Source of the DNA: Labrys wisconsinensis
GTDB taxonomy: Bacteria; Pseudomonadota; Alphaproteobacteria; Rhizobiales; Labraceae
Direction: 5' to 3'
Length of the DNA: 64,000 nucleotides
Assembly: GCF_030814995.1 (NCBI RefSeq)
Contig: NZ_JAUSVX010000004.1
Span: 186,001-250,000, forward strand
Made by a program: the position numbers and the translations under genes
Shown: positions 1 to 64,000 of the stretch, piece by piece
Numbering within the stretch: the first letter of the stretch is position 1
Layout: every line of letters starts with the position of its first letter
Notes under the pieces: model-generated
The model's database searches: none
The model's input: only the letters and a program-made list of their open reading frames with translations
What the model was told of the DNA's origin: nothing

Positions 1-292
1 CGCCGGCGAGGTTGCGCCGGTAGAACGCGTTCGACTCCTCCGCCGTGGAGAAGCCGGCATATTGCCGGACGGTCCAGGGCTGGGTGACGTACATCGTGGG
101 GTAGGGGCCGCGGACGAATGGCGGCAGACCGGGATAGGTGTCGAGCTCGGCGAGCCCGGCGAGGTCCGCCTCGGTGTAGAGCGGCTTGACCGGGATGCCC
201 TCGGGGGTGAGCCAGGGGTCTGCGCCGGGCGGCGGCGCGGGGGCGTCGCTCGTCTCGAAAGCGGTCGTGCTGAAATCAGGAATGCGCGTCAC
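1..292 (-). CDS. mutB: Methylmalonyl-CoA mutase large subunit, N-terminal part (cut by window edge)
   Basis: This is the first ~97 residues of the catalytic alpha subunit of adenosylcobalamin-dependent methylmalonyl-CoA mutase, which interconverts (R)-methylmalonyl-CoA and succinyl-CoA in propionate metabolism. The fragment has the family's opening pattern: a [11 protein letters not shown] stretch, then [30 protein letters not shown] and [10 protein letters not shown] start is chosen because AGGAGG lies 7 nt upstream; an ATG six bases further upstream is nearly touching that Shine-Dalgarno sequence. The start overlaps the end of the preceding membrane-protein gene by 17 nt, so translation is probably coupled. 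The active site and the C-terminal B12-binding domain lie outside the window. Confidence 0.93.
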
Positions 293-698
293 TGGCATTC
301 CTCCTCATCGGCGCCATGCGGGCTTCGGTGGCCGCGATGGCGCGCGCCAGGCGGACTTTCAAAGAGACCTTGCCCTTTCGGCCGGGCTTCGCCTTTGCCG
401 CTGGCAGGCCCTCCGTGAGAAGCTCCTCGAAGATCAGAAACAGCCAGAACAACAGGACCCACGTCAGGAAGCGGCGTGCGCGGGGCACGACCAGGTCGGT
501 CAGCACCACCAGGCAGAAACCCGCCAGGCAGGCCATTTCCGCCGAGAGACTGTGATCCGTCAGCGTGAAGAGAAGGCCGAACACGACGGCTGCCAGCAGG
601 CTGAAGGCGAGGAACCAGGCCAGCTCCTTTCGCCAGTTCATGCTCTCGATGAGGCGCAACCGGGCGAGCCGTCGTTCGAGATGGGCGGCCCGGTTCAT
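276..698 (-). CDS. Small integral membrane protein inserted between mutA and mutB
   Basis: This 140-residue protein is not one I recognise. Three hydrophobic stretches are visible at about residues 27-48, 53-72 and 77-95, the last one rich in Trp, Leu and Phe, followed by a basic tail ([14 protein letters not shown]) and a C-terminal Met/Arg-rich end. It starts in an ATGA overlap with mutA and overlaps the start of mutB, so all three are almost certainly co-translated. mutA and mutB are usually directly adjacent, so its place suggests a role tied to the mutase, or to the membrane near it, but nothing in the sequence says which. It is not a cobalamin chaperone of the MeaB type, as no Walker motif is present. 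Confidence 0.78.
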
Positions 699-2077
699 GG
701 CGACACCCTTTCGAACGGCTCGGCTGCCCGTCGGGCCGGGAGCGGGCGGCCGTCGAGGCCACCGTCCGCCACGGGAGCAGGCGGCGCCGGTGCCAGCACC
801 GCCGTCTCGGCTTCGTGCGCCAGCGCGAACCGGGTCGTGCCGACGATGACGGGCTCCGGCGCGCCGGCCAGGCCCGCGGCGATCTCGTCCTGCAGCCAGC
901 CCGATAGCAGCGCCGCGATCGCGCCGCCCTGCCGCTCGATCGCCTGGAACATGGCCCAGGCCTCGGTGCAGAGCATGTCGGTCACCGCTTCGAACGTGCC
1001 GGCGCCGGCGGCGGGGTCGGTGACGCGGTGGAGATTGGCTTCGGCCATCAGCTCGTGCTGGGCATTGCGGGCGACGCGCCGGGCAAAGGCGTCGGGCAGG
1101 CCGAGCGCCGCCGTGAACGGCAGCACGCCGATGCTGTCGGCCCCGCCGAGTCCGGCGGCGAAGGCGGCGATGGTGCCGCGCAGCATGTTGGTGGGCGGGT
1201 CGCGCCGGGCGAGCATGCGCCAGGCCGTCTCGGCATGCAGGCATGCCGGCTCCGGCCTCAGCCCGCAGGCCGCCTCGACCCGGGCCCAGAGCCGGCGCAG
1301 GGCCCGGAACTTGGAAAGGGTCAGCACGATGTCGGCATCGGCGGCCAGGACGAAATCGATGCGCCGTGCCGCCTGTTCCAGCGTCAGCCCGGCCTTTTCC
1401 AGCACGCGCAGATGGGCGAGCCCCGTCGCCAGCACCGCGGCGAGCTCCTGGCTCCCGGACGCGCCCGCCTCGTGGTAGGGCCGCCCGTCCGCCGTCAGCG
1501 CCGGGCCGGCATGGCCGGCCCGCTCGAGCGCGGCGACCAGCTCGCCGACCGCGCCCTCCGGCGGCAGGCGCCCCTGCGCCGCCAGGATGCCCACGGGATC
1601 ATAGCCGATCGAGATGGCGAGGCGGCCCGCAGCCAGCCCCCGCCGCTGCGCCAGCGCAAGCAGCGATGCCGCTGCCGCCGGAGCGGCGGCGCCGGCATCC
1701 AGGCGGAGGGTGATCAGGTCGAGCTCGACGCGGTCGAGCGCCCGCTCCAGGGTGTCGATGTCGGGGGCGGCGAGCCCGAAGCCGCGGGCCGCCGCCGCGC
1801 CGGCCAGCACCAGGGTGAGGCCGTCGGCGCCGCCTTCCAGGTCGGCCAGGGCCAGCGCATTGGCCTCGCCCGCATCGGGATGGTCGACGCGCTGGACGAT
1901 GCGCCAGCGTGTCCCCGGCGGCCGGCCGATGACCGGCGCCGCGCCCGCCGCCCGCGGATAGAGCGGCTCGATGGCCGCGCCGCCCGGCAGGTGCCAGCGC
2001 AGCGTCTCGAGCGGCGCGCCCTTCAGCACACCGGCGACGGCCTGCAGCCAGGCATCACGGGTGGGCCCCGTCGTCAT
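695..2077 (-). CDS. mutA: Methylmalonyl-CoA mutase small (beta) subunit
   Basis: The 460-residue product is the non-catalytic partner of the mutase heterodimer. It shows the degenerate mutase barrel: a segment with SIGYDPVG, an AGASGSQELAAVLATGLAHLR region, the DADIVLTLSKFRALRRLW helix and a RDPPTNMLRGTIAAFAAGLGGADSIGVLPF stretch broken here only by subunit-specific changes. As expected of the beta subunit, the C-terminal B12-binding DxHxxG domain is absent. The ATG follows the DUF2267-like gene by 37 nt and its stop overlaps the next gene (ATGA), giving a tight reverse-strand operon. Confidence 0.93.
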   Translation of the reverse strand: MTTGPTRDAWLQAVAGVLKGAPLETLRWHLPGGAAIEPLYPRAAGAAPVIGRPPGTRWRIVQRVDHPDAGEANALALADLEGGADGLTLVLAGAAAARGFGLAAPDIDTLERALDRVELDLITLRLDAGAAAPAAAASLLALAQRRGLAAGRLAISIGYDPVGILAAQGRLPPEGAVGELVAALERAGHAGPALTADGRPYHEAGASGSQELAAVLATGLAHLRVLEKAGLTLEQAARRIDFVLAADADIVLTLSKFRALRRLWARVEAACGLRPEPACLHAETAWRMLARRDPPTNMLRGTIAAFAAGLGGADSIGVLPFTAALGLPDAFARRVARNAQHELMAEANLHRVTDPAAGAGTFEAVTDMLCTEAWAMFQAIERQGGAIAALLSGWLQDEIAAGLAGAPEPVIVGTTRFALAHEAETAVLAPAPPAPVADGGLDGRPLPARRAAEPFERVSP

Positions 2078-2114
2078 GATGACGTCGCGCCGCGCAGCCC
2101 CATGACGTCGTCCA

Positions 2115-2510
2115 TCACACGAACTGGTTGAGGCCGGGCACTTCGCTGACGATCTTGCCGACCACCTCGGGGCCTGCCTTCTCCGAGGCATAGGCGAAGA
2201 GCTCCTTGCCGAGCGTCTGCATCTGGCCGAGATCGAGGCCCATGCCCATCAGCTGGCCGCCGAGGCCGGCGATGCCGCCGCCGACATGGCCGACCATGCC
2301 GCCGAGCATGCCCATCAGCCCGCCGCCGCCCTCGCCGTTGACGGCGCTGTTGACAGCGTCGCGCGCGCCGGGAATGGCGTCGATCAACTGCGCCACCGGA
2401 CCGGCGGGACCTTCCTTCTCCAGGAAGGACAGGATGGCACCGGTCGCCTGGGTGATGGTGGCGCCGTCGAGCCCGGTGGCTGCGGTGAGGCGGGAGACGA
2501 GCTCTTCCAT
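2115..2510 (-). CDS. DUF2267-like small helical protein with glycine-rich tail
   Basis: The product is 131 residues. The N-terminal half (about residues 1-55) is amphipathic helix with the pattern seen in DUF2267/DUF2780-type proteins: [42 protein letters not shown] Gly/Met-rich middle (about residues 58-95) with repeated GGM and GLGGQ follows, then a helical C-terminus ending in PGLNQFV. No signal peptide or catalytic motif is visible. It lies 37 nt upstream of mutA on the same strand and may share its transcript. Function is unknown; the exact DUF assignment is uncertain. Confidence 0.75.
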
Positions 2511-2818
2511 GGGATTCTCCAGGGCTGTCGTTTTCGGCGCGTCGTGGCGCGGGTCCGCGCGGACCTTGGAGCGGATCGACAAGGATCGCAAGCCGCCGCC
2601 GGGCCGCTTCCGCCGCCCGGCCATGGTCCGGGCCGCGATTCCGGCCGGGCTTCGCCGATCGCCGGCGCATGGTCCGCACCCCGCCAATCCTATCACAACG
2701 CCATGATCTAACACGAAGATCCGCCCGGGCCCGGAGCATCGGCCGCCGGCCGGGTTGGAAGGCGTGCCGGGGCCGGTCTATAACTCGACGAACGAGGCGG
2801 ACGATCTGGGAGCGCGAG
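2511..2818. other. Divergent intergenic region, DUF2267-like gene / HerA-like gene
   Basis: This 308-bp spacer separates a reverse gene from a forward gene and must hold both promoters. It contains a run of high-GC DNA with a slightly AT-richer patch near 2687-2712 (tatcacaacgccatgatc). I found no long inverted repeat, tRNA or convincing small ORF in it. Confidence 0.5.
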
Positions 2819-4315
2819 ATGGACGAACCGGGCAGGATTTTCGTCGCCAAGAGCGACACGCCGCACTATCTCACGCTGGCGCTCGGCAATCGCCACGGCC
2901 TCGTCACCGGCGCCACCGGCACCGGCAAGACGGTCACGCTCCAGGTGCTGGCCGAAGGCTTCTCGGCGCGCGGCGTGCCGGTGTTCGCGGCCGACATCAA
3001 GGGCGATCTCTCCGGCGTGTCGCAGCCCGGCTACGGCCAGGACTTCGTGGTCAAGCGGGCCGAGGAGGTCGGGCTCGAATACGACCCCGACCAGTTCCCG
3101 GTGCAGTTCTGGGATATTTTCGGCGAGCAGGGCACGCCGGTGCGCGCCACCATCTCGGAGATGGGGCCGCTGCTGCTCGGCCGCCTTCTCGGCCTGAACG
3201 ATATCCAGGGGGGCGTGCTCAACATCGCCTTCAAGCTGGCCGACGACGAGAAGCTGCTGCTGCTCGACATGAAGGACCTCAGGGCGTTGCTGGCCGACAT
3301 GGCCGACCATGCCGACGAGCTGATCAAGACCTATGGCAACGTCTCCAAGGCGACGATCGGCGCGATCCAGCGCCAGCTCCTGGTCCTGGAGCAGCAGGGC
3401 GGCGACAAGTTCTTCGGCGAGCCGGCGCTCGACATCGCCGACCTCATGCTGATCGACAAGCGCGGCCGCGGCACCATCAACATTCTCGCGGCCGACAAGC
3501 TGATGGCGGCGCCGCAGCTCTATGCCACCTTCCTGCTCTGGCTGATGTCGGAACTGTTCGAGCGGCTGCCGGAAGTGGGCGATCCCGACAAGCCCAAGCT
3601 GGTCTTCTTCTTCGACGAAGCCCATCTCCTGTTCAACGATGCGCCCGCGGCCCTGCTGCGCCAGATCGAGCAGGTGGTGCGGCTGATTCGCTCCAAGGGC
3701 GTCGGCGTCTATTTCGTGACGCAGAACCCGCTCGACGTGCCCGACACGGTGCTGGGTCAGCTCGGCAACCGCGTGCAGCATGCCCTGCGCGCCTATACCC
3801 CGCGCGACCAGAAGGCGGTGAAGGCGGCGGCCGAGACCTTCCGCCCCAATCCGGACCTCGACACCGCGCAGGTGATCATGCAGCTCGGCAAGGGCGAGGC
3901 GCTGGTTTCCTTCCTGGAAGGCAACGGCGTGCCGGCCATGGTGCAGCGGGCGCTGGTGGTGCCGCCGGCGGCACGGGTCGGCCCGGTGACGCCGGAGGAG
4001 CGCCGGCAGACCCTCGCCGCCTCGCCGCTGCGCGGCAAGTATGACGAGGCCGTCGACCGGGAGTCGGCCTTCGAGATCCTGACCAGGAAGAACGCCGGCG
4101 CGACGGAGGCGGATGCCGGGGGCGGCGGCTTCCTCGGCGGGGTGCTCGGCAGCGTGTTCGGCGGCGGCGCCAAGTCCGGCAGCCGGCCCTCCACCCGCAT
4201 GAGCACCACCGAGGTCGTGGTGCGCTCGGCGGCGCGGTCCATGGCCTCGACCGCCGGGCGTCAGATCGCCAATGCCCTGTTGCGCGGCCTGCTCGGCGGG
4301 CTGACGCGTCGCTGA
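2819..4315 (+). CDS. HerA-like ATPase of the DUF853/YjgR family
   Basis: This 498-residue protein is a soluble P-loop ATPase related to HerA/FtsK-type DNA translocases. The Walker A motif GATGTGKT is at residues 31-38 and the Walker B strand with DEAH at about 261-269 (FFFDEAH). [31 protein letters not shown] segment after Walker B corresponds to the sensor/arginine-finger region of the family. A glycine-rich linker (about 440-460) precedes a helical C-terminus. The family is widespread in bacteria but its substrate is not settled. The ATG at 2819 is chosen because the first conserved strand begins right after it; upstream in-frame codons are not conserved-looking. It is monocistronic. Confidence 0.9.
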
Positions 4316-4701
4316 GGAAGCGTCGGACATCCGACGGGGAGAGACGATGAGGGATCCCCGGGCCAGGCCCGAGGACATGGTTTCGTGTCCCGGCGAGATC
4401 GCCGAGGCGCCGGGGGCTGCGAAGGGGTGCACTGGGTCGCCGGCCGGTGTTTCCAAACGGGCTCCGAACCGGCGATCGGCATTTGCCTAGCGTCGCAGAG
4501 CGTCGTCGCGGCGCCATGTGCGTCGGCGAACAATATCAGCCAAATCGGCTCAAATTCCCTCAACTTCGCGCATGTACTATTCGATTGCCGCAATTTACCG
4601 GCCGCGGTAATATTGCCGGAGTCGACCGGGTTACTGCGGCGTGCCCGAGCGAACATGCGCAGCAGCTATGGTGCCGCTGTGGCAGGAAAAGTGTTGCTGG
4701 C
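4316..4701. other. Intergenic region with hairpin and AT-richer promoter stretch
   Basis: This 386-bp spacer follows the HerA-like gene. A 6-bp hairpin, CGTCGG-ACAT-CCGACG (4321-4336), lies just after the stop codon but lacks a T-run. From about 4525 to 4690 the DNA is clearly less GC-rich than its surroundings and holds the TTACCG/CGGTAA palindrome listed separately; this is the probable promoter region of the receiver-like gene at 4702. No convincing ORF is present. Confidence 0.5.
4595..4610. promoter_or_regulatory. Inverted repeat TTACCG-N4-CGGTAA, possible operator
   Basis: Perfect 6-bp arms flank a GCCG centre, and the flanks continue the near-symmetry (CAAT on the left, TATTG on the right). 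It lies in the AT-richer stretch about 92 bp upstream of the receiver-like gene. The spacing and symmetry fit a dimeric repressor or activator site; the cognate factor is unknown. Confidence 0.4.
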
Positions 4702-5199
4702 ATGAGTCTTGATTCTCAGCTTGCGAGACCGCGGACCCGGAAAGCCATTCACGTTGCTGAGTTGTTGCTGATCCAAGCGGATGGCGATGTCGCAGCCGCA
4801 TGGCGCGAGGCCCTGCTGGATTTCGGCATGAGCGGCGTGCGCGCCGTCAACGATGCGGACGGGGCGATCGCGACGATCCGTTCGAGCCGGCCGCACGGCA
4901 TCGTCATCGCGCTGTCCTCGCCGGCCGAATCCTATGCGTTGATCGCCCGGCTGGCGGCGGGCGAGGCCGGCGATCTCGGCGACGTCCCGGTCGTGCTCGT
5001 CACCAGCCAGGCGACGCGGACCGCGGCCATCGCCGCCTCGAATGCCGGCTTCGACGCGGTGCTGCCCTTTCCGCTGTCGCCGCGGCTGATCTATCGGCGC
5101 ATGGGGTCGCTGATGCAGCGGGCCCGGCGGGCCGTGCGCCAGCGCAACGCGCTGCCGCCTGCCGGCCCGGTCCCGGCGGACGACGCGTCCGCCGGCTGA
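4702..5199 (+). CDS. Receiver-like protein lacking the phospho-acceptor aspartate
   Basis: The 165-residue product has the alternating beta/alpha pattern of a response-regulator receiver domain (about residues 17-140) and no recognisable output domain. Aligning by eye, the phosphorylation site (normally LLDLxMP) reads VIALSSP, so Ala70 replaces Asp. The acidic pocket is reduced to QADGD (25-29), the switch Thr101 is kept (VLVTSQ), and the invariant Lys before PF is replaced (VLPFPL, 120-125). It should therefore not be phosphorylated in the usual way and may act as a pseudo-receiver binding a kinase or partner. A basic C-terminus (RRAVRQR) follows. No kinase gene is adjacent. Confidence 0.72.
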   Translation: MSLDSQLARPRTRKAIHVAELLLIQADGDVAAAWREALLDFGMSGVRAVNDADGAIATIRSSRPHGIVIALSSPAESYALIARLAAGEAGDLGDVPVVLVTSQATRTAAIAASNAGFDAVLPFPLSPRLIYRRMGSLMQRARRAVRQRNALPPAGPVPADDASAG

Positions 5200-5287
5200 T
5201 TCCGCCCGGCGAGCCGGCGGCTGCGCCATTGCCGCCTTGCGCCAAAGCAGGCTAGCCTGCGCGCCCGAACCATCCGCCGGACCTGCC

Positions 5288-6673
5288 ATGCCCGATATCC
5301 AGAACGCCCTCGCGGCCGCCGATCGCGCGCTCGACCAGGGCCTCGACCGCCTGTTCGAGTTCCTGCGCATTCCCTCCATTTCCGCCGATCCCGCCTATGA
5401 GGCGGACTGCCGGCGCGCGGCGGACTGGGCGGCTGCGGCCCTGCGCGACATCGGCTTCGACGCGTCTCCGCGCAAGACGATCGGTCACCCCATGGTGGTC
5501 GGGCACCGCCGCTCCGGGCGGGCCGGCGCGCCGCACGTGCTGTTCTACGGCCATTACGACGTCCAGCCGCCGGATCCGCTCGAATTGTGGACCTCGCCCC
5601 CATTCGAACCGCAGCGCGTCGCCGGCCCCAATGGCGACGTCATCGTCGCGCGCGGGGCCTCCGACGACAAGGGCCAGGTGATGACCTTCATCGAGGCCTG
5701 CCGGGCCTTGATCGAGACGCAGGGCGGCTTGCCGGTCGACGTCACGGTGCTCCTGGAGGGCGAGGAGGAATCCTCCTCCAAGAGCCTGGTCCCCTTCCTC
5801 ACCGAGAACCGGGAGGAGCTGAAGGCCGATTTCGGCCTGATCTGCGACACCGACATGTTCGATGCGCAGACCCCGGCCGTGACCACCATGCTGCGCGGCA
5901 TCGTCTATGAAGAGGTCTCGATCCGCGCGGCCGCGATGGACCTGCATTCCGGCATGTATGGCGGGGCGGCGCAGAACCCGATCCGCGTGCTGGCGCGCAT
6001 CCTCGCCGGCCTGCACGACGAGCAGGGCCGCATCACCTTGGCCGGCTTCTATGACGGGGTCGAGGAGCTGCCGCCGGCGGTCAAGCGGGAATGGGAGGCG
6101 CTCGGCTTCGACGGCGCCGCCTTCCTCGGCGCCGTCGGCCTGAAGGTCCCGGCCGGCGAGGCCGGCCGCTCGGTGATGGAGCAGATCACGGTCCGGCCGA
6201 CCTGCGACGTCAACGGCATCGTCGGCGGCTATACCGGCGACGGCGCCAAGACCGTGATCCCGGCCGTCGCCTCGGCCAAGGTGTCGTTCCGCCTGGTCGG
6301 CAGCCAGGATCCCGTGGCCGTGCAGGCCGCCTTCCGCCGCTTCGTCACCGAGCGGCTGCCGGCCGATTGCGAGGCGACCTTCCTCAGCCACGGCAACAGC
6401 CCGGCCATCGTCGTGCCCTCGGACTCCGAGCCGTTGCGCAAGGCACGCGCCGCTCTGGCCGAGGAATGGGGACGCACCGCGCCGGTGATCGGCGCCGGCG
6501 GCTCGATCCCGGTCGTCGGCGAGCTGCAGCGCATCCTCGGCATCGACTCCCTCCTGATCGGCTTCGCCCTGGAGGACGACCGCATCCATTCGCCCAACGA
6601 GAAGTACGACGTCCGCAGCTTCCACAAAGGTGTCCGTTCCTGGATTCGCATCCTCGACGCGCTCGGCCGATAG
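5288..6673 (+). CDS. M20-family zinc dipeptidase
   Basis: This 461-residue protein belongs to the M20 peptidase family (carnosinase/DapE-like dipeptidases), cytoplasmic di-zinc enzymes that hydrolyse dipeptides and related amides. Motifs in order are FYGHYDVQPPDP (first metal His and Asp), ARGASDDKGQ (bridging Asp), LEGEEESSS (catalytic base Glu and metal Glu) and ICDTDMF. The dimerisation/lid domain is at roughly residues 200-310, and a C-terminal HSPNEKYDVRSF motif carries the last metal His. No signal peptide is present. The start at MPDIQNALAA matches the length of the family. Confidence 0.92.
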   Translation: MPDIQNALAAADRALDQGLDRLFEFLRIPSISADPAYEADCRRAADWAAAALRDIGFDASPRKTIGHPMVVGHRRSGRAGAPHVLFYGHYDVQPPDPLELWTSPPFEPQRVAGPNGDVIVARGASDDKGQVMTFIEACRALIETQGGLPVDVTVLLEGEEESSSKSLVPFLTENREELKADFGLICDTDMFDAQTPAVTTMLRGIVYEEVSIRAAAMDLHSGMYGGAAQNPIRVLARILAGLHDEQGRITLAGFYDGVEELPPAVKREWEALGFDGAAFLGAVGLKVPAGEAGRSVMEQITVRPTCDVNGIVGGYTGDGAKTVIPAVASAKVSFRLVGSQDPVAVQAAFRRFVTERLPADCEATFLSHGNSPAIVVPSDSEPLRKARAALAEEWGRTAPVIGAGGSIPVVGELQRILGIDSLLIGFALEDDRIHSPNEKYDVRSFHKGVRSWIRILDALGR

Positions 6674-6741
6674 CCGGGGCGCCGCCCGCGAAGGCCGGAA
6701 ACGGCGGAATGACGTAACGGTACCTTAACGCCGGAATGCGA

Positions 6742-6766
6742 GGCTCCCCCCGTGGCTGGGGGAGCC
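6742..6766 (+). promoter_or_regulatory. Perfect hairpin enclosing the Shine-Dalgarno of the PAP2 gene
   Basis: GGCTCCCCC (6742-6750) and GGGGGAGCC (6758-6766) form a perfect 9-bp stem with a 7-nt loop. The right arm contains the GGGGGAG Shine-Dalgarno sequence, and the start codon ATG follows at 6770. In mRNA the stem would bury the ribosome-binding site. There is no T-run, so it is a poor intrinsic terminator for the upstream dipeptidase gene. Confidence 0.6.
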
Positions 6767-6769
6767 GTC

Positions 6770-7738
6770 ATGACGCTGGCGACGGATGCGGGGACCGGAC
6801 CATCGATCGGAGCTTCGTCGCGACTGCGTTTTTCCGGGCGTGTGACCGCGTTCGGGCTGTGGGTGCATGGCGCCGTCCTCGGTTTCGTCCTCGCCGGCAT
6901 TCCTCTGGCCTATTGGCTCGGTTTCAGGGATGTCAGGATCGGTGCCATGGAGGTGCTGGTTCCGGTCGCGATGGTCGTCACCGCCATGGCGTGCCACGCC
7001 TTCGTGACCGGCTTTCATCGCCTCGCATCCCTGGCCGAGGCGATGGGGCTCTTCGTGCTGCTCGGCCTGGCTTTCGCCGTCTGGCAATTCTTCGCGACGG
7101 CCAGCCCGTTTCCGTTCCAGGACGCGCAGGTGAAGGCGCTTGATCTGGCGCTCGGCTTCGACTGGCTGTCGGCCGACCTGGCGTTCAGGCGCTACCCCCT
7201 CCTCATGCGGGTGCTCGAGATCGCCTATGGCCTCATGCTGATCGAGGCCCTCCTGGTGCTGGTCGGCCTGACGCTGCTCGGCCACGACCGCATGGTGTCC
7301 AAGGTCTTCGCCGTCCTGATCCTCAGCTACCTTGCGACGCTGCTGGGCCATTTTCTCGTCCCGTTGATCCCGCCGCCGGCACAGATCGTCGACCTGCAGG
7401 TGAACGGCCTGCCCGATACCGGCGCCGTCACCTTCGTCGACCTGATCGCAGGCCTGCGCGACGGCAGCCGGCGCAGCTTCGACAGCGCCCGAATTCCCGG
7501 CCTGATCAGCCTGCCCTCGTTCCATGCGGTGATGGCGGTGCTGTGCACCTGGGCCGCCCGCCCGCTCCGCCTGCTCTTCCCCGTGCTGGTGCCGGTCAAT
7601 CTGTGCATGCTGGTCTCCACCATCCCGTGCGGCGGCCATTACCTCCTCGACGTCATCGCCGGCGTGCTGCTCGTGGTCGGCGTCATCGCCGGCGTCGAGC
7701 TGGCCTTCCGCCGCGCGGGATGTCCGCGGACGGCTTGA
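6770..7738 (+). CDS. PAP2-superfamily membrane phosphatase / phosphotransferase
   Basis: The 322-residue protein has about seven hydrophobic segments and the PAP2 motifs of the inositolphosphotransferase-like branch: LPSFHAV near residue 250 (the PSxH motif) and STIPCGGHYLLDVIAG near residue 288 (the SRxxxxxHxxxD motif with Cys in place of Arg). The expected reaction is removal or transfer of a phosphate head group on a lipid at the membrane. The ATG at 6770 is preferred over the GTG at 6752 because the only Shine-Dalgarno sequence lies between them; that sequence is inside the hairpin listed above. It appears to be a single-gene unit. Confidence 0.82.
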   Translation: MTLATDAGTGPSIGASSRLRFSGRVTAFGLWVHGAVLGFVLAGIPLAYWLGFRDVRIGAMEVLVPVAMVVTAMACHAFVTGFHRLASLAEAMGLFVLLGLAFAVWQFFATASPFPFQDAQVKALDLALGFDWLSADLAFRRYPLLMRVLEIAYGLMLIEALLVLVGLTLLGHDRMVSKVFAVLILSYLATLLGHFLVPLIPPPAQIVDLQVNGLPDTGAVTFVDLIAGLRDGSRRSFDSARIPGLISLPSFHAVMAVLCTWAARPLRLLFPVLVPVNLCMLVSTIPCGGHYLLDVIAGVLLVVGVIAGVELAFRRAGCPRTA

Positions 7739-7864
7739 TCCGTCCGGCCATCGGCGCATCGGGCCGCCGTCGCGTGCCGCGACTCGATGGAGCCCCCTAT
7801 CCCCGGGCCGGAACAGCCTCTAGCTTCTGCCCCCATCGAAGGCCTGCCTGATGCAGAGGCATGA

Positions 7865-9283
7865 ATGACGGCGAACCTGCCCGAGCCCTCCCACCCCGAT
7901 CCCCTGGCCGACGCGCCCGAGCTCTGCCGGCTCAGCGCCTCCGAGCTCGTCGCGGCCTATGCCCGGGGCGATCTGTCGCCGGTCGAGGTGGCCGAGGCGG
8001 CGCTGAGGCGGGCCGAAGCCATCGATCCCGGCCTCAACGCCTTCGTCGCGATCGACGCGGACGGTGCCCTGGCCGCGGCACGGGCTTCGCAAGCGCGCTG
8101 GCGCAGCGGCTCTCCGTCGAGTCCCGTCGACGGCGTGCCGGCGACCATCAAGGACATCGTCTGGGTCGAGGACTGGTCCATCCGCTACGGCAGCACGGCG
8201 ACCGATGCGGCGCCGGTCGAGGCCGACGCGCCCGCGGTCGCCAGGCTGCGGGCTGCCGGCTGCGTCTTCCTCGGCCTGACCACCACGCCCGAGTTCGGCT
8301 GGAAGGCGGTCACCGACAGCCCCGCCACCGGCATCACCCGCAATCCCCATGACCCCCGGCTCACGCCGGGCGGCTCGAGCGGCGGCGCCGCGGTCGCGGC
8401 CGCCACCGGGGCAGGCGTCTTCCACCTCGGCACCGACGGCGGCGGCTCGATCCGCATTCCCGCCGGCTTCTCCGGCATCGTCGGCCACAAGCCGTCCTTC
8501 GGCCGCGTCGCCGCCTACCCGATGAGCGCCTTCGGCACGGTGGCCCATATCGGCCCGATGGCCCGCACGGTCGCCGACGCCGCGGCGATGCTCGCCGCCA
8601 TGAGCGGGCCCGACCCGCGCGACTGGTACCAGCAGCCCGGCACGCTGCCGCCGCTCGAGGCGCCGGCCTTCGCCCTGGCCGGCACCCGCATCGGCTATTG
8701 GCGCGAGCCGCCGGTCGGCCGGCTCGACCCCGAGGTCGCCGCCCTCGTCGATGCCGCGGTCCGGCGCATCGAGGGGGAGGGCGCCGCGGTCGAGCCGGTC
8801 CGCCTGCCCGGCGAGGACCTCCACGGCCTCTTCCAGACCCTGTGGTTTTCCGGCGCCGCGGCGCGGCTCGCCGCCCTCGGGCCGGTCGAGCATGCGGGCA
8901 TCGATCCCGGGTTCCGGGCCGCCGCCGCTGCCGGGGGGCGCTTCAGCGCCGTCGACCTGACGCGGGCCTCGCAGCGGCGCGCCGAGTTCGGACGCGCGAT
9001 GGACGCTCTGCTGGCGCGCCATGCCGTCCTGGTCTCGCCGGCCGTCGCCGTGCCGGCCTTCGGCGCCGGGCTCGACGTGCCCGAGGGCTCGGGCCTGAGC
9101 CATTGGACGGAATGGGCGGGCTTCAGCTTTCCCCTCAATCTCAGCCAGCAGCCCGCCTGCGTCATTCCGGCGGGCAAGACGCGCCAGGGCCGGCCGGTCG
9201 GCCTCCAGATCGTCGGCGCGCGCGGGCAGGATGCGCAGGTCCTGGCTGCGGCCGCGGCCTTGCAGGCCTTGCTGGCGTCGTGA
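7865..9283 (+). CDS. Amidase-signature family hydrolase
   Basis: The 472-residue enzyme has the full amidase signature. The Ser-cisSer-Lys triad reads Lys96 (VPATIKDIVW), Ser171 (PGGSSGGAA) and nucleophile Ser195 (TDGGGSIRIPAG). The DGVPATIKD and GxxGxKPSFGRV segments are typical of this superfamily, which hydrolyses amides, carbamates or ureas and includes GatA. The C-terminal part (PLNLSQQPACVIPAG, GLQIVGARGQDAQVL) is also canonical. No GatB or GatC gene is adjacent and the sequence is more like general amidases than GatA, so the substrate cannot be stated. No signal peptide is seen. Confidence 0.9.
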   Translation: MTANLPEPSHPDPLADAPELCRLSASELVAAYARGDLSPVEVAEAALRRAEAIDPGLNAFVAIDADGALAAARASQARWRSGSPSSPVDGVPATIKDIVWVEDWSIRYGSTATDAAPVEADAPAVARLRAAGCVFLGLTTTPEFGWKAVTDSPATGITRNPHDPRLTPGGSSGGAAVAAATGAGVFHLGTDGGGSIRIPAGFSGIVGHKPSFGRVAAYPMSAFGTVAHIGPMARTVADAAAMLAAMSGPDPRDWYQQPGTLPPLEAPAFALAGTRIGYWREPPVGRLDPEVAALVDAAVRRIEGEGAAVEPVRLPGEDLHGLFQTLWFSGAAARLAALGPVEHAGIDPGFRAAAAAGGRFSAVDLTRASQRRAEFGRAMDALLARHAVLVSPAVAVPAFGAGLDVPEGSGLSHWTEWAGFSFPLNLSQQPACVIPAGKTRQGRPVGLQIVGARGQDAQVLAAAAALQALLAS

Positions 9284-9302
9284 CTCTGCGCCGCGGCCCG
9301 GC

Positions 9303-10829
9303 TCAGCGGCGCAGCCGCATCCCCAGGGCCTTGAACAGGACCAGCGCCGCCAGGCCGTAGACGGCGCCGCCGGCCAGCCCCACCAGCACGAGCTTGGCCG
9401 GCTCGCGCAACTGCCGCGACACGCCGGCGACGTAAGGGTCGGCCAGGGCCTCGGCCAGCACCATGGCGGCGCCCATCAGCGCCGTGGCGACGGTGAGCCC
9501 GCCCAGGGCGTTGAGCAGGCGCCGGTCGGGCACCATCCGGCCGCTGCGCACGGCCAGGACCATCAGGATGCCGAGATTGACCCAGGCGCCGATCGAGGTC
9601 GCCAGCGCCAGCCCGGCCTGCTGCAGCGGCCCCATCAGCACGATCTTGAAGCCGACATTGACGGCGATCGCCGTGAGCGAGGCCCAGAGCGGCGTCGCCG
9701 TGTCGCCGCGGGCATAGAAGCTGGCGACGGCGGAGCGGATCAGCACGATTGCCGGCAGGCCGACGCCATAGGCCAGCAGCGCCGCCCCGGCCGCCTCGGC
9801 CGAGGCGCTGGTGAAGGCGCCACGGGCGAAGAAGGCTTGCATGATCAGTTCGGGCACGGTGAGGAAGGCGGCGAAGAACGGCGCGGCCATGAACCAGATC
9901 AGCAGCATGGCCCGGTTCTGGGCCGCATGGGCCTTGTCCGGCTCGCCGGCGGCGATGAAGCGGCTCATCTCGGGCAGCAGCACGGTGCCCGCGGCGATGG
10001 CGATGACGCCGTAGGGGAGCTGGTAGATGCGGTCGGCATAGAACAGCGAGGACACCGCGCCGGAGGGCAGCGTCGAGGCGATGATGGTGTCGGCGAACAT
10101 GGCGATCTGCACGCCCATCGAGCCGATCAGCGCCGGTCCGAGGCTGCGGAAGAAGCGCCGCAGCTCCGGATCGAGGCGGATCGCCCGCAGGCGGGCGAGC
10201 AGGCGGGCGCGCCGGGCGGCCCACCAGACCACGCCGAGCTGCGCCGCGCCCGAGATCGTGACGCCCCAGGCCACCGCGTGGGCGGGGGACGGGAAGAGGG
10301 GCGCGGCCAGAAGGGCTGCGATCCACACCAGGTTGAGCAGGATCGGCGCCGCCGCGAAGGCGGTGAAGCGGCCGGCGGCGTTGAGCACGGCGCCGTACAG
10401 CGTCGCCAGCGTGATCAGCGGCAGGTAGGGGAAGGTGATGCGGGTGAGGGTCACCGCGAGGTCGAACTGGCCCGCCTCGTTGCCGAAGCCCGGGGCGAGC
10501 ACCGAGACCACCTGCGGCATGAACAGGATGGCGGCGAGCGTGACGGCCAGCGTCGAGACGAGCAGCAGCGAGGCAATCCGGCCCTGGAACTCGGCCGCGG
10601 CGGATCTGCCCGCCTGCTCCTCGATTCTCGTATAGGCCGGCACGAAGCTGTTGCTGAAGGCGCCTTCGCCGAAGATCGCCCGGAAATTGTTGGGCAGGCG
10701 GAAGGCGACGACGAAGGCGTCGGCCATCGGTCCAGTGCCGAGGATCGCCGCCGTGAACACATCGCGGGCAAAGCCGGTGACGCGCGAGACCAGCGTCCAG
10801 GCACCGACGGACAGGATTTTCTTCAGCAA
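9303..10829 (-). CDS. murJ: Lipid II flippase MurJ (MviN)
   Basis: The 508-residue protein is a polytopic membrane protein of the MOP superfamily that flips lipid II across the inner membrane for peptidoglycan synthesis. It begins with the diagnostic LKKILSVGAWTLVSRVTGFARDVFTAAILGTGPMADAF, followed by RLPNNFRAIFGEGAFSNSFVP, and has about 14 hydrophobic segments. The family's ARG-type region with FYARGDTATPL is near residue 370. The start appears to be TTG, as no in-frame ATG or GTG lies nearby and the first residues already match the family start. It is transcribed toward the amidase gene, 20 bp away, so the two converge. Confidence 0.95.
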   Translation of the reverse strand: MLKKILSVGAWTLVSRVTGFARDVFTAAILGTGPMADAFVVAFRLPNNFRAIFGEGAFSNSFVPAYTRIEEQAGRSAAAEFQGRIASLLLVSTLAVTLAAILFMPQVVSVLAPGFGNEAGQFDLAVTLTRITFPYLPLITLATLYGAVLNAAGRFTAFAAAPILLNLVWIAALLAAPLFPSPAHAVAWGVTISGAAQLGVVWWAARRARLLARLRAIRLDPELRRFFRSLGPALIGSMGVQIAMFADTIIASTLPSGAVSSLFYADRIYQLPYGVIAIAAGTVLLPEMSRFIAAGEPDKAHAAQNRAMLLIWFMAAPFFAAFLTVPELIMQAFFARGAFTSASAEAAGAALLAYGVGLPAIVLIRSAVASFYARGDTATPLWASLTAIAVNVGFKIVLMGPLQQAGLALATSIGAWVNLGILMVLAVRSGRMVPDRRLLNALGGLTVATALMGAAMVLAEALADPYVAGVSRQLREPAKLVLVGLAGGAVYGLAALVLFKALGMRLRR

Positions 10830-10891
10830 GACGGGGTTCCGGCGACCATGGGCTGGTCATACCAGCCACCATCGCGTTCGCGAAGGGCCGG

Positions 10892-10988
10892 AAAAGAAAG
10901 AGGCCGCAGCTTGCGCTGCGGCCCAAGTCTAGGGAGGAAACGCCCAAGGAGGGCTGTCAGACGGGGAACAGGTCCGCGCCATCTGACG
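10892..10988 (-). ncRNA. Candidate trans-acting small RNA with CCUCCC motif and intrinsic terminator
   Basis: Reading the reverse strand, about 97 nt fold into three elements. First, a 5' hairpin with perfect arms GTCAGA (10987-10982) and TCTGAC (10961-10956). Second, a small GCCC-TCCTT-GGGC hairpin (10954-10942), followed by unpaired GTTTCCTCCCTAGAC. Third, a perfect 9-bp terminator stem, GGCCGCAGC/GCTGCGGCC with a 4-nt loop (10923-10902), followed by TCTTTCTTTTCC. The exposed CCUCCC and UCCUU could pair with Shine-Dalgarno sequences, as in several alphaproteobacterial regulatory RNAs. No gene on this strand ends here: sodB stops 366 nt earlier with its own hairpin. The identity with any named RNA family is not claimed. 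Confidence 0.6.
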
Positions 10989-10994
10989 AGGTTT

Positions 10995-11022
10995 AATTTA
11001 GTGTGCGACGCACAATAAACAA
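10995..11022 (-). promoter_or_regulatory. Promoter-like sequence for the small RNA, with palindrome in the spacer
   Basis: On the reverse strand a -35-like TTGTTT (11022-11017) and a -10-like TAAATT (11000-10995) are 16 bp apart, which would start transcription near 10988, exactly at the first hairpin of the RNA. The spacer holds a near-perfect palindrome, TGTGCG-N-CGCACA on the forward strand (11002-11014), a plausible repressor site. The spot is notably AT-rich for this genome. Confidence 0.45.
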
Positions 11023-11300
11023 TTGCCAATATTGCATGGCTGCCATTCGACATATGCAGATTTTGGGGAGCGTTTGTGCAGGTTGAACCGGTCCACCGCA
11101 AGCTGCTCTGCGGTTGCGGCATGGGGCGCCTCTCGCACCCTGAAATGGGCGGCTTCGAGCCCGGCAAGCTTCTTCGCACTTGCAGCAAAAGTCGCCTCCG
11201 CGGTGCCCTCGGCGGTGAAAAAACCGCTCGCCGTCGCGGCATTTTTTGCAGGTGCGGAGGGAAGACGGCGGAGGTTGCGCTTTGCGGCCGGCGGCTGCGG

Positions 11301-11325
11301 CGACCGGGCCTGTGGGGCCCGGTCG
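11301..11325 (-). terminator. GC-rich hairpin downstream of sodB
   Basis: Perfect 10-bp arms CGACCGGGCC and GGCCCGGTCG surround a TGTGG loop about 30 nt after the sodB stop codon. There is no T-run, so it may act with Rho or protect the mRNA 3' end. A very similar stem follows groEL (14307-14328). Confidence 0.5.
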
Positions 11326-11354
11326 ATCTCTTCACGGCATCGAAGACGTGGCGC

Positions 11355-11954
11355 TCACTTCACCGCGGCGTCGTAGAGCTCGGCGACGTGGTCCCAGTTC
11401 ACCAGGCTGTCGACGAAGGCCTTGAGATAGTCGGGGCGGCGGTTGCGGTAGTCGATGTAGTAGGAGTGCTCCCAGACGTCGACGCCGAGGATCGGGGTCG
11501 CGCCGTGCACCAGCGGGTTCTCGCCGTTGGGGGTCTTGGACACGATCACCTTGCCGTCCTTGACCGCCAGCCAGGCCCAGCCGGAGCCGAACTGCGTCAC
11601 GCCGGCCTGGATGAACTCTTCCTTGGCCTTCTCTACCGAGCCCAGGCCGTCGACGATGGCCTTCTCCAGCTTGCCCGGGATGCTGCCGCCGCCGTGCGGC
11701 TTCATCCACTTCCAGAAATGGATGTGGTTGTAGTGCTGGCCGGCATTGTTGAACACGCCGGGATTCTTGCCATGGGAGCCCTTGACGACCTCCTCCAGGC
11801 TCTTGCCTTCCCACTCCGTGCCTTTGATCAGGTTGTTGAGGTTGTTGACATAGGCGAGGTGGTGCTTGTCGTGGTGGAACTCGAGCGTCTCCTTCGACAT
11901 GGTCGGGCCGAGAGCGTCATGGGCGTAGGGCAGGTCGGGCAGGGTGAAGGACAT
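11355..11954 (-). CDS. sodB: Superoxide dismutase, Fe/Mn type
   Basis: The 199-residue enzyme converts superoxide to peroxide and oxygen in the cytoplasm. Metal ligands are visible in order: His in TLEFHHDKHHLAYV (about residue 27), His in NNAGQHYNHIHFW (about 74), and Asp and His in LGVDVWEHSYY (about 157 and 161). GQHYNH with the downstream FGSGWAWL is common among rhizobial enzymes, and the choice of Fe or Mn cannot be fixed from these residues. The ATG at 11954 is the family start (MSFTLPDLPYAHDAL). No signal peptide. It stands alone with its own hairpin. Confidence 0.96.
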   Translation of the reverse strand: MSFTLPDLPYAHDALGPTMSKETLEFHHDKHHLAYVNNLNNLIKGTEWEGKSLEEVVKGSHGKNPGVFNNAGQHYNHIHFWKWMKPHGGGSIPGKLEKAIVDGLGSVEKAKEEFIQAGVTQFGSGWAWLAVKDGKVIVSKTPNGENPLVHGATPILGVDVWEHSYYIDYRNRRPDYLKAFVDSLVNWDHVAELYDAAVK

Positions 11955-12186
11955 GGCGTTCCTCTGATTCCTCGGGTGGACACGCCCCGGACGGGGGTGA
12001 GGGGGAGGCGGCCGAGCCGCCATCCTCCTGACAATTAGGCCGACCCCGCCTCCGGTTCAACCGCCAGCCTGGCGATATGTGAATTCTCCCGCTCATCCAC
12101 GGCGAGGATGTGAAATGGGGTCCGCCGCGCGCTTCCGGCCGCGCCGGCGTTCCCGATCTGATCGCAGGAAGCGGATAAAAGAATAG

Positions 12187-14286
<2,100 letters not shown>

Positions 14287-14306
14287 CGCTCGCGGCGAGC
14301 CTGTCC

Positions 14307-14328
14307 GGCCGGGCCACAGGGCCCGGCC
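14307..14328. terminator. Hairpin between convergent groEL and ptrB
   Basis: GGCCGGGCC and GGCCCGGCC form a perfect 9-bp stem around ACAG, 20 bp after groEL and 15 bp after ptrB on the other strand. It could serve both convergent genes. It lacks a T-run on either side. Confidence 0.5.
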
Positions 14329-14343
14329 GATCCATTCCGGCGG

Positions 14344-16443
14344 TCAGGCCCTTCCCGCCACCATCAGCGCGAAGGCCTGCACCAGCGCCACTTCCTTCAG
14401 CCGGTCGAAGCGGCCCGACGCGCCGCCATGGCCGGCATCCATGTTGACCCGGAAGGCGATCGGGTTGGCGTCGGTCTTGAGCGCGCGCAGGCGCGCCACC
14501 CATTTCGCCGGCTCCCAATAGGTGACGCGCGGGTCGGTGAGGCCGGCCAGCACCAGCATCGGCGGATAGGCCCTGGCCTCGACATTGTCGACGGGGCTAT
14601 AGGCGCGGATGCCGGCGAAGGCGTCCGCGTCCGCGATCGGGTTGCCCCATTCCGGCCATTCCGGCGGGGTCAGCGGCAGGCTGTCGTCGAGCATGGTGGC
14701 GAGGACGTCGACGAAGGGCACCTCGGCGAGGATCGCGCCGAACAGGTCAGGCGCCAGGTTGGCGACCGCTCCCATCAGCATGCCGCCGGCCGATCCGCCA
14801 TGGGCGACGATGCGCCCGCGGCTGGTGAGGCGCTCGCGAGCCAGGTGCTCGCCGGCGGCGACGAAGTCGCTGAAGCTGTTCGGCTTCTTCGTGAGCTTGC
14901 CTTCCCGGTACCAGCGCCAGCCCTTCTCCGTGCCGCCCCGGATATGGGCGATGGCATAGACGAAGCCGCGATCGACCAGCGACAGTGCGTTGGTCGAGAA
15001 TGCGGCGGGGATCGAGATGCCATAGGCGCCGTAGCCGTAGAGCAGGCAGGGCGCGGAGCCGTCGAGCGGGGTCGTCCTGCGGTAGAGCAGCGACACCGGC
15101 ACGCTTTCGCCGTCGGGCGCCGGCGCCATCAGCCGGCGCGTCACGTAGTGCGCCGGGTCGTGCCCGGAGGGCACCTCCTGGCGCTTGCGCAAGGTCCGAT
15201 GGCGGCCGGCCATGTCGTAGTCGTAGGTCTCGGCCGGCGTGGTCATCGAGGAATAGGTGAAGCGCAGCGTATCGGTGACGAACTCGAAGCCCGCATCCAT
15301 GCCGAGCGAATAGGCCTCCTCGGCGAAGGCGATGGCGTGCTCCTCGCCGCTGCCCAGCGCGCGCACGACGATGCGCGGCAGCCCGTCCTCGCGCTCCAGG
15401 CGCACAAGCCAGCCCTCGAGCACGGCCAGCGACAGGATCATCCGGCCCGGCCGGTGCGCCAGCAGATCGCGCCAGCGGCCTCGCGAAGGATCGGCGAGCG
15501 GCGCGAGCACGACCTTGAAGTCCTCGGCGCCGTCGGCATTGGTGAGGATGACGAGGCTTTCGCCGTCCGGCCAGGACGGGTGGTGCTCGACCTCGTAGCG
15601 CACGCCGGGCTCCCGCGGCGCCACCAGGCGGGGCGGCGCCTCGGGCGCGGCGAGGTCGAGCAGCCGCACCTCGGCGGTCTCGTGATCGTGGATCGAGATC
15701 AGGCCGAAGCGGCCGGACTGGGTCTCGCCCAGGCTGACGAACATGCCGGTATCGGCTTCCTCGTAGACCAGCGCGTCCGCCGCGGCCGGCGTGCCGAGCT
15801 CGTGGCGGAAGACGCGCAGGGCCCGGTGATGCTCGTCCACCTGCACATAGAAGAAGCAGCGCCCGTCCGCGCTCCACACCGCCCCGCCCGCGGTGTCGGG
15901 CACGATGTCGTCGAGCATGGCACCGCTCATCGCGTCGAGCACGCGCATCTCGTAGAGCTCGGAGCCCTTGGCGTCGGCGCTCCAGGCCAGGTGCCGGTGA
16001 TCGCGCGAATGGCTGGAGCCGCCCATCTGGAAGAAGGCGCTGCCTTCCGCCAGCCGGTCGCCGTCGAGCAGCACCGTCTCCTCGCCGCCCTCGCGCGGCC
16101 GGCGGCAATGCAGCCGGTGCTGTCCGCCTTCGCGGAAGCGCGCGTAATAGGCGTAGGGGCCGTCCGGCGCCGGCACGCTCGAATCGTCCGGCTTGAGACG
16201 GCCCTTGAGCTCGGCGAACAGGGTTTCCTGCAGGGCCTGCGTCGGCCCCAGCACGGTCCCGGCATAGGCGTTCTCAGCCTGGAGATGAGCACGGATGTCG
16301 GCCGGCAGCGCTGCGGGATCGCGCAGCACCTCCTGCCAGTTGTCGGCGCGCAGCCAGGCATAGTCGTCGGTCAGCCGTACCCCGTGCACGACCCGCTCGA
16401 CCGGGCGCTTCTCCGCCACGGGCGGCCGCATCGCATCCGCCAT
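14344..16443 (-). CDS. ptrB: Oligopeptidase B (prolyl oligopeptidase family, S9A)
   Basis: The 699-residue cytoplasmic serine peptidase cleaves short peptides after basic residues. An N-terminal seven-blade propeller (about residues 70-400) is followed by the alpha/beta-hydrolase domain. The triad is visible: Ser in VAHGGSAGGMLMG (GxSxGG), Asp in LAGLTDPRVTYWEP and His in NMDAGHGGASGR. YGYGAYGIS and HIRGGTEKGWRWY are typical of PtrB. The ATG lies one base after the msrB stop codon, so the two genes form an operon. Met+6 is an alternative start. Confidence 0.94.
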   Translation of the reverse strand: MADAMRPPVAEKRPVERVVHGVRLTDDYAWLRADNWQEVLRDPAALPADIRAHLQAENAYAGTVLGPTQALQETLFAELKGRLKPDDSSVPAPDGPYAYYARFREGGQHRLHCRRPREGGEETVLLDGDRLAEGSAFFQMGGSSHSRDHRHLAWSADAKGSELYEMRVLDAMSGAMLDDIVPDTAGGAVWSADGRCFFYVQVDEHHRALRVFRHELGTPAAADALVYEEADTGMFVSLGETQSGRFGLISIHDHETAEVRLLDLAAPEAPPRLVAPREPGVRYEVEHHPSWPDGESLVILTNADGAEDFKVVLAPLADPSRGRWRDLLAHRPGRMILSLAVLEGWLVRLEREDGLPRIVVRALGSGEEHAIAFAEEAYSLGMDAGFEFVTDTLRFTYSSMTTPAETYDYDMAGRHRTLRKRQEVPSGHDPAHYVTRRLMAPAPDGESVPVSLLYRRTTPLDGSAPCLLYGYGAYGISIPAAFSTNALSLVDRGFVYAIAHIRGGTEKGWRWYREGKLTKKPNSFSDFVAAGEHLARERLTSRGRIVAHGGSAGGMLMGAVANLAPDLFGAILAEVPFVDVLATMLDDSLPLTPPEWPEWGNPIADADAFAGIRAYSPVDNVEARAYPPMLVLAGLTDPRVTYWEPAKWVARLRALKTDANPIAFRVNMDAGHGGASGRFDRLKEVALVQAFALMVAGRA

Positions 16444-16444
16444 C

Positions 16445-16864
16445 TCAGGCGCCCTCGGGGGTGAAGCGCATGGCATGGCCGTTCAGGCAATAGCGCAGGC
16501 CCGTCGGCCTGGGACCGTCGGGGAAGACATGGCCGAGATGGCCCTCGCAGGCGGCGCAGCGGATCTCGGTGCGCCGCATGCCGTGCGACAGATCATCGAT
16601 CTCGATGATCGCGTCCGGCGAGACCGAGGCAAAGAAGCTCGGCCAGCCGCAGCCGGCATCGAACTTGGTGTCGGACAGGAACAGCGGCGCGCCGCAGCCG
16701 GCGCAGGAATAGAGCCCGGCCTCGTTGCTGTTCCAGAAGGGGCCGGTGAACGGGCGCTCCGTGCCGTGCTGGCGCAGGACGCGATACTGCTCCGGCGTCA
16801 GCTCGGCGCGCCATTCGGCGTCGCTCTTGATGATCCTGTCGCGGGTGGTGGGCGCGCTGGGCAT
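16445..16864 (-). CDS. msrB: Peptide-methionine (R)-S-oxide reductase MsrB
   Basis: The 139-residue enzyme reduces methionine-R-sulfoxide in proteins. Structural zinc is bound by two CxxC pairs (CAGC and CAAC), and the catalytic Cys is in [13 protein letters not shown] near the C-terminus. WPSFFASV and [11 protein letters not shown] are family signatures. There is no signal peptide, so it is cytoplasmic. It is the first gene of a two-gene unit with ptrB, separated by one nucleotide, which links oxidised-protein repair and peptide turnover. Confidence 0.96.
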
Positions 16865-17300
16865 GGTTCGTCTCCGGTTGCCTCGCCGCAGACATAGGCG
16901 CGATGGGCCGGGCCGGCAACGCGCCGGCCCAAGGATTCGCCAGCACCGCCGCCCGCCGGCTCTGCCCGCCCCGCCGTTCCGGCTGCGCCAACCCGAATCA
17001 CCGGATGCTCGAACGTTACGAACCTGTAAGATTAACGGATTCCGAAGCGGTCGGGAAAACGCGCCGCCCACTTGGCGCGATGCCGTCAGGGCATCGTGTT
17101 TGGTACAAAAAAACTCCGGATGTCTTTGCAAAGACCTTGCCGGGGCAGACTAGACAGATTAAGTCAGAACGCGATTGGTTTTTCGCGATTCCATGTAGAG
17201 CGAAGTGGATCCGTTGCAGGCCGTGCTTTCTTCGGCTGCAATGTGTCCAGTGTTGCAGGGAAGAGTCGGCGAAGGTCGACCTCAGACAAACGAAAGTCGG
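16865..17300. other. Divergent msrB / mucR control region
   Basis: The 436-bp spacer is AT-richer than the genome average from about 17010 to 17260, as expected for a region controlled by MucR, which favours AT-rich DNA and usually autoregulates. It holds the GTCTTTGCAAAGAC palindrome (17122-17135), a run of seven A at 17107-17113, a GATTC (GANTC) at 17037-17041 and a repeated CGCGATT around an intervening TTTTT (about 17170-17190). No ORF is supported. Confidence 0.5.
17122..17135. promoter_or_regulatory. Perfect 14-bp palindrome upstream of mucR
   Basis: GTCTTTGCAAAGAC is fully self-complementary. On the reverse strand it is followed after eight bases by a run of seven T, so it could also be a weak intrinsic terminator for a reverse transcript. 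On the forward strand it is a candidate operator about 165 bp before mucR. Confidence 0.4.
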
Positions 17301-17726
17301 ATGAACATGAGCGACGGATCGAACGGCTCGGATTTCATTGAACTGGCGGCTGACATCGTCTCCGCCTATGTCAGCAACAACTCCGTTGCGGCTTCTGACC
17401 TCCCGAACCTCATTGGTGAGATCCACAGCGCCCTGCTGCGCGTATCCAGCGGTGTTCAGGAAGCGCCGGTGGAAGCTCCGAAGCCCGCCGTCCCGGTCAA
17501 GCGGTCGGTGACGCCGGACTACATCATCTGCCTGGAAGACGGCAAGAAGTTCAAGTCGCTGAAGCGCCATCTGCGCACCCAGTACAACATGTCGCCGGAG
17601 GAATATCGCGAGAAGTGGGCACTTCCCGCCGACTATCCGATGGTGGCCCCGAACTATGCCCAGGCGCGCTCCAACCTCGCCAAGCAGATGGGCCTCGGCC
17701 AGCAGCGCCGCCGCAAGGGCCGATAA
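17301..17726 (+). CDS. mucR: MucR/Ros family transcriptional regulator with altered zinc finger
   Basis: The 141-residue protein is a MucR/Ros regulator, H-NS-like DNA-binding proteins that control exopolysaccharide, motility and cell-cycle genes in Rhizobiales. The N-terminal oligomerisation helix (about 11-50) and the zinc-finger region with [14 protein letters not shown] (77-90), EEYREKW and [13 protein letters not shown] are clear. Compared with the Ros ligands Cys-Cys-His-His, this protein has Cys77, Asp80, His90 and then Gln94-Tyr95, so the last His is absent. Family members that fold without a full zinc site are known. Two ATGs (17301, 17307) are possible starts. Confidence 0.94.
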
Positions 17727-17930
17727 AACACCGATGACCGGCGGGCTTGGCTCATCGGCCATCGGTCGAGTCCGCGCGGCGCTCGATCGTCACACGGCTG
17801 GCTCCGGCCGCAGGCTGGAGCCGACAGTATAAGCTCTTCGGAAGCGGACTCGGACGGGCCGGGGCGGTCGACGTCACGCCGGCCTGTGGCTTCTGCGCCG
17901 CGGCCGGGGATCGCGCGTGGTGGAGAGCCG

Positions 17931-18350
17931 TCAGGCCGCGGCGAGCGCCTGGCGCGCATCGGCACGCATGCGTTCGACCATGGATTTGAGCCCGTTGGAC
18001 CGCTGCGGCGTCAGGTGCTCCTCCAGGCCGAGGTCCCGGAACACCTTGAGCGCGTCGGTGGCCAGGATCTCGGCGGCGGGCTTGCCCGAGAACAGCGCGA
18101 TCAGGATCGCCACCAGGCCCTTGACGATATGGGCGTCGCTGTCGCCCTGGAAGAACAGGCGGCCGTCGCTGGCGCCGGTCAGCAGCCAGACCTGGCTGAC
18201 GCAGCCCTGCACCTTGTTCTCCGCCGTGCGTGCGCCCTCGGGCAGCGGCTCCAGCAGCCGGCCCAGTTCGATGAGATAGCGGTAGCGGTCTTCCCATTCG
18301 TCCAGGAAGCCGAAATTCTCGACGATGTCGGCGATCGCGGGGATGCTCAT
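17931..18350 (-). CDS. sufE: SufE-family cysteine desulfurase activator
   Basis: The 139-residue protein accepts sulfur from the cysteine desulfurase SufS for Fe-S cluster assembly. The acceptor is Cys50 in NKVQGCVSQVW, the family's hallmark; RYRYLIELGRLLEPLP precedes it and SNGLKSMVERM closes the domain. No sufBCDS genes are adjacent, which is common in this order. The start is MSIPAIADIV; an ATG three codons upstream is an alternative. Confidence 0.93.
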   Translation of the reverse strand: MSIPAIADIVENFGFLDEWEDRYRYLIELGRLLEPLPEGARTAENKVQGCVSQVWLLTGASDGRLFFQGDSDAHIVKGLVAILIALFSGKPAAEILATDALKVFRDLGLEEHLTPQRSNGLKSMVERMRADARQALAAA

Positions 18351-18417
18351 GCCCTGCATATAGGCCCTGCGGCGTCCGGAGAAAAGCAAGGGCGGCGCGA
18401 GGCCTGCGCCGCCGCGG

Positions 18418-18768
18418 TCAGCCCGGGTCGCGCAGGTGCGCCGGCGCGGCTGCGCGAGCCTTGCCGGCAGGGCGTGGGGGCTTGGGGGCGGCGGCCGGCG
18501 CCGGCTCGTTGGCGGCGAGAAGGTCGGAGATGAGCCTGGCGCTTCGTTCCACGTTCAGGCCGAAGCGCTGCGCCGTCTCGGCGCCCGAGCGGCAGGTGTC
18601 GGGCCGCTTCAGGCAGAACGAGGCGGCGCTGGCGGCGGCGGAGCCGGCGAGGGCGGCCGCGGCGGGGGGCTGGGCGGTCCGTGCCGTCCCGGTCGGGGCG
18701 GAATGCGGCATGGGCAGGAACAGCATCACCACGCCGATCCAGAACAGGGCACGCAACAGGAAGAACAT
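18418..18768 (-). CDS. DUF5330 small membrane-anchored protein
   Basis: The 116-residue protein has an N-terminal hydrophobic segment (FFLLRALFWIGVVMLFLPMP, residues 2-21), an Ala/Pro-rich linker and a short conserved core with two Cys (FCLKRPDTC) and RFGLNVERSARLISDLL, followed by a Pro/Ala-rich tail. This architecture is found in many Rhizobiales as DUF5330. The product is probably periplasmic or inner-membrane anchored; function is unknown. It starts in the intergenic region shared with the PAS kinase. Confidence 0.8.
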   Translation of the reverse strand: MFFLLRALFWIGVVMLFLPMPHSAPTGTARTAQPPAAAALAGSAAASAASFCLKRPDTCRSGAETAQRFGLNVERSARLISDLLAANEPAPAAAPKPPRPAGKARAAAPAHLRDPG

Positions 18769-18865
18769 CTCGCCACTCGACGCAACGCCGGGCCGGAACT
18801 CTGCCCGCGGAAGACCCTAGCACATGCCGACGAAGCCGGGCTTTCCCGCATCGCTGCAATTGTCG

Positions 18866-18886
18866 TCGAATTTGATTCAAATTCGA
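18866..18886. promoter_or_regulatory. Perfect 10+1+10 palindrome
   Basis: The left arm TCGAATTTGA (18866-18875) and right arm TCAAATTCGA (18877-18886) are exact reverse complements around a single T. The centre contains GATTC, a GANTC methylation site. It lies between divergent genes and is a strong candidate operator for an unknown dimeric regulator. Confidence 0.55.
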
Positions 18887-19059
18887 GCGATCGATGGTTC
18901 CGCCGACGATTCGGCGAGGACCATGCGCCGTCTCGCGGAAAAGCCGCAGAAACGACGCGATACACCGCAAGATTCGGTGAAACTCTGTTCACCATGTCGG
19001 TGGTTTGCCGCCTCGGCGGCAGGTGTTTCGACCGCCGCCGCACCTTTTGAACCTTCGCC

Positions 19060-19074
19060 TTAGCGTTCGCTTAA
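19060..19074 (+). promoter_or_regulatory. CtrA-like box TTAG-N7-TTAA
   Basis: TTAG, seven bases, TTAA matches the CtrA consensus TTAA-N7-TTAA with one mismatch. It ends 12 bp before the ATG at 19087, so bound CtrA would block that start region; it would be a conventional promoter-proximal site if translation begins at 19171. Confidence 0.45.
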
Positions 19075-19086
19075 ACCCACGCTGCG

Positions 19087-20952
19087 ATGGTCGGCGCGTA
19101 CAAAAAGGGGGCGTGGATCAAGATTCACGCTGAAGCGTTGCGTCAAATTGATGTGTTCAAGCAGGCGCGGATGTTCGTGGACGATCTCGTCCATGACCAT
19201 GCCAAGGCCGATCCGCTGATCGCGGCGCGTCACAGCGCGTTCATCGCGACCCATCTCGTCGTCGGGGTCGTGACCCTTGCCTGCCTTCCCGGCTATCTCG
19301 CGCTGCGCGGCGACCTCACGCCGACCGAGGCGCTGGTCTTCTCGATCCTGGCCTGCCCCGTCGCCATCGCCTTCTTCCTGTCCCGCACCGCCCGTTTCGA
19401 GGCGGCCAACATTCTCTCGGCCATGGCGCTCTGCGGCCTCGTGGCGGTGGCTGCCACCCGCACCGGCGGCGTCCAGTCCTTCGTGCTGATCTGCCTGCCG
19501 CTCGTCCCGCTCGAGGCGGCGATCGCCGGCTCGCGCCGCGTCGTCGCCGCGGCCCTCGCCATGGCGGTGCTGACGGCCGCGGGCATTGCCGGGGCCGACA
19601 TGGCCGGTCTGCTGCCCTCCGCTGCCGAGACCGCCAACTCGATGGCCCTGCACGGGGTGGTGATGATGGCGGCGATCGGCTATGCCGGCGGCATCGCCTT
19701 CCTCAATCACGGCTTCCAGGCGGCCGAGGCGGAGATGATCCGCAGCGGCGAGGCGCGCTACGCCATGCTGGCCGAGAACATGAACGACCTGGTGACCCGC
19801 CACGGCGAGGCCGGCCGCGTCACCTATGCTTCGCCGGCGGCCACGGTGATGACCGGGGTGGCGCCCAGCGCGCTGCTCGGCCAGGGCCTGTTCGAGCGCG
19901 TGCACGTCTCCGACCGTCCGACCTATCTCGCGGCGCTGTCGCAGGCCCAGGCCGGCGCAGCCTGCACCGCCGAGTTCCGCCTGCGCCGCGACGGCGGCAT
20001 CAGCTTCATCTGGGTGGAGATGCGCTGCCGCTCGGTCGGCGCGGGCGAGGCCAGCCATGTCGTCGCCGTGTCGCGTGACATCACCGGCCGCAAGGCGCAG
20101 GAGCTGGCGACCGAGGCAGCCCGTGCCGAGGCCGAAAGGGCCAACGCCGCCAAGGGCCGCTTCCTCGCCACCATGAGCCACGAGCTGCGCACGCCGCTCA
20201 ATGCCGTCATCGGCTTCTCCGAGATGCTGATGAACGAGAAGGTGATGGGCATCGATGCCGAGCGCCGGCACGAGTATGCCGGGCTGATCCACGACAGCGG
20301 CCAGCACCTCCTGTCCGTGGTCAACGGCGTGCTCGACATGTCGAAGATCGAGACCGGCAATTTCCAGATCTTGGCCGAGCCCTTCTCGATCGAGAGCCTG
20401 GTCGACAATTGCCGCGCCATGATGCTGCTCAAGGCCGAGGCCGGGCGGATCCGCCTCGACCTCGCCGTCGAGCCCGGCCTGCCCGACATCGTCGCCGACA
20501 AGCGGGCCTGCCGGCAGATCTGCCTCAACCTCATGTCGAACGCCATCAAGTTCACCCCGCCCGGCGGCAAGGTGACGGTCGGGGCCCGCGCCGAAGCTGC
20601 CGGCATCGCCCTGTTCGTCACCGATACCGGCGTCGGCATCGCGCGTGAGGACCTGCCGCGCCTGGGTGAGGCCTTCTTCCAGGCGAGCTCTGCCTATGAC
20701 CGCGCCTTCGAGGGCACCGGCCTCGGCCTCTCCGTGGTCAAGGGCCTGGCGGTGCTACATGGCGGCTGGATGGAGGTGGACAGCGTCGTCGGCCGTGGAA
20801 CCACGGTGACCGTGCGCCTGCCGCTGGACTGCGAGAATGCCGCCTCGCGCGATGCCATCGCCATGGCGTCGAACGTCGAGCGGCTCTGGCCGCGCGCCCA
20901 GCAGCCGGGGCCGATGTCCGTCCCGGAAACACAGGGGAAGAAGCGTGCGTGA
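19087..20952 (+). CDS. Membrane PAS sensor histidine kinase, DivJ-like
   Basis: The 621-residue kinase has six or so hydrophobic segments (about residues 50-205), a PAS domain (about 222-335), a HisKA domain with phospho-acceptor His365 in FLATMSHELRTPLN, and an ATPase domain with N-box LNLMSNAIKFTP, DTGVGIA and GTGLGLSV. The multi-pass N-terminus plus single PAS is the layout of DivJ, the kinase that phosphorylates DivK in the alphaproteobacterial cell cycle; PdhS-type or unrelated PAS kinases are alternatives. An ATG at 19171 is another possible start. Its stop overlaps the next gene. Confidence 0.85.
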   Translation: MVGAYKKGAWIKIHAEALRQIDVFKQARMFVDDLVHDHAKADPLIAARHSAFIATHLVVGVVTLACLPGYLALRGDLTPTEALVFSILACPVAIAFFLSRTARFEAANILSAMALCGLVAVAATRTGGVQSFVLICLPLVPLEAAIAGSRRVVAAALAMAVLTAAGIAGADMAGLLPSAAETANSMALHGVVMMAAIGYAGGIAFLNHGFQAAEAEMIRSGEARYAMLAENMNDLVTRHGEAGRVTYASPAATVMTGVAPSALLGQGLFERVHVSDRPTYLAALSQAQAGAACTAEFRLRRDGGISFIWVEMRCRSVGAGEASHVVAVSRDITGRKAQELATEAARAEAERANAAKGRFLATMSHELRTPLNAVIGFSEMLMNEKVMGIDAERRHEYAGLIHDSGQHLLSVVNGVLDMSKIETGNFQILAEPFSIESLVDNCRAMMLLKAEAGRIRLDLAVEPGLPDIVADKRACRQICLNLMSNAIKFTPPGGKVTVGARAEAAGIALFVTDTGVGIAREDLPRLGEAFFQASSAYDRAFEGTGLGLSVVKGLAVLHGGWMEVDSVVGRGTTVTVRLPLDCENAASRDAIAMASNVERLWPRAQQPGPMSVPETQGKKRA

Positions 20953-21793
20953 AGCGTTGGCGAGGTCCGACCGCGATTTCCTGTCCGAGGAGGCGGAGTT
21001 CGAATCCTCGCGCCTGCTCTCGACCCTGATGCTGGTCCTGCGCCGGCCGATCGAGATCGCCGGCTCCCTGACCATGGCGGGCTTCACCGCCGCCATCATC
21101 GTCAACGCGCTCGGCATGCAGGTCGGGCCCCATCCCGCCCCGTTCTTCGCGCGCGAATGGCCGCTGCGCGCCGCCGATTCCGCGCTGCCGCCGGCTCCGA
21201 CGCCGCCGGCCCGCCCGGTGGCGCAGGCCGCGCCGCCGGCTGCCGCCGACGCGTCCACGGCCGACGCGCCCACGGCCGATGTGCCGGCGGCTCCGTCGGA
21301 CGGCAGCGCCCTGCTGCGGGACATCCAGACCGAGCTCGCCGCACGCAACTATTACGACGGCACGCCCGACGGCGTGCTCGGCCGCAAGTCCGACGCCGCC
21401 ATCCGCGCCTTCCAGACCCGCATGGGGCTGACCGTCGACGGCCAGCCGAGCGAGGATCTCCTGTCGCGCCTCAAGGCCGCGCCTGTGCCGCAGGCCGCGG
21501 CGCGCGAGGGCGGCGATCCCATCGCCGCGCTGATTGCCGCCAGCGCGCCGTCGGCTGCGCCGCCCGTCAGGCCGGCGACGACGCCGGTGCCGCCGAGCAA
21601 GCGTCTGCTGGCGATCGAGAAGACGCTCGCGGCCCTCGGCTACGGCCCGCTCAAGGTCGACGGCATCATGGACGGCGACACACGGGCGGCGATCAGCCGT
21701 TTCGAGCGTGACCGGTCGCTGCCCGTGACCGGCCAGGTCTCGCCCCGCCTCGTCAAGGAACTGACGGCCGTCTCCGGCATTGCGCTGGAATGA
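20945..21793 (+). CDS. Membrane-anchored protein with two peptidoglycan-binding domains
   Basis: The 282-residue protein has a basic N-terminus, one transmembrane segment (about residues 38-58), a Pro/Ala-rich periplasmic linker, and two PG_binding_1 domains: LLRDIQTELAARNYYDGTPDGVLGRKSDAAIRAFQ and LLAIEKTLAALGYGPLKVDGIMDGDTRAAISRFE, both broken into halves around the conserved DG. The GTG start has GGGGAAG 5-8 nt upstream and overlaps the kinase stop by 8 nt; the gene's own stop overlaps DUF1491 (ATGA). It may sense or bind septal or cell-wall peptidoglycan. Confidence 0.85.
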   Translation: MREALARSDRDFLSEEAEFESSRLLSTLMLVLRRPIEIAGSLTMAGFTAAIIVNALGMQVGPHPAPFFAREWPLRAADSALPPAPTPPARPVAQAAPPAAADASTADAPTADVPAAPSDGSALLRDIQTELAARNYYDGTPDGVLGRKSDAAIRAFQTRMGLTVDGQPSEDLLSRLKAAPVPQAAAREGGDPIAALIAASAPSAAPPVRPATTPVPPSKRLLAIEKTLAALGYGPLKVDGIMDGDTRAAISRFERDRSLPVTGQVSPRLVKELTAVSGIALE

Positions 21794-22134
21794 GCAGCCG
21801 GCTCAAGTCCGCCTTCTTCGTCTCCGCCTATATCCGCCGCTGCGCCGTTGAGGGCGCGGCGGCGGCCTTGCGGCATCGTGGCGCCGAAGAGGCCGGCGCC
21901 GTCTTCGTCAAGGTGGACCGGCTCGACGGCACGGCCGCTCTCTACGGCCCGGCGCCGCAATCGCTCGCCGATCCCGGCGGCGAGCGGCGCTTCGTCCGGC
22001 TGACGCCCGAGGGCGCGACGCCGCTCGAGGCGGAGCAGATCCTGCAGCGGCAGCTGCGCTATGATTCGGACCTGTGGATCGTCGAGGCCGAGGACCGGCA
22101 GGGGCGGCACTTCCTCGATCTGGCGCAGGAGTGA
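21790..22134 (+). CDS. DUF1491 family protein
   Basis: The 114-residue cytoplasmic protein starts MSSRLKSAFFVSAYIRRC and contains GAVFVKVDRLDG and DSDLWIVEAEDR, typical of DUF1491, a Rhizobiales family of unknown function. It overlaps the peptidoglycan-binding gene by 4 nt and is probably translated from the kinase transcript. Confidence 0.88.
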   Translation: MSSRLKSAFFVSAYIRRCAVEGAAAALRHRGAEEAGAVFVKVDRLDGTAALYGPAPQSLADPGGERRFVRLTPEGATPLEAEQILQRQLRYDSDLWIVEAEDRQGRHFLDLAQE

Positions 22135-22213
22135 CGGCCGCGGCGCGGCACGCCCGGTCCCGCGCCGTGCCGGGCCTGCGAGCTCCGTCCACGGGGGGGG
22201 GCCGAAATTCCGC

Positions 22214-23323
22214 TCAGGCGCCGGTCGCCTTGCGGCGTCCGGTCTCGCTTTCCAGGCGCTGCTGCGTTGCCGGCCGTTCCCGGGCCGGCTCGGCGAAGAT
22301 CGGCTCGTGGCGTCCGCGCCCGCCGGCACTCGCCGTGGCCATGCGCATCAGGCGCGTCGCCGCGGCGCGCGGCACCGTCTCCATCAGCAGGGACAGCGCG
22401 CGCAGCCGCAGGACCGAGCGGCCCGCCTCTTCGTTGACGAACATCAGGAGGCGCTCGGCCTGGGCGCCGGGCATGCCGATCGCGGTGAGGGCGAGGGCCA
22501 GCGCCTCGCCCGACGGATCGTGCACGATCCGCTCGGCCGTCTCGGCGCCGATGTCGAGGAGGTCCTGCAGCGTGGCCGCGACCTCGCCGGTCCGGCGCGA
22601 CATCGCCGCCGCCTCGACCGCATCGAGCACGAGCTGGGGGGCAAAGATCTGGGCTTCGCGCGTGGCGAAGCGGGCGGCGTGCGGGGCGCCGCGGAAAGCT
22701 TCGATCACGGCGGCCCGGGCCTGGGCATCGAGGTCGAGGAACAGCGGGGCCAGCCATTGCGCCTTCACGCCGCGGCGGGTCGCCAGCCGCGTCGCCAGGC
22801 CGGGAATTTCGACCGCCGCGGCCGCGAGCAGAGCGATGGTCTCCCGGTCGATCGGCGCCGCCGGATTGGAGGCGAGCGCGTCCGCGACCAGGGGATAGCC
22901 CTTGCGCACCAGCAGGCGGACGAGCTCGCCGTTGAGGTCGACGCGCCGGGCGATGGCCGCATCCGTCACCGGGCCGCCGTCGGTGGTCAGCGCCCACAGG
23001 TCGTCGCGGCCGAGCAGGGGCGAGGCCTCGATGATGCGGGCCGCAGCTTCCGGTTCGCTGGCGAGCAGCTTGTCCAGCACCAGTCGCGGCGCGAAGGCGC
23101 AGGGGCCGAGCTTGCCGGCGACGGCGATGCGCGTGTCCTCGTCGACCTGGTCGACCAGATGGGCGGCAAGCTCGGTGTAGCGCGCCACATCCGTCTCGGA
23201 CCGGTGTGCCGCGTCGACGAAGAGGTCGGTCAGCACGCGCAGCAGGGTGGGCCGCACGTCGAGCCCCGGCACGCGCGACAGGGCGAACAGGCCTTCCAGG
23301 CGCGGCAATTGATCGTCGAACAT
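22214..23323 (-). CDS. DUF2336 domain protein
   Basis: The 369-residue, almost wholly helical protein has repeated short helices with Asp and Leu spacing, as in the HEAT-like repeats of DUF2336 (for example LGPCAFAPRLVLDKLLASEPEAAARIIE and DLWALTTDGGPVTDAAIARRVDLNGELVRLL). A basic, disordered tail ends it. The family is specific to alphaproteobacteria and its function is not established. A CtrA-like box lies about 90 bp upstream. Confidence 0.86.
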   Translation of the reverse strand: MFDDQLPRLEGLFALSRVPGLDVRPTLLRVLTDLFVDAAHRSETDVARYTELAAHLVDQVDEDTRIAVAGKLGPCAFAPRLVLDKLLASEPEAAARIIEASPLLGRDDLWALTTDGGPVTDAAIARRVDLNGELVRLLVRKGYPLVADALASNPAAPIDRETIALLAAAAVEIPGLATRLATRRGVKAQWLAPLFLDLDAQARAAVIEAFRGAPHAARFATREAQIFAPQLVLDAVEAAAMSRRTGEVAATLQDLLDIGAETAERIVHDPSGEALALALTAIGMPGAQAERLLMFVNEEAGRSVLRLRALSLLMETVPRAAATRLMRMATASAGGRGRHEPIFAEPARERPATQQRLESETGRRKATGA

Positions 23324-23414
23324 CGTGTTTCCGGAGGGCTCGCTGTGGCTTTCTGGTCGCGGGCGGGGAAAAAGGCTCGGCGGCGATCCGCAGGCGGATG
23401 CTACCCGACAGTCA

Positions 23415-23433
23415 TAAACGGACTGTTAACCAT
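23415..23433. promoter_or_regulatory. CtrA-like box TAAA-N7-TTAACCAT
   Basis: TTAACCAT (23426-23433), the half-site commonly reported for CtrA, is preceded after seven bases by TAAA (23415-23418). It lies between the divergent DUF2336 gene and the small ORF at 23500, about 95 bp upstream of DUF2336. Confidence 0.5.
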
Positions 23434-23499
23434 GCTGGCCGGTTACTCCACTCAGGCGCGCAGGAGCGGCTTGCGCGCCCTGTGCCAGTGGGGTCGGTG

Positions 23500-23706
23500 A
23501 TGGGTGCCATCGTGCAGTTTCCCCAATCTACGCCGCGACAGACGCGGCTCATCGACGCCGGACCCGAACGGTCCGGCGCGATCCTGTTCTTCACGGGCGT
23601 GCGCATCGAGCGGCACGCCGACACGGCGGCGATCGAGGCCGATGCGACCGGCACGCGCCCGGCCCAGAGCGGAACTCCCAGCGGACGGCGGCGGCGCAAG
23701 GCCTGA
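23500..23706 (+). CDS. Conserved small Rhizobiales protein (MGxVIxFP type)
   Basis: The 68-residue product begins MGAIVQFPQSTPRQTRLIDAG and contains SGAILFFTGVRIER, followed by a basic tail (GRRRRKA). Small proteins with this opening and an LFFTGVRxER core recur in Rhizobiales; function is unknown. The ATG has GGGTCGG upstream. It precedes the lipoprotein gene by 54 bp on the same strand. Confidence 0.68.
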   Translation: MGAIVQFPQSTPRQTRLIDAGPERSGAILFFTGVRIERHADTAAIEADATGTRPAQSGTPSGRRRRKA

Positions 23707-23760
23707 CCCCCGTTTGAATCGAAGGCGTGCTGCGTCGCTACCAACTTGCAATAGAGCCTC

Positions 23761-24612
23761 ATGCGACACCGGCACGTAAGATTGTGCTGCCTCACCCTGC
23801 TCCTGGCCGCCGGGCTGGCGGGTTGCGCCGCCGAGGGCGATTTCGGTCGCCGGCAGCCCTCCGTCGTGACCGACGAGGTCCTGCCCTGGGCCGGCCGGCA
23901 GCTGGCCTGGACCCGCGGCGAGGCGGTGTCCGGCTTCATGCTGACCGACGACGAGAAGGAGCTGCGCGACCGGGCCTGGCGCTTCCTGATGCCGGCTCAT
24001 CCGCGCTCGCGCTTCGACTATGCCCTGGCCGAGCTCAGGCGCCTGCGCCTGATGCCCGCCGGCCCGCGCCCGGGCTCGCTCGGCGAGGCGCCGCATCGCG
24101 TGCTGCAATATGTCGGGCTCGGGCTCTATGACGACCAGCAGCCGGACGCCTATTTCAAGGCGCTGATGGGGCAGGACTGGACCTCCTCGCATCCGCCCTA
24201 CCGGCGGCTGTGCGGGGACATCGATGCCGACCAGGCCCTGCTCGATCCGCTCGACGCGGCGGCCGAGCGCGTCGAGGCCGCCGATCGCATCCGGGCGCGG
24301 GGGCTGCCGCTGATCCCGGACCTTTCCGAGGGCGAGCGTGACGAAGCGCTCGACCGCATCGCCGAGAACCAGGGCCTGATCTGGTGGATCACCGACGCGC
24401 TCGGCCGCCGGGTCGCCGGCTACCGCTACGCGCTCCAGCGCCTGTTCATCGAGATCCCGCAGCGCGACGCCGTGGCCTGCGAGCACAAGCTGGCCGGCCT
24501 GGAGGCGCGGACAGGGGCAGCTCCGGCCGCCTCGGCGCCGGCCGTGTCGCAGGCTGCCCCGCGCCAGGGCTACTATCCCTGGCCCGTGGACGAGACGCCG
24601 CCGCAGAAATGA
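23761..24612 (+). CDS. Hypothetical lipoprotein
   Basis: The 283-residue protein has a signal peptide with lipobox LAGC (Cys at residue 22), followed by a mainly helical domain. No family is recognised. YALAELRRLRLMP, DWTSSHPPYRRLCGDIDAD and NQGLIWWITDALGRRVAGYRYALQRLFIEIPQ are its most distinctive stretches. A Pro/Ala-rich C-terminus ends in YYPWPVDETPPQK. It is probably anchored to the inner leaflet of the outer membrane. It converges with the DUF1254 gene. Confidence 0.78.
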   Translation: MRHRHVRLCCLTLLLAAGLAGCAAEGDFGRRQPSVVTDEVLPWAGRQLAWTRGEAVSGFMLTDDEKELRDRAWRFLMPAHPRSRFDYALAELRRLRLMPAGPRPGSLGEAPHRVLQYVGLGLYDDQQPDAYFKALMGQDWTSSHPPYRRLCGDIDADQALLDPLDAAAERVEAADRIRARGLPLIPDLSEGERDEALDRIAENQGLIWWITDALGRRVAGYRYALQRLFIEIPQRDAVACEHKLAGLEARTGAAPAASAPAVSQAAPRQGYYPWPVDETPPQK

Positions 24613-24628
24613 CGGGCCGGACCAGCCT

Positions 24629-25171
24629 TCAGCTCGCCTGGCAGGTCGCCTGCGACAGCGCATCCTCGATGACCGGCATCATGCCCGGCGTGGCGGCGAG
24701 GGCGCGCAGGATCACCACGCCCCTGGCCTGCGGCGCTTCGATGCGCAGCGCCTCCGGCGTGTCCGGCCCCTCGCGCGAGCGCACCTCCGCCAGCTGCACG
24801 CTGGTGTAGAGCGTCAGCTCGATGGCACCTGCGGACGCCGCGCGGTCGTTGAGGGCATAATAGTTCAGCCCGTCCGGCGTGTAGAACGACACGGAGAAGA
24901 ACGCAGGCGGGACGGGCGCGCGCAGGTGCAGCGGCCCGGCCGAGAGGTCGTAGCGGCATGCCGCCACGCGCATCGCCGGATCGGGCGAGGGCAGCACCTC
25001 GGCCAGGGGGCCGGTCGCCGGGACGATGGCGAAGGCGCCGTCCGGCCCGAGCTCTTCCAGGCGGCGATAGGCCGTCCGCTCCGCCATGCGCGGCAAGGCC
25101 AGCACCGTCGCCAGATGCACCGTCAGTGCCAGCAGCAGGCCGACGACGGTCCAGATGCCGAAGCGGATCAT
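24629..25171 (-). CDS. DUF1254 domain membrane-anchored protein
   Basis: The 180-residue protein has an N-terminal transmembrane segment (IWTVVGLLLALTVHLATVLALP) and a periplasmic domain with SVSFYTPDGLNYYALNDRAA, as in the short Rhizobiales DUF1254 proteins. Its ATG overlaps the stop of the DUF1214 gene, so both are translated together. In other bacteria DUF1254 and DUF1214 are two halves of one protein. Confidence 0.82.
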   Translation of the reverse strand: MIRFGIWTVVGLLLALTVHLATVLALPRMAERTAYRRLEELGPDGAFAIVPATGPLAEVLPSPDPAMRVAACRYDLSAGPLHLRAPVPPAFFSVSFYTPDGLNYYALNDRAASAGAIELTLYTSVQLAEVRSREGPDTPEALRIEAPQARGVVILRALAATPGMMPVIEDALSQATCQAS

Positions 25172-25749
25172 GGGCAGCCCTCGGCGATGATGTCGGGCAG
25201 GACGACGGCGTCGCTGCGCGCGGCGCTGGTCGACACCGGCGTGTCGTAGAGGCGCAGCACCAGCCGGAACGGCCCGCCGGCCGGCCCGCTCGGCAGCCAG
25301 TTGCCCGGCGCGGCGTCGGGGGCCACGACCACGGCCGCGACGCCGTCGCCGCGGCGCAGCACCTCGGCGCTGGTGAAGCCGTGGCGTCCGACCGGGCTGT
25401 CCGGCAGGTGGCCATCGGCGTCGTAGAGCGCCAGCGTCCACCAGCGCGCCGGCGGCGCGATCGGCTCGATGCGGTAGCGGCACCGCCCGTCGAGAGCGGC
25501 CCCGGCCGAATCGCGCGTGGCGACGAAGGCCAGGCCCTCGCCGGAGCCGAGCGGCAGGTCGCCGGAACGGGCGAGGCCGGCGCGGGCATAACGGTCGGCA
25601 TCGGGCGTGCCGGCCTGCGGCCAGGCGCTCCAGGGGCCGATGCGCAGCGCGTTGAAGCCCGGCCCGCCCGCCAGCGTCCACCAGGTGAGCCCGAGGCCGA
25701 CGACGGCGCCGAGCGTCAGCGCGTAGAGAAAGCCGGGAATCGAGCGCAA
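25168..25749 (-). CDS. DUF1214 domain membrane-anchored protein
   Basis: The 193-residue protein has a transmembrane segment (FLYALTLGAVVGLGLTWWTL) followed by PGFNALRIGPWSAWPQAGTPDADRY, WWTLALYDADGHLPDSPVGRHGF and GNWLPSGPAGGPFRLVLRLY, all DUF1214 signatures. Only a TTG start is available before an upstream stop. It is the first gene of the pair with DUF1254 (ATGA overlap). Function is unknown. Confidence 0.84.
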   Translation of the reverse strand: MRSIPGFLYALTLGAVVGLGLTWWTLAGGPGFNALRIGPWSAWPQAGTPDADRYARAGLARSGDLPLGSGEGLAFVATRDSAGAALDGRCRYRIEPIAPPARWWTLALYDADGHLPDSPVGRHGFTSAEVLRRGDGVAAVVVAPDAAPGNWLPSGPAGGPFRLVLRLYDTPVSTSAARSDAVVLPDIIAEGCP

Positions 25750-25880
25750 GGTGAAGCTTCGCGAAGGGAACCGTGCCGATCAGGCCTGCCGGAGCCCGGC
25801 CCGTCAAGAGGGCAGGCGCCGGCACCGGTGCGCCGCGGCTGGATCGGAGCCGCCTCAGGCACGGGCCGGGCCGCCCGCCG

Positions 25881-28133
25881 TCATCGAATCGTCCAGACCC
25901 CGCCGGAGAAGGTGACGCCGCGGGCCCCGTCGCCTTGGTCCGCGGCGAGCGTCCGCGGCGGGGCGTCGATCGCGCTGGTGCTGCGGCCGGCCGGTACGTT
26001 GCGGGCCTGGTCCATCAGCTGCTGGATGTCGAGGAGCACGGCGGCGCTGCCGCGCGACAGCGTGCCGGGATGCTGCGGCGAGACCACGGCCGGCAGGCCC
26101 TCGGGCTGCGCCGCGGCCACCAGCTCCTTGCCGCCCTTGCCACCCTTGGCGTCGAAGGGCGGCACCCCGAGGATCGGCCGCAGGACGACGCCCTGATGCG
26201 CCACGCTCATCACCTGCTGCCACACCATCGCCGGCAGGGTGCCGCCGGTCATCTTGTTGGTGGGCTTGTAGTCGTCGTTGCCGAGCCAGACGCCGCCGAC
26301 GAAATTGCCGGTGAAGCCCATGAACCACGCGTCGCGATAGGCGTTGGTGGTGCCGGTCTTGCCGGCCACCTTGATGCCGGGCAGCTGCGCCTTCCTGCCG
26401 GTGCCGTTCTCGACCACGCTGTTCAGCATGCTGTTCATCTCCGCGATGATCGGCGGGTTGATCACCAGCGGATTCTCCTTGGCCGGATCGAACCGGTAGA
26501 TGAGGTCGCCCTTGGAATCGCGGATTTCGAGCGCGGCGTGCGGGCTCGCCTTGTAGCCGCCTGAGGAGAACACGCCGTAGGCGCCGGTCATCTCGATCAG
26601 GTCCACGGCTTCCACGCCGATCGGCAGGGCCCAGCTTTCCTTCAGATCGGTCTCGATGCCCATGCGGTGCGCGGTGTCGATGATCAGCCGGCGGCCGTCC
26701 ACCGCGCTCTTGCCCATGGCCAGCGACAGCTTGACCGGGATGATGTTGATCGAGCGTGTCAGCGCCGTCATCAGGGTCACCGGCCCGGCGAAGCTGCGGC
26801 CGTAGTTCTGCGGGCACCAGTTCTTGATGCAGAGCGGGGAATCGACCACCACCGATTGCGGCGTGAACCCGTTCATCATCGCCGTGGTGTAGACGAAGGG
26901 CTTGAAGGAGGAGCCGGGCTGGCGCAACGCGTCGGTCGCGCGGTTGAACTGGCTCTGGCTGTAGTCGCGCCCGCCGACCATGGCGCGCACCGCGCCGTCG
27001 GGGTCCATGATGACGATGGCGCCCTGATGGGCGTTGTAGTCGGTGCCGTACTGCCGGAGCATGGTCTCGAGCGTGTTCTCCGCCGTGCGCTGGATCACGG
27101 GATCCAGGGCGGTCTTCACCACGAACACCGACGAGTCGCCGAGCTGGCCGTCATCCGCCATCTCGGCGATCTGGCCATAGGCCCAGTCGAGATAGTAGTC
27201 GGGCGCCTGCGATGCCGAGCGGTCGACCGGGGTGGCCGGCGAGCGCCGCGCCCCATAGACCTGCCCCTCGGACATGAAGCCGGCATCGACGATGTTGCTG
27301 AGCACCTGGTTGGCCCGGGCGCGCGCGGCGGCAAGGTTGTTGGTCGGGGCGTATTTCGACGGCGCCTTGAACAGCCCGGCCAGCATCGCCGCCTCGGCCA
27401 GCGACACGTCGCGCACCGACTTGCCGAAATAATATTGCGCCGCCGCCTCGATGCCGAAGGCGCCGCCGCCCATATAGGCGCGGTCGAGATAGAGCTTGAG
27501 GATCTCGTCCTTGGTCAGGTGGCTTTCCAGCCAGAGCGCGAGATAGGCCTCCTTGATCTTGCGCTGGATCGTGCGCTCGTTCGACAGGAACAGGTTCTTG
27601 GCCAGCTGCTGGGTCAGCGACGAGCCGCCCTGGACCACGCCGTTCGCCTGGGCATTGGCGGCGATGGCGCGGAAGGTGCCGACGATGTCGATGCCGAAAT
27701 GCTCGTAGAAGCGCCGGTCCTCGGTGGCGAGCACGGCCTTGATCACATAGTCCGGCATTTCGCTGAGCTCGACCGAATCATTGCGGCGGATGCCGCGCTG
27801 GCCGATCGGCTCGCCGTAGCGGTCGAGGAAGGTGACGGCGAGGTCGGCCCGCTTCAGCCAGTCGCCTGCCGTGTCCTGGAAGGCCGGCACGGCGAGGGAG
27901 AGCGCAAGCACCGCGCCGGCGAGCCCGAACGTCAGCCCGTCGCAGGCGAGCTCGACCGCGACGCGGCGCCAGCCGGTGACATGGAAGCGGTTGGAGAAGG
28001 CGTAGATCGCCTCGAAGCCGGCGCGGATCGCCTGCCACACCGCATAGACCGCGCTGTCCAGCCAGGAATCCAGCCGCAGCGCCTCGCGGCGCACGCGCCC
28101 GAAAAAGCCGGGCCTGGGCAGCTTCTCGGTCAC
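25881..28133 (-). CDS. Class A penicillin-binding protein (PBP1A family)
   Basis: The 750-residue bifunctional enzyme polymerises and cross-links peptidoglycan. A membrane anchor (about residues 66-88) precedes the GT51 glycosyltransferase domain with catalytic Glu in AVLATEDRRFYEHFGIDI, GGSSLTQQLAKNLFLS and RKIKEAYLALWLE. The transpeptidase domain has SxxK in RQPGSSFKPF, SxN in TRSINIIP and KTGT in VAGKTGTTNAYRDAWF. The long Pro-rich C-terminus is disordered. The TTTAC/GTAAA repeat 36 bp upstream (28169-28183) is a possible control site. Confidence 0.93.
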   Translation of the reverse strand: MTEKLPRPGFFGRVRREALRLDSWLDSAVYAVWQAIRAGFEAIYAFSNRFHVTGWRRVAVELACDGLTFGLAGAVLALSLAVPAFQDTAGDWLKRADLAVTFLDRYGEPIGQRGIRRNDSVELSEMPDYVIKAVLATEDRRFYEHFGIDIVGTFRAIAANAQANGVVQGGSSLTQQLAKNLFLSNERTIQRKIKEAYLALWLESHLTKDEILKLYLDRAYMGGGAFGIEAAAQYYFGKSVRDVSLAEAAMLAGLFKAPSKYAPTNNLAAARARANQVLSNIVDAGFMSEGQVYGARRSPATPVDRSASQAPDYYLDWAYGQIAEMADDGQLGDSSVFVVKTALDPVIQRTAENTLETMLRQYGTDYNAHQGAIVIMDPDGAVRAMVGGRDYSQSQFNRATDALRQPGSSFKPFVYTTAMMNGFTPQSVVVDSPLCIKNWCPQNYGRSFAGPVTLMTALTRSINIIPVKLSLAMGKSAVDGRRLIIDTAHRMGIETDLKESWALPIGVEAVDLIEMTGAYGVFSSGGYKASPHAALEIRDSKGDLIYRFDPAKENPLVINPPIIAEMNSMLNSVVENGTGRKAQLPGIKVAGKTGTTNAYRDAWFMGFTGNFVGGVWLGNDDYKPTNKMTGGTLPAMVWQQVMSVAHQGVVLRPILGVPPFDAKGGKGGKELVAAAQPEGLPAVVSPQHPGTLSRGSAAVLLDIQQLMDQARNVPAGRSTSAIDAPPRTLAADQGDGARGVTFSGGVWTIR

Positions 28134-28404
28134 GGTCTGGCGGCTTTCCTCGAATGACGCAGGAAATATTTACCCATTGTAAACCCTTCCGGGAAGGCTG
28201 CCGCGCCACGATCGCTCGATATGATGAACGGCCGGGCGCCGAGGGCAAGAGGCGCCCCGGGTGCTTGTCCACATGCCGTTGCGGAGGGACGGCGGCGCGC
28301 GCCGTGCATCCCAGCGGCCGGCCGGGCCTTCCGGCCCCCCTCCAGCCTCTTTCCGCGCGCGGGCTTCCGGTCCACAATCGGCGCACTCGGCAGGTTGATG
28401 GATC

Positions 28405-29748
28405 ATGACGGCGCGTGCAATCCGGGGAGCGGCGATCACCTTCGTGGCGGACCCGTTCCTGGTCGATCCGGCCGAGGCGCTGGTGCATATCGACGACGCG
28501 CTGATCCTGATCGAGGACGGGCGAATCGTGTCCGTCGGTGCCTTCGCTGCCGCCGAAGTCCCGGCGGGCGTGCCGGTGGAGCATTATCCCGACGCCCTGC
28601 TGGCGTCGGGCTTCATCGACACCCACGTGCATTATTCGCAGCTGGAGATGGTCGGCGCCTTCGGCGCCCGGCTCCTGGAATGGCTGGAGCGCTACACCTT
28701 CCCCGCCGAGCTGCGGTTTGCCGACAAGGCTCATGCCGACCGCGTGGCGGCGTTGTTCCTGCGCGAGTTGCTGCGCAACGGCACGACCACGGCCTGCGTC
28801 CACTGCACCGTGCATCCGCAGTCCGTCGATGCGTTCTTCGAGGAGTCCGAGCGCTTCAACACCCGGATGATCGCGGGCAAGGTGCTGATGGACCGGAACG
28901 CGCCGGCCGGCCTCACCGACACGCCCGAGCGCGGCTATGCCGAATCCAAGGCGCTGATCGAGCGCTGGCACGGCCGGGGCCGGCAGCTCTACTGCATCAC
29001 GCCGCGCTTCGCCCCGACCTCGACCCCGGCCCAGCTCGAGGCCGCCGGGCGGCTGTGGCGGGAGCACCCGACTGCCTATGTCCAGACCCATCTCAGCGAG
29101 GACGCGGCCGAGGTCGCCTGGGTGCGGGAGCTGTTTCCGGAGGCCGACAACTATCTCGACGTCTATCACCGGGCCGGGCTCACCGGCCGGCGGGCGATCT
29201 TCGCCCACGGCATCCATCTCGACGAGGACGAGTTCTGCCTCTGCCACCGCACCGGGTCGGCGCTGTCGCACTGCCCGACCTCGAACCTGTTCCTCGGCTC
29301 CGGCCTGTTCCGGGCCTTCGAGGCCAAGCGCGCCGACCGCCCGGTGTTCACCGGCCTCGGCACCGATGTCGGCGGCGGCACCAGCCTGTCGCAGCTCCAG
29401 ACCCTCAACGAGGCCTACAAGGTGGCGGCGCTGAACGCCACGGCGGGGCGCGGCGAGAAGCTGCGGCCGGCCCAGGCCTTCTATCTCGCCACCCGCGGCG
29501 GCGCCGAGGCGCTGGCCCTGGAGGATACCATCGGCTCGCTGGCGCCGGGCTGCGAGGCCGATATCGTCGTGCTCGACCTCAAGGCTTCGCCCCTGGTCGC
29601 ATTCCGCCTGCAGGCGGCGCCGACCATCGAGGACAAGCTCTTCGCCCTGATGACGCTCGCCGACGAGCGCACGGTGCGCGCCACCTACGTCGCGGGCGAG
29701 AAGGCCTATGACCGGGACGCGGCGGAACCGTTCCGCCACGCCCGCTGA
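28405..29748 (+). CDS. guaD: Guanine deaminase
   Basis: The 447-residue amidohydrolase converts guanine to xanthine in purine breakdown. Zinc ligands His74 and His76 lie in GFIDTHVHYSQLEM, with further His in YVQTHLSED and FAHGIHL and Asp in LGTDVGGGTSLSQLQ. The PTSNLFLGSGLFR segment is typical of GuaD rather than other deaminases. The gene stands alone between the PBP gene and the YidB-like gene. Confidence 0.92.
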   Translation: MTARAIRGAAITFVADPFLVDPAEALVHIDDALILIEDGRIVSVGAFAAAEVPAGVPVEHYPDALLASGFIDTHVHYSQLEMVGAFGARLLEWLERYTFPAELRFADKAHADRVAALFLRELLRNGTTTACVHCTVHPQSVDAFFEESERFNTRMIAGKVLMDRNAPAGLTDTPERGYAESKALIERWHGRGRQLYCITPRFAPTSTPAQLEAAGRLWREHPTAYVQTHLSEDAAEVAWVRELFPEADNYLDVYHRAGLTGRRAIFAHGIHLDEDEFCLCHRTGSALSHCPTSNLFLGSGLFRAFEAKRADRPVFTGLGTDVGGGTSLSQLQTLNEAYKVAALNATAGRGEKLRPAQAFYLATRGGAEALALEDTIGSLAPGCEADIVVLDLKASPLVAFRLQAAPTIEDKLFALMTLADERTVRATYVAGEKAYDRDAAEPFRHAR

Positions 29749-29796
29749 CCCCAGCGGCCTTCGGCTCGCCGGTGAGCTACGGCTCGCCAGCGGCCC

Positions 29797-30150
29797 TCAG
29801 CTCGTCGGCGGCAGCGTGCCGGTCGGGCTGGCCTGGTCGACGGCCGTCGGCAGGTGCTGCTGCAGGAAGGCCAGGACCTTGTCGGCCGGAATCCCGAGCG
29901 ACGTGGCCAGCTGCTGGACCTGCTCGTTGCCCAGCGCGGCTTCGAGCTGGCTGGCGCTGACCGGCAGGTTCTCGCCGTTGCCGAGCCAGGAGGTGACCTG
30001 CGGGCCGAGGCCGCTGGCCTGCAGCTTGTCGATGACGCCCTGCAATCCGCCGGCGCCGGCGAGCGCCTGTGTGAGGGCGCCCGGCGCCTGGTCCGCGGCC
30101 TGGCCGAGCAGGCCGCCGAGGGCATCCTTGAGATTGTCGAAGAGGCTCAT
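29797..30150 (-). CDS. YidB-like (DUF937) protein
   Basis: The 117-residue protein begins MSLFDNLKDALGGLLGQ and contains GGLQGVIDKLQASGLGPQVTSWLGNGENLPVSASQLEAALG, the YidB/DUF937 pattern, followed by LATSLGIPADKVLAFLQQHLP. It is cytoplasmic and of unknown function; homologues are small, helical and glycine-rich. It converges with guaD. Confidence 0.9.
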   Translation of the reverse strand: MSLFDNLKDALGGLLGQAADQAPGALTQALAGAGGLQGVIDKLQASGLGPQVTSWLGNGENLPVSASQLEAALGNEQVQQLATSLGIPADKVLAFLQQHLPTAVDQASPTGTLPPTS

Positions 30151-30347
30151 CTCGTTACTCCCGATGCATGACAGGAAGGAACAGCCCGGCGTCGCCGGTG
30201 CCGGATTGGATGCCTGCGCCCCGGGTCCGTCAAGCTCAATCTCCAATTCCCGCCCGCAAATCGCTGTCAGCGCTGGAGATTTGCCGGCGAAGGGACGGCG
30301 CCGAGCGGGGCTGTCGCTTCGTCGCCTCTTCCTGATACAATATCAGC

Positions 30348-30830
30348 ATGACCGAACATGTCGTCGAACCCTTCTGGAAGGCCAAGTCGCTCGAAGCCCT
30401 CGCGCCGGACGAGTGGGAGAGCCTGTGCGACGGCTGCGGGCGCTGCTGCCTGGTGAAGCTGGAGGAGGACGAGACGAGCCGGACCTACTTCACCGACGTC
30501 GCCTGCTTCATGCTCGACTGTGTGAGCTGCCAGTGCTCGGACTATCCCGACCGCAAGCGCCACGTCCCGGACTGCGTGACGCTGACGCCCGATCTCGTGC
30601 GCAGCATCGACTGGCTGCCGCCGACCTGCGCCTATCGGCTGGTGGCCGGCGGCGAGGATCTCTACTGGTGGCACCCGCTGGTGTCGGGCGATCCGGACAC
30701 CGTGCACGCGGCCGGCATCTCGGTGCGCGGGCGGGTCCGGCTGAACGACAGGCAGGTCGGCGAGGACGACTGGCAGGACCATATCGTGCGCTGGCCGATG
30801 CGCGTACCCAAGCAGGCGCGGCGGCGCTGA
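30348..30830 (+). CDS. YcgN/UPF0260 cysteine-cluster protein
   Basis: The 160-residue protein has the YkgJ/YcgN cysteine cluster: CDGCGRCC (about residues 27-34), then [14 protein letters not shown] (about 53-66) and two further Cys ([15 protein letters not shown]). It likely binds a metal or Fe-S cluster. The length and the [10 protein letters not shown] start match UPF0260. Function is unproven. Confidence 0.93.
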
Positions 30831-30920
30831 GGGCGCCGCAGCAGCGGCCGGCCTGTCGCGGAACTCGCGGCGGGCCGGCAGCGTTCTGGTTTTGTTGCGT
30901 CTCGCTCCCGGGAGATCGTC

Positions 30921-31166
30921 ATGAGAAAGCTGAATCTCTGCCTCTGCATCGCCATTCTCGGCCTCTCGGCCGGCATGCCGGCCGAGGCCCGGCAGCGCCA
31001 GGCCGGCCCGACCGAGCAGGAGATGATCGCGCGCTACTACAACGATCCCTATTACGGCTATCAGGGCGGCAAGGTCTGCCCGCGCTGGTGCCCGAACGAC
31101 CGCACGCCCTGCGATCCGCCGAACTTCAAATATGCGGACGGGCGCTGCGACCCTTCGAATCGCTGA
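30921..31166 (+). CDS. Small secreted cysteine-containing protein
   Basis: The 81-residue product has a signal peptide (LNLCLCIAILGLSAGMPAEA, cleavage likely after residue 23) and a mature part of about 58 residues with repeated Tyr (YYNDPYYGY) and four Cys (CPRWC, PCDPP, GRCDP), which could form two disulfides. CGGGAGATC lies 7 nt upstream of the ATG. No family is recognised. It ends 21 bp from a convergent trypsin-like protease gene. Confidence 0.68.
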   Translation: MRKLNLCLCIAILGLSAGMPAEARQRQAGPTEQEMIARYYNDPYYGYQGGKVCPRWCPNDRTPCDPPNFKYADGRCDPSNR

Positions 31167-31187
31167 ACCTGGGCTGCGGGGCGCGGC

Positions 31188-31982
31188 TCAGCGGAAGACC
31201 ACCGTCGAGCCGGCCTTGTTGGCCATCTCCTGGATGTAGCTGCGATAGGCCGGCACTGCGGTGACGGCGGTGATGGCGCCGCAATCATAGCCGCGCCCGG
31301 CGATCACGGCGGAGATGACGCCGACCAGCACGGTTCCCGAGGCGGTGCGGCGGAAGACCGGGCCGCCGCTGTCGCCGCGGCAGATGCCGGTGCGGGCGCT
31401 GCGTGCCTTCAGCTTGCCCTCGCGGTCGATCAGGAAGAGCTGCTTGGAGGGGTCATAGACCTTGTCCAGCATCGCGAAATGCATCTCGCGCAGCGTCCCG
31501 GCCGAGGCGATGCGGCGGTCGCGGTTCATGCCGAAGCCAGCGGCGAGCACGTCCACGAACTGGTTGTCGTTGGGCACGCTGGCGGCCAGCGTCACCGGCG
31601 TCAGCCAATTGGGGAAGTCGCGGTCGGAGCGCAGCAGGGCGATGTCGTTGAGCGGCGCGCCGGTGCCCAGCGCCCGCACGTCGAATTCCGGATGCACCGC
31701 CACCTGCACGCCCATCGCGAACCGGAAGCGGAAGTCCGGATTGAGCGCGCGGATCTTGTAGTCGCCGCGCCCGGCCAGGAAGCAATGCGCCGCGGTCAGC
31801 ACCAGCCGGCGCGAGACCACCGTCCCGGTGCACTGGGTGCCCCCCGGTCCCTTGATCTGCACGACGCTGCGCCGGATGCCGGCGGGGTCGCTGGAGGCGG
31901 CGCCCCCCTTGATGGCGAGGGCGGGAACGGTCGCCGCCAGAAGGGCGGCGAGGGCCAGGGCGCTACGAAGACGGATGCTCAT
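31188..31982 (-). CDS. Secreted trypsin-like serine protease
   Basis: The 264-residue protease has a signal peptide (about residues 1-22) and a chymotrypsin-fold domain with the full triad: His66 in VLTAAHC, Asp113 in NDIALLRSD and Ser205 in CRGDSGGP. Cys pairs (51/67 and 201/232, by position) fit the usual disulfides. No pro-domain or C-terminal anchor is seen. It is the second of two such genes on this strand, 87 bp after the first. Confidence 0.9.
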   Translation of the reverse strand: MSIRLRSALALAALLAATVPALAIKGGAASSDPAGIRRSVVQIKGPGGTQCTGTVVSRRLVLTAAHCFLAGRGDYKIRALNPDFRFRFAMGVQVAVHPEFDVRALGTGAPLNDIALLRSDRDFPNWLTPVTLAASVPNDNQFVDVLAAGFGMNRDRRIASAGTLREMHFAMLDKVYDPSKQLFLIDREGKLKARSARTGICRGDSGGPVFRRTASGTVLVGVISAVIAGRGYDCGAITAVTAVPAYRSYIQEMANKAGSTVVFR

Positions 31983-32068
31983 GCATCGACACTATTGGGA
32001 GCCGCGTTCATGCGCCAGCATGAAACGTCGATGATGAAGAAACCGTCTTCGCGGCGACCTGCCGCAGG

Positions 32069-32833
32069 TCACGGCAGCGGCGCGCCGAGCCGGGCTGCCG
32101 CCTGACGGATCCAGGGCAGGGCGGTGCCGATCAGCGCCACGCCGGTGAAGCCGCCGCAGCCGCGCTGGCCTTCCTCGCCGAGCGCCGAGCCGAGGACGCC
32201 GACGAGGACCGGCGCCGTCGCCGCACCCGCAGCGTCGCTGACGCGGAAGACCGGTCCGCCGGAATCGCCCTGGCAGGCCCCGATCTCGCGCTTGCCGGGA
32301 TCCTGCAGGCGCAGCTGGATGCGCGACTGCAGCGGCACGCCCGTCAGCGTCGCCTGCCGCAGCGTGCCGCCGGTCTTGCCGTCGCCGCGGACCGAAAGGC
32401 CGAACCCGGCAAAGCTGTAGCGCGCGCCCATCACCCCGGCCTCGGGCGTGGACGGCAGCGCGATCGGGGCATAGCCGCCGGGCAGCGGCGCCTTGAGCGT
32501 CGCCAGCGCCAGGTCGACGACGAAGCGGCGCTTGGCATAGGCCGCCGGGTCGAACTGGGGATGCAAGGTGATCGCCGTGAGCTCGCCGAGGACCGGCTGA
32601 GCGCCCGCATAGGTCAGGAGCCGGTAGTTGGCCCCGGGGCGCACGCAATGGCCGGCGGTGAGCAGCAGCCGCGGCCCGAGCACGGCGGCCGAGCAGAAGC
32701 TGCCGCGGTCCGAGACGATCATCACCACCTGCGCCGCCGTGCCGGCCTCGGCCGCCTGCCCGCCGACGACGGCTTGCGCAGGGGCGGCCGGGGCCAGGGC
32801 GAGGGCGGCGAGGAGGGGGATGAGACGGCGCAT
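32069..32833 (-). CDS. Secreted trypsin-like serine protease
   Basis: The 254-residue protease has a signal peptide (LIPLLAALALAPAAPAQA) ending near residue 21 and mature VVGGQAA, resembling an activated N-terminus. The triad is His62 (TAGHC), Asp107 (VVDLALATL) and Ser191 (GACQGDSGGPVF). The start at MRRLIPLL gives a clean signal peptide; longer upstream reading is not supported. It is related to but clearly diverged from the neighbouring protease, so the pair probably came from an old duplication. Confidence 0.9.
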   Translation of the reverse strand: MRRLIPLLAALALAPAAPAQAVVGGQAAEAGTAAQVVMIVSDRGSFCSAAVLGPRLLLTAGHCVRPGANYRLLTYAGAQPVLGELTAITLHPQFDPAAYAKRRFVVDLALATLKAPLPGGYAPIALPSTPEAGVMGARYSFAGFGLSVRGDGKTGGTLRQATLTGVPLQSRIQLRLQDPGKREIGACQGDSGGPVFRVSDAAGAATAPVLVGVLGSALGEEGQRGCGGFTGVALIGTALPWIRQAAARLGAPLP

Positions 32834-33105
32834 GCCGCTGCCTTGGCGGGACGGCGGGGCTTTGTCAATGACCGGGCGCATCGCCGCCCGGAGACGGCGC
32901 GCGCGTCTCTGCAGGTACTTTAGCCGGCTCATCGTGCAACCTCCTGAGCGGGTTTGCTTTTCCCGGATGGTCCGCCCGGTGGCGGCCGTTCCGTGCCCTG
33001 CCGTCGCCCGCGTCCCGGCAAGGCCGCTATTCCCAACGTGGACAAGCGCTTGCGGCCGGCTCTTTGTTCATAGCGGGTTCACTGCCGAATGTGCATAGTG
33101 CGACG

Positions 33106-33408
33106 ATGCTTCAGCTCTGCCGCAGCCTGGTCACCGCCGCCCTGCTCGCCCTCGTCGGCGGGAGTGCCTTCGCGGCGGAGTGCCTGCCGATCCCGCAGGC
33201 GCGCAAGATGGTCCAGGCCGGCCAGATCATCCCGACCCTCAAGGCGGTGCGTGCGGCCACGGCGGTCGTCGAGGGCGAGCCCATCGACGGGCGGCTGTGC
33301 GCCGTCGGCAACGCTTACCGTTATGTCGTCACAATTCTCGGTGCTGATGGACGCGTGATCCGCGTGTCCGTCGACGCGCGCTCCGGTGCCGTGCTGGGCA
33401 AGAAATAG
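33106..33408 (+). CDS. FeuN-like small periplasmic protein upstream of feuPQ
   Basis: The 100-residue protein has a signal peptide (LVTAALLALVGGSAFA, cleaved near residue 24) and a mature domain of about 75 residues resembling a PepSY repeat (IIPTLKAVRAATAVVEGE, YVVTILGADGRVIRVSVDARSG). It ends 8 nt before feuP. In Sinorhizobium a small periplasmic protein in this position, FeuN, restrains the FeuQ kinase; the size, compartment and position match, but I infer the role by position rather than sequence. Confidence 0.75.
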   Translation: MLQLCRSLVTAALLALVGGSAFAAECLPIPQARKMVQAGQIIPTLKAVRAATAVVEGEPIDGRLCAVGNAYRYVVTILGADGRVIRVSVDARSGAVLGKK

Positions 33409-33416
33409 GGTGAGCG

Positions 33417-34091
33417 ATGCGTCTTCTGGTGGTCGAGGACGACCACGATCTCAACCGCCAGATCGTGCAGGCCCTCGAGGATGCGGGCTATGCCGTCGAC
33501 CGCGCCTATGACGGCGAGGAGGGGCATTTCCTTGGCGATACCGAGCCCTACGACGCCGTGGTCCTCGATGTCGGCCTGCCGCGAATCGACGGCATCACCG
33601 TGCTGGAGCGCTGGCGCCGAGCCGGGCGGGCGATGCCCGTGCTGATTCTCACCGCCCGCGACCGCTGGTCCGACAAGGTCCAGGGCTTCGATTCCGGCGC
33701 CGACGACTATGTGGCCAAGCCCTTCCACATGGAGGAGGTGCTGGCGCGCCTGCGCGCCCTGATCCGCCGCACCACCGGCCATGCCACGAACGAGTTCGTC
33801 TGCGGCCCGGTGCGGCTCGACGCCCGGGCCGGGCGGGTGGTGGTCGACGGCAATCCGGTCAAGCTGACCTCGCACGAATACAGGCTGCTCGCCTACCTCA
33901 TGCACCATACCGGGCGCGTGGTGTCGCGCACCGAGCTGGTGGAACACCTCTACGATCAGGATTTCGATCGTGATTCCAACACGATCGAGGTGTTTGTCGG
34001 CCGCTTGCGCAAGAAGCTCGGCGTCGATGTGATCCAGACCGTGCGCGGCATGGGCTACATCCTCGCGCCACCCGACACGCTGCGCGGATGA
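33417..34091 (+). CDS. feuP: Response regulator, OmpR/PhoB type, FeuP-like
   Basis: The 224-residue regulator has a receiver domain with phospho-acceptor Asp51 (YDAVVLDVGLP), Thr in VLILTARD and Lys in YVAKPFHMEE, then a winged-helix DNA-binding domain (about 125-220) with VKLTSHEYRLLAYLMHHTGRVVSRTEL and VGRLRKKLGVDVIQTVRGMGYIL. It overlaps the kinase gene by 4 nt (ATGA). Rhizobial FeuP/FeuQ responds to envelope and osmotic conditions. Confidence 0.92.
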   Translation: MRLLVVEDDHDLNRQIVQALEDAGYAVDRAYDGEEGHFLGDTEPYDAVVLDVGLPRIDGITVLERWRRAGRAMPVLILTARDRWSDKVQGFDSGADDYVAKPFHMEEVLARLRALIRRTTGHATNEFVCGPVRLDARAGRVVVDGNPVKLTSHEYRLLAYLMHHTGRVVSRTELVEHLYDQDFDRDSNTIEVFVGRLRKKLGVDVIQTVRGMGYILAPPDTLRG

Positions 34092-35476
34092 CCACCCGGT
34101 CGCTGGCGTTCCGCCTCTTCGCCTCGGCCGCGGCCTGGGTCGTCGCCGTGCTCCTCATCGCCGGCCTGCTGCTGGTCTCCTACTACCAGCACGCCACCGA
34201 GAAGGCGTTCGACGAGCGCCTGCACGTCTATCTCAAGACGCTGGTCGCCGACCTCGCCCGTCGCGACGTCGGCGACCGCACCGCGCCGGGAGCGCTCGGC
34301 GAGCCGCGTTTCGAGCTGCCCCTGTCGGGCTGGTACTGGCAGATCAGCCGGATCGACAAGGCCGAGAACGGCGGCGAGCGCGGCGACAGCAACGGCTCCA
34401 AGTCGCTGTTCGAAGCCTCGCTGCCGAGCCTGGAGGAGCTCGGCGTGCCGGCCGAGGAGGGCGGCGTGCGCGAGGCCTATATCAACGGGCCGGACGGGCG
34501 ACGGCTGCGTGCCGTCGAGCGCCTGATCGACCTCGGCGAGGACGGCCGCTACCGCATCACCGTGGCCGGGCCGGCCGACGAGATCGATGCCGAGATCGCC
34601 GATTTCCAGCGCGCCCTGCTCATGACCTTCGCCTTCCTCGGCGTCGGCCTGGTCGGCTCGACGCTGCTGCAGGTGCGATTCGGCCTGCTGCCGCTCAAGC
34701 GCATGAGCCAGACGCTCGCCGCCATGCGGGCCGGCCGCGCCGAGAAGCTGCCGCCCGACCTGCCGGACGAGATCGCACCGCTGGCGCGCGAGCTCGACGC
34801 GCTGGTCGATTCCAACCGCCAGGTGGTGGAGCGCGCCCGCACCCATGTCGGCAATCTGGCGCATGCCCTCAAGACGCCGCTCTCGGTCATCGCCAACGAG
34901 GCCGAGGCCGCCTCGCCCGCGGGCATGCCGGGCAAGATGCTGCAGCAGGTCGCGGTGATGCGCGAGCAGATCGACCACCACCTGCAGCGCGCCCGCATCG
35001 CCGCCGCCGTCAGCGTCGTCGGCACGGTCACCGAGGTCGCGCCGGTGGTCGACGGGCTGGTGCGGGCGATGGAAAAGATCCACCGCGACAAGGGCCTGAC
35101 CATCCATGTCGCCATGGCGGAGGGCTTGCGCTTCCGCGGCGAGCGGCAGGACCTGGAGGAGATGGTCGGCAACCTCGTCGACAATGCCTGCAAATGGGCG
35201 GCCTCGCGGGTCGAGATCGCCGCCCGTGCCGCGGACCAGGCCGGCGCCGCGGTCGCGATCCTGGTCATCGACGACGACGGGCCGGGCCTGCCGGCGGAAA
35301 AGCGCGACGAGGTCGCCCATCGTGGCCGCCGCCTGGACGAGACCAAGCCCGGTGCCGGCCTCGGCCTGGCCATCGTCACCGATCTCGTCCTGCTCTATCG
35401 CGGCCGCTTCCGCCTGGAGGCGGCGCCCTCGGGTGGCGTCAGGGCCGTGCTGGAGCTGCCGGCGGTGAGCCGGTGA
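34088..35476 (+). CDS. feuQ: Sensor histidine kinase, FeuQ-like
   Basis: The 462-residue kinase has transmembrane segments at about residues 9-32 and 175-196 flanking a ~140-residue periplasmic sensor, then a HAMP-like linker, the HisKA domain with His259 (NLAHALKTPLSV) and the ATPase domain with NLVDNACKWA, DDDGPGLP and GAGLGLAIV. The H-box HALKTP is the PhoQ/FeuQ type. Translation is coupled to feuP. Confidence 0.92.
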   Translation: MTTRSLAFRLFASAAAWVVAVLLIAGLLLVSYYQHATEKAFDERLHVYLKTLVADLARRDVGDRTAPGALGEPRFELPLSGWYWQISRIDKAENGGERGDSNGSKSLFEASLPSLEELGVPAEEGGVREAYINGPDGRRLRAVERLIDLGEDGRYRITVAGPADEIDAEIADFQRALLMTFAFLGVGLVGSTLLQVRFGLLPLKRMSQTLAAMRAGRAEKLPPDLPDEIAPLARELDALVDSNRQVVERARTHVGNLAHALKTPLSVIANEAEAASPAGMPGKMLQQVAVMREQIDHHLQRARIAAAVSVVGTVTEVAPVVDGLVRAMEKIHRDKGLTIHVAMAEGLRFRGERQDLEEMVGNLVDNACKWAASRVEIAARAADQAGAAVAILVIDDDGPGLPAEKRDEVAHRGRRLDETKPGAGLGLAIVTDLVLLYRGRFRLEAAPSGGVRAVLELPAVSR

Positions 35477-35573
35477 CGGGACGGCGGTCGTGGCGATCGG
35501 GCGGTTCCAAGCCCGCGCAAGAGCGGTTAGGCTCGACGCCGATTCTGTGGACGCAACCATGGGAGCTTGCGGC

Positions 35574-36017
35574 ATGTGCGATCTGAAGGGACGGCTCAGG
35601 GGCCGTCATGGGGCGGCGGGACGCTGGTTCGCCGCAGCCTTGGCTCTCGGCAGCGGGCTGGGGCTGGCGGGCTGCGGCAGCGAGGCCTCGGCGCCGAAGC
35701 CCGTGGTCGCGCTCGCCACGGCGCCCGGGACCGATACCGACAATCCCACCCTGGCCGGGCTCGATGCCGCCGACCGTCAGCTCGCCGCCAGCGCCGAGCG
35801 CCAGGCTCTCGACGCCTCCGGCTCCGGCAAGCCGGTGACCTGGCGCAGCGCCGCCAGCACCGCGCGCTACGGCTCTGTGGCGGCCGGCCCGGTCTTCACC
35901 CAGAACGGCCAGACCTGCCGGCCGTTCAGCCAGACCGTCTATATTGACGGGGTGCCGCAGACGGGGCGTGCCACGGCCTGCCGCCAGCCCGACGGCGCCT
36001 GGCGCCGCAGCGGCTGA
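35574..36017 (+). CDS. Surface-antigen-like lipoprotein
   Basis: The 147-residue protein has a signal peptide with lipobox LAGC (Cys at about residue 30) and a C-terminal domain of the surface-antigen type (SGKPVTWRSAASTARYGSVAAGPVF, TCRPFSQTVYIDGVPQ, ATACRQPDGAWRRSG). The ATG at 35574 has GGGAG 7 nt upstream; an ATG 15 nt earlier has none. The domain is common in rhizobial outer-membrane lipoproteins. It may belong to the FeuPQ-controlled envelope set by position only. Confidence 0.85.
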   Translation: MCDLKGRLRGRHGAAGRWFAAALALGSGLGLAGCGSEASAPKPVVALATAPGTDTDNPTLAGLDAADRQLAASAERQALDASGSGKPVTWRSAASTARYGSVAAGPVFTQNGQTCRPFSQTVYIDGVPQTGRATACRQPDGAWRRSG

Positions 36018-36141
36018 AGCGCCGGAGCCTTCGCCCGCGGGGATACCGGCGGTTAACGCCTGCCGCCTATCCTGGGCCGCGCCGGGGCGGGGGCTGCGGT
36101 CGGGCTGCGGCGGCCCGCAAGAGCCGGCTCGGGAGGCTGCC

Positions 36142-37575
36142 ATCGACGACAATGCGGCGCAGGAAGGCTCGACTGCCGCCGGCGGCGCTGCGGAGCGCCT
36201 GTGGCGTTTCCTGTCCACATTGCCGGACGAGCCGTGCCTCCAGCTGCTCGACCTGCTCGAGCGCGACCAGCTCGCCGGCCACGACTTTCCCGGCTCGGGC
36301 CTGACGATCCGCGCCCTGGTCGCCGTGCTCGCCGCCCGCCAGCAGACGCCGCCGCGCCTGGGCAATCCGCGGCGCTGCTTCTTCGCGGTGCTCGAGCCCT
36401 TCCTCATCGACGAGCAATTGCCGCGCAAATGGGTCGGCCGCATCGCGCGGACCTCGCTCAATCATATCTGGGACTGGCTCTGCCACGACCTCGCCGCGGC
36501 CGAGATGGCCGCCTACCAGGCCGAGGTGGTCACCGCCTTGCTGGACCGGGACGTGGCGCGGGCGCACGAGCAGGCCGCGCAGCTGCAGAAGGCGCTGCTG
36601 CCGGCGATCCGCCGGGCCGTGGCCTCCCATGACGAGGCGGTGCTGCACCGGTTCTCCGTGCTGGTCGGCGGCCAGGCGGTGCTGGAGGACCTGCGCGACA
36701 TGATGACGGTGATGGAGCACCGCGAGACGCTGCGGGCTCTGGGCGAGCGGATCCGCGGGCCGATCCGCCAGCTGGACGAGGAGGAGGCCGCCTTCATCCT
36801 CGAGGCCCTGGTCCCCTTCGCGCGCGGCGACGCCATGCTGCTGCCCTATGCGGTCGCCCTGGTCATGGGCCGGCTGACCCATCCCTGGCAGATCCTCCAG
36901 GTGGCGGTGCTGGCGGTGGAGAGCCGCGAGGCGCTGCGGCTCGGCCAATCCTCCTTCCGCGTCGTGATGGAGCTGCTGCTCTGCGAGCTGGAGCGCCTCG
37001 TGGTGCGCGCCCAGGCGGAGCGGCGGGGCCGCCGCACGGCGCGGCTCGCCCTCGCGGCCACCGATTTCGCCGCCAGCGTGCGGGCCATCGTCGACCACAT
37101 CGCCATGGGCCCGGAGATCGGCTGGATGAAGCGCATGGGCGCGGCGCGCTCGCGCATGGCGCAGGTGCTGCGCCCCGAGCTGGAGGAGCTGCCGGGCCGG
37201 GTCAGGCGCATCCTCAGGGCGCCCTGGTATCGCGAGCTCGACGGCGGCGGCGCATTCGACGCCGGCGAATTCGCCGCGATCGAAGCCGGCCTCGATCTCC
37301 TCGTCATCGCCAAGGATCATGCCGCCGAGCTCGCGCTCAACGAGGCGACGCTCCGGGTGATCTCGCGCCTCGCCGCCTTCCTGGAAGCGAGCCTCAGGCC
37401 GCTGCTCGACGGATTGCGCGGATCGGTGGGCGACGACCGGGCCTTCCGGCTGCAGCAGCTCGAGGCGGCGGTGCGGATCGCCCGGCGGGTCCTCGGGGCC
37501 GAGTATGCCACGCTGCTGCAGAAGGCCGTCGACGTCGCCGCGGCCGAGGTGCGGCCGCTTGCCAGGGCGGGGTGA
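36142..37575 (+). CDS. Large helical protein of unknown family, probable ATC start
   Basis: The 477-residue protein is almost all helix, without signal peptide or membrane segments; ERLWRFLSTLPDEPCLQLLDLLERDQ, PFLIDEQLPRKWVGRIARTSLNHIWDWL and DEEEAAFILEALVPFARGDAMLL are distinctive. I do not recognise it. The start is unusual: no ATG, GTG or TTG lies in frame between the upstream stop region and residue ~24, while GGGAGG (36131-36136) is 5 nt before an in-frame ATC. A GTG at 35968, inside the upstream gene, is the alternative. Confidence 0.7.
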   Translation: MDDNAAQEGSTAAGGAAERLWRFLSTLPDEPCLQLLDLLERDQLAGHDFPGSGLTIRALVAVLAARQQTPPRLGNPRRCFFAVLEPFLIDEQLPRKWVGRIARTSLNHIWDWLCHDLAAAEMAAYQAEVVTALLDRDVARAHEQAAQLQKALLPAIRRAVASHDEAVLHRFSVLVGGQAVLEDLRDMMTVMEHRETLRALGERIRGPIRQLDEEEAAFILEALVPFARGDAMLLPYAVALVMGRLTHPWQILQVAVLAVESREALRLGQSSFRVVMELLLCELERLVVRAQAERRGRRTARLALAATDFAASVRAIVDHIAMGPEIGWMKRMGAARSRMAQVLRPELEELPGRVRRILRAPWYRELDGGGAFDAGEFAAIEAGLDLLVIAKDHAAELALNEATLRVISRLAAFLEASLRPLLDGLRGSVGDDRAFRLQQLEAAVRIARRVLGAEYATLLQKAVDVAAAEVRPLARAG

Positions 37576-37709
37576 GCGCGGAACGCCGGCATTGCGCCGC
37601 ATGGCCTGCGGTGCGAAGAAGCACCCCGCTCGCGGCGCACCATGTGACATGATGCCAGTCTGACATTGGCACGGTCATGGCGTAAGCCGGCGTGCTCTGG
37701 GCTCGAGGC

Positions 37710-38831
37710 ATGGTGTTCTGGATCGTAATCGCAGTGATGACCGGCGCGGCCGCCCTGGCGCTGCTCTGGCCGCTCGCCCGGCGCGACGCCGCGCCCGACG
37801 GCCATGCCGGCGACATCGCCGTCTACAAGGACCAACTGGCCGAGGTCGAGCGAGACCGCGACCGCGGCCTGATCGGCGGCGCCGAGGCCGAGGCCGCCCG
37901 CATCGAGATCTCGCGCCGCCTGATCGCCGCGGATGCCGCGGGGCGGGGCGCGACGGCAGCGAGGCCGTCGCGGACGCGCCAGCGCGCCGCCGCGCTCGCC
38001 GTCCTCGTCGCGATCCCGGCCCTGGGGCTCGGCGTCTATGGCTTCGTCGGCTCGCCGAGCCTGCCGGACCAGCCGCTCGAGGCGCGTCTGGAGGCGTCGC
38101 CCGACACGCTGTCGCTCGACGAGCTCGTGGCGCGCGTCGAGGCCATGCTGGCCAAGAACCCGCAGGACGGCCGGGCCTGGGAAGTGCTGGCGCCGATCTA
38201 TCTGCGCGCCGGCCGCGCCGACGATGCGGTGCAGGCCTATGGCAATGCCCTGCGCATCCTGGGCTCGACCGCCAGGCGCGAGAGCGATTATGGCGAGGCC
38301 GTCACGGTCGCCGCCAGCAATGTCGTCACCGCCGACGCCCGCAAGGCCTTCGAGCGCGCCGTCGCCCTGCAGCCCGACGACGCCAGGGCTGGCTATTATC
38401 TCGGGCTCGCCAAGGAGCAGGACGGCGACAAGCAGGGCGCCCTTGCCGACTGGACCGCGCTGCTCGCCCGCGCGCCCGCCGCCTCGCAGACGGCCGCCTT
38501 CCTGCGCCGCGAGATCGCCCGGGTCGGCGGCGCCCCGGCGCCGGACACGGCCGGGGGGCCGTCGGCGGAAGAGGTCGCGGCCGCCCAGCAGATGACGCCC
38601 GAGGATCGCGCCCGCATGGTCCGCGGCATGGTCGAGGGCCTGGCGGAGCGCCTGAAGTCCGGCGGCGGCAGCCTGGAGGATTGGAGCAAGCTGGTGCGCG
38701 CCTACAGCGTGCTCGGCGACAAGGACAAGGCCGCGACCGCCGTCGTGGACGGGCGCAAGGCGCTGTCGGCCTCTCCGGATGCGCTGAAGACGTTCAACGA
38801 CCTGGTCAAGGGACTGGGGCTGGAGGGATGA
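37710..38831 (+). CDS. ccmI: Cytochrome c maturation protein CcmI
   Basis: The 373-residue protein presents apocytochrome c to the maturation machinery. Two transmembrane segments (about residues 2-20 and 93-112) flank the CcmI-1 region with [18 protein letters not shown] and [15 protein letters not shown]-like helices, and the periplasmic C-terminus carries TPR motifs ([49 protein letters not shown]). It overlaps ccmE. The start at MVFWIVI is preferred; a GTG 18 nt earlier is possible. A TGCCA-N9-TGGCA repeat lies at 37653-37671. Confidence 0.93.
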
Positions 38832-39286
38832 TGACTCGCAGGCAAAGGCGTCTCGTCCTGATCGGCTCGGCCATGGCGGTGCTGGCGGTGGCGGTCGGCC
38901 TCGTGCTGACCGCGCTGAGCAGCTCGATCGCCTTCTTCGCCTCGCCCACCGATATCGTGGAGAAGGCAATCCAGCCGGGCCAGCGCCTGCGCCTCGGCGG
39001 GCTGGTGGAAAAAGGCTCCGTGGTGCGCGATGATGCCACGTCCGTGGCCTTCACCGTCACCGACATGAACAAGACGGTTCGGGTGACCTATTCCGGCATC
39101 ATCCCCGACCTGTTCCGCGAGGGGCAGGGCGTGGTGGCGGAGGGCGTGATCGACACCGGGGGCGTGTTCCACGCAGACACGCTCCTGGCCAAGCACGACG
39201 AGAAATACATGCCCAAGGAAGTGGCCGACGCCCTGAAGGCGCAGGGGCGCTGGGAGGAAGGCGCCAACTACGGGAAGAAGCCATGA
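38828..39286 (+). CDS. ccmE: Cytochrome c maturation haem chaperone CcmE
   Basis: The 152-residue protein has an N-terminal membrane anchor (about 8-38) and the OB-fold haem chaperone domain. The covalent haem ligand His123 is in [11 protein letters not shown], the family motif. It overlaps ccmI by 4 nt and ccmF by 4 nt. Two adjacent ATGs (38828, 38831) are possible starts after a GGAGGG. Confidence 0.97.
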
Positions 39287-41262
39287 TCGCCGAGATCGGC
39301 CACTACGCTCTCGTCCTCGCCCTGGCCCTCGCCATCCTGCAGTCCGTCCTGCCGCTGTGGGGCGCGCGGACCGGGGACATGGCGCTGATGCGTCTCGGCA
39401 CGTCAGCGGCGCTGGTCCAGTTCGGCCTGATCGGCCTGTCCTTCGCTGCCCTGGTCCATGCCCACGTCACGTCGGACTTCTCGCTGGTCAACGTGGTCGA
39501 GAACTCCCATTCCGACAAGCCGATGCTCTACAAGGTCACCGGCGTCTGGGGCAACCACGAGGGCTCGATGCTGCTCTGGGTGCTGATCCTGACGCTGTTC
39601 GGCGCGCTGGTCGCGGCTTTCGCCCGCACCCTGCCGGCGACGATGAAGGCGACCGCCCTGGCGGTGCAGGCCTGGGTGACGGCGGCCTTCCTGCTGTTCG
39701 TCCTGTGCACCTCCAACCCCTTCGCCCGCCTGGCACCGGCGCCGATGCAGGGCGCCGACCTCAACCCGGTGCTGCAGGACATCGGCCTCGCCATCCATCC
39801 GCCGCTGCTCTATCTCGGCTATGTCGGCTTCTCCATCGTCTTCGCCTTCGCCGCCGCCGCCCTGATCGAGGGACGCATCGACGCGGCCTGGGCGCGCTGG
39901 GTGCGGCCCTGGATCCTCACCGCCTGGATCTTCCTGACCCTCGGCATCGCCATGGGCTCCTACTGGGCCTATTACGAGCTCGGCTGGGGCGGCTTCTGGT
40001 TCTGGGATCCGGTGGAGAACGCCTCGCTCATGCCCTGGCTCGCCGGCACGGCGCTGCTCCATTCCGCCGTGGTCATGGAGAAGCGCGAGGCCCTCAAGGT
40101 TTGGACCGTGCTGCTGGCGATCCTGACCTTCTCGCTGTCGCTGCTCGGCACCTTCCTGGTGCGCTCGGGCGTGCTGACCTCGGTCCACGCCTTCGCCACC
40201 GATCCGACCCGCGGCGTCTTCATCCTCGCCATCCTGATCGCCTTCATCGGCGGCGGCCTGGCGCTGTTCGCCTGGCGCGCGCCGGCCCTGCGCCAGGGCG
40301 GCATCTTCGCGCCGGTCTCGCGGGAAGGGGCGCTGGTCCTCAACAACCTCCTGCTGACGGCGAGCTGCGCGGCGGTGTTCTTCGGCACGCTCTATCCGCT
40401 GGTGCTCGAAGCCTTGACCGGCGGCAAGATCTCGGTCGGGCCGCCCTTCTTCGACCTGACCTTCGGCCCGCTGATGCTCGGCCTGATGCTGTTCATGCCG
40501 TTCGGCCCGTTCCTGGCCTGGAAGCGCGGCGACCTGCGGGGTGTGACCCAGCGCCTCGGCCTTGCCTTCGCCATCGCCGTCCTGGTGACGGCGGCGACGC
40601 TCTGGGCCACCTATGGCGGTCCGGTGCTCGCCCCCTTCGGCATCGGCCTCGCCGCCTTCGTCATGATCGGCGCGCTGGTGGAGATCGCCGAGCGGGTCAG
40701 GCTGCTGCGCGGCCCGCTCGCCACGAGCCTCAGCCGCGCCGCCGGGCTGCCGCGCTCGGCCTATGGCACGGCCCTCGCCCATTGCGGCATGGGCATCACG
40801 CTGCTGGGCATTGCCGCGACCGCCTGGCATGCCGAGGCCGTGGTGGCGATGAAGCCGGGCGACGTCGCCACGTTCGGGCGCTATCAGGCGACCTATGTGG
40901 GCTCGGTGCCGCGCAAGGGCCCCAACTACGACGACATGGTCGCTCGTTTCGCCATCCGCCGGGGCGGCCTGGTGGTGAGCGAGGTCGAGGCCTCCAAGCG
41001 CTTCTATCCCGCGCGGCAGATGCCCACGACCGAGACCGGCATCGTGAGCTTCTGGTTCGACCAGGTCTATGTCGCCCTCGGCGACGCCCAGCCCGACGGC
41101 GCCGTTGCCGTCCGGCTCTACGACAAGCCGCTGGTGACGCTGATCTGGCTCGGCTGCGTGGTGATGGCGGCCGGCGGCACGCTCTCCCTGTCGGACCGGC
41201 GCCTGCGCGTCGGCGCGCCGCGGCCGGCCCGCAAGGCCCTCGGCCTGCAGCCGGCGGAATGA
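39283..41262 (+). CDS. ccmF: Haem lyase subunit CcmF
   Basis: The 659-residue membrane protein attaches haem to apocytochrome c together with CcmH and CcmI. The tryptophan-rich haem-handling motif [19 protein letters not shown] is intact near residues 233-251, and the usual periplasmic His residues lie in [30 protein letters not shown] and [11 protein letters not shown] segments. About 14 membrane segments are visible. It overlaps ccmE and ccmH by 4 nt each. Confidence 0.97.
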
Positions 41263-41762
41263 TCATGGTGCTTCGCCGGACCTTTCGAGGGGGCCTGCGC
41301 CGTGCCGGCGGCCAGGGTCTCGCCGCCGTGCTGCTTGCCGCAGCGGTGCTCGCGTCTCCCGCCCTCGCGGTCCAGCCCGACGAGATGCTGAAGCAGCCCG
41401 CGCTCGAGGCGCGGGCGCGGGCGCTCTCGGCGGAGCTGCGCTGCATGGTCTGCCAGAACCAGTCGATCGACGATTCCGATGCTCCGCTCGCCAAGGACTT
41501 GCGCATCCTGGTGCGCGAGCGCCTCGTGGCCGGAGACAGCGATGCTCAGGTGAAGGATTTCCTGGTGCAGCGCTACGGCGACTTCATCCTGCTGAAGCCG
41601 CCGCTGGAATGGCGCACCGTGATCCTGTGGACCGCGCCCTTCGCGCTGCTGCTGGCCGGCCTCGCCGGCGCCCTCGTGGCGGCGCGCCGCCGCCAGGCCG
41701 CGCCGTCACCGCTCACCGACGAGGAGCAGCGCCGGCTCGACGAGATCGTCGGCCGGCCCTGA
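41259..41762 (+). CDS. ccmH: Cytochrome c maturation thioredoxin-like protein CcmH
   Basis: The 167-residue protein has a signal peptide (to about residue 38), the redox motif [11 protein letters not shown] with Cys62 and Cys65, and a C-terminal membrane anchor ([25 protein letters not shown]). It keeps the apocytochrome CxxCH cysteines reduced. An ATG at 41265 is a second possible start. It closes the ccmIEFH operon; ccmABCD and ccmG are not in the window. Confidence 0.95.
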
Positions 41763-41918
41763 CCGGCGCGATCGTACGCGCCCCGGAAACAAGCTTACGA
41801 AAGAGTAATCCGGCGTTCAAAGCGCCGTAATGTGGGGCGACCCATGATCCATTCCAACGACGCCGATGCGTCGCCCCTGTTCGCAAGGTCCTGCCCAGCA
41901 GGCAAGGAGTGAGCTTCG

Positions 41919-43454
41919 ATGACCACTGAAACCCAATCCACGGTCAAGCCGGGATTTCTGGCGCGCCACCGCAGGACGCTGATGGCCGGTGTCTTCGGCC
42001 TCGGCGTTCTCGGCCTGGCGGCGAGCGACATCCTGGTGATGCAGCCTTCGACGCCGGCCTATGCCCAGTCGCAGTCCCAGCTCGTGCACGCCCAGCCCTT
42101 CAGCTTCGCCGACGTGGTGGAGAAGGTGCGCCCCGCCGTCGTCTCCGTGAAGGTCAAGACCGTCACGGCCGAGAACATGAGCGACACCGGTCCGAGCATC
42201 TCGCCGGATGATCCGATGTTCCGCTTCTTCAAGCAGTTCGGCTTCGGCCAGGGCGGCGAGGGCCTGACGCCCAACAGGCCCCGCAAGCAGTTCGGCATGG
42301 CCCAGGGCTCGGGCTTCTTCATCTCCTCCGACGGCTATATCGTCACCAACAACCACGTGGTGGACCACGCCACCGAGGTCGACGTCGTCACCGACGGCGG
42401 CAAGACCTACACCGCCAAGGTGATCGGCACCGACCCCAAGACCGACCTTGCCCTGCTCAAGGTCAAGGATGATGGCAACTTCCCCTATGTCGACCTGTCC
42501 GCGCAGGTGCCGCGGGTCGGCGACTGGGTGATCGCCGTCGGCAACCCCTTCGGCCTCGGCGGCACCGTGACCGCCGGCATCGTCTCGGCTCGCGGCCGCG
42601 ACATCGGCTCTGGCCCCTATGACGACTTCATCCAGATCGATGCGCCGGTGAACCGGGGCAACTCGGGCGGCCCGACCTTCGACCTCAACGGCCGGGTGAT
42701 CGGCGTCAACACCGCCATCTTCTCGCCCTCCGGCGGCAGCGTCGGCATCGGCTTCGCCATTCCGGCCGACACGGTGCAGCGCGTCGTCGCCGCCCTCAAG
42801 GCCGACGGCCAGGTGACGCGCGGCTGGATCGGCGTGCAGATCCAGCCGGTCACCGCCGACATCGCCGAGAGCATCGGCCTGAAGAAGGCCGAGGGCGCGA
42901 TCGTCGCCGACGTCACCCGTGACGCTCCCGCGGCCAAGGCCGGCCTGAAGACGGGCGATGCCATCACCGCGGTCAACGGCCAGCCGGTCGCCGGCCCGCG
43001 CGAACTCGCCCGGGCGATCGCCGACATCAAGCCTGGCGTGGACGCCAACCTGACGGTGTGGCGCGACGGCAAGGAGACCTCGATCGCGGTGCAGACCGCC
43101 AAGCTGCCGGCGGACCGCCAGATGGCGAGCGCCGCCCAGGACGGCCGTGACCAGCCCGACGATGCGTCGGGCGCGGTGGCCGGCCTCGGCCTGCAGCTCG
43201 CGCCCGCCGCCAGCGTGCCGGGCTCCGGCGGCAAGGGTGTCGTCGTCACCGACGTCGATCCGTCCGGCGCGGCGGCCGATCGGCTCAGGGCCGGCGACGT
43301 GATCGTCGACGTCGGCGGCAAGCCGGTGCGCAGCGTTGCCGATGTCCGCGACGGCATCAAGGTCGCCAAGAGCGACGGCCGCAAGACGGTGCTGATGCGG
43401 GTCACCAACGGCGACAGCGTGCGCTTCGTCGCCGTGCCCGTCGCCAAGGGCTGA
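41919..43454 (+). CDS. degP: Periplasmic serine protease/chaperone DegP (HtrA, Do family)
   Basis: The 511-residue protein degrades or refolds misfolded periplasmic proteins. A twin-basic N-terminus and hydrophobic segment (about 20-40) form the signal or anchor. The triad is His146 (VTNNHVVDH), Asp176 (KTDLALLKV) and Ser249 (RGNSGGPTF); two PDZ domains follow (about 285-375 and 405-500). AAGGAG is 9 nt before the ATG. A strong terminator follows. Confidence 0.95.
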   Translation: MTTETQSTVKPGFLARHRRTLMAGVFGLGVLGLAASDILVMQPSTPAYAQSQSQLVHAQPFSFADVVEKVRPAVVSVKVKTVTAENMSDTGPSISPDDPMFRFFKQFGFGQGGEGLTPNRPRKQFGMAQGSGFFISSDGYIVTNNHVVDHATEVDVVTDGGKTYTAKVIGTDPKTDLALLKVKDDGNFPYVDLSAQVPRVGDWVIAVGNPFGLGGTVTAGIVSARGRDIGSGPYDDFIQIDAPVNRGNSGGPTFDLNGRVIGVNTAIFSPSGGSVGIGFAIPADTVQRVVAALKADGQVTRGWIGVQIQPVTADIAESIGLKKAEGAIVADVTRDAPAAKAGLKTGDAITAVNGQPVAGPRELARAIADIKPGVDANLTVWRDGKETSIAVQTAKLPADRQMASAAQDGRDQPDDASGAVAGLGLQLAPAASVPGSGGKGVVVTDVDPSGAAADRLRAGDVIVDVGGKPVRSVADVRDGIKVAKSDGRKTVLMRVTNGDSVRFVAVPVAKG

Positions 43455-43513
43455 CGTTTCGAACCCGGGCCGCCGGCGAGTAATCCCCAAGCCCACCCGG
43501 CGGTCCGTTGGTG

Positions 43514-43545
43514 AACGGCAGGCCTCCCCCGGCCTGCCGTTTTTT
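43514..43545 (+). terminator. Rho-independent terminator after degP
   Basis: ACGGCAGGCC and GGCCTGCCGT pair perfectly around a TCCCCC loop, followed by six T. It is the clearest intrinsic terminator in the window. It lies only 16 bp before the response-regulator start, so that gene needs read-through or a promoter inside degP. Confidence 0.9.
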
Positions 43546-43560
43546 CAGGGTTCAGCTACA

Positions 43561-44250
43561 ATGCCTGACATGCGGATTCTGATTGTCGAGGACGACCGCG
43601 AGGCGGCGTCCTACCTCCTCAAGGCCTTCACCGAGACCGGGCACGTCGCCGACCATGCGGCCGACGGCCTCGACGCCTATGCCATGGCCAAGGACGGGCC
43701 CTATGACGTCCTGGTCGTCGATCGCATGCTGCCCAAGCTCGACGGCCTGACGCTGATCGAGCGGCTGCGCGCCGAGTCCTTCGACACGCCCGTGCTGATC
43801 CTCTCCGCCCTCGGCGACGTCGACGACCGCGTCAAGGGCCTGCGGGCGGGCGGCGACGACTACCTGCCGAAGCCCTATTCCTTCGCCGAGCTGCTGGCGC
43901 GGGTCGAGGTCCTCGCCCGACGGCGGCCCGGCCGGACGGAGGAGACGGTCTACCGCGTCGGCGATCTCGAGCTCGACCGGCTCTCGCACGTGGTGCGGCG
44001 GGGCGGCGCCGAGATCGACGTGCAGCCGCGCGAGTTCCGCCTGCTCGAATATCTCATGAAGAACGCCGGGCAGGTGGTGACGCGGACCATGCTCCTGGAG
44101 AATGTCTGGGACTATCACTTCGATCCCGGCACCAACGTCATCGACGTGCACGTCTCGCGCCTGCGCTCCAAGGTCGACAAGGGCTTCGACAAGCCGTTGC
44201 TGCACACGGTGCGCGGCGCCGGGTACATGATTCGTGACGGCGCTCGGTAA
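43561..44250 (+). CDS. Response regulator, OmpR type (ActJ-like position)
   Basis: The 229-residue regulator has phospho-acceptor Asp54 in YDVLVVDRMLP, LILSALG and DYLPKPY, then a winged-helix domain (IDVQPREFRLLEYLMKNAGQVVTRTMLLENVWDY, HVSRLRSKVDKGF, TVRGAGYMI). In Sinorhizobium the gene pair in this position, downstream of degP, is ActJ/ActK for acid tolerance; the name is given by position only. An ATG at 43570 is an alternative start. Confidence 0.9.
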   Translation: MPDMRILIVEDDREAASYLLKAFTETGHVADHAADGLDAYAMAKDGPYDVLVVDRMLPKLDGLTLIERLRAESFDTPVLILSALGDVDDRVKGLRAGGDDYLPKPYSFAELLARVEVLARRRPGRTEETVYRVGDLELDRLSHVVRRGGAEIDVQPREFRLLEYLMKNAGQVVTRTMLLENVWDYHFDPGTNVIDVHVSRLRSKVDKGFDKPLLHTVRGAGYMIRDGAR

Positions 44251-45622
44251 GCTCGTCCGCACCACGGCCTTCAAGCTGATGGCCGTGTACCTCCTGGTGT
44301 TCACGCTCTTTGCCGCGGGCCTGCTCGGCTACTTCTTCTGGAACGCCGAACGCCTGCTCGGGGCCCAGATCAACAGCTCGATCGACAGCGAGATCGCCGC
44401 CCTCGCCGACGAGTACAACCAGGGCGGCATCGTGCGGCTGGTCTCGGCGATCGAGCGCCGCTCGCGCCAGCCCGGATCCCTGCTCTACCTCCTGATCACG
44501 CCGGAGAGCGATGCGCTCGCCGGCAACGTCTCCTCGCTTCCCGACGACGTCTTCGACAAGTCCGGCTGGAACGAGGTGCCGTACACCCGCTACAACGACG
44601 CCAGCGCGCAGAACCGCACCGCGCTGGTGCGCGTGTTCGCGCTGCAGGACGGCTACAAGCTGCTGGTCGGCCTGGACCTGGAGGAGCAGCATCGCGTGCG
44701 CGCCATCATGGCGACGGCTTCGCTGTGGTCGGCGGGCTTCATCGTCATCCTCGGCGTCGCCGGCGGCTGGTTCGTCACCCGGCGCGTGCTGCACCGGCTC
44801 GACGACATCAACGAGACCAGCCGCTCCATCGTCGAGGGCGACCTGTCGCGGCGCCTTGCCGTCGCCGGCACCAACGACGAGATCGACCGTCTCGCCACGA
44901 CGACCAACACCATGCTCGACCGCATCCAGGAGCTGATGGTCGGCCTCAAGGAGGTCTCCGACAACATCGCCCACGATCTGAAGACGCCGCTGACGCGTCT
45001 GCGCAACCGCGCCGAGGAGGCGCTGCGCGCGTCGAAGACCGAGGAGGACTACCGCGAGGCGCTGGAGAAGACGATCGAGGAATCCGATCGGCTGATCGGC
45101 ACGTTCAACGCGCTCCTGATGATCGCCCGCGCCGAAGCCGGACAGATCGAGACGGCGATGAGCGAGTTCGATGCCGCCGAGGTGGCGCACGGCGTCGCCG
45201 AGCTTTATGAACCGGTGGCGGAGGAACGCGGCGTCGTCCTCGTCGTCGAGGCGCCGGCGCGGATCATCGTGCGCGGGAACCGGGAGCTGATCGGACAGGC
45301 CGTGGCCAATCTCGTCGACAACGCCTTGAAGCACGGCACGACGGGCGAGAAGCCCGAAGTCCGCGTCAGCGCCGCGAGCGCCGGCGGCCTGGTGCGCATC
45401 GCCGTGGCCGACACCGGCGAAGGCATCGCCCCGCAGGATCGCGATCGCGTGCTGGAACGTTTCGTGCGCCTGGAGGCCAGCCGCTCGCGGCCCGGGTCGG
45501 GGCTGGGGCTGTCGCTGGCCGCGGCCGTCGCCAAGCTGCACGGCGGCGCGCTCAGGCTCGAGGACAATGCGCCGGGGCTGCGTGTCGTCCTGGAGCTGCC
45601 CGACCGGCCGGCCGCGACATGA
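44234..45622 (+). CDS. Sensor histidine kinase paired with the regulator (ActK-like position)
   Basis: The 462-residue kinase has transmembrane segments at about residues 12-34 and 162-182 flanking a periplasmic sensor, a HAMP domain, the HisKA site His247 (NIAHDLKTPLTRLRN) and the ATPase domain with NLVDNALKHG, DTGEGIAPQD and GSGLGLSLA. The GTG start lies 17 nt inside the regulator gene, and its stop overlaps glnE by 4 nt, so regulator, kinase and glnE are one translational unit. Confidence 0.92.
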   Translation: MTALGKLVRTTAFKLMAVYLLVFTLFAAGLLGYFFWNAERLLGAQINSSIDSEIAALADEYNQGGIVRLVSAIERRSRQPGSLLYLLITPESDALAGNVSSLPDDVFDKSGWNEVPYTRYNDASAQNRTALVRVFALQDGYKLLVGLDLEEQHRVRAIMATASLWSAGFIVILGVAGGWFVTRRVLHRLDDINETSRSIVEGDLSRRLAVAGTNDEIDRLATTTNTMLDRIQELMVGLKEVSDNIAHDLKTPLTRLRNRAEEALRASKTEEDYREALEKTIEESDRLIGTFNALLMIARAEAGQIETAMSEFDAAEVAHGVAELYEPVAEERGVVLVVEAPARIIVRGNRELIGQAVANLVDNALKHGTTGEKPEVRVSAASAGGLVRIAVADTGEGIAPQDRDRVLERFVRLEASRSRPGSGLGLSLAAAVAKLHGGALRLEDNAPGLRVVLELPDRPAAT

Positions 45623-48507
45623 GCCTGGAGCGGAGCCTCGCCGCGGCACCGCTGGCCGCGCGGACCAAGCAGGCCGCCGCCCGGCTCGGCGAGCTCGGCG
45701 GCCTCGCCGCCGCCCATCCGGCGGCCGAGGCGCTGCTCGTCGGCGTGGCGGCCGGCTCGCCCTATCTGTGGGAGCTGTGCCTGGCCGACCCGGCCCGGCT
45801 CGACCGCCTGCTCCGCGCCGATCCCGGCGAGGCCCTCGACGCCGCCCTGGCAGTGGCGCGCGCCGCCTGCGAGGAGGCCGGGACGCTCGACGATGCCATG
45901 CGGGCGCTGCGCCGCCTCAAGCAGGAGGCGGCCCTGCTGATCGGCCTCGCCGATCTCGGCGGGGTGTGGGGCATCGCCGAGGTGACCGGCGCCCTGACCC
46001 GCACCGCCGACGCCGCGACCTCGCTCGCCCTGCGCTGGCTGCTGGCCGAGGCGGTCCGCGCCGGCCGCTTCCTGCCGCCCGATCCGGCCGATCCCGAACG
46101 CGGCAGCGGCCTGGTGGTCCTGGCCATGGGCAAGCATGGCGCCGGCGAGCTCAACTATTCCTCCGACATCGACCTGATCGTGCTCTACGATCCGGATATC
46201 GCGCCGCTGCGCGAGGGGCTGGAGCCCAATCCGTTCTTCGTCCGGCTGACGCAGGGGCTGGTGCGTCTCCTGTCGGAGCGCACGGCGGACGGTTACGTCT
46301 TCCGGGTCGACCTCAGGCTCAGGCCCGACCCGGGGGCCACCGCGGTCGCCATCTCCTTCGCCGCGGCCTTCGGCTATTACGAGAGCGTCGGCCAGAACTG
46401 GGAGCGCGCCGCGCTGATCAAGGCGCGCCCCTGCGCCGGCGACAAGGCGGCCGGGGCCGAGTTCCTGCGCGGCATCGCTCCCTTCATCTGGCGCCGGCAC
46501 CTCGACTATGCCGCCATCGCCGACGTGCACGCGATGAAGCGCCAGATCCATGTGCACAAGGGCCACGGCACCATCGCCGTGGCCGGCCACGACCTCAAGC
46601 TCGGGCGCGGCGGCATCCGCGAGATCGAGTTCTTCGTGCAGACCCAGCAGCTCATCGCCGGCGGGCGCAATCCGCAGCTGCGCGGGCGCGAGACCGTGGC
46701 CATGCTGGCGGCGCTGTGCGAGGCCGGCTGGATCACGGCCCAGGCGCGCGACGACCTCACCGAGGCCTATGCCTTCCTGCGCGGGCTCGAGCACCGCCTG
46801 CAGATGGTGGCCGACGAGCAGACCCATGCCGTGCCGGCCGACCCCGAGCGGCTGGAGCGCTTCGTGCGCTTTGCCGGCTATCGCAGCCGCAGCGCCTTCG
46901 CCGCCGCCCTGGTCCGGCGCCTGGAGACGGTGCAGCACCATTACGGCCGGCTGTTCGAGGCCGCGCCGGAGCTCGCCGGCAGCGCCGGCAGCCTGGTGTT
47001 CACCGGAAAGGACGACGACCCGGAGACGCTGAAGACGCTGGCCGGGCTCGGCTTCTCCGCCCCGGCGGGGGTGGCCGAGACCATCCGCGGCTGGCATTTC
47101 GGCCGCTACCCCGCCATGCGCTCGGCCCGCGCCCGCGAGGACCTGACCGAGCTGACGCCGGCGCTGCTCGAAGCCCTGGCGCGCGACCGCCGGCCGGACG
47201 AGGCGCTGCTGGCCTTCGACGGCCTGCTCTCGCGCATGCCCTCGGGCTACCAGCTGTTCTCGATCCTGCGCAACAACACCCGCCTGCTCGACACGCTGGC
47301 GCGCATCCTGGCGGTGGCGCCGCGCCTGGCGGAGATCGTCGCCGCCCGGCCGCATGTCCTCGACGGCCTGCTCGATCCCGCCGGGGCCGGCGAGGGCACG
47401 GACGAGCCGGCCCTGGAGGAGCGCGCCCACGCCGCGCTCGCCGTCGCCGACGGCTATGAGGACAGGCTCGACCTCGCCCGCGTCTTCGCCCGCGAGCGCC
47501 TGTTCGTCATCGGTGCGCGCCTCCTGTTCGGCGACCTGAAGCCGTTGCAGGCCGCGGCCGAGATCTCGGCGCTGGCGGCGGTGATGGTGCGCGTGCTGGT
47601 CGCTCTCGTCCGCGCCGAGCTCGCCGCCGCCCATGGCGAGCTGCCCGGCGGCGCCGTCTGCGTCCTCGCCATGGGCAAGCTCGGCGGCCGGGAGCTGACG
47701 GCGACCTCTGACCTCGACCTCATCGTGGTCTACGACCATGCCCCGGGCGCGGTGGAGAGCACCGGGCCGCGCCCGCTCGCGCCGAGCGTCTGGTTCGCGC
47801 GGCTGACCCAGCGCCTGATCGCGGCCCTGTCGGCGCCGACCGCGCAGGGGGCGCTGTTCTCGGTCGACATGCGCCTGCGCCCCTCGGGACGCAAGGGACC
47901 CGTCGCGCTGCATGTCGACGCCTTCGGCGACTATCAGCGGACCGAGGCCTGGACCTGGGAGCATATGGCCCTGACCCGGGCGCGCGCCGTGGCCGGCGAC
48001 CCGGCGCTCCAGGCCCGCGTCGGCGCTCTGATCGCCGAGGTGCTGACCACGCCGCGGGACGCGGCCAAGACCCTGCGCGACATCGGCGAGATGCGCCGCC
48101 TCCTCGCCGAAGAGAAGGGCGAGCAGGACCGCTGGGATCTGAAGCAGGCGGCCGGCGGGCAGGTCGACGTCGAATTCGTCGCCCAGGCGCTGCAGCTCGT
48201 CCATGCCCCGCGCCATAGCGCCATGCTGGCGACCAACACCGGCGCGGCGCTCGACCGGGCGGCGGCGGCCGGCGTCCTCGCCGCCGGCGACCACGAGGTG
48301 CTCGCCGGCGCCTGGCGCCTCTATGGCGGCCTCACCCAGATCGTGCGGGTCTGCATCGGCGCCGACATCGACCTGTCGGAGGCGCCGGACGCGCTGAAGT
48401 CCCTGCTGGCGGAGTCCTGCGGCGAGCCCGACTTCAAGGTGCTCGCTGCCGCGATCGCCGAGCGCCAGAAGGCTGTGCGGGCGATCTTCCGTTCGATCGT
48501 CGGCTGA
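45619..48507 (+). CDS. glnE: Bifunctional glutamine synthetase adenylyltransferase/removase GlnE
   Basis: The 962-residue enzyme switches glutamine synthetase off and on by adenylylation and deadenylylation, in response to PII and glutamine. Its two nucleotidyltransferase domains show the GxxxxxxDxD pattern: GKHGAGELNYSSDIDLIVLYD (about residues 171-191, broken here across two halves) and GKLGGRELTATSDLDLIVVYD (about 684-704). The intervening DARSHGHLEGR-type regulatory linker is helical. Coupling to the upstream kinase suggests that envelope signalling and nitrogen control share a transcript. Confidence 0.96.
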   Translation: MSLERSLAAAPLAARTKQAAARLGELGGLAAAHPAAEALLVGVAAGSPYLWELCLADPARLDRLLRADPGEALDAALAVARAACEEAGTLDDAMRALRRLKQEAALLIGLADLGGVWGIAEVTGALTRTADAATSLALRWLLAEAVRAGRFLPPDPADPERGSGLVVLAMGKHGAGELNYSSDIDLIVLYDPDIAPLREGLEPNPFFVRLTQGLVRLLSERTADGYVFRVDLRLRPDPGATAVAISFAAAFGYYESVGQNWERAALIKARPCAGDKAAGAEFLRGIAPFIWRRHLDYAAIADVHAMKRQIHVHKGHGTIAVAGHDLKLGRGGIREIEFFVQTQQLIAGGRNPQLRGRETVAMLAALCEAGWITAQARDDLTEAYAFLRGLEHRLQMVADEQTHAVPADPERLERFVRFAGYRSRSAFAAALVRRLETVQHHYGRLFEAAPELAGSAGSLVFTGKDDDPETLKTLAGLGFSAPAGVAETIRGWHFGRYPAMRSARAREDLTELTPALLEALARDRRPDEALLAFDGLLSRMPSGYQLFSILRNNTRLLDTLARILAVAPRLAEIVAARPHVLDGLLDPAGAGEGTDEPALEERAHAALAVADGYEDRLDLARVFARERLFVIGARLLFGDLKPLQAAAEISALAAVMVRVLVALVRAELAAAHGELPGGAVCVLAMGKLGGRELTATSDLDLIVVYDHAPGAVESTGPRPLAPSVWFARLTQRLIAALSAPTAQGALFSVDMRLRPSGRKGPVALHVDAFGDYQRTEAWTWEHMALTRARAVAGDPALQARVGALIAEVLTTPRDAAKTLRDIGEMRRLLAEEKGEQDRWDLKQAAGGQVDVEFVAQALQLVHAPRHSAMLATNTGAALDRAAAAGVLAAGDHEVLAGAWRLYGGLTQIVRVCIGADIDLSEAPDALKSLLAESCGEPDFKVLAAAIAERQKAVRAIFRSIVG

Positions 48508-48568
48508 GCGCCGCGGAGGTCACGGCCGGGCCGAACCTGCTCGTGCCGCCTGCCTCGGCAGCGCGCGG

Positions 48569-51484
48569 CTACGGCGCCGCTGCGGTGCCGGCGCCGCAGG
48601 CCGCGTCCGCCGCGAGACCTGGACACGGCAGGGGGGCGAGAGGCGCCTCTGGCCGCACGACCAGACGCAATGGCGCCCGGCTCGCAAGCAGCGCGGCGAC
48701 GCCCGCCTGGACATCGGCCAGCGTCAGCTGCTCGTAGTCGCCGGCATAGGTCCGGATCAGGTCGAGGAGCCGGGGCTCGGCCGCGGCGCCGTCGAGCATG
48801 CCCAGCCAGTAGGTGTTGGATTGCAGATCCTGCTTGATGCGCTCGATCCGCGGAGCCTTGACGCGTGTCAGCTCGTCCGGCGTCACGCCCTTGCCGGCCA
48901 GGTCCGCCGTGATCCTTTCGACATTGGCAAAGAAGCTGTCGATCTTGGCAGGCGGCGTCTCGACATAGCTGTAGGCGTAGCCGTAGCCGGGAAAGACGGT
49001 CGACGGCTCGACCGAGCTCTGGACAGAATATGTCGCGCCTTCGCTGATGCGGATCTGGTCGAGCAGGCGGTTCTGCAGGATGTCGCCGGCCAGGACCATG
49101 GCGCGGGCCAGCTTCGTCTCGTTGAAGAGATCGACGGTCGGCCAGGAGACCAGGGCAATGGCCTGATCCGTCCGGCCCTTGTGCGTCAGGACGATCGGCT
49201 CCGCCGGAAGCTTTGGAAAGCGCATGGTGAGATCGGCGGCCGGAGGCGCCGCCACATCCCGCTTCTCCAAGGTGCCGAAGGTCTGCGCGACCAGCCGGAT
49301 CGCATCGTCCGCCTTGACGTCGCCGACGATCGCAACGTCGAGCGGCCCGGCGGCGAGGGCCGGCATCATGAGCTTCTTCAGGTCGTCCGGCCCGGTCCTT
49401 TCGATGTCCTCGCGGGTCGGGAAGCCCCAGCGTGGATCGCCCGAATGGATCAGCGCCGGAAAATCGCGGTTCAGCACGTTCTGGGGCGTCTCGTCGAGCT
49501 GCGGCAGATAGGCGAGATAGGCCGCCTTGGTCTGAGAAAACGCCGCGGGCCGCAGACCCGGCCGGCTGGCATAGGCTGCGAGGATCTGGAGCTGCGCCTG
49601 AAGATCGGCCGGTCGCGTGGTGACGCTCAGCCTGAAGGCGGAGTCCTCGACGCCGAACTCGGGCGAGCCGACGACGCCGGTCAGCGCCTTCTGCATGTCC
49701 TCGTAGCTGATCGCCTCGAGGCCGCCGGCGATGAAGCCGTTGGCCGCCCAGGCGGCCGAGACCTGATCGCGCGGGAGGCCCAGGCGCCCCTTGCCGAGCT
49801 GGACGCTGATCAGGACCTGGTCGGCGGTGAACTGCGTCGGCTTGACGACGAGGCGGACATTGTTGGCATAGCGGGCGGTGACCAGGCCGAGATCGGCGAT
49901 GTCCTTGCGCTCGAGCAGCGTGCCGGCCGGGCCGAACGAGGCATAGGGCCAGACGACCGTGCTCGCAGCCTGCGGTGCGGCGACCGGTGCGGCCATCGCC
50001 GCCTCGACCTCGGTGCGGAGCGCCGCCTGGATGCCGTCCGGCAGCCTGGGCAGGATCAATTGGACCAGCGGCCCGGCGCCGCCGAAGGCAGCGCGGAGGG
50101 CGGCATTGACCTCCTCGGCCTTCAGGCCCTTGGTGATCCGGTCGTAGACGGCGAGATCGTTCGCAGGCGTCGTGAAGGTCGTGTCGTCATTGACGGCGTC
50201 CAGCAGGGATGAGGCCAGCGCGACGCTCAGCCGGGTCGAGGCGCCGGCCGCGAGGTTCTCGAAGCCAGCGCGAACTTCGGCGATCTCGCGGTCGAGCTCG
50301 GCCTGCTGGACGCCGAACTCGGCGAGGCGCCGCTGCTCCAGGACGAGGGCGCGGACGGCCCGACGCCAATCGTCGACGCTGGAATCGGCGCTGAGGACCG
50401 TCACGTCGGCAGACTTGATCAGGCTCTGCGAGCCGCTCGCAGCTCTCAGGAAAGGCGGATCGGCCGTCCGGGAAAGATCGGCGAGGCGGCGGTTGAGCAC
50501 GACCATCCCGACGGTGGGCAGAAGATGGCGCCGCTGCTTGGCGTAGCTGTCCGGGGCAGCGTCATAGGGCTGCACGAAGCCGATCTGGATCTTGGCGCCG
50601 GAGCCGGGGACCTCGACGGCGCGAACGGTGAGGCCGCGCGGCCTCACCGCGCCGAGATCGGGCTCCGGCGGGGCGGCTGTTGCTCGCCAGTCGCCGAAAC
50701 GAGCCTTGATCTTGCCTTCGATCGTCGCCGGATCGATGTCGCCGACCACGATCAGCATGGCGTTGTCGGGGCGGTAATGGCTGCGATAATAATCGGCGAC
50801 GAGGTCGACCGGGGCGTTGCGGATGATGTCGACCTTGCCGATCGGGCGGCGCTGCGTCGCGCGCTGGCCCTCGAGCAACAGATCGATGAAGCTGTTGGTG
50901 GCGCGATTGTCGGGAGTGTCGCGCATCCTCTCCTCGGCGAGGATGACACCCCGCTCGGTGTCGAAGGCCTTTGCGTCGAGGGTCAGTTCGCTGGCCGTTT
51001 CGCGCATCAGCATCAGGCCGGTATCGACGGTATCCCCATCCGTCTCCGGCAGGTCGAGCTTGTAGACCGTCTGGCCGTAATCCGTCGCGGCATTGGTGTC
51101 CGCCCCGAACGCCAGGCCCTTGCGCTGCAGGATTCGCACCATTTCGCCTGCCGGCACGTGGGTCGAGCCCTTGAACGCCATATGCTCGAGGAAATGGGCG
51201 AGGCCCTGCTGGTCGTCGCGTTCCTGGAGCGAGCCCGCGCCGATGCGCAGGCGCAGCACCGCCTGCCCCGCCGGCGTGGCATTCTTCATGATGGCGTAGC
51301 GCATGCCGTTGGGCAGCCGGCCGAAGAGCACGGCGGGATCGGCCACGAGCTCGGCAACCGCGGTTTCACGGACCGTCGAGTCTTCCGCCCGGCTCGGAAG
51401 AAGCGGCGCCCAGAACGCCATCCCCAACGCAAGGCCGGCCACGCACCGGTAAAACCATGATCGCGACATCGGGATTGCCCGCAT
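48569..51484 (-). CDS. M16-family zinc metallopeptidase, periplasmic
   Basis: The 971-residue peptidase has a signal peptide (about residues 10-32) and the inverted zinc motif HxxEH at 97-101 (HFLEHMAFKG), with a distal Glu in TERGVILAEERMRD. Four M16 repeats are expected at this length; the second half is probably inactive, as is usual. The ATG at 51484 has GAGG five nt upstream; an ATG five codons later is possible. It is read toward glnE from the other strand and lies upstream of nothing in its own operon. Confidence 0.92.
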   Translation of the reverse strand: MRAIPMSRSWFYRCVAGLALGMAFWAPLLPSRAEDSTVRETAVAELVADPAVLFGRLPNGMRYAIMKNATPAGQAVLRLRIGAGSLQERDDQQGLAHFLEHMAFKGSTHVPAGEMVRILQRKGLAFGADTNAATDYGQTVYKLDLPETDGDTVDTGLMLMRETASELTLDAKAFDTERGVILAEERMRDTPDNRATNSFIDLLLEGQRATQRRPIGKVDIIRNAPVDLVADYYRSHYRPDNAMLIVVGDIDPATIEGKIKARFGDWRATAAPPEPDLGAVRPRGLTVRAVEVPGSGAKIQIGFVQPYDAAPDSYAKQRRHLLPTVGMVVLNRRLADLSRTADPPFLRAASGSQSLIKSADVTVLSADSSVDDWRRAVRALVLEQRRLAEFGVQQAELDREIAEVRAGFENLAAGASTRLSVALASSLLDAVNDDTTFTTPANDLAVYDRITKGLKAEEVNAALRAAFGGAGPLVQLILPRLPDGIQAALRTEVEAAMAAPVAAPQAASTVVWPYASFGPAGTLLERKDIADLGLVTARYANNVRLVVKPTQFTADQVLISVQLGKGRLGLPRDQVSAAWAANGFIAGGLEAISYEDMQKALTGVVGSPEFGVEDSAFRLSVTTRPADLQAQLQILAAYASRPGLRPAAFSQTKAAYLAYLPQLDETPQNVLNRDFPALIHSGDPRWGFPTREDIERTGPDDLKKLMMPALAAGPLDVAIVGDVKADDAIRLVAQTFGTLEKRDVAAPPAADLTMRFPKLPAEPIVLTHKGRTDQAIALVSWPTVDLFNETKLARAMVLAGDILQNRLLDQIRISEGATYSVQSSVEPSTVFPGYGYAYSYVETPPAKIDSFFANVERITADLAGKGVTPDELTRVKAPRIERIKQDLQSNTYWLGMLDGAAAEPRLLDLIRTYAGDYEQLTLADVQAGVAALLASRAPLRLVVRPEAPLAPLPCPGLAADAACGAGTAAAP

Positions 51485-51753
51485 GAGATCCTCGTGAGTC
51501 AAGCACTCTCTCGAATCCACGTGGATTCCCGTTGGGAGAATGACAACGCGAAATGAGGAAAATTGAAATCTGACCTTGGATTATGGTGTCATCGATCGAG
51601 GTTGGCAGCAACAGGATTGCGTCCGTAGACTGTATCTCGGGGAACTCCAATATTGAGGCGCGCCGTCGCTCGACCTTGGCCTCGATCGTGGCGGCCTGTC
51701 GACATCGAGACGATGGTCGTTCACCGTCGCCCTTCGCGCCGGGCGAGGGATGC

Positions 51754-54039
<2,286 letters not shown>

Positions 54040-54348
54040 GGTCAACCCCTTGGATTGATATTGGATTTTGCTCGCCTACAGACTTGCGAACCGCTGGATC
54101 CATAAGAATCAACTGCGGCGTGATTTGTCCAGAGCGTCAATAGGCGAGGCAATGCTTTGACACCGCTTTGATCCCGCCGATTGGCGGGATTGCCGGACGT
54201 TTCCGGAGCGGTAGAGCCGAGGGGCGTCTAGATATGGGTTCGGTTTACCCTTCATTAACCATATCTAGCGGACTCCGGCCTCGTTGCGGAGCGCGGCACG
54301 TCGATCCATACGTAGTAATACGTATAGGCGGTGGCGACGGCAGCCCCT
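54040..54348. other. pleC upstream region / pepN 3' side, with inverted repeat and CtrA box
   Basis: The 309-bp spacer lies upstream of pleC and downstream of pepN, both on the reverse strand. It holds a GANTC site (GAATC, 54106-54110), the CTAGATATGG inverted repeat with an enclosed CtrA box (54228-54268), and an AT-richer stretch near 54305-54330 (ACGTAGTAATACGTA, an imperfect palindrome). No ORF is supported. Confidence 0.55.
54228..54268. promoter_or_regulatory. CtrA box inside a 10-bp inverted repeat upstream of pleC
   Basis: CTAGATATGG (54228-54237) and CCATATCTAG (54259-54268) are perfect reverse complements 21 bp apart. Between them, TTTA (54244-54247), seven bases, TTAACC (54255-54260) matches the CtrA box with one mismatch and contains the TTAACCAT half-site. 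It lies about 205 bp upstream of the pleC start. The overlap of the two signals suggests competition between CtrA and another regulator. Confidence 0.55.
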
Positions 54349-56991
54349 CTAGGCCAGCGCGCGCCCGACGATGTCGGAGACGTCGCGCGACAGCGACGGG
54401 GCTTCGGCCAGGCCGCGCAGGGCCGCGCCGGCATGCTCGCGCCGCACCGGCTCCAGCGAGCGCCAGCTCCTGAGCGCGCTGACCAGCCTGGCGGCGAGCT
54501 GCGGGTTCTTGCCGTCGATGTCGAGGACGACGGCCGCCAGGAAGCGGAATCCCTCGCCGTCGGCGCGGTTGAACTGGGTGGGATTGCCGCTGCAGAAAGC
54601 GCCGATCAGTGCCCGCACCCGGTTGGGGTTGCCGATCGAGAAGGCGGGGTGGCCCATCAACCGCTTGACCCGGTCGAGCGTCCCGGTGGTCGGGATCTGC
54701 GCCTGGACCATCAGCCATTTGTCGATCACCAGCGGGTCGTCGCGATAGCGCTCGTAGAAGCTTTGCAGCGCCGGCTCGGCCTCGGGCACGTCGGAGAGCG
54801 TCAGGATGGACAGCGCGGCGTGGCGATCGGTCATGTTGTCGGCCGCCGCGAACTGCCGCGCCACGGCGGCCAGGACCTCGGCGCGCCCGGAGCCGCAGGC
54901 AAGGTACAGCGCCGCATTGCGCAGGGCGCGCCGGCCTGCCCCGGCCGCGTCGGGCGAGTAGGGGCCGGCCCCCGCGAGCTCCTCGCGCAGCCGCATCAGC
55001 TGGCCGTGCAAGGCCCTGCCGATGGCTCCGCGCAGGGCCTGGCGGCCGGCGAAGATGGCGTCGGGGTCGACATTGACGCCGATCTCCCGGGCGATGTCGG
55101 TCTCGCTCGGCAGGGTGAGGGTGAGGGCGGCGAAGGCGGGATCGCGCCGCGCGTCGTCGAGGAAGGTGCCGATGGCGGCGACGAAGCGCGCATCGATGGG
55201 CAGGTCGGGCTTGCGGACAGCGCGCAGGATCAGGCCGGTCGCGTAGCTCTGCGCCGCCTGCCAGCGGTTGAACGGGTCGCTGTCGCGCTCGAACAGCGTC
55301 AGGAGGTCGGCCTCCTCCAGCTCGTGCACCAGCTTGACCGGGGCGGAGAATCCGCGCAGCAGCGAGGGCACCGGCCGCTCGCGCACGCCTTCGAACACAT
55401 AGGTCCGCGACGGCTCGGTCAGCGCCACGATGCCGTCGAAGGGGCGCCCCGCCAGGCGCAGCGGCAGGTCGCCGCTCGCCCCCACCAGGCCGAGGCGGAC
55501 CGGGATGACCATCGGTTCCTTGCTCGGCTGGCCCGGCGTCGGCGGGATCGTCTGCGCGAGCTCGAGCCGATAGGTCCGGGTCTTCGCATCCCACTGGCCG
55601 GTCGCCTTGACCTCGGGCGTGCCGGACTGGCGGTACCAGAGCATGAACTGCCCGAGGTCCCGTCCGCCGGTTTCGGCGAAGCAGGCGATGAAGTCCTCGA
55701 TCGTCACCGCCTCGCCGTCGTGGCGCCGGAAGTAGAGATCCATGCCGGCCCGGAACGCGGCGTCGCCGATCAGGGCCTTGAGCATGCGCACCACCTCGGC
55801 GCCCTTCTCGTAGACGGTGGCGGTGTAGAAGTTGTTGATCTCGTTGTAGAGCTCGGGGCGCACCGGGTGGGCGAGGGGCCCGGCGTCCTCGGCGAACTGC
55901 TGGCTGCGCAGGTTGCGCACGTCGATGATGCGCTTGACCGCGCGCGAGCGCTGGTCGGACGAGAATTCCTGGTCGCGGAAGACGGTCAGGCCTTCCTTCA
56001 GGCAGAGCTGGAACCAGTCGCGGCAGGTGATGCGGTTGCCGGTCCAGTTGTGGAAATATTCATGGGCGATGATCGCCTCGATATTGGCATAGTCGAGGTC
56101 GGTCGCGGTCTCCGGCGAGGCCAGCACATATTTGTCGTTGAAGACGTTGAGGCCCTTGTTCTCCATCGCCCCCATGTTGAAGTCGGACACCGCCACGATC
56201 ATGAAGACGTCGAGGTCGTATTCGCGGCCGAATGCCTCCTCGTCCCAGCGCATCGAGCGCTTGAGCGCGTCCATGGCATAGGCGCAGCGCCCCTCCTTGC
56301 CCGGCTCGACATGGATCTCCAGCCGCACCCGGCGGCCGGAGGCGGTGACGAACTCGTCCGCGACATGGGCGAGGTCGCCCGCCACCATGGCGAAGAGATA
56401 GGACGGCTTCGGGAACGGATCGTGCCAGACCGCATAGTGCCGTCCGCCCGGCAGGTCGCCCGCCTCGATCCGGTTGCCGTTGGCCAGCAGCACCGGCGCC
56501 TCGGCCTTGTCCGCCTCGATGCGGGTTGTATAGACCGCCAGCACGTCCGGGCGGTCGAGGAAATAGGTGATGCGGCGGAACCCCTCCGCCTCGCACTGGG
56601 TGCAGGTGCAGGAGGCGGTGCGATAGAGCCCCATCAGCTGGGTGTTGCTGGCCGGATCGAGCCGGGTCTCGATCGTCAGCACGAACGGGCGCTGCGGCGG
56701 CCGGTGCAGGGTGAAGCCGTCGGACGCGGCCGCGTAAGTCTCCGGCGCGGGCGCCGCCCCGTCGATCTCGGCCCGCACGAAGGTCAGCGCGTCGCCGTCG
56801 AGCTCGAGCGCCGCCCCGCTCCGGCCCTTCGGGTTGGGGCGGACGGCGAGCGTCGCCACCACGCGGGTGGCCGCGCCGTCGAGCGCGATGTCGAGATGCA
56901 CCGTGTCGACGAGGTAGTCGGGCGGGCGGTAGTCGGCGAGGCGCACGGGGCGCACGATGTCGGAGCGCATGGATCGAACCGTTGATGTCAT
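54349..56991 (-). CDS. pepN: Aminopeptidase N
   Basis: The 880-residue cytoplasmic zinc aminopeptidase removes N-terminal residues from peptides. GAMEN (in NMGAMENKGLN) recognises the peptide amino group, and HEYFHNW with the distal Glu in LKEGLTVFRDQEFSSDQ forms the zinc site. TQCEAEGFRRITYFLDRPDVLAVYTTRIEA is the family start region. Length matches the bacterial M1 enzyme. Two ATGs (56991 and 56970) are possible starts; neither has a strong Shine-Dalgarno. Confidence 0.94.
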   Translation of the reverse strand: MTSTVRSMRSDIVRPVRLADYRPPDYLVDTVHLDIALDGAATRVVATLAVRPNPKGRSGAALELDGDALTFVRAEIDGAAPAPETYAAASDGFTLHRPPQRPFVLTIETRLDPASNTQLMGLYRTASCTCTQCEAEGFRRITYFLDRPDVLAVYTTRIEADKAEAPVLLANGNRIEAGDLPGGRHYAVWHDPFPKPSYLFAMVAGDLAHVADEFVTASGRRVRLEIHVEPGKEGRCAYAMDALKRSMRWDEEAFGREYDLDVFMIVAVSDFNMGAMENKGLNVFNDKYVLASPETATDLDYANIEAIIAHEYFHNWTGNRITCRDWFQLCLKEGLTVFRDQEFSSDQRSRAVKRIIDVRNLRSQQFAEDAGPLAHPVRPELYNEINNFYTATVYEKGAEVVRMLKALIGDAAFRAGMDLYFRRHDGEAVTIEDFIACFAETGGRDLGQFMLWYRQSGTPEVKATGQWDAKTRTYRLELAQTIPPTPGQPSKEPMVIPVRLGLVGASGDLPLRLAGRPFDGIVALTEPSRTYVFEGVRERPVPSLLRGFSAPVKLVHELEEADLLTLFERDSDPFNRWQAAQSYATGLILRAVRKPDLPIDARFVAAIGTFLDDARRDPAFAALTLTLPSETDIAREIGVNVDPDAIFAGRQALRGAIGRALHGQLMRLREELAGAGPYSPDAAGAGRRALRNAALYLACGSGRAEVLAAVARQFAAADNMTDRHAALSILTLSDVPEAEPALQSFYERYRDDPLVIDKWLMVQAQIPTTGTLDRVKRLMGHPAFSIGNPNRVRALIGAFCSGNPTQFNRADGEGFRFLAAVVLDIDGKNPQLAARLVSALRSWRSLEPVRREHAGAALRGLAEAPSLSRDVSDIVGRALA

Positions 56992-57084
56992 GAGCCACAC
57001 TAGAGGCTGTCATGGCCCATGGATAGCGTCGAGACCGGGCGATCTTGGCCGAAGGGAGGGCGTGCGGGGAGCAGCCGGGCGGCG

Positions 57085-57666
57085 TCAGCCCGGCGCCGCG
57101 CTCCGTGCCGCGGCGAGGACCGCCCGGGAGAGCGCCGCCGCCCGGCCGCCGAGCCGGCCGGCGAGGCGGCCGTAGATCGTGAACGTCGCCGCCTGCCCGA
57201 CGATGCCGAGCGCCATGGCGGTCAGCTGGTCGGCGTCCTGCGCCGGCAGGTCGCCGCGCGCGATCGCCGCCGCGAAGATGCGCTTCACCGCCTCGACGAC
57301 ATTGCGCCGCGGTTCGGCCGGGACCTCGGCGAGATGGGCGTGCTGGGTCAGCAGCAGCAGCGAGAACAGCGGCCGGTCGTCGTCGAACAGGGCGCAGAAC
57401 AGGTCGACCACCGCGCCGGTGGTCTCGGCGATGGGCCGGCCCGCCTCGCCCGCGGCGTGGATCCGTGTCGCGAGGTCGGCATAGCCCGTCAGGAACAGGC
57501 TGCGCACCAGCGCCTCCTTGCCGGGGAAATGCCGGTAGAGCGCGCCCTCGGCGACGCCGACGGCCGCGGCGATGTCGCGGACCGAGGTGGCGTCGATGCC
57601 CTTCTCGGCGAAGAGGCGCAAGGCCTCCGCTTCGATCCGCGCCCTGGTTTTCGAGCCGTCGCGCAT
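57085..57666 (-). CDS. TetR-family regulator coupled to the acyltransferase gene
   Basis: The 193-residue repressor has an N-terminal helix-turn-helix (ARIEAEALRLFAEKGIDATSVRDIAAAVGVAEGALYRHFPGKEALVRSLF) and a helical ligand domain. Its ATG overlaps the stop of the LplT/acyltransferase gene (TGATG), so both are in one transcript. The ligand is probably a fatty acid or acyl-CoA. It likely binds the palindrome at 61182-61197 and controls the operon. Confidence 0.9.
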   Translation of the reverse strand: MRDGSKTRARIEAEALRLFAEKGIDATSVRDIAAAVGVAEGALYRHFPGKEALVRSLFLTGYADLATRIHAAGEAGRPIAETTGAVVDLFCALFDDDRPLFSLLLLTQHAHLAEVPAEPRRNVVEAVKRIFAAAIARGDLPAQDADQLTAMALGIVGQAATFTIYGRLAGRLGGRAAALSRAVLAAARSAAPG

Positions 57667-60600
57667 CAGGCTGGCACGAGCCGGTCGCGGATCAGCCGGT
57701 CGAGGCCGACATAGTCGGTCTTGCCCGTGCCCAGCACCGGCATGGCGTCGAGCACGATCACCTCGGCCGGCGACATCAGCTCCGGCGCGCGCCTGTCGCG
57801 CAGGCGCGCCACCACCTCGGCGCGCTCGGCGCCCTTGTGCGTGGTCACCAGCACCAGCCGCTCGCCCTTCCTGGCATCGGGCAGGGCGAGGATGGCGATC
57901 GGCTCCGGCCACAGGTCCCCCAGCATCTGCTCGGCCGCGGTCAGCGACACCATCTCGCCGGCGACCTTGGCGAAGCGCTTGGCCCGCCCCTTGATGGCGA
58001 TGTAGCCGTCATTGTCGATCGCCACGATGTCGCCGGTGTCGTGCCAGCCGTCGGCCGGTGGCTCCAGCACGCCCGGCTTCTCCGCGCGGAGATAGCCGGC
58101 CATGACGTTCGGGCCGCGCACGAACAGCCGCCCGCCGTCGCTGATCCCGGGCACGGCCTCCAGCCGCGCCTCCATGCCCGGCAGGATCCGGCCGACCGTG
58201 CCGTTGCGGTTGAACATCGGCGTGTTGAGCGCCAGCACCGGCGAGGTCTCGGTGACGCCGTAGCCTTCGAGGATGCGCAGCCCGAACTTCTCGTTGAACA
58301 GCCGCCGCGTTTCCGGCTTCACCGCCTCGGCGCCTGATATGACGTAGCGCAGCGAGCGGAAATCATAGGGGTTGGCGCTCTTGGCATAGCCGGTCAGGAA
58401 CGTGTCGGTGCCGAAGATGATGGTGGCGTTCACGCCGTAGATCAGCTCCGGGATGATCCGGTAGTGCAGCGGCGAGGGATAGAGGTAGCATTTGACGCCG
58501 CTGATCAGCGGCAGCACCAGGCCGCCGGTCATGCCGAAGGAATGGAACACCGGCAGCACGTTGAACAGCGTGTCCTCCGGCCCGAAATCGATGCGGGCGC
58601 CGGCCTGCGCGCAGTTCGACAGGATGTTGCGGTGGCTCAGGACCACGCCCTTCGGCGTGCCCTCGGAGCCGGAGGTGAACAGGATCGCCGCCGGCTCGTC
58701 GGGCGAGATCCGGACCGGCTGGCGCCCGGCCTTGAGGAAGCCCCTGATCTTGTCCCAGGAGCCGATCCCGGCGCGGACGTCCTCCAGCCAGATGATCCTG
58801 ACCGCCTTCTCCAGCTCCTCGACCACGCCCGTCAGCCGGGCGCGCTCGACGAAGGCGCGCGAGGCGAGCACGGTGCCGACCTCCGCCGCCTTGCAGGCTG
58901 CCAGGAGGTTGGCGATGCCGGCGGTGTAGTTGAGCATGGCCGGGACGCGCCCGATCGCCTGCAGGGCGAAATAGGTCACGGCCACGCCCGTGGCGTTCGG
59001 CAGCAGCACGCCGACATGCTCGCCCCGCCGCGTCAGCCCGGAGAGCTTGCTGCCCAGCACCGCGATCGCGACCATGGCGCGCTTGTAGGTCAGCGTGCCG
59101 GTGAGCGGGTCCTCCAGGATCACCCGGTTGCGGCGATATCTGTCGCCGGTCGCCGCCAGGGCCTGGAACAGGCTGATATCGGTCGGCGTGGTGCGGAAGA
59201 TCAGGTCCGACATCACGTCGTAGAGCGCCGCGCCGGCGGCCTGGCGCCGCTTCTTGCCGCGCAGGTCCGGATCGATGCTGAGCGTCGTCGGCGCGACGAA
59301 CGTCACCTTGACCTTGGGGAACCATTGCCGGTGCACCTGGCGGCGCGACAGGCGGGAGAACGGCGTGCGCTCCAGCCCCTCGATGCGCACCGGCACGATC
59401 TCGGCCTGAGACTTGTCGGCGATCAGGCCGGCACCGTCATAGATCTTCATCAGGCTGCCGGTGACGGTGAGCCGCCCCTCGGGGAAGATCACCAGCGTCT
59501 CGCCGGCCTTGACCGCGTTGATCAGGCCGCGGGTCGCCATCGGCTTGGAGGGATCCAGCGGATAGGCCCGGGCGAGCTTCAGGAACGGCTTCACCCACCA
59601 GGCCTTGGCGATGGTGTGGTCGATGGCGAAGACCGGGTCCTTGTCGAGCAAGGCGAGCATCAGCCCGGCATCGAGGAAGCTGACATGGTTGATGGCGATG
59701 ATCCGGTGCGGGGTCCGGGTCTCCAGGTGCTCGATACCCTTCACTTCCAGACGGAACAGCAGGCGGTAGATCATCAGGATCATGTCGCGCAGCGCATGCA
59801 TCGGCAGGGTGCGGAAGAACACGAAGCCGGCGACGATGTTGAGGACGGCGAGGAGGCCGAGCAGGGACCAGGTGGGCAGGCCGGCCGCCTGCAGCCCCGC
59901 CAGCACGCCGGCGCCCGCGGTCATGAACAGCGCCGACATGACGTTGACGCCGGCGACGACGCGGGCACGGGCGTCCTTCTCGGCCCAGGCCTGGACGGCG
60001 GCGAACACCGGCACGATGAACAGGCCCGCGGCGATCGCCATCAGCGCCAGGTCGATGGTGAGGCGGACACCGGTGCCGGTGGCGAGGAAGGTCCAGAAGG
60101 TCAGGGCTTCGGCGCCGTGGCCGGCGTCGGTCGCGCGCCAGGCCACCCAGGCGATGTCGAGGCCGGCGAGGCCCATGAGGATGGCGCCGATCGGCGTCAG
60201 CACCAGGATGATGCGGCCGGCGACGAGCTGGGCCGCCAGCACCGAGCCGATGCCGATGCCGATGGAGAAGGCGGCGAGGAACAGGGTCGAGACCGTCTGG
60301 TCGCCGCCGATCACCTCCTTGGCCAGCGGCGGCACCAGGGACAGGGTGACGGCGCCGACCATCCAGAACCAGCTGACCGCGATCGAGCCGTTGAACAGCT
60401 TGGCGTCGACGAACAGGGCCCGGACGAGGTCCATGGTCGAGCGGCCGATATTCGGGTCGACCCTCAGCGTCGGCGCCGCCTCGCCGGTCGGGGGGATCAG
60501 GGCGGCGGAGGCCCAGGACACGACCGCGATCGCCAGCATCACGCCGGCGATCACCCAGCTGGCGGTGTTGGGCGGAGCGGCGCCGCCGCTGACCGTGTTG

Positions 60601-61127
60601 ATCAGGCCGGCCAGGAAGGCCGGGGCGATGCCGCCGGCGATGATGCCGATCAGGATCGACAGGAAGGTGCCGGCCTCGATCAGCGCGTTGCCGGCCGGCA
60701 ATTCCTCCAGCTTCAGGTGGTCGGGCAGGATGCCGTATTTGATCGGCCCGAACAGCGTCGCCATGATGCCGAGGCCGAGGATGCAGGCCATCAGCACGGG
60801 CACCGAATGCAGGGCAAAGCCGATCGCAGCCACGGCGATGAGCCCGATCTCGGCGAGCTTCACCCGCCGGGCCACCACCGCCTTGTCGTAGCGGTCGGCG
60901 AGCTGGCCGGCGAGGCCCGAGAGCAGAAGGCCGGGCAGCACCAGCATGGCCGTCGCCACGGTGGTCAGCACGGTGGCGGTGTGGATGTCGAGCGCGGCTG
61001 TGGTGCCGACGCCGAACAGGACCAGGATGATCAGCGACTGCTTGATGAAATTGTCGTTGAAGGCGCTGAAGAACTGACACCAGAACAGCGGCGCGAAACG
61101 GCGGGCCGTCATCAGCGAGGTGAGCAT
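57666..61127 (-). CDS. Fused LplT transporter / PlsC acyltransferase / acyl-ACP ligase
   Basis: The 1153-residue protein joins three activities used in lysophospholipid salvage. Residues ~1-410 are a major-facilitator transporter of the LplT type (FFSAFNDNFIKQSLIILVLF at the start). Around residue 480 is the PlsC acyltransferase motif NHVSFLD, then FPEGRLT. From about 650 is an AMP-binding domain with TSGSEGTPKG near residue 815, DTGDI and KGRAKRFAKVAGEMVS. In E. coli LplT and Aas are separate. The ATG has AGGAG eight nt upstream. Confidence 0.9.
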   Translation of the reverse strand: MLTSLMTARRFAPLFWCQFFSAFNDNFIKQSLIILVLFGVGTTAALDIHTATVLTTVATAMLVLPGLLLSGLAGQLADRYDKAVVARRVKLAEIGLIAVAAIGFALHSVPVLMACILGLGIMATLFGPIKYGILPDHLKLEELPAGNALIEAGTFLSILIGIIAGGIAPAFLAGLINTVSGGAAPPNTASWVIAGVMLAIAVVSWASAALIPPTGEAAPTLRVDPNIGRSTMDLVRALFVDAKLFNGSIAVSWFWMVGAVTLSLVPPLAKEVIGGDQTVSTLFLAAFSIGIGIGSVLAAQLVAGRIILVLTPIGAILMGLAGLDIAWVAWRATDAGHGAEALTFWTFLATGTGVRLTIDLALMAIAAGLFIVPVFAAVQAWAEKDARARVVAGVNVMSALFMTAGAGVLAGLQAAGLPTWSLLGLLAVLNIVAGFVFFRTLPMHALRDMILMIYRLLFRLEVKGIEHLETRTPHRIIAINHVSFLDAGLMLALLDKDPVFAIDHTIAKAWWVKPFLKLARAYPLDPSKPMATRGLINAVKAGETLVIFPEGRLTVTGSLMKIYDGAGLIADKSQAEIVPVRIEGLERTPFSRLSRRQVHRQWFPKVKVTFVAPTTLSIDPDLRGKKRRQAAGAALYDVMSDLIFRTTPTDISLFQALAATGDRYRRNRVILEDPLTGTLTYKRAMVAIAVLGSKLSGLTRRGEHVGVLLPNATGVAVTYFALQAIGRVPAMLNYTAGIANLLAACKAAEVGTVLASRAFVERARLTGVVEELEKAVRIIWLEDVRAGIGSWDKIRGFLKAGRQPVRISPDEPAAILFTSGSEGTPKGVVLSHRNILSNCAQAGARIDFGPEDTLFNVLPVFHSFGMTGGLVLPLISGVKCYLYPSPLHYRIIPELIYGVNATIIFGTDTFLTGYAKSANPYDFRSLRYVISGAEAVKPETRRLFNEKFGLRILEGYGVTETSPVLALNTPMFNRNGTVGRILPGMEARLEAVPGISDGGRLFVRGPNVMAGYLRAEKPGVLEPPADGWHDTGDIVAIDNDGYIAIKGRAKRFAKVAGEMVSLTAAEQMLGDLWPEPIAILALPDARKGERLVLVTTHKGAERAEVVARLRDRRAPELMSPAEVIVLDAMPVLGTGKTDYVGLDRLIRDRLVPA

Positions 61128-61181
61128 CGGATGGCTCCTGCGGCGCGAGGGCCGCTGCGACGATGGGCGTTCACGATGAAA

Positions 61182-61197
61182 GTGAACGATCACTCAC
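61182..61197. promoter_or_regulatory. Palindromic operator upstream of the lplT-aas gene, probable TetR site
   Basis: GTGAACGATCACTCAC is an imperfect 16-bp palindrome (12 of 16 positions symmetric), 55 bp upstream of the start codon. It is overlapped by a second repeat, CGTTCAC (61168-61174) and GTGAACG (61182-61188), which are perfect reverse complements seven bases apart. The size and symmetry fit a TetR dimer, and the only candidate is the regulator at 57085. Confidence 0.55.
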
Positions 61198-61403
61198 TTA
61201 AAATGAACGGCGTCAAAGGTCAAGGGGATTTCGCCGCCGCCGGCCGGGCGCACCTGTCGGCAGCGGAGAATGCCGGCAATGAATGGACGAACTATCAAGG
61301 GGATGGGCCGGACAGGCGATTCTTCCAGGCTCGACATCCCCTGTTCCCCGCGAAACCCGGGAGCAGAGTGAGGGTCGACGCCGCGATCCGCCCGGTGTGC
61401 GCC

Positions 61404-61853
61404 TCAGCGCGGCAGGGGAGGGATCGCTTCGAACGGATCGAGGACCGAGCCGCCGAGCGCCCCGAAATGCTTGCCGTTGCGTGTCAGGATCGTGAGGCCG
61501 TGGTGCTGGGCCGTCGCGGCGATGGCCACGTCGGCGAAGCCGGGTGCCTGCCCCGCCGCTCTCGCCCTGTCCATGAGCCGGCCGGCGATGGTTGCGGCGG
61601 GCAGGTCGAAGGGCATGATCCGGTCGGCGTAGAGATGCTCGATCGTGTCCCACCACGCCTCCAGCGCTGCGGCCTTCCGGGTCGCGCCTTCACGTTGCGC
61701 CTTGGCGATGCCGTCCCTGACCTCGACGCACGTCACCACGGAGAGATAGAGGCCGGCCGAGGCGGCCTCGAGCCAGGCGACCAGCGCGTACGGCCGCTCT
61801 GTCCTCGCGGGGGCGACCGCCGAAATCACGTTGGTGTCGAGGAGATAGGTCAA
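61404..61853 (-). CDS. vapC: VapC-like PIN-domain toxin
   Basis: The 149-residue protein is a PIN-domain ribonuclease, the toxin of a type II pair. Acidic residues in the expected order are Asp6 (YLLDTNV), Glu44 (VTCVEVRDGI) and Asp108 (FADVAIAATA), with TRNGKHF at the C-terminal end. The only sensible start is TTG, overlapping the antitoxin stop (TTGA), which would keep toxin translation below antitoxin translation. The target RNA is unknown. Confidence 0.9.
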   Translation of the reverse strand: MTYLLDTNVISAVAPARTERPYALVAWLEAASAGLYLSVVTCVEVRDGIAKAQREGATRKAAALEAWWDTIEHLYADRIMPFDLPAATIAGRLMDRARAAGQAPGFADVAIAATAQHHGLTILTRNGKHFGALGGSVLDPFEAIPPLPR

Positions 61854-62092
61854 AGCCCGGCGTCCCGTGGCGGCGTGCGCTCGCGCTCGGGGATGTCGCC
61901 GGGCTCCAGGGGCGAGGCAGCGAGAAGGCGGCCGAAGCTCGGAACATTCGACAGGCGCTGCCACGTCGCCCAGGAGATCACCACGGCCTGCTTGCGCCCG
62001 TGCCGAGTGATGGCGAATTCCTCGCCCTGCAATGTCTCGTTGACCAGGGTGGACAGGCTCGCTTTCGCGTCCTTCAGCTGGATCTCGCGCAT
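61850..62092 (-). CDS. vapB: Phd/YefM-type antitoxin
   Basis: The 80-residue protein begins MREIQLKDAKASLSTLVNETLQGEEFAITRHGRKQAVVIS, the Phd/YefM dimerisation and DNA-binding fold, and ends in a flexible Pro/Glu/Arg-rich tail that would wrap the toxin. It precedes the toxin gene with a 4-nt overlap. The TATATGAC repeat just upstream is the likely autoregulatory operator. Confidence 0.9.
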   Translation of the reverse strand: MREIQLKDAKASLSTLVNETLQGEEFAITRHGRKQAVVISWATWQRLSNVPSFGRLLAASPLEPGDIPERERTPPRDAGL

Positions 62093-62400
62093 GAGGCGGT
62101 TCCCTATATGACTACTATGGTCATATATAGAAGGCGTCTGGCTCATCGTCCATCGGCAACCGGTGTCGGGGGGATGGCGACGTCCTGGCGCACCGGCTCG
62201 GCATGCCCGATGATGCGGGCGATGCCCAGCCAGGCCGCGCCGATACGCCGCCTCGCCTTGGGGCGCAACGTCTGAGCCGCATCTGGGTGAGGTGTCGAGG
62301 GTGATACTGCTCAATCCGGACCACAAAGGCAACGAGGGCCATCGCCGGATCAGGACGTGGTGAGCTTCCAGCGAAGACGCACAGTCCTCACTCTGAGATG
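62093..62400. other. Intergenic region between the antitoxin and the ImmA-like gene
   Basis: The 308-bp spacer holds the antitoxin operator at its left end and otherwise ordinary GC-rich DNA, with frames that do not resemble a protein. I see no other signal. Confidence 0.5.
62105..62127. promoter_or_regulatory. Antitoxin operator TATATGAC-N7-GTCATATA
   Basis: Perfect 8-bp arms flank seven bases, 13 to 35 bp upstream of the antitoxin start, in an AT-rich patch. Phd/YefM antitoxins repress their own promoter through such repeats. Confidence 0.7.
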
Positions 62401-63732
62401 TCAGGCGGCGGCCATCTCGACATCCTGATCAGATCCGTCTCGCTCCAGTCGCCCATGATTCTTCAGCAAGGAATTGATCGTCATCTCGGAGACGCGGAAG
62501 TGTTCCGCCACTTCCTGCTGCCGTTCCCAGGAATAGTCGCCTTCCATCATCGCATCGACGGCCTCGAACGGGCTCAGCAGTTCGGCTGCAAAGGTTCGCT
62601 GTGCCTTTTGCCGGTAGGTATAGGCACGCGTCGCCGGATGAAGAGCATCTCCGGCCGTGATCAGCCTGTCGCCGATGAGTCTGGCAAGCTCGAAGCGACG
62701 TCCTGTCTCCCATTTCGAGCGCAACACGATACGGGAAGCCCCGGCATTCTTGTCCAGCGCAAACGACAGATTGAGTGCGCCTCGCTTCGTGCCCGAGAGC
62801 ACGTCTTGTTCCGTTCCGGCCATCGCAGCGAGGCGGGAATCGGCGAGAGGCTCCGTTCCGAGCCCCTCCTGCTCGCGAACCGCGCGCGCGGCAGCGGAGC
62901 CTACCTGCCAGGCTGGCACGTCCTCCCCGCGTGGCAAAGGAAATCCCGATACGAGTCGGATCGCGTCTCGCGGCGAGGCATCGTACCCCTGCCCCTTTGC
63001 CAGGCTCACCAAATCCGCTGCGGTCACAACCGTCCCTGCGGCGGCCTGTGCCGTATAGGCCGCGACCTCGGCCACGGCCGCCTCGCCGAGTTGCCTGGCG
63101 TCGGCGACCAGTCCATCGATCGCGTGGTCTTCGACCGAGTCCGGATCGCGGCCGAGCAGGGCCTCGAGGCGCCGGCGCTTGGCCACTTCCGGATCCAGTC
63201 GTTCGGCCAGAATGTCGCGCCAGACCCGGTCGAGATTGGTTTCCCCGAGTTTCGCGTCACGCAGCCGGGCCAGGATCTGCGGAATGAAGGCATCCACGGC
63301 CGCTTCGAAGGCGCGCGAGGGCAGCACCACCGGCGGCGCGCCGGTGTAGCGGAACGGCTTGATGTCCTGTCGTGCCGATGCCCGCGACAGCAGAGCGGTC
63401 CTCACGCCGTCCGAGTAAATCGTGATGTCGGGCCAGACATAGCCTTCGCCGATGGAGGCCATGCGATGAGCAGAAGACCAGTCCGCGCTCGCCGATCGCG
63501 GTTCCCAGCACAAGCGCCACCAGTTCCAGGCGAACCATTCCGCGACATGAAAGCCCGAGACGAGCGGTCCGGGCCGATAGCCGCCGATGAAGCTGTCGAA
63601 ACCTTCGGTCAGCGAGCCGTGAGCGGTGCGGATCGTGAAGAGGCCGAAGGCGGCCCGCTCCTCCGCGGCCCCCTCGTCCAGGCGTTCCGGCGCAAGCGCA
63701 ATATCCAAGTCTACGGACAACGCCGCATCCAC
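62401..63732 (-). CDS. ImmA/IrrE-like protein with a destroyed zinc-protease site
   Basis: The 443-residue protein has an unrecognised ~270-residue N-terminal region and a C-terminal ImmA/IrrE-like domain (about 330-430). The segment that should read RFTLAHELGHHL reads RRFELARLIGDRL (345-357): His, Glu and His of HExxH become Arg351, Leu352 and Asp355. The downstream glutamate of the family (EANxFAAELLMP) is also lost in QRTFAAELLSP (378-388), although the FAAELL core is kept. It should be a pseudo-protease, perhaps a binding partner for a repressor. GTG start, 30 bp after the stop of the upstream fragment. Confidence 0.7.
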   Translation of the reverse strand: MDAALSVDLDIALAPERLDEGAAEERAAFGLFTIRTAHGSLTEGFDSFIGGYRPGPLVSGFHVAEWFAWNWWRLCWEPRSASADWSSAHRMASIGEGYVWPDITIYSDGVRTALLSRASARQDIKPFRYTGAPPVVLPSRAFEAAVDAFIPQILARLRDAKLGETNLDRVWRDILAERLDPEVAKRRRLEALLGRDPDSVEDHAIDGLVADARQLGEAAVAEVAAYTAQAAAGTVVTAADLVSLAKGQGYDASPRDAIRLVSGFPLPRGEDVPAWQVGSAAARAVREQEGLGTEPLADSRLAAMAGTEQDVLSGTKRGALNLSFALDKNAGASRIVLRSKWETGRRFELARLIGDRLITAGDALHPATRAYTYRQKAQRTFAAELLSPFEAVDAMMEGDYSWERQQEVAEHFRVSEMTINSLLKNHGRLERDGSDQDVEMAAA

Positions 63733-63762
63733 TCCTTCAACGCCACCGTTCGCATCATAGGG

Positions 63763-64000
63763 TCATTCTCGCCGAGCCGATAGCCGTGGCCGATAGCCGT
63801 GATAGTCGATCTCCCGCTCCGGTCGCGTCTCGGCCTCATAGACTTCGCCCGCCTCGTCCACCGCCCAGACATAGTTCGGCACGCCGCCGGGCGCGAAAAT
63901 ACTGAACATGGCGCGTTCGATGCCGGCGCGGAACAGGGATTGGGCCTCTTCGAGGAGCAATGGTCGAAGGTCGTCGCAAACGGATTTCGTCGGCCTCGGA
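63763..64000 (-). CDS. Fragment of a small gene whose C-terminus is frameshifted by a duplication
   Basis: At least 78 residues are open to the window edge, with the distinctive stretch SLFRAGIERAMFSIFAPGGVPNYVWAVDEAGEVYEAETRPE. The frame ends YHGYRPRLSARRE and stop. A 13-bp tandem duplication (63776-63801) lies exactly at the change; removing one copy restores YHGYRLGENDPMMRTVALKEW and a later stop at 63711, which would overlap the start of the ImmA-like gene. The start is outside the window. It is likely a broken partner of the ImmA-like gene. Confidence 0.65.
   Translation of the reverse strand, partial: PRPTKSVCDDLRPLLLEEAQSLFRAGIERAMFSIFAPGGVPNYVWAVDEAGEVYEAETRPEREIDYHGYRPRLSARRE
63776..63801. 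repeat. Exact 13-bp tandem duplication
   Basis: GCCGATAGCCGTG occurs twice in direct contact. Thirteen is not a multiple of three, so one extra copy shifts the reading frame of the reverse-strand gene across it. Confidence 0.95.

Follow-up and report, generated by a model that had tools for sequence, protein, structure and literature searches.

The window analysed here, a 64-kb stretch of the Labrys wisconsinensis genome, has a gap between sodB and murJ which raises a question: does the gap hold a small RNA gene of its own, and if it does, to which family does the RNA belong, what controls it and on which mRNAs does it act? The earlier note, made from the letters alone, had placed there on the reverse strand a promoter-like pair, a 5' stem, an unpaired CCUCCC and a terminator stem with a U-run; all of these are present where it put them (Table 1), and its remark that no protein gene ends at the element was borne out as well, since no protein gene starts or ends within it, sodB lying upstream and murJ downstream. 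Judged from its sequence, the element is a real sRNA gene and a member of the MmgR/αr8 family.

Table 1. Positions in the window of mmgR, its parts, its control elements and its neighbours
Feature	Position	Strand	Description or basis
mmgR (αr8, RF00519) sRNA, predicted ~97 nt	10892..10988	(-)	Rfam match + 5' extension
5' stem-loop, 9-bp outer stem + GGA/TCC inner stem	10956..10987	(-)	predicted fold
GCCCUCCUUGGGC hairpin (GCCC/GGGC)	10942..10954	(-)	paired in Rfam consensus
anti-Shine-Dalgarno seed UUUCCUCCCU, αr8 10-mer, unpaired	10931..10940	(-)	fold + family alignment
intrinsic terminator, 10-bp GC-rich stem, 4-nt loop, U-rich tail	10891..10924	(-)	terminator scan
promoter	10995..11022	(-)	-35-like TTGTTT 11022-11017; -10-like TAAATT 11000-10995; 16-bp spacer
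predicted PhaR (AniA) operator TTATTGTGCGTCGCACACTAA	10998..11018	.	consensus match, promoter spacer
CAGCCATGC element, possible second regulator site	11034..11042	(-)	genus conservation; upstream of promoter
sodB	11355-11954	same strand as mmgR	upstream neighbour
murJ	9303-10829	same strand as mmgR	downstream neighbour

Family identity of the sRNA

The Rfam/Infernal search that had been proposed as a check was run over the 64-kb window, and RF00519 was the sole Rfam family above its cut-off, with a score of 68.6 bits (cut-off 41) and with model positions 1-77 of 77 covered. RF00519 bears the Rfam name suhB and the description 'Makes More Granules Regulator RNA (mmgR)', and it is the αr8 family. 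The match itself spans 10887-10961 and is far above chance because its E-value is 4.8e-12 over the whole 64 kb; the 5' end of the gene was taken further, to ~10988, on the conserved 5' hairpin and the homology of the promoter. The features of the family were all found, namely a GCCC-loop-GGGC hairpin, the single-stranded UUUCCUCCCU that follows it and a Rho-independent terminator at the 3' end. Because the full-length match lies above the cut-off, the sRNA is not undescribed, as the earlier note had supposed, and belongs to a characterised family, while the idea of an independent sRNA gene holds, the element having a promoter and a terminator of its own in addition to the full-length RF00519 match. 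BjrC68 (RF02353), which has a terminator hairpin similar to that of this mmgR, was rejected because its score of 28.2 bits does not reach the cut-off of 39, and NmsRb, ar7 and the other weak Rfam matches were each below cut-off. On its Rfam match and its position, the element is a chromosomal orthologue of mmgR, an αr8 trans-acting sRNA, by which an already-described family gains a syntenic copy.

Structure and candidate targets of the RNA

The region 10885-10990 folds at -48.1 kcal/mol, as compared to -34.3 kcal/mol in dinucleotide shuffles (z = -4.4), and none of the 200 shuffles was as stable. In the outer 5' stem, all nine pairs are kept across the five same-genus orthologues, and at pairs 1 and 5 both bases have changed, A-T replacing G-C. 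In a family-wide RNAalifold analysis of covariation in the 5' hairpin, the copies align too loosely by sequence in that part and only the GCCC hairpin is left in the consensus; the pair count within the genus was used in its place. The first position of the Rfam model falls within the 3' arm of the 5' hairpin. When the first 36 nt were compared with mononucleotide shuffles in 68 dereplicated family copies, 65 of the 68 (96%) had z < -1, with a mean z of -3.2 and a varying sequence. The GCCCUCCUUGGGC hairpin is paired in 66-68 of the 68 copies, and UUUCCUCCC is invariant in 68/68 when the copies are anchored on TTTCCTCC. No base of the seed UUUCCUCCCU is paired when the 97-nt RNA is folded, and in the MFE and centroid folds of 10885-10990 the seed is unpaired save for its first two C's. 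The terminator stem, at 10924-10901, is followed by the tail CTTTCTTTTC.

The unpaired CCUCCC had been read as the mark of a regulator of ribosome binding, and this reading agrees with an anti-Shine-Dalgarno seed like that of a Caulobacter sibling, SisA, whose anti-Shine-Dalgarno 10-mer is proven to pair with an mRNA leader (PMC12559287). We infer the expression, the Hfq binding and the targets of mmgR in this organism, and the targets remain inferred because phasins are not outstanding in duplex energies: by seed duplex energy, the phasin starts rank 14-22 of 34 in a comparison with 33 rough gene calls of the window, which is about the average of gene starts, and on these ranks phasin mRNAs are not supported as outstanding base-pairing targets. 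For S. meliloti, too, direct pairing with phasin mRNAs is still to be proven (PMC12559287). There is a little less than an even prospect that this is a true αr8 sRNA whose main targets are other than phasins, with a broad repression of transporter and catabolic genes in the manner of SisA and possibly with control by a sponge RNA. The seed is generic, the phasin ribosome-binding sites do not stand out, and SisA uses the identical 10-mer to repress TonB-dependent receptors and other targets (PMC12559287); against this, the PhaR-type operator would tie mmgR expression to polyhydroxybutyrate (PHB), and PhaP1 and PhaP2 protein is raised in the S. meliloti mutant (PMC8401924).

The neighbouring gene was also considered as a target. 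The sodB translation start GAGGAATCAGAGGAACGCCATG (window 11355-11990, (-)) is complementary to the mmgR seed over a long stretch with bulges. By seed duplex, the sodB start ranks second of 33 in the window, at -22.8 kcal/mol. When 25 sodB genes from the order were compared, the seed pairing had a mean z of -0.8 against shuffles, with a z of -0.4 for the sodB of the window, and sodB mRNA was rejected as a conserved cis-linked target because the pairing across the 25 genes is only slightly better than in shuffles. The mean z of -0.8 is about the expectation for a Shine-Dalgarno site alone.

Promoter, predicted PhaR operator and the proposed PHB circuit

A sigma-70 scan gave no hit above threshold for the mmgR promoter, which is weak as compared to the E. 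coli consensus. The two hexamers are conserved in position at four same-genus loci and occupy the place of CTTGAC...CATATT in other families. The S. meliloti mmgR start follows the end of its PhaR site by 13 nt (PMC12542648), and this distance, applied to the window, puts the start at about 10985, which independently supports the earlier placing of the start near 10988, at the first stem.

The palindrome TGTGCGTCGCACA sits in the spacer between the -35 and -10 boxes and fits the known binding site of PhaR, the storage-polymer regulator. The PhaR (AniA) protein of S. meliloti binds the 21-bp consensus WNWDDNYGCRNYGCRNHHWNW, and the S. meliloti mmgR site CAATTGTGCACCGCAGCATTA gives an efficient EMSA shift, mutated palindromes abolishing the shifts (PMC12542648). 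The site TTATTGTGCGTCGCACACTAA fits WNWDDNYGCRNYGCRNHHWNW at every position and is the only match in the 64-kb window. In the whole 8.93 Mb genome, WNWDDNYGCRNYGCRNHHWNW matches at 18 palindromic places, one of which lies between two tandem phasin genes, and the control, the consensus read backwards, matches at 29 places; since the reversed pattern is not lower, these genome-wide counts are no evidence, and the conserved position is decisive. The PhaR-type core, with the pattern YGCRNYGCR, was found in the promoters of 69 of the 81 family copies sampled from the order, against 1.2 expected from shuffles, and this figure means conservation and not independent events because the 81 copies are mutually related. 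Of the 81 copies, 61 carry a core in the spacer region between -35 and -10 and 46 carry one close to the start, 38 copies having both, and the mmgR copy of the window has the spacer site only. The full fit to the PhaR/AniA consensus and the core in 69/81 promoters give weight to the previous suggestion that the palindrome predicts control.

It is improbable that a regulator other than PhaR binds the spacer palindrome. NtrC too acts on S. meliloti mmgR (PMC7143759), and a review links the control to a dyad within the -35/-10 boxes (PMC8401924), but the 21-bp PhaR consensus fits here at all positions, the equivalent S. meliloti site binds PhaR in EMSA and loses it on mutation (PMC12542648), and a PhaR is encoded in the genome.

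One PhaR (157 bits) is found in the genome, which also encodes the PHB synthase PhaC and Hfq, and there are four phasin-family stretches. Paired PhaR-type cores, spaced 23 and 18 bp, stand upstream of two of the phasin genes and resemble the paired PhaR sites reported for phaP1 and phaP2 of S. meliloti (PMC12542648). At L117/L118 (G000:C13:30967-31886), tandem phasin-family genes have between them a PhaR-type palindrome pair 18 bp apart. In S. meliloti, PhaR represses mmgR, and the mmgR mutant over-accumulates PHB together with PhaP1 and PhaP2, the mRNAs of which are unchanged (PMC8401924).

In the circuit that we propose, PhaR bound in the promoter spacer, at the palindrome, would block mmgR transcription, and PhaR would repress both the phasins and the sRNA limiting them. 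Accumulation of PHB would draw PhaR to the granules and free the mmgR promoter, and the freed promoter would give an Hfq-bound RNA of ~97 nt, of which the unpaired UUUCCUCCCU would pair with Shine-Dalgarno regions and limit the translation of phasin and probably other metabolic mRNAs. In this way PHB would release phasins and sRNA together, and the sRNA would then cap phasin synthesis. It is highly probable that the locus encodes an Hfq-dependent, anti-Shine-Dalgarno orthologue of mmgR which is repressed by PhaR until PHB accumulates and which then limits the translation of phasin, and probably of other, mRNAs.

Locus, copies and distribution

The MurJ assignment (TIGR01695) is above cut-off, and the product of sodB is an iron/manganese-type superoxide dismutase, whose best match, NF007832, is under its equivalog cut-off. 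That the element is merely the intrinsic terminator of sodB joined to the leader of murJ, with no independent start, is very improbable, because although sodB and murJ share a strand and murJ follows the terminator after about 60 nt, RF00519 is matched at full length, the promoter, the operator and the 5' hairpin are conserved, paralogues exist elsewhere in the genome, and about 330 bp separate sodB from the mmgR promoter.

Three RF00519 copies are above cut-off in the genome (68.6, 58.7 and 44.3 bits), and the four other same-genus genomes have two copies each. In each of these four, the highest-scoring copy is flanked by the sodB and murJ orthologues (loci L042-L045). The third copy, L003 (G000:C14:100708-100778), at 44.3 bits, is diverged, has a promoter without the PhaR core and is the sole such copy among the five genomes of the genus. 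The second copies of three relatives (L008, L009 and L010) have no PhaR core and carry instead the exact palindrome TTTCGCACTTGCGAAA, which has one mismatch in the fourth relative (L011), is rare in these genomes, and lies about 87 bp upstream of TTTCCTCC and about 40 bp ahead of the probable start; it is absent from the syntenic second copy (L002) of the window genome.

The RF00519 family has at least one match in 131 of the 149 sampled genomes of the order. The CAGCCATGC element is conserved in the genus and is found at a similar distance in 19 of the 81 family copies when one mismatch is allowed, with 21 hits in one 20-bp bin as compared to 0-4 in the other bins; in four relatives (loci L004-L007) it forms one arm of GCATGGCT-N8-AGCCATGC. 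The αr8 paralogues of the genus might be divided between regulators, the sodB-linked copy with the PhaR operator and CAGCCATGC and the second copy with TTTCGCACTTGCGAAA, a tentative reading that we consider rather unlikely; were it true, a single anti-Shine-Dalgarno seed would serve two different signals.

Comparison with known systems

The presence of the PhaR-type core in 69/81 copies suggests that the link between PhaR and mmgR described in S. meliloti is a general one across the order, often with two sites, and given such generality, PHB-sensing control of an anti-Shine-Dalgarno sRNA would be a testable ancestral trait. The locus adds a syntenic αr8 member in a genus outside the characterised examples, and the picture of the family is unchanged.

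The MmgR of S. meliloti (αr8, 77 nt) has the same body CCCUCCUUGGG-GUUUCCUCCCUAGACUU, a 5' hairpin and an intrinsic terminator, and its PhaR site is also placed between the -35 and -10 boxes at about an equal distance from the start. It differs in being present in one genome copy, as compared to three here, and in the sequence of its 5' hairpin, as seen by comparison with the Ensifer locus L057; the transcript is predicted at ~97 nt here, against 77 nt in S. meliloti, because the 5' hairpin and the terminator stem are longer here. SisA-SisD of Caulobacter crescentus (αr8) belong to the same family, share the anti-Shine-Dalgarno 10-mer and are multi-copy too. Their promoters, by contrast with those bearing the PhaR-type core, have no common motif reported, SisA is nearly constitutive (PMC12559287), and the SisA system includes the CrfA sponge.
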